Shown here: positions 1 through 24,258 of the stretch, one piece after another
Layout: every line of letters starts with the position of its first letter
Numbering within the stretch: the stretch's first letter is position 1
Source of the DNA: a virus
Length of the DNA: 24,258 bases
IMG/VR virus record: IMGVR_UViG_3300026518_000438
Location: 1-24,258 of that record
Strand: one strand, 5' to 3'
The notes under the pieces: model-generated
Databases searched by the model: none
Seen by the model: the letters and a program-made list of their open reading frames with translations, nothing else
What the model was told of the DNA's origin: nothing
Position numbers and translations under genes: made by a program

Positions 1-1176
1 TCCCAAGCTGTACGTGCTTTATCCAGATCCAAGGCTGGCAAGCGAAAAATCTCGCCCAAAAGCAACACCGGGAAAATCCTTGATTGGATCGGGGACAGGT
101 TACCACAGGATTCCGATCTGCTTACTATCGGCGAGAGTCTGGTCGTCCAATCCGCCCTCAGATGGTTCGTCAATCCGGTGAGGAGATATGTCGATGGCAC
201 ACCGGGTCGGTATCGGCAGTTCCGCCGCTTGCGCCAGACGGAAAATCGCTGGTTCAGCCAAAAGGATTTCAACCGCTCCGACCTACACCCGATTGAAGTC
301 GACGCGATTTTGCTGGCCATGCTGCAAATCTCAGACGAGATCGTCACTGGCCCCCGTATCCTGAGCGATTCCGAAGGTCCTGTCCAAGCCATCGTGGAAA
401 GAATGGAAGGCCTGTATCAAACACAGGTTCTCGTCGACGAGGTCACAGATTTTTCACCTTTGCAGCTGGCCTGCATGGCAAAGTTGGCTCGCCCCGGCAT
501 TCGTTCGTTTTTCGCCTGCGGTGATTTCAATCAACGCGTAACGAGTTGGGGGACCCGAACACAAACGGATATGGATTGGGCACTTCCGAAAATTCAAACT
601 CGGGAAATAACAGTCGCATACCGCCAAACTCGCAATCTCCATAATTTCGCCCGGAAAATCGTCGAGGTATCCGGCGAGACTTCTGCTGAAGTAATTCTCC
701 CCGAATATGCAGAAAATGAAGGGGTGCCGCCGCTTTTGGCTGTCGGCATGGATAATTTGGAGCGCACGTCCAAATGGCTGGGAGAGCGGATCAAGGAAAT
801 CGAGCGATCCCTGCACGATCTGCCTTCCATCGCCATCTTGGTTAATTCGGAAGCTGAAGTTCTGCCCGTCGCCGAACACCTTGGTGGAGTATTGTCCGAT
901 TTGAACATTCGGGTTGTTCCATGCCCCAATGGGCAAGTACGGGGAAATGAAAGTGAAGTCAGGGTATTTTCTGTCGAGCACATCAAGGGGCTCGAATTCG
1001 AGGCAGTTTTCTTCGTCGGTCTGGATCGTCTAGCCGAACAACATCCGGATCTATTCGACAAATATCTGTACGTCGGTGCGACACGTGCAGCCACATATCT
1101 CGGGTTGACGTGCGAGACCGATTTTCCGGAACCCATGACGGGTCTGGCAGATATGTTTGGTGACTGCTGGGCGTAA
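1..1176 (+). CDS. SF1 UvrD/HelD-like helicase, 3' part (open at left edge)
   Basis: The reading frame is open from base 1 through the TAA at 1174-1176 (391 codons), so this is the C-terminal part of a larger gene whose start and Walker A motif lie outside the window. Superfamily 1A motifs appear in order: a Walker-B-like VLVDEVTDF at codons 143-151 (DEVTD in place of the usual DExQD), motif III FACGDFNQ near 171-178, motif IV VAYRQTRNL near 205-213, motif V VEHIKGLEFEAVF near 325-337 and motif VI YVGATRA near 357-363. The family unwinds nucleic acid or strips protein from it by ATP hydrolysis. The segment RYRQFRRLRQTENRW ahead of motif II recalls HelD-like or phage-defence UvrD relatives. Its neighbours are a convergent Fic gene and a QueC-like operon. 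The helicase class is well supported; a defence role is inference from context. Confidence 0.85.
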   Translation, partial: SQAVRALSRSKAGKRKISPKSNTGKILDWIGDRLPQDSDLLTIGESLVVQSALRWFVNPVRRYVDGTPGRYRQFRRLRQTENRWFSQKDFNRSDLHPIEVDAILLAMLQISDEIVTGPRILSDSEGPVQAIVERMEGLYQTQVLVDEVTDFSPLQLACMAKLARPGIRSFFACGDFNQRVTSWGTRTQTDMDWALPKIQTREITVAYRQTRNLHNFARKIVEVSGETSAEVILPEYAENEGVPPLLAVGMDNLERTSKWLGERIKEIERSLHDLPSIAILVNSEAEVLPVAEHLGGVLSDLNIRVVPCPNGQVRGNESEVRVFSVEHIKGLEFEAVFFVGLDRLAEQHPDLFDKYLYVGATRAATYLGLTCETDFPEPMTGLADMFGDCWA

Positions 1177-1275
1177 GCGCTCGGGGTCCAAGAACGAATC
1201 ATACGGCGACGATCATGCGTTAAACGGTTGCAGAAATACCTTCGCCGGAAAGGTGGTATTCGATATCTTCTTCAA

Positions 1276-2448
1276 TCAAAGCTGTTCCGTCCCCTGGCTG
1301 AGAATGCTCAGATAGTCACTATACACGAACATTCGGCCGCGTTGTTTTCCAGTCACTTCCCGCACGATTCCAAGGTCCTGCAGGTGCTGGATGGATTTTG
1401 CAATGGTCGGAGGTGAAATGCTCAGCCTTTGCGCTGCAGCAGGGATGCCGATGATCGGCTTCTGTTGAAGCAGTTGGTGGACCCGAAGCGCGGATGCGGC
1501 GGGGCGGCCGAGTTCTTCGATCCGATGCCGGTCAGCTTCGAACAGGGCGAGGATCTCGCGCGCGGCCTCGGACGCTTGCAGCGATGTCTCCGCAATGCCT
1601 TCGAGGAAGAACTCCAGCCAGGTCTCCCAGTCACCTTTTTCCCTGGCTTGTTGAAGCAGGTCATAGTACTGGCGCCGGTGGGTCTTGAAGTAGAGGCTGA
1701 GATAAAGGATCGGCTCTTTCAGGATCCCCTGTGCGCAAAGCAGGAAAGTGATCAGCAGCCTTCCGAGGCGCCCATTCCCATCCAGAAACGGATGGATCGT
1801 TTCAAACTGGACATGGACGAGTCCGGCCTTGATGAGGGTCGGTATTTCTGGCGTGTCGGCATGAATGAACGATTCAAGGTCCGACATGAGATCCAGGATA
1901 CGATCGGGCGGAGGCGGTACGAAGAGCGCATTTCCAGGCCGTGTTCCTCCGATCCAGTTCTGCGAGCGCCGGAATTCGCCTGGCTGCTTCGTACTCCCCC
2001 GGCCTTTCTCCAGAAGTATGGCGTGGATTTCGCGGATCAGGCGCAGGGAAATGGGAAAGCCCTCGCGAATCCTGTCCAGGCCATGGTTCATGGCCGCGAC
2101 ATAGTTGGAAACCTCCTGAACATCATCGATGGGCGCACCGGGCGCTTCGTCGCTTTCGAACAATAGAAGCTCCGAGAGCGATGACTGGGTGCCCTCGATC
2201 TGGGACGACAGCAAAGCCTCTTTGCGCACATACATGTAGAGGAACAACGGTGTGTCCGGGAGGATGGAAGTCACACCGTCGAGCCGGCCGATCGCACGGT
2301 TCGCTTTTTCGAGCAACCGGTAGAGCCGTTCCATCCGGATTGGCGGGGTCGGCGGCAGCGGTGGCGGTACGAACGCTTCGGCGCGTTCACCTGCCGTCGA
2401 GATGACCACATGCTGACCGAGGCGTGATGGATCCGGAGCTAACGCCAT
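1276..2448 (-). CDS. Fic/DOC family protein with N-terminal self-inhibitory motif and C-terminal HTH
   Basis: This is a 390-residue protein. I place the start at the ATG at 2448 because the longer upstream extension would run through the palindromic control region. The Fic active-site motif HPFLDGNGRLGR lies at residues 219-230; its histidine and GNGR loop match enzymes that transfer AMP (or another nucleotide or phosphate group) to protein hydroxyls. An inhibitory helix motif S-x3-E-G lies upstream of it (S81 to G86, SSQIEG), which makes it a class II autoinhibited Fic. After a helical linker, residues about 325-385 read as a winged helix (AAAQRLSISPPTIAKSIQHLQDLGI), suggesting autoregulation through the operator-like sites upstream. 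It converges on the helicase end with about 100 bp between them. The target protein is unknown. Fic assignment is certain; whether it is a toxin or a housekeeping AMPylase is not. Confidence 0.93.
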   Translation of the reverse strand: MALAPDPSRLGQHVVISTAGERAEAFVPPPLPPTPPIRMERLYRLLEKANRAIGRLDGVTSILPDTPLFLYMYVRKEALLSSQIEGTQSSLSELLLFESDEAPGAPIDDVQEVSNYVAAMNHGLDRIREGFPISLRLIREIHAILLEKGRGSTKQPGEFRRSQNWIGGTRPGNALFVPPPPDRILDLMSDLESFIHADTPEIPTLIKAGLVHVQFETIHPFLDGNGRLGRLLITFLLCAQGILKEPILYLSLYFKTHRRQYYDLLQQAREKGDWETWLEFFLEGIAETSLQASEAAREILALFEADRHRIEELGRPAASALRVHQLLQQKPIIGIPAAAQRLSISPPTIAKSIQHLQDLGIVREVTGKQRGRMFVYSDYLSILSQGTEQL

Positions 2449-2455
2449 GGTTGAA

Positions 2456-2540
2456 AAAGGATCCTTTCCTTGGCAAACAGGGTAAGAAAGGATATCGCAT
2501 ATTCCTTTCCTTACCACAATTCTTACGAAAGGTTCCTTTC
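2456..2540 (-). promoter_or_regulatory. Palindrome cluster upstream of the Fic gene (candidate operator/promoter)
   Basis: Three dyads share the half-site AAAGG(A). There is a perfect 12-bp palindrome AAAGGATCCTTT at 2456-2467. A spaced pair has AAAGGA at 2487-2492 and TCCTTT at 2503-2508, flanked by GGTAAG and CTTACC. The third is GAAAGG-TT-CCTTTC at 2527-2540. All lie in the 90 bp before the Fic start at 2448. Spacing and repetition fit binding by a dimeric HTH protein, perhaps the Fic protein's own winged helix. No convincing -35/-10 pair was identified. Confidence 0.5.
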
Positions 2541-2610
2541 TGTGTCGAGCACTCATTCACGCTGCCTTCAGCGCGCCCAGCGCGGACTGGCTCTCTAGGC
2601 CGGTGATTCA

Positions 2611-3396
2611 ATGGGTCATCAACGCCTTGGCAAGCTCCCAGCCTATCGCAATCTGCCGGATATCGTCAGGTATCTGGTGACAGGTGGTACGCCAACCGCC
2701 AACCTGGTTGAGCAAGTGACTGAAGTTGGTCAGGATTCTCTCAAGCGCGCGCTGAAGGATCCGGTGTTTGTCGAAGCGCTGTGGTTGCTTATTCAGTTGC
2801 CACAAGCAGCTGCCTCCAAGGATTTTGCGGCCGCACTCGCCGATATCGGCATGGGAGCGCAGGCGCCGGCGTCAATACCGGAACTCATGGTCGCCTATGA
2901 CAAAGCCCTCGAACGTGTCCAACGCCGATTGCATGCCGACGCGACAGATTTAGGCGAAATCTCCCGAAGAGCCGCTCTCGCCGCGCTTGGAAATGCCGTT
3001 CAATCTGGCATGCCATTGTGGTCTCCGACGCCTGCCGATGTCCAAGCTTCGGTCGCCGCGTTGAGGTCTCCGGAAAAATTTGGGGCGCTTGCGCATCAGT
3101 TTCATGCGAACTTCGTCGAGCGTGTGATCCACTACTATGTGGACCGAAACCTTCACAAGATCGTGGGCGCCGACAGGGTCGCACGGTCTGTGTACGATCT
3201 TGAAACCCATGATGCTGCGATACGTCGTCACTGCAGCGAGGCGGCGCTGATCATGCGCGCCTTCGCCAGGGACTGGCTCGGCAAGAATGTTTACCGAGAC
3301 GGCAAGGAAATCAGGAGAGAGGACGCGCGCCGTTTCTCGGCTTATGCCGCGAAAAAGATCGGGATCGAATTGGAAAAAAGAAAGGGGCCGAATTGA
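2611..3396 (+). CDS. Unrecognised 261-residue protein, first gene of the QueC-like operon
   Basis: I do not recognise this protein. It is soluble-looking and largely alpha-helical, with no signal peptide, membrane segment, Walker motif or cysteine cluster. Residues about 1-100 are hydrophobic-patterned helices (LPAYRNLPDIVRYLVTGG at the start). The C-terminal third is basic and contains HANFVERVIHYYVDRNL and RRFSAYAAKKIGIELEKRK. It starts at ATG 2611 with a weak GGTGA element 4 nt upstream. Its TGA overlaps the TTG start of the QueC-like gene by 4 nt (TTGA at 3393-3396), so the two are almost certainly co-translated and probably act together. It does not look like QatB of the Qat defence system as I remember it (that protein begins with a Gly/Pro-rich stretch absent here). 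Coding status is well supported by the coupling; function is unknown. Confidence 0.8.
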   Translation: MGHQRLGKLPAYRNLPDIVRYLVTGGTPTANLVEQVTEVGQDSLKRALKDPVFVEALWLLIQLPQAAASKDFAAALADIGMGAQAPASIPELMVAYDKALERVQRRLHADATDLGEISRRAALAALGNAVQSGMPLWSPTPADVQASVAALRSPEKFGALAHQFHANFVERVIHYYVDRNLHKIVGADRVARSVYDLETHDAAIRRHCSEAALIMRAFARDWLGKNVYRDGKEIRREDARRFSAYAAKKIGIELEKRKGPN

Positions 3397-5246
3397 AACA
3401 GTACGTGATTGAATGCGGTGTTGCGGTTCCCTCTGATAGCAACGCCATTGCTATGAATGTGGCTGATCCCGGCAAGAACGTGAATCTGCGGATCGATTAC
3501 ATCAGCAGGTCAATGCTCGGGAATGTTCCCGAGCTTCTGATCGACCTGCTCGAAGTGGCGGCTTACGTCTATTGTGCGGATCAACGCCTTACTCGAGGTT
3601 CCCCGAAATTGACGAACTTCGGACAAGACTGGCGGCGAAGCCTGAGCTTCACGATTCCGGTTCGATATCCGGAGGTTTGGCAAAGCCCAACTGTAACGGA
3701 AACACTTGCCGAAACGCTTGGTTTCCTGTCCGACGACAGCTACGAATTCAATTTTCGCCGGGCCGAGGGGCCGTTTCAGCCGCGCGAGCTGTATTTCCCC
3801 GAGCTTATCGATGCATCGCAGGAATCGGACGAAGTGGCCCTGTTCTCCGGCGGTGTTGATTCCTTTGCCGGTGCTCTCAACGACATTGTCACATTGGAAA
3901 AATCAGTCACGCTGGTCGGGCACCATTCATCGTCGAAAGTCCGGAACACTCAGGAAGCTTTGATTCAGGAACTGAAGAAGCGCGGATTCGCACGCCGCGT
4001 TTCCTACGTCCCCGTATGGGTCTCCAACGAAAACGCACGCGCGGCAGAATACACCCAGCGTACGCGCTCGTTCCTGTTTGCCAGTCTTGGGCTGGTTGTT
4101 GCGCAGATGTCAGGCAAGAGCCGGTTCAGTTTCTATGAAAACGGCGTTGTCAGCATCAACCCACCGCTGGCAGGCGACGTTATTGGTGGCCGCGCCACCC
4201 GTACCACACACCCGAGGGTGCTTCGGGGCTTCGAGGCACTTTTTTCGGAGCTTCTTGATTGTCAGATCGAGATCCAGACCCCTCTTCAGTGGTTGACCAA
4301 AATGGAGGTCACTCGGAAGATCGCAGAAGCAGGCATGGCAGACATGCTTTCCTCGACCGTAAGCTGTACGAGGACGCGAGAAATGACGGCAAAGCAGAAG
4401 CATTGCGGGCTTTGTTCGCAATGCATCGACAGACGCTTTGCTGTCCTCGCCGCCGGTCTGGGCGAATACGAACCCTCCGAAAACTACAAGCGAGATCTCC
4501 TGCTCGGGGATCGGAGCGCCGACGACAATCTGCGCATGGCGCTGAGTTACGTTTCATTTTTTCGCAAGATTGGCGCGATGTCGAAGGAGCGATTCCTCGT
4601 GGATCTTCCCGAAGTCGTCTCGGCGCTGGACAATTATCACGGCCTATCTGCCGATGAGGCCGCATCCAGGCTCTTTGACCTGCTCCAACGGCAAGCACGC
4701 TCGGTGGAAAAAGTCATCACCGAGGCCGTCCAGGAACATGCGGACCGACTGTACAATGGTACGGTTCCGCCCGGATCACTTCTTGCAGCCTGTTTCAACC
4801 GAGAACGCGTCGAGATCGCGCCACCGTCCGATTATGACCGAGAGGCCCGGGCGCTGATGGATCGGATCAATGCGCAATTCATCGATTTCGCCATGGATGA
4901 CAATGCCGAGCGGGTGCTTTTTCATGGTGGCCATTATCTTGAGGGAGCGAACTATCGCTTCGTTAAGCAGCTTGTCGACGAATTCAGAAACGCCAAGAAG
5001 AAGCGATTGGAGATCCAGTTTTTGCCTGCCTACAAGCTGGCCGACCGGTTGAATGTGACTGAACAGTCAGTGCGCCAGCAGTTGCGCCGACTGCGCGATG
5101 CGCTTGAACCGCTGGTGGTAACGCTCGGCATCCCCCTCGATCAGGACAGTTTTATCGAGACCAGGGAGCGTGCCGGCTACCGCTTGAATCCGGCCTGCCG
5201 CGAAATTTCGGTGGGCGACATCCGGGATCCGTACCCGGGTACGTAA
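3393..5246 (+). CDS. QueC-like ATP-pyrophosphatase with C-terminal helix-turn-helix (candidate defence protein)
   Basis: This 617-residue protein starts at TTG 3393, coupled to the preceding stop, with a purine-rich AAAGAAAGGGG just upstream. The PP-loop SGGVDS is at residues 152-157. A QueC-type zinc site follows: C325, then C338, C341 and C344 in CGLCSQC. QueC uses ATP to turn 7-carboxy-7-deazaguanine into the nitrile preQ0. Classic QueC is about 230 residues, so this protein carries about 140 extra N-terminal residues and about 270 extra C-terminal ones. The C-terminal part includes an HTH/winged-helix-like segment (LADRLNVTEQSVRQQLRRLR, then GYRLNP near 595). No queD, queE or queF is nearby. 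QueC-like proteins are known in Qat and type IV CBASS immunity, so a defence role is likely, but no Qat ATPase, TatD or CBASS cyclase is visible here. An intrinsic terminator follows. Confidence 0.85.
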   Translation: MKQYVIECGVAVPSDSNAIAMNVADPGKNVNLRIDYISRSMLGNVPELLIDLLEVAAYVYCADQRLTRGSPKLTNFGQDWRRSLSFTIPVRYPEVWQSPTVTETLAETLGFLSDDSYEFNFRRAEGPFQPRELYFPELIDASQESDEVALFSGGVDSFAGALNDIVTLEKSVTLVGHHSSSKVRNTQEALIQELKKRGFARRVSYVPVWVSNENARAAEYTQRTRSFLFASLGLVVAQMSGKSRFSFYENGVVSINPPLAGDVIGGRATRTTHPRVLRGFEALFSELLDCQIEIQTPLQWLTKMEVTRKIAEAGMADMLSSTVSCTRTREMTAKQKHCGLCSQCIDRRFAVLAAGLGEYEPSENYKRDLLLGDRSADDNLRMALSYVSFFRKIGAMSKERFLVDLPEVVSALDNYHGLSADEAASRLFDLLQRQARSVEKVITEAVQEHADRLYNGTVPPGSLLAACFNRERVEIAPPSDYDREARALMDRINAQFIDFAMDDNAERVLFHGGHYLEGANYRFVKQLVDEFRNAKKKRLEIQFLPAYKLADRLNVTEQSVRQQLRRLRDALEPLVVTLGIPLDQDSFIETRERAGYRLNPACREISVGDIRDPYPGT

Positions 5247-5458
5247 CAGTGGCAAACTGGCCATGTCACGGACCACCACGCCCAATGTCACAAGAAGCCT
5301 GTTGAAGCCCCGTTTTTTGGGGCTTTTTTCATGTCCGGGTGTCACAAGAAAATCCGGGCGTGATCATATACTTATGCGCGCAATGCATTGAAATTGTTCG
5401 CATATCTTGGCGCATCGACGTGCCGGGGTGAACCGCGAACAACTCAATGGAGTTTCCA
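5247..5458 (+). promoter_or_regulatory. Intergenic junction between the accessory block and phage early genes
   Basis: No gene is seen in these 212 bp. They hold the terminator and an 11-bp direct repeat TGTCACAAGAA at 5286-5296 and 5340-5350, with a shorter TGTCAC at 5264. They also contain a near-consensus -10-like TATACT at 5367-5372 (without a convincing -35) and the palindrome AATGCATT. A perfect palindrome GTACCCGGGTAC sits just inside the preceding gene end at 5231-5242. A promoter for the early operon must lie here or be read through from upstream. An attachment site is possible but there is no integrase in the window to support it. Confidence 0.4.
5305..5329 (+). terminator. Intrinsic terminator after the QueC-like gene
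   Basis: A stem AAGCCCC/GGGGCTT (arms 5305-5311 and 5319-5325) with a T-rich 7-nt loop runs directly into a T tract (TTTTTT at 5324-5329). It lies 58 bp after the QueC-like stop and ends the operon before the phage early genes. The opposite strand lacks a T tract, so the + direction is favoured. Confidence 0.85.
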
Positions 5459-5668
5459 ATGACAGTCACGCATTTGAACCAGACCGAACTGGCGGCACGC
5501 TGGAAGGTCAGCCCGCGCACGCTCGAGCGCTGGCGCTGGACGGGCGAGGGGCCCGCCTTCATCAAGATCGGCGGCCGGGTCGTGTACCGCCTCGAGGATA
5601 TCGAGGCCTATGAGGAACGGCGGCAATGCGCCAGCACCGCTGACAAGCCCTGCGCAAGGCTGGCGTGA
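5459..5668 (+). CDS. AlpA/excisionase-like helix-turn-helix protein
   Basis: This is a 69-residue protein. I choose ATG 5459 over the in-frame ATG at 5447 because GGAG at 5449-5452 lies 6 nt upstream of it. The body is a MerR/AlpA-type HTH: LNQTELAARWKVSPRTLERWRWTGEGP, then a wing FIKIGGRVVYRLEDIEAYE. This is the form of phage excisionases and AlpA-like activators. It is the first gene of the phage early operon, and its stop overlaps alternative start codons of the next gene (GTGATG). It probably binds DNA as an excisionase or early regulator. Which of the two cannot be told, because neither an integrase nor an attachment site is identified. Confidence 0.85.
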   Translation: MTVTHLNQTELAARWKVSPRTLERWRWTGEGPAFIKIGGRVVYRLEDIEAYEERRQCASTADKPCARLA

Positions 5669-5679
5669 TGGGGGTGCAG

Positions 5680-6165
5680 ATGACGATTTCCAACCGCACC
5701 ACCCTTGACGATCTGCGCCGGATGCAGGTCCGCGACATTGCCGCCTTGCCGGGCGAACATCTGGCCCTGCTGCAAGATGAGGCGGCCGAGCAACTACGCG
5801 CGGCTAGGACGCTTGCCGAGTGGCTCGACGGGGCCATTGCCCTGAAATACGCCGAGCGCGCGCGAGCTGCGCGTCGGGCCGAGGGCAAGGACACAGGCAC
5901 CGTCCGTTTTCGCGACGGCGCGGTCACCATTGTCGCCGATCTGCCGAAAAGGGTGGATTGGGACCAAACGATGCTTGCCCGGATCAGGGACAACATCGCC
6001 GCAGCCGGCGATGACCCTTCCGAGTTCATCGACACCACGCTGAAGGTGTCCGAGCGCAAGTTTGCAGCGCTGCCCGAGTCCTGGCGCAAGGGGTTCGAGC
6101 CCGCCCGCACCGTGCGCACCGGCAGGCCGAAATTCCGCCTGAATCTGGACGAGGAGGCGCGCTGA
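5680..6165 (+). CDS. Hypothetical phage early protein
   Basis: This protein has 161 residues from ATG 5680, with GGGGG at 5670-5674 as ribosome-binding site; GTG 5665 and ATG 5668 are alternatives. The N-terminal half is helical and charged (RTTLDDLRRMQVRDIAALPGEHL, then a coiled-coil-like AEQLRAARTLAEWLDGAIALKYAERARAARR). The second half contains RFRDGAVTIVADLPKRVDWDQ and ends in a basic-acidic tail. No catalytic motif is evident. It directly precedes, with a 1-nt overlap, the AAA_24 ATPase, and proteins of this shape recur at this position in alphaproteobacterial prophages. A role with the recombinase is plausible but unproven. Confidence 0.75.
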   Translation: MTISNRTTLDDLRRMQVRDIAALPGEHLALLQDEAAEQLRAARTLAEWLDGAIALKYAERARAARRAEGKDTGTVRFRDGAVTIVADLPKRVDWDQTMLARIRDNIAAAGDDPSEFIDTTLKVSERKFAALPESWRKGFEPARTVRTGRPKFRLNLDEEAR

Positions 6166-6911
6166 TGGCCATCTCTCTTGCATCCCTGCGCAGCACGACC
6201 GCGCTTCAGCCGCCGCGCATCCTGATCCACGGCGTGGCGGGCATCGGCAAGTCAACCTTTGCCGCGTCCTCGGAGAGGCCGGTGTTCATCCTCACCGAGG
6301 ACGGGCTCGGCAGGCTCCAGGTGCCGCATTTCCCGCTGGCGGCGAGCTTCGCGGAGGTGGCAGAGGCGCTCGACGCACTGCTGGACGAGCAGCATGACTA
6401 TTCCACTGTTGTCGTGGACAGTGTCGACTGGCTGGAGCCGCTGATCTGGGCCGAGACCTGCACGCGCAATGGCTGGCAGTCGATCGAAAGCCCGGGCTTC
6501 GGCAAGGGCTATGCCGAGGCGCTGAATGTCTGGCGCGAATACATCGACAAGCTCAATGCCCTGCGCACCCGGAAGGGCATGGCGGTCATCCAGATCGCGC
6601 ATACTGACATCAGGCGTTTCGACAGCCCCGAGCACGAGCCCTACGACCGCTATGTGATCAAGCTGCAGGCTCGGGCGTCCGCATTGCTGCAGGAACATTC
6701 CGACGTGGTGCTGTTCGCCAACTACCAGATCTCGGTGAGCAAGTCCGACGTCGGCTTCAACAAGAAGGTCACCCGCGCGCTGAGTTCGGGCGCGCGTGTC
6801 ATGCATACCGAGGAACGCCCGGCCTTCCTCGCCAAGAACCGGTACGGCCTGCCGCAGACCCTGCCGCTCGAGTGGTCGGAGTTCATCGCGGCTATGCCGA
6901 AAGCCGATTGA
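6165..6911 (+). CDS. AAA_24 / Sak4-like RecA-fold phage ATPase
   Basis: This protein has 248 residues. Walker A GVAGIGKST spans residues 23-31 and the Walker B strand TVVVDSVDW spans 81-89 with D85. A sensor-like QIAHTD lies near 143-148. This is the AAA_24 family (PF13479 as I recall), which includes the Sak4 group of phage single-strand-annealing RecA-like proteins. ATG 6165 overlaps the preceding stop by one base. Its neighbours support a recombination set: DUF669 (SSB-like candidate), a Cas4-like nuclease and a DEAH helicase follow. The expected role is ATP-dependent DNA binding or annealing during phage replication and recombination. Family assignment is firm; the annealase role is inferred from relatives. 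Confidence 0.88.
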   Translation: MAISLASLRSTTALQPPRILIHGVAGIGKSTFAASSERPVFILTEDGLGRLQVPHFPLAASFAEVAEALDALLDEQHDYSTVVVDSVDWLEPLIWAETCTRNGWQSIESPGFGKGYAEALNVWREYIDKLNALRTRKGMAVIQIAHTDIRRFDSPEHEPYDRYVIKLQARASALLQEHSDVVLFANYQISVSKSDVGFNKKVTRALSSGARVMHTEERPAFLAKNRYGLPQTLPLEWSEFIAAMPKAD

Positions 6912-6931
6912 TCAAGATGAGAAGGACATGA

Positions 6932-7438
6932 ATGATGGCACGTTTTGACACCGCCTTTGATGCCACCGGCATCGACCCCGCCACCGCCTATGAGATCCTG
7001 CCCGCCGGCAAGTACCGCGCCCAGATCGTCGAGAGCGAAATGCGCGTGACCCGCAACGGCATGGGCCAGTATCTGTGGCTGATGCTCGACATCCTCGAGG
7101 GGCCGCATCAGGGCCGCAAGATCTTCGACCAGCTGAATCTCGTGAACCCCAACCCCACGACCGTCGAGATCGCGCAACGCACGCTTTCGGCAATCTGTCA
7201 CGCAACCGGCAAGCTGCAGGTCAGCGACAGCGAGGAACTGCACCTGATCCCGATGACGATCCAGGTCGGGGTCAAGCCGCCCAAGGACGGTTATGGCGAG
7301 CGCAACACGATCCGCTACCTCGTGCCGGATCAGGCCGCACAGCCGACCAGGGCGACACCGTCCGCCGCGCCGTCCACGGCATCGGCACCGAGCGCACCCC
7401 CGCGGCCGGCCACCGCCCCCTGGAACCGCAAGAGCTGA
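6932..7438 (+). CDS. DUF669 family protein (candidate phage single-strand-binding partner)
   Basis: This protein has 168 residues, from ATG 6932 with GAAGG at 6921-6925. The DUF669 pattern is clear: YEILPAGKYRAQIVESEMRVTRNGMGQYLWLMLDILEGPHQGRKIFDQLNLVNPN is read in pieces across residues 17-70, then IAQRTLSAICHATG. A beta-rich OB-like core of about 130 residues is followed by a disordered Ala/Pro/Thr-rich tail (about 131-165) that ends in WNRKS. A flexible tail of this kind is typical of SSB-like proteins. DUF669 genes commonly sit beside AAA_24 recombinases, as here, and have been proposed to be SSB-like; I treat that as inference. The gene ends in front of a strong GC-rich hairpin. Confidence 0.85.
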   Translation: MMARFDTAFDATGIDPATAYEILPAGKYRAQIVESEMRVTRNGMGQYLWLMLDILEGPHQGRKIFDQLNLVNPNPTTVEIAQRTLSAICHATGKLQVSDSEELHLIPMTIQVGVKPPKDGYGERNTIRYLVPDQAAQPTRATPSAAPSTASAPSAPPRPATAPWNRKS

Positions 7439-7444
7439 CCCACG

Positions 7445-7478
7445 CGCGCCGCCGCGATTTTTCTCAAGCGGCGGCGCG
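7445..7478 (+). repeat. Perfect 11-bp inverted repeat (strong hairpin) between DUF669 and the next gene
   Basis: Arms CGCGCCGCCGC (7445-7455) and GCGGCGGCGCG (7468-7478) flank a 12-nt T-rich loop. It starts 7 nt after the DUF669 stop and has no T tract behind it, so it is not a standard terminator. It may stabilise the upstream mRNA 3' end or attenuate expression inside the operon. Confidence 0.75.
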
Positions 7479-7504
7479 ACTACCACACGACCGAGAGAAT
7501 GACC

Positions 7505-7867
7505 ATGACCAGAGAACCCGCCGCGGCCCCGCGGGCTGCGAACAGCACATCCATGCCGGACGACCGTCTCCGGCTGATCGAGATCGAGGACGCCATCGCC
7601 GGCATCCGCACCCAGATCGCGACCGCCGATCTGGCGCGCCAGCGCCGCGGAAAGCCGATCGACCCGGACTGGTATCACCGGGCGCGCACGGCGCTGCGGC
7701 ATCTGAACCGCGAGCGCGCCGAAATTCTCGCCCGCCAGGCAGGCCGTCGTCGCCGCGAACGCCTGAAGGATGCGATCATCGCCGTTCTGCGCGAACGTTC
7801 CGAGCCCGCCGCATGGGCTGAGGTGCTGGAACAAGCCCGGGCGCGCGTGAATGAGGACGCACGCTGA
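7505..7867 (+). CDS. Hypothetical helical phage protein
   Basis: This protein has 120 residues from ATG 7505, which has GAGAG about 7 nt upstream; ATG 7499 is an alternative. It is strongly charged and almost wholly helical. RLRLIEIEDAIAGIRTQIA and ARTALRHLNRERAEILARQ form a coiled-coil-like hairpin, then a basic RRRRERLKDAIIAVL and an acidic-basic C-terminus. No enzymatic motif is seen. Its TGA overlaps the ATG of the nuclease gene by one base (TGATG), so the two are translationally coupled. Small helical proteins just upstream of a Cas4-like nuclease could be accessory subunits, but nothing in the sequence proves it. Confidence 0.75.
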   Translation: MTREPAAAPRAANSTSMPDDRLRLIEIEDAIAGIRTQIATADLARQRRGKPIDPDWYHRARTALRHLNRERAEILARQAGRRRRERLKDAIIAVLRERSEPAAWAEVLEQARARVNEDAR

Positions 7868-8814
7868 TGGCCGAGCTTCCCCCACCACCCACACCAACAC
7901 TGTCTGCGATCTATGCATCCTACGAGGCCCGCCAGGGCGATGGATTTCGCGCGCATCTGGGCGCCTCGCTGATCGGCAAGCCCTGTTCCCGTGCGCTCTG
8001 GTATGATTTCCGCTGGGTGACGCCCGCGCGGCACCCCGGCCGCATCCTGCGGCTGTTCGAGACCGGACAGCTCGAAGAGGCCCGCCTTGTGCGCAATCTG
8101 CGTGCAACCGGCGCGACCGTGATGGATGTCGACCCCGAAACCGGGCGGCAGTTTCGCGTCAGCGCCCATGGCGGGCATTTCGGCGGCTCGCTCGATGCGG
8201 TGGCAATCGGGCTTTTGGAGGCACCGAAGACCTGGCATGTGGTCGAGTTCAAGACGCATTCCAGGAAGAGCTTCGACCAGCTGGTCGCGAGCGGTGTGGC
8301 CGCCTCCAAGCCCCAGCACGTCGCCCAGATGCAGGTCTACATGCACCTGACAGGCATCACGCGGGCGCTTTATGTGGCCGTCTGCAAGGATACCGACGCG
8401 CTGCACATCGAGCGGATCCGTGCGGACGCGCAAGAAGGCGCGCGCCTGCTCGAGAAGGCCGGGCGCATCATCTTTGCCCAGCACCCGCCCGCGCGCATCA
8501 GCGAAGACCCTGCATGGTTCGAATGCCGGATGTGCCCCCATCACGGGTTGTGCCATGGCGAGGCAGCGGCGGCCGTTACCTGCCGGTCCTGCCTGCATGT
8601 GACGGCTGTAGAACACGGTTGGCACTGTGCACGCCACGACCGCGCCCTTGATGACACCGATCAGCGCCGCGCCTGTGCCTTTCATCTGTTCATCCCCGAT
8701 CTGGTGCCGGGCGAGGTCATCGATGCGGGCGAGGATTTCGTCGCCTATCGCATGCGCGACGGCTCTACCTGGTGCAATGACGCCCGCGAGCCAAGGAGGG
8801 CCGCCCCATGCTGA
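7867..8814 (+). CDS. Cas4-like Fe-S PD-(D/E)XK nuclease
   Basis: This protein has 315 residues. The nuclease core shows GGSLDAV with D110, the E-x-K pair in VVEFKTH (E127, K129) and a motif QMQVYMHLTG (154-163), the hallmarks of RecB/Cas4-type exonucleases. The iron-sulfur pattern is also present: one cysteine before the core (C40 in KPCSRALWY) and three after it (C220, C223, C229 in CRMCPHHGLC), as in Cas4 and AddB. A further cysteine/histidine group follows at C239, C242, C254 and H257, absent from minimal family members, and may bind zinc. In phages such enzymes resect DNA ends for recombination. Coupled starts upstream and a 7-nt overlap with the DEAH helicase downstream place it in one operon with them. 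Confidence 0.9.
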   Translation: MAELPPPPTPTLSAIYASYEARQGDGFRAHLGASLIGKPCSRALWYDFRWVTPARHPGRILRLFETGQLEEARLVRNLRATGATVMDVDPETGRQFRVSAHGGHFGGSLDAVAIGLLEAPKTWHVVEFKTHSRKSFDQLVASGVAASKPQHVAQMQVYMHLTGITRALYVAVCKDTDALHIERIRADAQEGARLLEKAGRIIFAQHPPARISEDPAWFECRMCPHHGLCHGEAAAAVTCRSCLHVTAVEHGWHCARHDRALDDTDQRRACAFHLFIPDLVPGEVIDAGEDFVAYRMRDGSTWCNDAREPRRAAPC

Positions 8815-10547
8815 AACTTCGCCCCTACCAGCAGGCCGCGATCACCGCGATCTACGGCTATTTCGACAAGAAGAAAGGCAATCCACTGGTTGTCATCCCG
8901 ACCGCCGGCGGCAAGAGCCTGGTCATGGCCGCTTTCATCAAGGGCGTGCTCGAGGCCTGGCCCGACCAGCGCATCCTTGTTGTCACCCATGTGCGCGAGC
9001 TGATCGCGCAGAACCATGCCGAGATGCTGGGCCTGTGGCCGGAGGCGCCGACAGGCATCTATTCGGCAGGGTTGGGGCGGCGCGAGGCCCGCGCCCGCAT
9101 CCTCTTTGCCGGGATCCAGTCGGTTCATGCCAAGGCGCGGGCAATCGGCCACACCGATCTGGTGCTGATCGACGAGGCGCATCTGATCCCCAACAGCTCG
9201 AACACCATGTATCGCCGTTTTCTGGGTGATCTTCAGGCGATCAACCCGGCCCTGAAGGTGATCGGGCTGACCGCAACGCCATACAGAACCGGCAGCGGCA
9301 TGCTGCATGAGGGCGACAATGCGCTGTTCACCGATATCGCTTTCGAGGTCTCGGTGCGCGATCTGATCGACCAGGGCTATCTCTGCCCGCTGGTTTCCAG
9401 GCAGCCTGAGACACGGCTTGATGTCAGCGGGGTGGGCACGCGCGGGGGCGAGTTCATTGCCCGCGATCTGGAGCGAGCCGTCGATCACGATGCCATCACG
9501 CGCGCCGCCGTGGCCGAGATCATCGCCCAGGGCGCGGCGCGAAAATCCTGGCTCGCCTTCTGTGCAGGCGTCGATCACGCCTCCCATGTCGCCGAAGAGT
9601 TTCGCAGGCGGGGCATCATATGCGAGACGATCTTCGGCAACACGCCTGAACGCGAGCGTGACCGGATCATTGCGGCCTTCAGGCGGGGCGAGATCCGGGC
9701 GCTGGCCTCGATGGGCGTGCTGACGACCGGCTTCAACGCCCCCGCTGTCGATCTCATTGCCATGCTGCGGCCCACCAAGTCGCCCGGGCTCTACGTGCAG
9801 ATGGCCGGGCGGGGCACGCGGCTCAGCCCCGGAAAGGAGAACTGCCTCGTGCTGGATTTTGCGGGCAATGTGCAGCGCCATGGCCCCATCGATCTGGTGC
9901 GGCCCAGGCGCCCCGGAGGCGCGGGCAATGGCGCGCCGCCCACCAGGATCTGTCCCGAATGCCGCGCCATCCTTCCGGCGGCGCTGCGCGAATGCCCCGA
10001 TTGCGGCCATGTCTTTCCGGGTCCGAAAGTGCAGCTTGCACCAGAACCCTCGACCCTTGAGGTGCTGTCCACGGGCAGGCCGCAATGGTGTGCCGTGGAT
10101 GAGGTCACCTATCAGCGCCACCAGAAACGCGGCGGGCGCGTGTCGCTCAAGGTCACCTATCGCTGCGGGCTCAAATGGCATTCCGAGTGGGTGTGTTTCG
10201 AGCATGAGGGCTATCCCCGCCGCAAGGCCGAACAATGGTGGCAGGCACGCGCCCCCGGCACCCCTGTCCCGCGCACGGTCGCCGAGGCGCTGGCCGCCAC
10301 CGACAAGCTGCGCCGCCCCAGCGAGATCGCGGTCCGCCCCGCGGGCCGTTTCACCGAAATCACCGCCTGCAGGTTTGCCCCATGTCCGAGTCCCACGCCG
10401 GCCTCTGCGCCGTCTGCCACCGAGAACCGCGCGGCTGGGGGTGGTTCGACGCGCGTTTCCCGCTTTCCGATGCGCGCCGCGACACCAGCCGCAAGCATCT
10501 CTGCAGCGCAACCTGCCAGGACATCTGCCACAGGAGGAAAGGCATGA
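8808..10547 (+). CDS. DEAD/DEAH-box (SSL2-type) DNA helicase with zinc ribbon
   Basis: This protein has 579 residues. The start ATG 8808 follows an AGGAGG-type site (AAGGAGGG). Superfamily 2 motifs are complete: Q-motif LRPYQQAAI (4-12), Walker A PTAGGKS (31-37), DEAH (122-125), TATP (155-158) and motif VI QMAGRGTR (331-338). A CPEC...CPDCG zinc ribbon follows (C382, C385, C396, C399) and then a DNA-binding-like C-terminal domain with KWHSEWVCFEHEGY. The last 54 residues, from about 526, are Pro/Ala/Ser-rich low complexity and lie over the start of the DUF6511 gene in another frame. They are probably a non-conserved extension after loss of an earlier stop. It presumably unwinds or remodels DNA with the adjacent Cas4-like nuclease. 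Confidence 0.92.
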   Translation: MLKLRPYQQAAITAIYGYFDKKKGNPLVVIPTAGGKSLVMAAFIKGVLEAWPDQRILVVTHVRELIAQNHAEMLGLWPEAPTGIYSAGLGRREARARILFAGIQSVHAKARAIGHTDLVLIDEAHLIPNSSNTMYRRFLGDLQAINPALKVIGLTATPYRTGSGMLHEGDNALFTDIAFEVSVRDLIDQGYLCPLVSRQPETRLDVSGVGTRGGEFIARDLERAVDHDAITRAAVAEIIAQGAARKSWLAFCAGVDHASHVAEEFRRRGIICETIFGNTPERERDRIIAAFRRGEIRALASMGVLTTGFNAPAVDLIAMLRPTKSPGLYVQMAGRGTRLSPGKENCLVLDFAGNVQRHGPIDLVRPRRPGGAGNGAPPTRICPECRAILPAALRECPDCGHVFPGPKVQLAPEPSTLEVLSTGRPQWCAVDEVTYQRHQKRGGRVSLKVTYRCGLKWHSEWVCFEHEGYPRRKAEQWWQARAPGTPVPRTVAEALAATDKLRRPSEIAVRPAGRFTEITACRFAPCPSPTPASAPSATENRAAGGGSTRVSRFPMRAATPAASISAAQPARTSATGGKA

Positions 10548-10768
10548 TCGACCCGACCCCCAATGAATGCGCCGCCATGCGTGAGGCCGGCAAGGCTTGC
10601 GGAGCGTATCTCGAACGCCTCCAGAAGACCGACCTCGTCACGCTGACCCGGGCCGAGTGGGACAGTTTCATCGAGATCATCATCACCGCGTATTGCGATC
10701 ATCTGCGCGAGTTGGCTGCACAAGACCGCGCGCGCATCGATGCCATGATACCGGAGGTGCCCTTCTGA
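10382..10768 (+). CDS. DUF6511-like cysteine-rich phage protein
   Basis: This protein has 128 residues from ATG 10382, inside the last 166 bp of the helicase ORF but in a different frame. The N-terminal 55 residues form a zinc-finger-like unit: CAVCHREPRGWGWFDARF, then RRDTSRKHLCSATCQDIC. GMIDPTPNECAAM and a helical ALTRAEWDSFIEIIITAY-type segment follow. I recall this arrangement as DUF6511, a protein that commonly precedes the primase in alphaproteobacterial prophages. A longer upstream extension in this frame is low-complexity and lies wholly over the helicase, so I reject it. The TGA overlaps the ATG of the primase gene (TGATG). Zinc binding is inferred; the function is unknown, probably nucleic-acid related. 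Confidence 0.8.
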   Translation: MSESHAGLCAVCHREPRGWGWFDARFPLSDARRDTSRKHLCSATCQDICHRRKGMIDPTPNECAAMREAGKACGAYLERLQKTDLVTLTRAEWDSFIEIIITAYCDHLRELAAQDRARIDAMIPEVPF

Positions 10769-13110
10769 TGGTGGATGCTTCATGGATGGCGCGGTTCGGG
10801 CCCAGCCTTGTCGCCAATGGCTATGCAATCCTGCCGATCGCGCCGGGCACCAAGAAGCCGGGGCGTTTCATTCGCGGCAAGTGGTGCGACTATCCCGGAT
10901 GGAGCCGGCATGCCGCGCGCCCCACGACCGATGTCGAGGTTGCGACCTGGGCGACATGGTCCGGCTGCGGCATCGGCATCGTTGGCGGAGCGATCGCGGC
11001 CGTCGATATCGATATCGCGCAGGATGCCGAACTTGCGCTGCGCATCGAACAGCTGGCGCGCAAGCGTCTGGGCGATACCCCGGCGCTGCGCATCGGCCGC
11101 CCGCCAAAGCGGCTGCTTGTCTATCGTGCAGCCGAGCCCTTTCCCGGCATTCGCCGCGCGCCGCTCGAGATCCTCTGCAAGGGTCAGCAGTTCGTGGCCT
11201 ATGCCGAGCATCCCGACACCGGGCGGCCTTACGCGTGGCCCGAGGAGGGGCTTGCGGATCTCGACATCGACAGCCTGCCCGCGATCGATGCCGAAATGGC
11301 GGCGGCGTTCCTCGATGAGGCGCTGGCGCTGATCCCGGCGGAACTGCGCCCGAAGAGCCTTGCAAGTGACAGGCAGTCCGGCCCCGCGATTTCCGCCCAT
11401 GCGCAGGCGGGAACCTTGCCGGCAATCCGCGCGGCACTTGCCTGGCTGCCCAATGCCGAGCTCGATTATGACAGTTGGGTGCGCATCGGCATGGCGCTGA
11501 AGGGGGCGCTTGGGGAAAAGGGTGCGGTGGTCTTTGCAGACTGGTCGGCACAAGCCGCCAAGAACGATCCTGCGACCACGGCAAAGGCCTGGGAGAGCTT
11601 CCGGCCCGACCGGATTGGGGCGGGCACGATCTATCACCTTGCGATGGAGAAGGGGTGGCGGCCTGAACCCGGTGTTCTGCTCGACGGCAGCCTTCCCGAC
11701 GATGCGACACACCCGGCCGCAGCACTACTGTCCCGGCTCGACGCTCAGCAGCCCGCTGCACTCCGTGATCCCACCCCCGCGCCCCGGTTTGAGCTGACAA
11801 TCCCCGAGGGGCTGGTGGGCGATCTCTCCCGCTACATGATCGACACCGCCCGGCGTCCGCAGCCGCTGCTGGCGGTGGGGGCAAGTCTCTGCGCCATCGG
11901 GGCGCTGATGGGGCGGCGGTATCGAACCACGAGCAACCTGCGCTCGAACCTCTATGTCGTGGGTATTGCCGACAGCGGTTCGGGCAAGAACCACGCCCGC
12001 GAGATCGTCAACGAGGTCTTTTTCGAGGCCGGCCTTGCCCATCATCTGGGCGGCAACAAGATCGCCTCCGGCGCGGGTCTTCTGACCGCGCTCTACCGCC
12101 AGCCCGCGATCCTGTTCCAGATCGACGAATTCGGCATGTTCCTATCGGCCGCCGCCGACCGCAAGCGCAGCCCGCGCCATATCACCGAGATCCTCGACAA
12201 CATGACAGAGCTCTACACCGCCGCAGGCGGGGTCTTCCTTGGTGCGGAATACGCCAACCGGGATGGGTCGAACGAGCGGCGCGACATCAACCAGCCCTGC
12301 CTGTGCGTCTACGGCACCACGACGCCGCTGCATTTCTGGGGCGCGTTGCAAGGCGCGCATGTGATGGATGGATCGCTCGCCCGCTTCCTGATCCTGCCAA
12401 GCGACGAGGATTATCCGGACGAGAACCTCGATGCCGGGATCCGCCAGCCGCCGAGCGGCTTGATCGCGGGGCTGAAACAGGTGGCCGCGGGGGGCAATAT
12501 CACGGGCAACCTGGCAGGCCGTATGTCCGGCCCCGAAACAGCCGTGACGCCGATGACGGTGCCGATGACGGCGCACGCGGCCGAGTGTTTTCAGCAGTTG
12601 AGTGTCGAGATCACGCGCGAGCTGCGCGCTGCCGCCGGTACGCCCTTTACCGCGATCCTCGCCCGCATTGGCGAAAACGCCCGCAAGCTGGCGCTGATCC
12701 TGGCGGTGGGGTGTGATCCGGTTGCGCCGGAAATCGGGCTGGAGGAGACCGAGTGGGCAATCGCCTTCGTGCGCCACTTCGCCCGGCGCACCATCGAGGC
12801 GGTCGATCGCCACGTTGCCGATACCGAGACCGAGGCCAACCTCAAACGCCTGCGCGAGATCATCCGCGCGGCCGGCGCCAGGGGGATCACCAAGTCCGAG
12901 ATCACCCGCGCCTCGCAATGGCTCAAGGCGCGTGACCGTGACGAAATCCTGCTCACCCTGATCGAAAGCGGGGACGTGGTGACGGCCATGCGTCGCTCGA
13001 ACACGCGCTCCGCGATGGTCTACCGCATCGATGGCCGAGATGGCGGGGTGCGAGATGTTTCAAACGGCAAGATCCTTCAGTTGAAGCTTTCTGGGGGGTC
13101 AAGCACATGA
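10768..13110 (+). CDS. Primase-polymerase / PriCT-2 / helicase fusion (phage replication protein)
   Basis: This protein has 780 residues. ATG 10768 is coupled to the previous stop; the upstream extension of the frame overlaps DUF6511 and is not used. Residues 1-180 are a bifunctional primase-polymerase (AEP) domain with catalytic D80 and D82 in AAVDIDIAQD and the basic RIGRPPKRLLVYR. A PriCT-2 domain spans about 219-297. Residues about 350-700 are a DUF3987-type ATPase: Walker A ADSGSGKNHA near 401-410 has Asn where Ser/Thr is usual, and Walker B ILFQIDEFG includes D453 and E454. A C-terminal winged helix (GITKSEITRASQWL) ends the protein. It should prime and unwind phage DNA. The AT-rich repeat region right after it is a candidate origin. 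Confidence 0.92.
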   Translation: MVDASWMARFGPSLVANGYAILPIAPGTKKPGRFIRGKWCDYPGWSRHAARPTTDVEVATWATWSGCGIGIVGGAIAAVDIDIAQDAELALRIEQLARKRLGDTPALRIGRPPKRLLVYRAAEPFPGIRRAPLEILCKGQQFVAYAEHPDTGRPYAWPEEGLADLDIDSLPAIDAEMAAAFLDEALALIPAELRPKSLASDRQSGPAISAHAQAGTLPAIRAALAWLPNAELDYDSWVRIGMALKGALGEKGAVVFADWSAQAAKNDPATTAKAWESFRPDRIGAGTIYHLAMEKGWRPEPGVLLDGSLPDDATHPAAALLSRLDAQQPAALRDPTPAPRFELTIPEGLVGDLSRYMIDTARRPQPLLAVGASLCAIGALMGRRYRTTSNLRSNLYVVGIADSGSGKNHAREIVNEVFFEAGLAHHLGGNKIASGAGLLTALYRQPAILFQIDEFGMFLSAAADRKRSPRHITEILDNMTELYTAAGGVFLGAEYANRDGSNERRDINQPCLCVYGTTTPLHFWGALQGAHVMDGSLARFLILPSDEDYPDENLDAGIRQPPSGLIAGLKQVAAGGNITGNLAGRMSGPETAVTPMTVPMTAHAAECFQQLSVEITRELRAAAGTPFTAILARIGENARKLALILAVGCDPVAPEIGLEETEWAIAFVRHFARRTIEAVDRHVADTETEANLKRLREIIRAAGARGITKSEITRASQWLKARDRDEILLTLIESGDVVTAMRRSNTRSAMVYRIDGRDGGVRDVSNGKILQLKLSGGSST

Positions 13111-13196
13111 AAGGAAAGGAAAAAGTTAATCCTTCAAATCTTTCAATCTTTCAAGAGGACTCTGTTCCTCACGCGCGTGCGCGTTTTCCTGAATAG
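13107..13196 (+). CDS. Possible 29-residue small ORF coupled to the primase stop
   Basis: An ATG at 13107 overlaps the primase TGA (ATGA), the same coupling used at several junctions in this phage, and opens a 29-codon ORF ending at TAG 13194-13196. The product begins MKGKEKVNPSNLSIFQ and has no recognisable domain. The DNA also carries the TCTTTCAA repeats, so the ORF may simply be incidental to a regulatory region. Confidence 0.25.
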   Translation: MKGKEKVNPSNLSIFQEDSVPHARARFPE

Positions 13197-13303
13197 AGAT
13201 ATGTATTGAAAGATTGAAATATTGAAGAATTCAAAAATACATAAGCACATCAATGGCTTCTGGCGTCAAATCTTTCAAATGGCGCTGTTGAAGCCATTGA
13301 AGG
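13130..13303. repeat. Iteron-like TCTTTCAA / TTGAAAGA repeat region (candidate origin or operator)
   Basis: A markedly AT-rich stretch in a GC-rich phage. One cluster has TCCTTCAA (13130), TCTTTCAA (13139) and TCTTTCAA (13147). A facing cluster has TTGAAAGA (13206), TTGAAATA (13214) and TTGAAGAA (13222) at exact 8-bp steps. Another TCTTTCAA lies at 13271, with TTGAAG at 13288 and 13297. The two inner clusters form a 17-bp inverted repeat with one mismatch (13138-13154 and 13206-13222). Its place just after the primase gene suits a replication origin; an operator is the alternative. The rest of 13197-13432 holds no supported gene. Confidence 0.6.
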
Positions 13304-13432
13304 AACCCCGGGAGCCAGAATTGGCACCGGACATGACCAGACCTGACCCCTTGATCCGGGTTCGGGCGGGTGCGCAGCCCTCGCAGGCCCTGTGCTCTCG
13401 CCCAGCCTCTCAGCATCGAAGAGGAGGTCGGC

Positions 13433-13954
13433 ATGACCACATCCACTCACCAGCAGCACGCAAACGCATCCGGCGCAATCCTCGCGCTCGATCTTGGCAC
13501 GACCACCGGCTGGGCGTTGCGCGCGCCTGACGGGCAGCGTGCCCTGCAAGGGCTGATCACCAGCGGCACGGTCAGCTTCAAGCCCCGGCGCTTCGACGGC
13601 GGCGGCATGCGCTATCTGCGCTTCACCAACTGGCTGACCGAGATCGACCGGCTGTCCGGGCCGATCGCGACGATCTGGTTCGAGGAGGTCCGCCGCCACG
13701 CCGGCACCGACGCGGCCCATGTCTATGGCGGGCTGATGGCGACGCTCACCGCTTGGGCCGAACTGCGCGGCGTGCCCTACGAGGGCGTGCCCGTGGGCAC
13801 CATCAAGAAACACGCAACCGGCAAGGGCAACGCCAACAAGCAGGCGATCATCGAGGCCGCCCGGGCGCGTGGATTCAGCCCCGCCGACGACAACGAGGCC
13901 GACGCCATCGCGATCCTGCTCTGGGCGATCGAGACCAAGGGAGGCGTGGCATGA
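13433..13954 (+). CDS. RuvC-like Holliday junction resolvase
   Basis: This protein has 173 residues. Start ATG 13433 follows GAGGAGG; a longer upstream frame has no ribosome-binding site. It has an RNase H-fold RuvC-type active site. D20 is in ILALDLGTTTGWAL, an acidic residue is in the fourth strand (IWFEEV, E84/E85), and DDNEADAIAILLWAIE in the last helix (D152/D153, E155, D157) supplies the remaining metal ligands. TIKKHATGKGNANKQ matches the conserved Lys-rich loop before the final helix. Length matches RuvC and phage resolvases. It would resolve branched intermediates from phage recombination before packaging. Its TGA overlaps the next ATG. Confidence 0.88.
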   Translation: MTTSTHQQHANASGAILALDLGTTTGWALRAPDGQRALQGLITSGTVSFKPRRFDGGGMRYLRFTNWLTEIDRLSGPIATIWFEEVRRHAGTDAAHVYGGLMATLTAWAELRGVPYEGVPVGTIKKHATGKGNANKQAIIEAARARGFSPADDNEADAIAILLWAIETKGGVA

Positions 13955-14148
13955 GGTGGCATCCGAAAGGCTATGGCGGCAAGCGGCGCGACCCCGAACA
14001 GGTCAAGCGCGACGGCTGGCGTGAACAACGCCTGCTGGCGGTCTCGCTCGATGACGAACGGCTGACCTGGCCCGAACGCGAACTGATCCGCCAGCTGGGC
14101 GAAAGACTGTACGGGCCGATCCAGGATGAAGGGAGGGAAACACAATGA
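13951..14148 (+). CDS. Small hypothetical phage protein
   Basis: This 65-residue protein is linked to both neighbours by ATGA overlaps (start 13951, stop 14148), strong evidence that it is translated. It is basic and tryptophan-containing at its start (RWHPKGYGGKRRDPEQVKRDGWREQRLL), then helical (ERELIRQLGERLYGPI). No family was recognised. The lysine/arginine-rich first half suggests nucleic-acid contact, but that is only composition. Confidence 0.8.
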   Translation: MRWHPKGYGGKRRDPEQVKRDGWREQRLLAVSLDDERLTWPERELIRQLGERLYGPIQDEGRETQ

Positions 14149-14600
14149 CCAGATGGACACCCAGCCTCGTGGAAGAACGCCTTGCCGAGGCGGCCTTTGT
14201 TCTCAAGCGCATGCCCGAGCCCCGGCGGCAAGGGTATTTCAGCACATGGCCCGAAATCCACCACAGCTTTGCCGACCAGGTCGGGCAGGAGCCGAAGCCC
14301 ATGCGCGTGCTGCCCTCGCCCCAGGCGATCAGCCGGATGGAGGAGACCCTGACATGGACCAGCTGCCTCGAGCCCATCGACGGCAAGATCGTCTGGATGA
14401 AGGCCCATGGCACGCGCTGGAAGGAAATCTGCTGGACCGTCGGCCTGCAACGCTCTGCCGCCCATCAACACTGGCTCTACGGGCTGTGCGTGATCGCGCT
14501 CACGCTGAACCGGCGGCGGTTCAATCGCAACCTTTCCAGGCGGAGGGTGATTGAGATGGCCCGTGGAGAGCACCCGGAAAAACATGGGCTTCCGGATTGA
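14145..14600 (+). CDS. DUF6362-like phage protein
   Basis: This is a 151-residue protein with ATG 14145 overlapping the previous stop. The start MTRWTPSLVEERLAEAAFVLKRMPEP and the segment YFSTWPEIHHSF match what I remember as DUF6362, found in alphaproteobacterial prophages between replication and modification genes. Residues about 80-125 (DGKIVWMKAHGTRWKEICWTVGLQRSAAHQHWLYGL) look like an HTH of the sigma-region-4 or resolvase type, so DNA binding is plausible. It may be a late-gene activator of the kind that precedes late operons in other phages, but that role is inference. The last codons are basic. Confidence 0.8.
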   Translation: MTRWTPSLVEERLAEAAFVLKRMPEPRRQGYFSTWPEIHHSFADQVGQEPKPMRVLPSPQAISRMEETLTWTSCLEPIDGKIVWMKAHGTRWKEICWTVGLQRSAAHQHWLYGLCVIALTLNRRRFNRNLSRRRVIEMARGEHPEKHGLPD

Positions 14601-14652
14601 CTGGCTGTCTACACGCAGTCGGTATGGTAAGGTTTCCGGCAGGAGAACAGAC

Positions 14653-14928
14653 ATGACCGCTGATGACGCCAATTCCGAAGATATCGTGGTGCGAACGACG
14701 CCCAGCATCAGAGTGTTGCTGGAGCGTGCGGCTCGGGTTTCGCACAAGAGCCTGAGTGAATTCCTGTTGGAGGCGGGGATCAAGGCTGCCGAAGAGGTCT
14801 TGGTCGATCGCCGCCTGTTTCGACTGGATGCCGCCGCATGGGAGGCGTTTCAGGATGCGCTCGACCGTCCAGTCACGCCCAACCCTCGACTGGCGAAACT
14901 GCTGTCGGATAAGAGCGCGCTCGAATAA
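14653..14928 (+). CDS. TacA-like (DUF1778) antitoxin, no toxin found
   Basis: This protein has 91 residues from ATG 14653, with AGGAG 7 nt upstream; the longer frame from 14551 overlaps the previous gene and is rejected. The N-terminal half is a ribbon-helix-helix DUF1778 domain: IVVRTTPSIRVLLERAARVSHKSLSEFLLEAGIKAAEE is read across residues 9-46. The C-terminus FRLDAAAWEAFQDALDRPVTPNPRLAKLL is the toxin-neutralising tail seen in TacA. TacA antitoxins normally precede a GNAT acetyltransferase toxin (TacT) that acetylates aminoacyl-tRNA. The 260 bp downstream contain no such ORF, so it is an orphan antitoxin. It may still repress DNA or neutralise a toxin in trans. The Fic gene that follows on the other strand is an alternative partner. 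Confidence 0.85.
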   Translation: MTADDANSEDIVVRTTPSIRVLLERAARVSHKSLSEFLLEAGIKAAEEVLVDRRLFRLDAAAWEAFQDALDRPVTPNPRLAKLLSDKSALE

Positions 14929-15011
14929 TTGGGGAATCCTGGCACCTTCCCGTTTGATGAAGGATTTGCGGGCGCTTCTTCGTTGATGCACGAAGGGCCT
15001 CCAAGCGGATG

Positions 15012-15088
15012 AAAAATTGTCCGGCGGACAGTTTTCTACGGGACAAAAACGGCTCTCCCGGGCTACAAATCAGGTATCCTCGGGAGAG
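15012..15088 (-). terminator. Two hairpins downstream of the second Fic gene (candidate minus-strand terminators)
   Basis: Reading on minus, the first hairpin has arms CTCTCCCG (15088-15081) and CGGGAGAG (15060-15053) and is followed by CCGTTTTT. The second has TGTCC-GCC-GGACA (about 15030-15018) and is followed by ATTTTT. Both have a T run after the stem, as expected for terminators of the Fic transcript ending at 15190. The second could also work weakly on the + strand. The remainder of 14929-15189 holds no supported gene. Confidence 0.55.
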
Positions 15089-15189
15089 GCGCGCGCGGGG
15101 CGGTCCCGAGCGAAACCATCCTTTCGTTAGCGGGCCGGTTAGTAAAGGAAAGGCGCTTATCCTTTTGCAAGGTGGCCGATCCTGGCTCG

Positions 15190-16251
15190 TCACGGCAGAG
15201 TGTACCAGGTCGTCCGGCCGCCACCATGCATGACGAGGTGCCCCTTGTCGACCAGCTGGCGAAACTGCTGCTTCAGCGTGTTCCGGCTGGCGCCGGTCAG
15301 CTTGATCATGTCGCCCATGCTTACCCTGCCGTGCTCGCGGGCGTGATCCAGGATCCGAAGAGACAGCTCCGGCAGGGTTGACAGCAGGATCTTCTCGCGC
15401 TCGATCTTCTTCGCGAGCCGATTCGTCTGTTGTTGCATCGCGCGCAGGAAGAATATCAGCCATGGCTGCCAGTTGGGCGCGTCGCCACGGATCGTTCCCT
15501 GCGTCTGTCGGAGGGCGAGGTAATAGCCTTCCTTGCTCTGTTCGATCACGCTTTCCAGCGAGCTGTAGGGCACATAGGCATATCCGGCCTGCAGCAGAAG
15601 CAGCGTCGTGAGGATCCGGCTCAGCCGTCCGTTCCCGTCCTGGAATGGATGAATTTCAAGGAACACGACGGTGAACACAGCGATCACCAGAAGCGGATGC
15701 AGTCGTCGTTGCTCGCGCTCCGATGCAAGCCAGCCGACAAGCTCGGCCATCAGTCGTGGTGTATCAAAAGGCGTCGCCGTCTCGAAGACGATACCAATCT
15801 GCTTGCCGTCTTCGTCAAAGGCGGCAACGCTGTTCGATGAGGTCTTGTAATTGCCGCGATGCCACGCATCCTTCTCGCTGTAGACGAGCAGGTCGCGGTG
15901 CAGCTGCTTGATGTGATTTTCGGTGACGGGGATGTCTTCCCAGGAACGGAACACGAGTTCCATCGCCTCGGCATAGCCGGCCACTTCCTGCTCGTCACGT
16001 GTGGCGAAGGATTTGATTTCGAGATTGGCAAGCAGCCGTTCGACATCGCGGTCGGACAGCTTGCTGCCCTCGATGCGGGTCGACGATCCGATGCTTTCGA
16101 TGGTGGCAACCCGGCGCAGAGCGGAAAGGCGTTCGGGCGCGAGCGTTCCCAGTGCACGCCAGGCGCCCTTGAACTCGTCGATCTCGGCGATCAGCGAGAG
16201 CAGTTCCGGGGTGATCAGGATCGTGTCGGTGTTGAGCGGGTTCTCAGTCAT
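15190..16251 (-). CDS. Second Fic family protein with self-inhibitory motif and winged-helix C-terminus
   Basis: This is a 353-residue protein from ATG 16251 (a TTG at 16257 is the only longer option). The Fic motif HPFQDGNGRLSR is at residues 201-212. The class II inhibitory helix S-x3-E-G spans S57 to G62 (STRIEG), which normally blocks gamma-phosphate binding. The N-terminus (about 1-50) is a helical Fic_N-like region. The C-terminus (LRILDHAREHGRVSMGDMIKLTGASRNTLKQQFRQLVDKGHL, read across about 295-340) is a winged helix. It lies against the direction of the phage operon, and the base composition is less GC-rich than its neighbours, so it is probably an acquired cargo gene. It shares architecture but little sequence with the Fic protein at 1276. 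Repeats and a TATAAT box sit right at its start. Confidence 0.93.
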   Translation of the reverse strand: MTENPLNTDTILITPELLSLIAEIDEFKGAWRALGTLAPERLSALRRVATIESIGSSTRIEGSKLSDRDVERLLANLEIKSFATRDEQEVAGYAEAMELVFRSWEDIPVTENHIKQLHRDLLVYSEKDAWHRGNYKTSSNSVAAFDEDGKQIGIVFETATPFDTPRLMAELVGWLASEREQRRLHPLLVIAVFTVVFLEIHPFQDGNGRLSRILTTLLLLQAGYAYVPYSSLESVIEQSKEGYYLALRQTQGTIRGDAPNWQPWLIFFLRAMQQQTNRLAKKIEREKILLSTLPELSLRILDHAREHGRVSMGDMIKLTGASRNTLKQQFRQLVDKGHLVMHGGGRTTWYTLP

Positions 16252-16315
16252 GCCCAATTATACACCCAATTACACCCAATTACGCAACCCAAATCGGCAC
16301 CCATTTGCACCCAAA
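16252..16315 (-). promoter_or_regulatory. Tandem TTGGG(T) repeats and TATAAT box at the Fic start
   Basis: On + the motif CCCAA occurs at 16253, 16265, 16275, 16288 and 16310, with a variant CCCATTT at 16300, at 10-13 bp spacing. On minus this reads as repeated TAATTGGGTG-like units running into the ATG. A perfect TATAAT lies at 16262-16257, only 5 nt before the start codon, with TTGCGT 19 nt upstream as a possible -35. No Shine-Dalgarno is visible. The arrangement suggests a leaderless transcript overlapped by operator repeats. Confidence 0.55.
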
Positions 16316-16590
16316 TAGCCTAAGTGCTTGATATCACGGGTCCTTCCTGGCCACTCACGTATGCTGGCGGGCGTGGCGCGCAACATCGCCAGCGTCAGGG
16401 CCGGATTTTTGGGAAGCCACCCGGAGTCCACCCCGGCCACCGCGCGCAAGAACAGTCAATGAAACAAGGCGATAGCCGGCAGTAACAGCTGGCTTCCGGG
16501 CTGGACCCCTCGGGGTCCGGAAAATCCACCTGGAATCCAGCCCAGGAGTCCACCCCACCGGAATCCACCACCACTCACGGATCACCGAAC
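16316..16590 (+). promoter_or_regulatory. Intergenic leader of the methyltransferase genes with 13-bp tandem repeats
   Basis: No gene is seen here. Four degenerate units stand in tandem at 16519 (GGAAAATCCACCT), 16532 (GGAATCCAGCCCA), 16545 (GGAGTCCACCCCACC) and 16560 (GGAATCCACCACC). A separate exact 12-bp copy of GGAGTCCACCCC is at 16423-16434. A dyad GGACCCC/GGGGTCC (16503-16518) is nested in an outer pair GGGCTGGA (16498) and TCCAGCCC (16536). This could be an operator for the methyltransferase operon. No strong promoter or ribosome-binding site was identified. Confidence 0.45.
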
Positions 16591-17898
16591 ATGACCCTCA
16601 GCTTTGCCCCCGAGGCGATCGAGACCTGGCCGCTCGACCGCCTGAAGCCCTATGCACAGAACGCCAAGACGCATGGGGCGGATCAGGTGGCCCGGATTGC
16701 CGCCAGCATGGCCGAGTTCGGCTGGACGGTGCCCTGCCTTGTGGCCGAGGATGGCGAGTTGATTGCAGGCCATGGCCGGGTGCTGGCCGCCGCGCAGCTG
16801 GGGCTGAAGGAAGCCCCGGTGATCGTGCTGGGGCACCTCAGCGAAGAACAGCGCCGCGCGTATCGGATCGCCGACAACAAGCTCACCGAAATGGGTGAAT
16901 GGGACGAGGCGGTCTTGTCCGAGGAACTGAAGGGCCTGCTGGCCGAGGAATTCGACCTCTCGCTGATCGGCTTTTCCGATGGCGAGCTTGACCGGCTGCT
17001 GGCCCTCGAGCCCGAAGAAGACGCCGGTGGGCACACCACCCCGCCCGTCACCATCCCCGAGCCGCCGCGCAACCCGGCCTCTCGCCCGGGTGATCTGTGG
17101 CGGCTGGGCGATCACCGCTTGCTGTGCGGCGACGCCACCGATGCAGCGGATGTGCGCCGGCTGATGAATGGCGAACGCGCGGTGCTGTTTGCCACCGACC
17201 CGCCCTATCTGGTCGATTACGACGGCTCCAACCACCCGACCCGCAACAAGGACTGGTCGCAGAGCTACGGCGTGACCTGGGACGACAGCAGCCAGGGCGC
17301 GGACCTTTATGACGGCTTCATCAATGTGGCCATCAATGAGGCCATCACCGAGGACGCCGCCTGGTATTGCTGGCACGCCTCCCGCCGCCAGGCGATGCTC
17401 GAGGCCTGCTGGGAGAAGGCAGGTGCTTTCGTCCACCAGCAGATTATCTGGGTGAAAGACCGCGGGGTTCTCACTCGGTCCCATTACCTGTGGAAGCACG
17501 AGCCCTGCTTCATGGGCTGGATCAAGGGCAAACGCCCGCCCAAGGTGGCCGAGGAAACGCTGCCCTCGACCTGGGAAATGCCCAGCTTCGCCAAGGACGA
17601 ACGCCCTGACCACCCGACGCCCAAACCGCTCGACGCCTTCGGAATCCCGATGCGCCAGCATGTCGAGCGCGGCGGTCTGTGCTACGAGCCTTTCTCTGGC
17701 TCTGGTTCACAGATCATGGCGGGCGAAGCCAACGGGCGGCGCGTCTACGCCATGGAGATCAGCCCCGCTTACGTGGATGTCGCCGTGGAGCGCTGGCAGG
17801 CCGAGACGGGGCGCGCCGCGATCCTCGACGGTGACGGGCGGACCTTCGCTGAGGTGAAGGACGAGCGGCTTGGCGACAAGGCCGATGCCGCTGCCTGA
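16591..17898 (+). CDS. ParB-domain/DNA methyltransferase fusion (DPPY, beta-class)
   Basis: This protein has 435 residues. Residues about 12-110 are a ParB/sulfiredoxin-like domain (LKPYAQNAKTH, then DGELIAGHGRVLAAAQLG and AYRIADNKLTEM). Residues about 165-420 are an amino-methyltransferase in beta-class order: catalytic DPPY at 203-206 comes before the SAM-binding FSGSG at 368-372, with HPTPKP at 341-346 between them. DPPY points to N6-adenine (or N4-cytosine) methylation. Fusions like this are common in prophages and likely protect phage DNA from host restriction. No cognate endonuclease is seen. The stop overlaps the start of the cytosine methyltransferase by one base (TGATG), so the two modification enzymes are co-expressed. 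Target sequence is unknown. Confidence 0.92.
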   Translation: MTLSFAPEAIETWPLDRLKPYAQNAKTHGADQVARIAASMAEFGWTVPCLVAEDGELIAGHGRVLAAAQLGLKEAPVIVLGHLSEEQRRAYRIADNKLTEMGEWDEAVLSEELKGLLAEEFDLSLIGFSDGELDRLLALEPEEDAGGHTTPPVTIPEPPRNPASRPGDLWRLGDHRLLCGDATDAADVRRLMNGERAVLFATDPPYLVDYDGSNHPTRNKDWSQSYGVTWDDSSQGADLYDGFINVAINEAITEDAAWYCWHASRRQAMLEACWEKAGAFVHQQIIWVKDRGVLTRSHYLWKHEPCFMGWIKGKRPPKVAEETLPSTWEMPSFAKDERPDHPTPKPLDAFGIPMRQHVERGGLCYEPFSGSGSQIMAGEANGRRVYAMEISPAYVDVAVERWQAETGRAAILDGDGRTFAEVKDERLGDKADAAA

Positions 17899-18899
17899 TG
17901 GCCGTCTACTACAACGATTCCGACCCTGGCGCCTGTGCCTGGTTGCGGGAGCTGATTGCAAACGGCCTCCTGCCCGAAGGCGAGGTGGACGGGCGATCCA
18001 TCCTCGACATGGAACCCGCCGATCTGCAGGGCTTCACGCAGTGCCATTTCTTCGCCGGGATCGGCGGCTGGCCCCATGCGTTGCAACTCGCCGGTGTGCC
18101 CGAGGATCTGTCCGTCTGGACCGGCTCGCCGCCCTGCCAGCCTTTCAGCCAGGCCGGACAGCGCAAGGGACAGGACGATGACCGCCATCTCGTGCCCGCC
18201 TTCCTGCGGCTCGTCGCAGCCTGCCACCCGAAGCTCGTCTTCGGAGAGCAGGTCGCAAGCGCGGCAGTGCTCGGAAAGGTTGGCGGCGCGGCTCGAACGG
18301 CGACTGAAGGCAAGGCTGGCTGGGCGTGGTTCGACGCTCTGGCGGCTGACCTGGAAGCGGCATCTTACGCCGTCGCGGCGGCCGATCTGCCGGCTGCGGG
18401 CATCGGCGCCCCGCATATCCGCCAGCGGCTGTTCTTCGGCGCCGTCGCCTTGGACACAGGCGCGGGCGGGCTGGGCGACCGCCTTGGCGCGGGATCACAA
18501 GGACGGATCGGAATGCCGGGCGGTGCCGATCAACGCGCTGCTCGGCCGGCAGGTCTGGCTCGCGGGGTGGCCGACGGCGATGGCGGGCTCGCCCGCGACG
18601 CAAAGCGACAACGCGGCCGGCAACACCGATGCGAGCCGCAGGACGGTGAAGCTGATCGACTGGTCGAAGGCGCCAACCCCGCCGGGACCGATGCGACGGA
18701 CGGCGTCTGGCGAGATCCTGACTGGCTCCTCTGCCGAGATGGGAAGTGGCGGCCCGTTGAGCCCGGAACATTCCCGCTGGCTGATGGGGTACCCGGCCGC
18801 ATGGGGCTCCTGCGGGGTTATGGCAATGCGATCGTGCCGCCACTCGCGGCGACGTTCGTGACGGCGTTTCTGGAAAGCCTGCCGGAGGGTCCGGAATGA
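17898..18899 (+). CDS. C5-cytosine DNA methyltransferase (Dcm-like, phage type)
   Basis: This protein has 333 residues. Motif I FFAGIGGWPHAL is at residues 51-62, the catalytic Cys motif GSPPCQPFSQAGQ at 77-89 with C80, a GEQV variant of motif VI ENV at 116-119, RQRL (motif VIII) at 175-178, and motif X GYGNAIVPP at 307-315. WRPVEPGTFPLADG precedes motif X, as in phage members of the family. The middle (about 183-260) is Gly/Ala/Arg-rich and poorly structured where a target-recognition domain would be expected, which may make it a weak or relaxed enzyme. The +1 frame over the same DNA is also open and family-like (see separate entry). It likely acts with the upstream methyltransferase to mask phage DNA. 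The stop overlaps the DUF7220 start (ATGA). Confidence 0.9.
   Translation: MAVYYNDSDPGACAWLRELIANGLLPEGEVDGRSILDMEPADLQGFTQCHFFAGIGGWPHALQLAGVPEDLSVWTGSPPCQPFSQAGQRKGQDDDRHLVPAFLRLVAACHPKLVFGEQVASAAVLGKVGGAARTATEGKAGWAWFDALAADLEAASYAVAAADLPAAGIGAPHIRQRLFFGAVALDTGAGGLGDRLGAGSQGRIGMPGGADQRAARPAGLARGVADGDGGLARDAKRQRGRQHRCEPQDGEADRLVEGANPAGTDATDGVWRDPDWLLCRDGKWRPVEPGTFPLADGVPGRMGLLRGYGNAIVPPLAATFVTAFLESLPEGPE
17956..18861 (+). other. Long +1-frame ORF nested in the Dcm gene (possible overprinted gene or frame-shifted C5-MTase lineage)
   Basis: The +1 frame is open for 302 codons inside the methyltransferase gene. Parts of it match, from memory, a recurrent phage protein annotated as a methyltransferase-associated or hypothetical protein: GSTLWRLTWKRHLTPSRRP, then ICRLRASAPR, LAGWPTAMAG, ASGEILTGSSAEMGSGG and LSPEHSRWLMGYPAAW. 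In the Dcm frame the same bases read WFDALAADLEAA, AAGIGAPHIRQRL and VEPGTFPLADGVPGRM. The only start options are TTG 17956 or internal ATGs, without a clear ribosome-binding site. Long spurious ORFs are common in GC-rich DNA, so translation is unproven. Confidence 0.35.
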
Positions 18900-19126
18900 A
18901 ACAGAGCCGCACCATGTCTCTGGTCGAGGCCATCACCAACGTGGTCGTGGGTTATGGAATCGCGGTGGTGACGCAGATCCTGATCTTTCCGGTCTTCGGG
19001 CTGCATACGACACTGGTGCAGAACCTGAAGATGGGTGCCATTTTCTCTGGGGTCAGCATCGCAAGGTCGTTCGCCCTGCGGCGGCTGTTCGAGGCGATCA
19101 GGATGCGGTCGATCCGGTCTAAATAA
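18896..19126 (+). CDS. DUF7220-like small membrane protein
   Basis: This is a 76-residue protein with ATG 18896 overlapping the methyltransferase stop (ATGA). It has two hydrophobic segments: residues about 10-34 (AITNVVVGYGIAVVTQILIFPVFG) and about 43-60 (LKMGAIFSGVSIARSFAL). It ends in a basic tail (RRLFEAIRMRSIRSK). The opening QSRTMSLVEAITNVVVGYG matches what I recall as DUF7220, a small protein frequent in alphaproteobacterial prophages next to Dcm genes. It probably sits in the inner membrane with a cytoplasmic basic end. Function is unknown. Its last 8 bp overlap the convergent PIN toxin gene. Confidence 0.85.
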   Translation: MKQSRTMSLVEAITNVVVGYGIAVVTQILIFPVFGLHTTLVQNLKMGAIFSGVSIARSFALRRLFEAIRMRSIRSK

Positions 19127-19694
19127 ACGCCTGATGCTGGCGCGCACGCGCCGCAAGCTTCGGAAGCCCCTTCGCCGTGAGGTCGAGGATGAATTCAGGC
19201 GCCGTATAGGGGGGATTCCTGTAATGCGCGCGCAATTCCCGCAGGACAGCGAGTGCCTCGGACGGGTAGAGGTCGAAAGTCCGCGAGAGAAATTCGTCGG
19301 CATCAATTGCTTCGATGTCGTACTGCTCCAGCACTTCGATCGGAAAGTCGGCAAGGTTGTCGGTCACGATGTGCTGGGCGCCGCATTTTATGGCGGCAGC
19401 GAGAACATGCCGGTCATCTGCATCGGGCAGATCAAGAGACGCGACCAGAGGCTCGTACCCTGTGACCAGCGCTTCGGGGAAATGCGCCTGCATGGCTTGC
19501 AATTGGGCGCGGATGCTTTCTTCGAGCTGCGGCTTCAGCGCAAGAAGATTGCGCGACCATTCGTCAAGGATCTGCTCGGACCATCGCGCACGGAACAGGC
19601 CGGCATGGTAGAACCGCAAGAGAACGTCCCGCTTCCTGAAAGGAAACAGGACGTTCGCGTCGAGGAGGACGACAAAGCGGTCGGCGACGTGCAT
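19119..19694 (-). CDS. PIN-domain toxin (VapC-like ribonuclease)
   Basis: This is a 191-residue protein. I use ATG 19694, which overlaps the antitoxin TGA by one base (TGATG); a TTG one codon earlier is the only longer start. PIN-domain acidic residues are in place: D12 in VVLLDANVLFPF, E45 in SEQILDEW, D93/D94 in LPDADDRHVLAAAI and D112 in VTDNLADFP. The family cleaves RNA, often tRNA or rRNA, in a Mg-dependent way. It is longer than classic VapC (about 130 residues), having an extra C-terminal helical part (about 140-191). It is transcribed with the HTH antitoxin upstream and antisense to the phage operon, which fits a stabilising or anti-superinfection cargo. Confidence 0.9.
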   Translation of the reverse strand: MHVADRFVVLLDANVLFPFRKRDVLLRFYHAGLFRARWSEQILDEWSRNLLALKPQLEESIRAQLQAMQAHFPEALVTGYEPLVASLDLPDADDRHVLAAAIKCGAQHIVTDNLADFPIEVLEQYDIEAIDADEFLSRTFDLYPSEALAVLRELRAHYRNPPYTAPEFILDLTAKGLPKLAARARQHQAFI

Positions 19695-20149
19695 CAAGAG
19701 GCATCGAACTCCTGTCCAAGCCGGGCAAGCTCGTCGAGCGCAGCATTGCGCGCGGCGTCACGGCGCTCCTTGTAGGCCATCAGGTCCGCATGCATGACGC
19801 GCCGATGCGAGCCCACCGGGATGAACGGGATTTCGCCTTCTTTCAGCAGCTTGCTGAGATAGGGGCGCGACACGTTCAGGATGTCGGCGGCCTGTTGGGT
19901 GGTGAGCATGGCGCCGGTCGGAATGATCGTGACCATGTCGCCGCGGGCCACATGGCCCAGCAAGTCGATCATCAACTCGGCGATAGCGGGTGCCAGCCGA
20001 ACGGGTTCGCCGCCGTCTCCGTGGATGATCAACGCCCCTTCTTCGGTGCGCGCATTCGCCAACGCAGTCGCGGCTTCTGCGGCGCTTGCGATTTCCTCTT
20101 GCGTCGGAAGACGGCGCGTCAGGTCAATCACTTCGGCAGTGTTGTCCAT
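19694..20149 (-). CDS. HTH (excisionase-fold) antitoxin of the PIN toxin
   Basis: This is a 151-residue protein from ATG 20149, with GAGG about 7 nt upstream; the longer frame to 20350 runs through the promoter region and is rejected. The C-terminal part has a MerR/excisionase-type HTH: LTTQQAADILNVSRPYLSKLL at residues 82-102, then a wing IPFIPVGSHRRVMHADLMAY. The N-terminal 80 residues are helical and acidic, followed by a beta-like EGALIIHGDGGEPVRLAPAI. It is coupled to the PIN gene by TGATG. It should repress its own promoter through the direct repeats upstream and neutralise the PIN toxin. The arrangement is typical of HTH-PIN pairs in Proteobacteria. Confidence 0.88.
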   Translation of the reverse strand: MDNTAEVIDLTRRLPTQEEIASAAEAATALANARTEEGALIIHGDGGEPVRLAPAIAELMIDLLGHVARGDMVTIIPTGAMLTTQQAADILNVSRPYLSKLLKEGEIPFIPVGSHRRVMHADLMAYKERRDAARNAALDELARLGQEFDAS

Positions 20150-20209
20150 GGTTGATCCTCCGTTTCGCGTGTTCCCAAGGTTCAGGTAGCAATTGGGCGC
20201 CCCTGTTAC

Positions 20210-20245
20210 AAGTGAAATAAGTGAAACAAACGAAAAAAGTGTAAA
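20210..20245 (-). promoter_or_regulatory. AAGTGAAA direct repeats upstream of the antitoxin
   Basis: AAGTGAAA occurs at 20210-20217 and again at 20219-20226 (9-bp step), with a related AAGTGTAAA at 20237-20245. The stretch is AT-rich and lies 60-95 bp before the antitoxin ATG at 20149. On minus it reads TTTCACTT repeated. It probably holds the toxin-antitoxin promoter and the operator for autoregulation. The rest of 20150-20285 holds no gene. Confidence 0.5.
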
Positions 20246-20285
20246 GGAAGTGCCTGCTGCGAAACGGCGGGCCAGCCGCCAGGGG

Positions 20286-20795
20286 TCACGAGGCGATCCG
20301 GTAAACCCTCCCTCTTTCGCCCTCCTTCTCGGAGACAACCTCGAGGCCAAGCCTTTTCTTCAACACCCCGGATATCGCCCCGCGCACGCTGTGCGGTTGC
20401 CAACCGGTAGCGGCAACGATCTCGGGAATGGTTGCGCCGCCCTCGGCCCGGAGCATCTCGATCAGGATCTCCTGCTTGCTGCCCTTGGGGCGCTGAACCG
20501 GCGCGGGCCCAGCGGGCGCGGTGTCCTCAGGCTCGTCCGTGATGCCGAGCACCTGATGGGCCAGCTTGGTGGCGCGCAGGGTGATGGGCCCGCGTTCTTC
20601 GTCATGCCGCCAGACGGTGTTGAGGTCGCTTGCCCTGATTTCCTCGACCAGCCCGCGCTTGAGCAGGCTTTTCAGGCAATTGCCGACGGGCCCGCCCTTG
20701 AGGTGCGGTGGTGTCGGGAACACGAGGGCGTCCTCGCGGGCGCAGGCGGTCGAAAGGATGACGGCCTGGGTGTCGGAAAGCTCGATCTGGATCAT
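20286..20795 (-). CDS. DUF3489 domain protein (probable DNA-binding regulator)
   Basis: This protein has 169 residues from ATG 20795, with CGGAG about 8 nt upstream. The N-terminal half (LSDTQAVILSTACAREDALVFP, then NCLKSLLKRGLVEEI) resembles a winged-helix domain. A Pro/Ala linker spans about 88-105. The C-terminal DUF3489 domain (about 106-167: KQEILIEMLRAEGGATIPEIVAATGWQPHSVRGAISGVLKKRLG read in pieces, then RGRVYRIAS) is a second winged helix. DUF3489 proteins are common in alphaproteobacterial prophages and plasmids; function is not established. It is transcribed away from the terminase genes, and a 17-bp palindrome lies immediately before its start. That position suggests it controls itself and possibly the late genes. 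Confidence 0.88.
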   Translation of the reverse strand: MIQIELSDTQAVILSTACAREDALVFPTPPHLKGGPVGNCLKSLLKRGLVEEIRASDLNTVWRHDEERGPITLRATKLAHQVLGITDEPEDTAPAGPAPVQRPKGSKQEILIEMLRAEGGATIPEIVAATGWQPHSVRGAISGVLKKRLGLEVVSEKEGERGRVYRIAS

Positions 20796-20809
20796 TGGGA
20801 ACTCCGTGA

Positions 20810-20826
20810 AGCATCAACTTGATGCT
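20810..20826. promoter_or_regulatory. 17-bp palindrome between DUF3489 and terminase genes
   Basis: AGCATCAA-c-TTGATGCT is a perfect 8-bp-arm dyad with a single central base. It starts 15 bp upstream of the DUF3489 ATG and about 80 bp before the terminase small subunit, inside the divergent intergenic region 20796-20907. It is a likely operator. As RNA it would be a hairpin with a very tight loop, which favours the DNA-site reading. Confidence 0.6.
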
Positions 20827-20907
20827 CTCAGCTTTGCTCGGGGGCGCGCACCTATCCAGTAGAAGCAGCGCAACTTCATGGCGAATATGGCCGAGGATTG
20901 ATCATCA

Positions 20908-21513
20908 ATGCAGGGGATGAGCGAACGCCAGTATGCGGCCCATGTTGGCCTGTCGCGCGGCGCGATCCAGAAGGCGAAGGCGGCGGGGCGGCTGGTGCTG
21001 TTTGCCGACGGGTCCATCGATGCCGCGGCCAGCGACGCAAGAAGGGCCGAGGCAACCGACCCCTCGAAAAGCCGCCCCCGGCACGCATCGGCAAAGGCGG
21101 GCATGAAGCCGGTGCCGGAGGCGGCCGTTTCAGCCGTGGGCGAAACCTTGCGGGAACAGGGCATGGACACGCCAGCCAGCGGCGGGGGCACGACCTTTCT
21201 GCAGGCGAAGACCGCGAATGAAGTTCTGAAGGCGCAGGAGCGGCGGATTCGGCTTGCAAGGCTCAAGGGCGAGCTGGTGGATCGCGACCGCGCGACGGCG
21301 CTGGTGTTCCGGCTTGCGCGCGAGGAGCGCGATGCCTGGGTCACCTGGCCCGCGCGGGTGGCGGCGCTGATGGCGGCGGAGCTTTCGGTCGCATGCAGCC
21401 AAGCGACAGGTCAGGAGGTGTGCGTCGAGACGGCGGTGATGCAACAGGTTCTGGAGACCCATGTCCGCGCCCATCTCGAAGAACTCAGCGAGGTCAAGGT
21501 CAGGCTGGGGTGA
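20908..21513 (+). CDS. Terminase small subunit (HTH, Nu1-like)
   Basis: This is a 201-residue protein. ATG 20908 has a distant GAGG; ATG 20917 is an in-frame alternative with no better site. The N-terminus is an HTH (SERQYAAHVGLSRGAIQKAKAAGRL) that would bind the packaging site. A low-complexity linker (about 45-95) follows, then a helical part (ANEVLKAQERRIRLARLKGELVDRDRA, EERDAWVTWPARVAALMAAEL) that resembles the oligomerisation and large-subunit-binding segment of the lambda Nu1/DUF1441 group. It sits directly before and overlaps the large subunit gene by 53 bp, the standard order. It is the first gene of the late + operon. Confidence 0.85.
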   Translation: MQGMSERQYAAHVGLSRGAIQKAKAAGRLVLFADGSIDAAASDARRAEATDPSKSRPRHASAKAGMKPVPEAAVSAVGETLREQGMDTPASGGGTTFLQAKTANEVLKAQERRIRLARLKGELVDRDRATALVFRLAREERDAWVTWPARVAALMAAELSVACSQATGQEVCVETAVMQQVLETHVRAHLEELSEVKVRLG

Positions 21514-23491
21514 ACTCGCCGCCTCAAGCAGCGAAGCGGTAGGCGAACAGATCTCGGATTTCGATGGCGCCGACAAGCTGTTGAGCGCTTGGGGCCGCGG
21601 GCTGACGCCCGACCCGTGGCTGACGGTCTCGGAATGGGCCGACCGGCACCGCTGGCTGTCGTCGCGCGCATCTGCCGAGCCGGGGCGCTACCGCACCGAG
21701 CGCACGCCGTATATGCGCGCCATCATGGATGCGCTGAGCCCGGGCGATCCGGCACAACGCATCGTGTTCCAGAAGGCCGCGCAGGTGGGGGCGACCGAGG
21801 CCGGCAACAACTGGATCGGCTTCGTGATGCATCACGCACCGGGGCCGATGCTGGCGGTCCAGCCGACGGTGGAGCTGGCCAAGCGCAACTCGCGCCAGCG
21901 GATCGACCCGCTGATCGAGGAAAGCCCGGCGCTGAAGGAGCGCGTCCGCCCGGCGCGTGCCCGCGACAGCGGCAACACGCAGCTCTCGAAGGATTTCCCC
22001 GGCGGGGTGCTGGTGCTGACCGGCGCCAATTCGGCGGTGGGCCTGCGCTCGATGCCGGCGCGGTATGTGTTTCTGGATGAAATCGACGCCTACCCGGCCT
22101 CGGCGGATGAGGAAGGCGATCCCGTCGGTCTGGCCGAAGCGCGCTCGCTGACGTTCTCGCACCGGCGCAAGGTGTTCCTGGTCTCGACCCCGACCATTCG
22201 CGGCGTGAGCCGGATCGAGCGGGAATACGAGGCCAGCGACCAGCGCCGCTTCTTCGTGCCATGCCCTCATTGTGGGGAAATGCAGTGGCTGAAATTCGAA
22301 CGCCTGCGCTGGGAACAGGGCCAACCGGAAACCGCCAGCTATCATTGCGAGGCCTGTGAGAGTGCGATCGAGGAACACCACAAGGCCGCGATGCTGGCCG
22401 CTGGCGAATGGCGGGCAACGGCCGCGGCACGTGATCCCCGCACGGTGGGGTTTCACCTCTCGGCGCTCTATTCGCCGCCGGGCTGGAAAAGCTGGGCCGA
22501 CATCGCGCGCGACAAGGAGGCGGCGAAAGGCTCGGACGAGGCCGAACGGGTGTTTCGCAATACGGTGCTGGGCGAGACATGGGTCGAGACCGGGGATGCC
22601 CCCGACTGGCAGCGCCTGGCCGAGCGGCGCGAGAGCTGGCCCGCCGGCACGGTGCCGGAAAAGGGTCTGTTCCTGACCGCCGGGGCCGACGTGCAAAAGG
22701 ATCGGATCGAGGTCGATGTCTGGGCCTGGGGCCGGGGGCTGGAAAGCTGGCTGATCGATCACGTGGTGATCGAAGGCGGGCCCGGTGATCCCACCTGCTG
22801 GCAGCGGCTCACTGATCTCTTGGGCCGCAACTGGCGGCATGAGGGCGGGGCGGAGCTGGGGCTTGCGCGGCTGGCGATCGATACGGGCTACGAGACGGCC
22901 GCGGTCTATGCCTGGGCGCGGGCGAATGGCTTTGCGCAGGTGGCGCCTGTGAAGGGCGCCGAAGGGTTCAACCGCGCCGCGCCTGTTTCCGGGCCGACCT
23001 ATGTGGATGCGACAGCAGGCGGCAAGCGCCTGCGCCGGGGTGCGCGGCTGTGGACGGTGGCGGTCTCGACCTTCAAGGCCGAGACCTATCGCTTTCTACG
23101 CCTGCCACGGCCAACACCGGAAGAACTGGAGGAAGGCGCCGCATTTTTGCCGGGCAGCATTCACCTGCCGCACTGGGCCGACAGCGAGTGGATCAAGCAG
23201 CTGGTGGCCGAGCAGCTGGTGACGGTCCGAAACCGCCGCGGCTTTGCGAAGCTCGAGTGGCAGAAGATCCGCGAGCGCAACGAGGCGCTGGATTGCCGGA
23301 TCTATGCCCGCGCCGCCGCCTGGATTGCCGGGGCCGATCGCTGGGGTGAGGCAATCTGGGCCGATCTCGAAGATCAGCTCGGCGTGCCGGTGGGTGAGGC
23401 AGTGCCCGCCGGAAGGATCGGGCGACCCGAGAGGCCGCCACAGACGACACGCCCGTCCGGCTGGCTCGGGCGCAGAAAGGGATGGCTTTGA
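21461..23491 (+). CDS. Terminase large subunit, lambda gpA family
   Basis: This is a 676-residue protein. The ATG at 21461 lies inside the small subunit gene; a later internal start cannot be excluded because conserved sequence begins near residue 40. The N-terminal packaging ATPase has a Walker A-like QKAAQVGATEAGNNW (104-118), as in gpA proteins, and a Walker B YVFLDEIDAYP (202-211). A zinc-finger-like set C267/C270 (CPHC) and C295/C298 (CEAC) follows. The C-terminal RNase H-fold nuclease begins with FLTAGADVQKDRIEVDVWAWG (D408 as the first metal ligand). The enzyme cuts concatemers and pumps DNA into proheads using ATP. Length is in the gpA range. gpW-like and portal genes follow directly. 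Confidence 0.95.
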   Translation: MSAPISKNSARSRSGWGELAASSSEAVGEQISDFDGADKLLSAWGRGLTPDPWLTVSEWADRHRWLSSRASAEPGRYRTERTPYMRAIMDALSPGDPAQRIVFQKAAQVGATEAGNNWIGFVMHHAPGPMLAVQPTVELAKRNSRQRIDPLIEESPALKERVRPARARDSGNTQLSKDFPGGVLVLTGANSAVGLRSMPARYVFLDEIDAYPASADEEGDPVGLAEARSLTFSHRRKVFLVSTPTIRGVSRIEREYEASDQRRFFVPCPHCGEMQWLKFERLRWEQGQPETASYHCEACESAIEEHHKAAMLAAGEWRATAAARDPRTVGFHLSALYSPPGWKSWADIARDKEAAKGSDEAERVFRNTVLGETWVETGDAPDWQRLAERRESWPAGTVPEKGLFLTAGADVQKDRIEVDVWAWGRGLESWLIDHVVIEGGPGDPTCWQRLTDLLGRNWRHEGGAELGLARLAIDTGYETAAVYAWARANGFAQVAPVKGAEGFNRAAPVSGPTYVDATAGGKRLRRGARLWTVAVSTFKAETYRFLRLPRPTPEELEEGAAFLPGSIHLPHWADSEWIKQLVAEQLVTVRNRRGFAKLEWQKIRERNEALDCRIYARAAAWIAGADRWGEAIWADLEDQLGVPVGEAVPAGRIGRPERPPQTTRPSGWLGRRKGWL

Positions 23492-23493
23492 CC

Positions 23494-23706
23494 ATGGTTG
23501 ACTGGACAGATGCGGAACTTTCCGCCCTGCGGCGCGCCTATGCCCGCGGCACCACCCGGGTGAGTTACGAGGGCAAGACCGTGGAATACGGCTCGGCCGA
23601 GGATCTGTTAAGCCGCATCCGCACCATCGAGCGCGAGATGACGGGGGCAAACAGGCCCCTGCCGGTGGCGGGCTTTGCCGGCTTCAGGCGGGGCGCACGC
23701 GGATGA
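23494..23706 (+). CDS. gpW-like head-tail joining protein
   Basis: This is a 70-residue protein. ATG 23494 (MVDWTDAEL) fits the usual family start; the in-frame ATG 23482 lies inside the terminase end and is closer to AAAGGG, so it is a real alternative. The family pattern is clear: ELSALRRAYARGTTRVSYEGKTVEYGSAEDLLSRIRTIERE is read across about 7-47. A short C-terminal AGFAGFRRG follows. gpW-type proteins join the capsid portal to the tail. Position between terminase and portal is the lambda order (A-W-B). The stop overlaps the portal ATG (ATGA). Confidence 0.88.
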   Translation: MVDWTDAELSALRRAYARGTTRVSYEGKTVEYGSAEDLLSRIRTIEREMTGANRPLPVAGFAGFRRGARG

Positions 23707-24258
23707 AGCCTGGCTGGTTCGACCGCGCCCTTGCCGGGATCGCACCGCGAACCGCGGCCCGGCGTGTCATGGCGCGTCAGGCCTTCGAGATGCTGGCCCG
23801 CGGCTATGACGGGGCGGCGCGGGGTCGGCGCACCGATGGCTGGCGCACGCCGGGCAGCTCGGCCGACCACGAGATCGCCACCGCAGGCGCCCTGCTGCGC
23901 GACCGGATGCGCGATCTGGTGCGCAACAACCCGCATGCGGCCAAGGCGGTGTCGGTGCTTGCCAACAACATCATCGGCGCCGGGATCATGCCGCGGGCGG
24001 CCAGCGGGGACAAGGCGCTGGATCGCACCGTCGATCAGCTGTTCGACGACTGGAGCCGTGAGTGCGACGCCGACGGGCAGCTCGACTTCTACGGGCTGCA
24101 GACCCTGATCTGCCGCGAGATGATCGAGGCGGGCGAGGTTCTGGTGCGTCGCCGGCCGCGACGGGCGCGCGACGGGCTGAGCCTGCCGCTGCAATTGCAG
24201 GTGCTGGAGGCGGACTTTCTGGACAGCACCAAGGCCGGCACGCAAGGCAGGGAGCGCA
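23703..24258 (+). CDS. Portal protein, lambda gpB family (5' part, runs off right edge)
   Basis: The frame is open from ATG 23703 to the window end, 185 codons with no stop. The protein begins MKPGWFDRALAGIAPRTAARR and continues with ARGYDGAARGRRTDGW, a highly typical opening of phage lambda-type portals. Next come LRDRMRDLVRNNPHAAKAVSVLANNIIGAG and FDDWSRECDADGQLDFYGLQ, then REMIEAGEVLVRRR. Portals form the dodecameric DNA channel at one capsid vertex. Full members are about 500 residues, so roughly a third is present. The ATGA overlap with the gpW-like gene indicates coupled translation. Capsid protease and coat genes would be expected further right. Confidence 0.92.
   Translation, partial: MKPGWFDRALAGIAPRTAARRVMARQAFEMLARGYDGAARGRRTDGWRTPGSSADHEIATAGALLRDRMRDLVRNNPHAAKAVSVLANNIIGAGIMPRAASGDKALDRTVDQLFDDWSRECDADGQLDFYGLQTLICREMIEAGEVLVRRRPRRARDGLSLPLQLQVLEADFLDSTKAGTQGRER

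What the first reader, a model, noticed from the sequence alone, without database searches (positions are those of the whole stretch)
2611..5246. Coupled two-gene unit: unknown 261-aa protein plus oversized QueC-like enzyme with a DNA-binding tail
Sequence shows a QueC PP-loop (SGGVDS) and four-cysteine zinc site in a 617-residue protein that is far larger than QueC and ends in an HTH. It is co-translated (4-nt overlap) with a protein I cannot place. No queuosine genes are near. QueC homologues act in Qat and type IV CBASS immunity, where the known partners differ from what is seen here. With an adjacent SF1 helicase and a Fic gene, this may be an undescribed defence system using deazaguanine-type chemistry.
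Basis: partly seen in the sequence, partly recalled or inferred. Interest (0 to 1): 0.78.

Follow-up and report, generated by a model that had tools for sequence, protein, structure and literature searches.

The report
Phage-carried two-gene relative of Qat defence
A temperate phage of alphaproteobacteria carries a stripped-down, far-diverged version of the core pair (QatB and QatC) of the Qat bacterial immune system, with a DNA-binding domain fused on and an invariant protein start (Met-Gly-His-x-Arg-Leu-Gly) that probably receives a chemical tag, which gives a natural two-gene test bed for what Qat enzymes do.

Summary
ORFs 2611-3396 (261 aa, "B") and 3393-5246 (617 aa, "C") overlap by 4 nt, and C has SGGVDS and a four-cysteine zinc site. 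B's AlphaFold model matches P. aeruginosa QatB (Z 12.5 over 209 residues; best non-QatB Z 4.7), with a supporting profile match. C residues 2-474 match full-length QatC (Z 30.9); its extra size includes an OmpR/PhoB-like winged helix.

The pair is a diverged QatBC unit lacking QatA and QatD. C was beside B wherever the contig allowed (56 of 58 loci). B's N-terminus, MGHxRLG, is its most conserved stretch, where canonical QatB has MGTS; the two types form separate clades (99/99). Alphaproteobacterial copies sit mostly in prophages, beside varied defence genes. A Leptospira pair carries a DpnII/MboI nuclease domain instead of the winged helix. Six of 14 hosts lack detectable QueC, QueD and QueE, so carboxydeazaguanine may not be C's substrate.

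Likeliest function: C ligates a small molecule to Gly2 of B, arming a DNA-directed anti-phage complex. Homology and context are shown; chemistry and defence are inferred. New variant of a known kind.

The parts
2611..3396 (+). B: QatB-fold protein, 261 aa, all-helical
   Evidence: VIA Z 12.5 to 9y01_A QatB, 209 aligned, rmsd 3.7, 12% id; hhalign to QatB profile, prob 88.9, P 2.4e-6
2611..2631 (+). N-terminal MGHQRLG motif; Gly2 is the predicted modification site
   Evidence: M1, G2, H3, L6, G7 invariant in 14 diverse B; most conserved 7-residue window of 255; all four Gly codons used at position 2, so selection is on the protein
3393..5246 (+). C: QatC-like enzyme with C-terminal winged helix, 617 aa, TTG start overlapping the B stop
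3396..4814 (+). C residues 2-474: full-length QatC homology, including its N- and C-terminal extensions
   Evidence: Z 30.9 to 9y02_B, 403 aligned, model 2-474 to chain 2-457, 25% id
3846..3863 (+). SGGVDS ATP-pyrophosphate loop, C152-157
4197..4214 (+). TRTTHP motif, C269-274; T269 and T271 align with QatC T278 and T280
   Evidence: alignment; (PMC13279940) for the role of T278/T280
4365..4424 (+). Zinc site C325, C338, C341, C344: Cx12CGxCxxCxxRR
4881..5192 (+). C-terminal OmpR/PhoB-like winged helix, about C497-600, ending in wing motif GYRLNP
   Evidence: strands 499-517, helices 519-536, 546-552, 557-578; hhalign to Trans_reg_C domains, prob 90.3, P 1.8e-7; single-sequence Pfam hits below cut-off

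Best explanation
This is a phage-borne minimal QatBC-type immunity pair. B is the QatB-fold partner: its initiator Met is removed to expose Gly2, and its conserved N-terminus (GHxRLGxLP) enters C's active site. C is a QatC-type ATP pyrophosphatase that adenylates a small carboxylate and ligates it to the B N-terminus. The small molecule is unknown and, in many hosts, probably not carboxydeazaguanine. The modified BC complex acts on or senses DNA through the domain fused to C: an OmpR/PhoB-like winged helix in alphaproteobacteria, a DpnII/MboI-type nuclease domain in Leptospira. The prophage carries it near its integrase as cargo against competing phages. Shown: the homology, invariant motifs, strict pairing, absence of QatA/QatD and prophage defence-slot location. 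Inferred: Met removal, N-terminal modification, the DNA-directed output and the anti-phage role.
For: Folds: B = QatB (Z 12.5; all unrelated chains 4.7 or less; profile match); C = QatC. C keeps QatC catalytic features: SGGxDS, RxRxxxF, ENG, the invariant TRTTHP, PLxWxTK and CGxCxxCxxRR. Published: QatBC alone suffices for defence against some phages, QatB Gly2 and QatC active-site residues are essential, and T278/T280 replace the residues that read deazaguanine (PMC13279940). B's MGHxRLG is invariant even in Leptospira, where the whole protein is 19-21% identical. Strict pairing with the same 4-nt overlap. QatA and QatD give no hit in any MGH-type locus, while the same search finds one or both beside all six canonical controls. 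Prophage setting: phage markers in 51 of 58 loci, serine recombinase in 28. The neighbouring slot holds PD-T7-1 and Lit, PDC-S68, a DpdF homologue, McrBC, and type III and PglX methylases, and AbiEii or ImmA/IrrE genes in sister phages. Among related phages the pair is optional. Leptospira C ends in a DpnII-MboI domain, E 1.2e-10, above cut-off.
Against: No experiment. B's pre-helix N-terminus is about 9 residues, whereas QatB's tail is mostly 30-90, so B's N-terminus must reach the active site differently. The motif is MGHxRLG, not MGTS. C falls below the QatC equivalog cut-off (213 against 280 bits). The winged helix also suits a regulator, and the pair lies where phages keep lysogeny-control genes. 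The Leptospira example is a single locus. The AlphaFold model of C is weak past residue 577 (pLDDT under 50), and no complex could be modelled.
Confidence: 0.6

Rival explanations
1. The pair is a lysogeny or transcription switch of the phage: C binds phage or host promoters through its OmpR/PhoB-like domain, and QatC-like chemistry on B is the signal input.
For: C ends in a DNA-binding domain; the pair lies between integrase and replication genes; sister phages keep ImmA/IrrE-type regulatory genes in that region.
Against: The pair is absent from most related phages with enough sequence to show it, so it is not the lineage's core switch; Leptospira has a nuclease domain at the same place; homologues of both subunits are defence proteins (PMC13279940).
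Confidence: 0.2
2. A new multi-gene system made of Fic, SF1 helicase, B and C.
For: Fic is next to B in 21 of 58 loci and divergently oriented.
Against: Fic is absent from most loci; a Fic 81% identical sits beside a B only 32% identical; the helicase position is filled by unrelated genes elsewhere.
Confidence: 0.05
3. C makes a 7-deazaguanine base for DNA or tRNA modification, as QueC does.
For: QueC superfamily membership (Pfam QueC 34.7 bits, above cut-off).
Against: The deazaguanine-reading Tyr/Asp are replaced by the QatC Thr pair; QatC failed to complement a queC mutant in published work (PMC13329287); the constant partner is QatB-like; six hosts lack detectable QueC, QueD and QueE.
Confidence: 0.04
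4. The pair performs Cap9-type deazaguanylation of B with carboxydeazaguanine specifically (a sub-case of the best explanation, with the substrate fixed).
For: Cap9 attaches carboxydeazaguanine to an N-terminal Gly of its partner (PMC13279940, PMC11996544); B has an invariant Gly2.
Against: C has the QatC Thr pair, not Cap9's Tyr/Asp. Six of 14 hosts, four of them isolate genomes with an intact C, show no canonical QueC, QueD or QueE; three more MGH-type hosts and three canonical Qat hosts lack QueC and QueD.
Confidence: 0.15

Closest known systems
QatBC core of qatABCD (P. aeruginosa 9y01/9y02, E. coli)
   Same: Same folds for both subunits; same gene order with B before C; SGGxDS, Thr pair, zinc site, N- and C-terminal extensions; N-terminal Met-Gly on B
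   Different: No QatA or QatD; MGHxRLG in place of MGTS; N-terminal tail about 9 residues in place of mostly 30-90; extra C-terminal winged helix (or nuclease domain in Leptospira); separate clade (99/99); carried mostly by prophages
Type IV CBASS Cap9 and its CD-NTase
   Same: QueC-family enzyme paired with a partner protein that begins Met-Gly
   Different: Partner is QatB-like, not a CD-NTase; Cap9 is about 185 aa and keeps the deazaguanine-reading Tyr/Asp; Cap10 was not seen among the neighbours examined
[quoted passage not shown]
   Same: PP-loop Rossmann core and zinc site
   Different: 617 against about 222 aa; substrate-reading residues replaced; no QueC-pathway neighbours seen
OmpR/PhoB (Trans_reg_C) DNA-binding domain
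   Same: Strand-helix layout and GYRL wing of C497-600; profile match prob 90.3
   Different: Single-sequence Pfam scores below cut-off; fused to an enzyme, no receiver domain

Membership tests
qatABCD (Qat) system | QatC-type enzyme: QueC core with SGGxDS, Thr pair, zinc site and both extensions | tested here: met
   (Z 30.9 over residues 2-474)
qatABCD (Qat) system | QatC equivalog score at or above NCBIfam cut-off (280 bits) | tested here: not met
   213.2 bits
qatABCD (Qat) system | QatB-fold partner encoded directly upstream | tested here: met
   (Z 12.5; helical folds need caution below about 13, but the next unrelated chain is 4.7) and profile match
qatABCD (Qat) system | QatB N-terminal MGTS on a disordered tail of 30-90 residues | tested here: not met
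   MGHxRLG and about 9 residues before helix 1; Met-Gly itself is kept
qatABCD (Qat) system | QatA (KAP ATPase) and QatD (TatD nuclease) in the operon | tested here: not met
   No tblastn hit in any MGH-type locus; QatD hits in all six canonical control loci and QatA in five
qatABCD (Qat) system | Anti-phage activity dependent on B Gly2 and C active site | not testable with these tools
   Needs plaque assays
Type IV CBASS | CD-NTase partner | tested here: not met
   B has the QatB fold; no CD-NTase family hit for B in Pfam or PADLOC
QueC (preQ0 synthase) | Canonical QueC equivalog score | tested here: not met
   TIGR00364 24.4 bits against cut-off 150.3
QueC (preQ0 synthase) | QueD/QueE neighbours | not tested
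   Only QueC (PF06508) was searched in the window, with one match, C itself; no such neighbour was noticed among the annotated window genes
OmpR/PhoB-type winged helix (C-terminal domain) | Trans_reg_C homology over the whole domain | tested here: inconclusive
   hhalign prob 90.3, P 1.8e-7 over 105 columns; hmmscan 12-17 bits against cut-off 26.2

The most novel reading that the evidence does not exclude
A separate phage-borne family of two-gene QatBC immune pairs (MGH type) with fused DNA-acting output domains, in which the C enzyme attaches a molecule other than carboxydeazaguanine to the N-terminal glycine of B: an undescribed protein modification that works in hosts unable to make deazaguanines.
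Probability: 0.35. Interest if true: 0.85.

Novelty: new variant of a known kind. Interest (0 to 1): 0.62.

Why it matters
The QatBC paper leaves open which reaction QatC performs and how QatB modification stops phage (PMC13279940). This family bears on both. Nature has dispensed with QatA and QatD here, so the pair is a minimal unit to reconstitute. The fused winged helix or nuclease domain points to DNA as the place of action. Hosts without detectable QueC, QueD and QueE argue that carboxydeazaguanine is not the universal substrate, which can be tested directly in E. coli que deletion strains. It also shows temperate phages carrying a Qat-type pair.

Tried and rejected
Fic and SF1 helicase as fixed parts: rejected. 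PreQ0 synthesis: rejected. B by sequence alone: no hit in Pfam, PADLOC, NCBIfam, PHROGs or PDB sequences at useful E-values; only the predicted fold and profile comparison placed it. Relatives in the phage record collection: none for B; the two Listeria hits for C are short QatC-like proteins. Leptospira B in viral contigs: nothing. Winged helix against PDB sequences: weak response-regulator hits only. First tree missed most canonical QatC rows through a faulty pattern and was redone. QueD negatives are weak taken alone, because two hosts with a queC-queE pair also gave no QueD match, so the joint absence of QueC, QueD and QueE is what is used. The Rubellimicrobium copy of C is frameshifted and is not counted as intact. 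Two family searches failed on mis-set coordinates and were repeated without those entries. Other QatC relatives on Arthrobacter, Calothrix and Rhodococcus plasmids proved to be ordinary QatA-B-C-D operons.

Full report
Observation. The two ORFs, the 4-nt TTGA overlap, SGGVDS and the four cysteines are as stated. C scores with QatC (PADLOC 1.2e-56; NCBIfam 213 bits, cut-off 280), and only weakly with canonical QueC. B has no family match.

Relatives. Scans gave 26 alphaproteobacterial and 25 viral loci for B, extended by a profile scan. C lies immediately downstream wherever the contig allows (56 of 58), with the same 4-nt overlap in nearly every locus read. Genome searches added distant pairs (B 28-41% identical), and a Leptospira noguchii plasmid carries one at 19-21% identity in B and 28% in C.

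What B is. An AlphaFold model from 35 relatives (mean pLDDT 79.7) aligns with P. aeruginosa QatB at Z 12.5 over 209 residues; among 997 chains only the two QatB entries exceed Z 5. Foldseek alone ranked QatB with probability 0.99 but E 0.32, so the fold match rests on the second aligner and on a profile-profile match (prob 88.9, P 2.4e-6).

What C is. Residues 2-474 align with complete QatC (Z 30.9, 403 residues); Cap9 and QueC score 13. The Thr pair that distinguishes QatC from Cap9/QueC (T278, T280; PMC13279940) is T269, T271 here. Residues about 497-600 form an OmpR/PhoB-like winged helix by predicted topology and profile match (prob 90.3, P 1.8e-7; control against an unrelated profile 0.2), although single-sequence scores stay below cut-off. 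In Leptospira the same position holds a REase_DpnII-MboI domain (1.2e-10, 41.5 bits, cut-off 27).

The N-terminus. M1, G2, H3, L6 and G7 are invariant across 14 diverse B proteins, and the first seven residues are the most conserved 7-residue window of 255. All four glycine codons occur at position 2, so the constraint is on the protein. Alpha and Leptospira B agree at 10 of the first 20 positions and at 0-7 per 20 elsewhere. Canonical QatB begins MGTS (PMC13279940), and its Gly2 is needed for defence. By tree, C of MGH-type pairs and QatC of MGTS-type pairs are separate clades (99/99).

Setting. Phage replication, packaging or integration genes lie near 51 of 58 loci; the window itself has Sak4, Cas4-type exonuclease, helicase, primase and a large terminase. 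In the simplest arrangement the order is serine recombinase, DUF2924, B, C, replication genes. Left of the pair is a variable region with known or candidate defence genes. Related phages mostly lack the pair and hold other genes there, so it is cargo. Broken copies exist: L026 (B cut at 205 aa, C fragment inverted), L005 (C frameshift), L174 (C short). QatA and QatD were found at none of these loci.

Substrate. Of 14 host genomes searched, six had no canonical QueC, QueD or QueE: Rubellimicrobium thermophilum (its C is frameshifted), a Sedimentitalea MAG, Aquamicrobium defluvii, Roseisalinus antarcticus, Antarctobacter heliothermus and Seohaeicola saemankumensis. Three further MGH-type hosts and three canonical Qat hosts lacked QueC and QueD. 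Draft genomes and imperfect QueD recall limit this, but it fits the published remark that QatC may use another substrate (PMC13279940).

Mechanism and confidence. Shown: homology, motif conservation, pairing, gene context. Inferred: removal of Met1, ATP-dependent ligation to Gly2 (about 0.6), anti-phage role (about 0.65), winged helix as a DNA-directed sensor or output (about 0.4). B's short N-terminus is the main structural difficulty.

Verdict. Not an unknown system, but a distinct, apparently undescribed branch of the QatBC kind. No paper in the held library holds both 'QatC' and 'winged helix', and the two 2026 QueC/QatC papers do not mention this branch in the sections read; subscription papers and preprints were not searchable.

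Noticed in passing
L066:4373-5557 and 5535-6476; L104:4136-5368 and 5355-6290: Sister phages lacking BC carry a different overlapping gene pair (about 395-411 and 312-314 aa, first protein with ..FLRKTP.. or ..FFRKTP.. near its start) in the same slot, with no Pfam or PADLOC match; candidate unknown module.
   Followed up: partly
window 15190-16257 (minus): A second Fic-like gene (355 aa, HPFQDGNGR) in the same phage, besides the one at 1276-2556.
   Followed up: no
window 19119-19697 and 19694-20350 (minus): Overlapping genes that look like a PIN-type toxin (192 aa) and an excisionase-like DNA-binding antitoxin; by eye only.
   Followed up: no
window 1-1176: C-terminal part of a UvrD/HelD-like SF1 helicase cut by the contig end; PADLOC similarity to NERD+UvrD and GajB, so possibly another defence gene.
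   Followed up: partly
L010:3189-6597 (minus): Lit-like gene beside two PD-T7-1-like genes next to Fic and BC: a compact defence cluster in a prophage.
   Followed up: partly
L056:3384-5335, L059:3169-5326: Two further far-diverged QatC-like enzymes on Bosea and Bradyrhizobium plasmids, with different upstream partners (Bradyrhizobium partner starts MGSGSFGGG; Bosea partner starts MSDG).
   Followed up: partly
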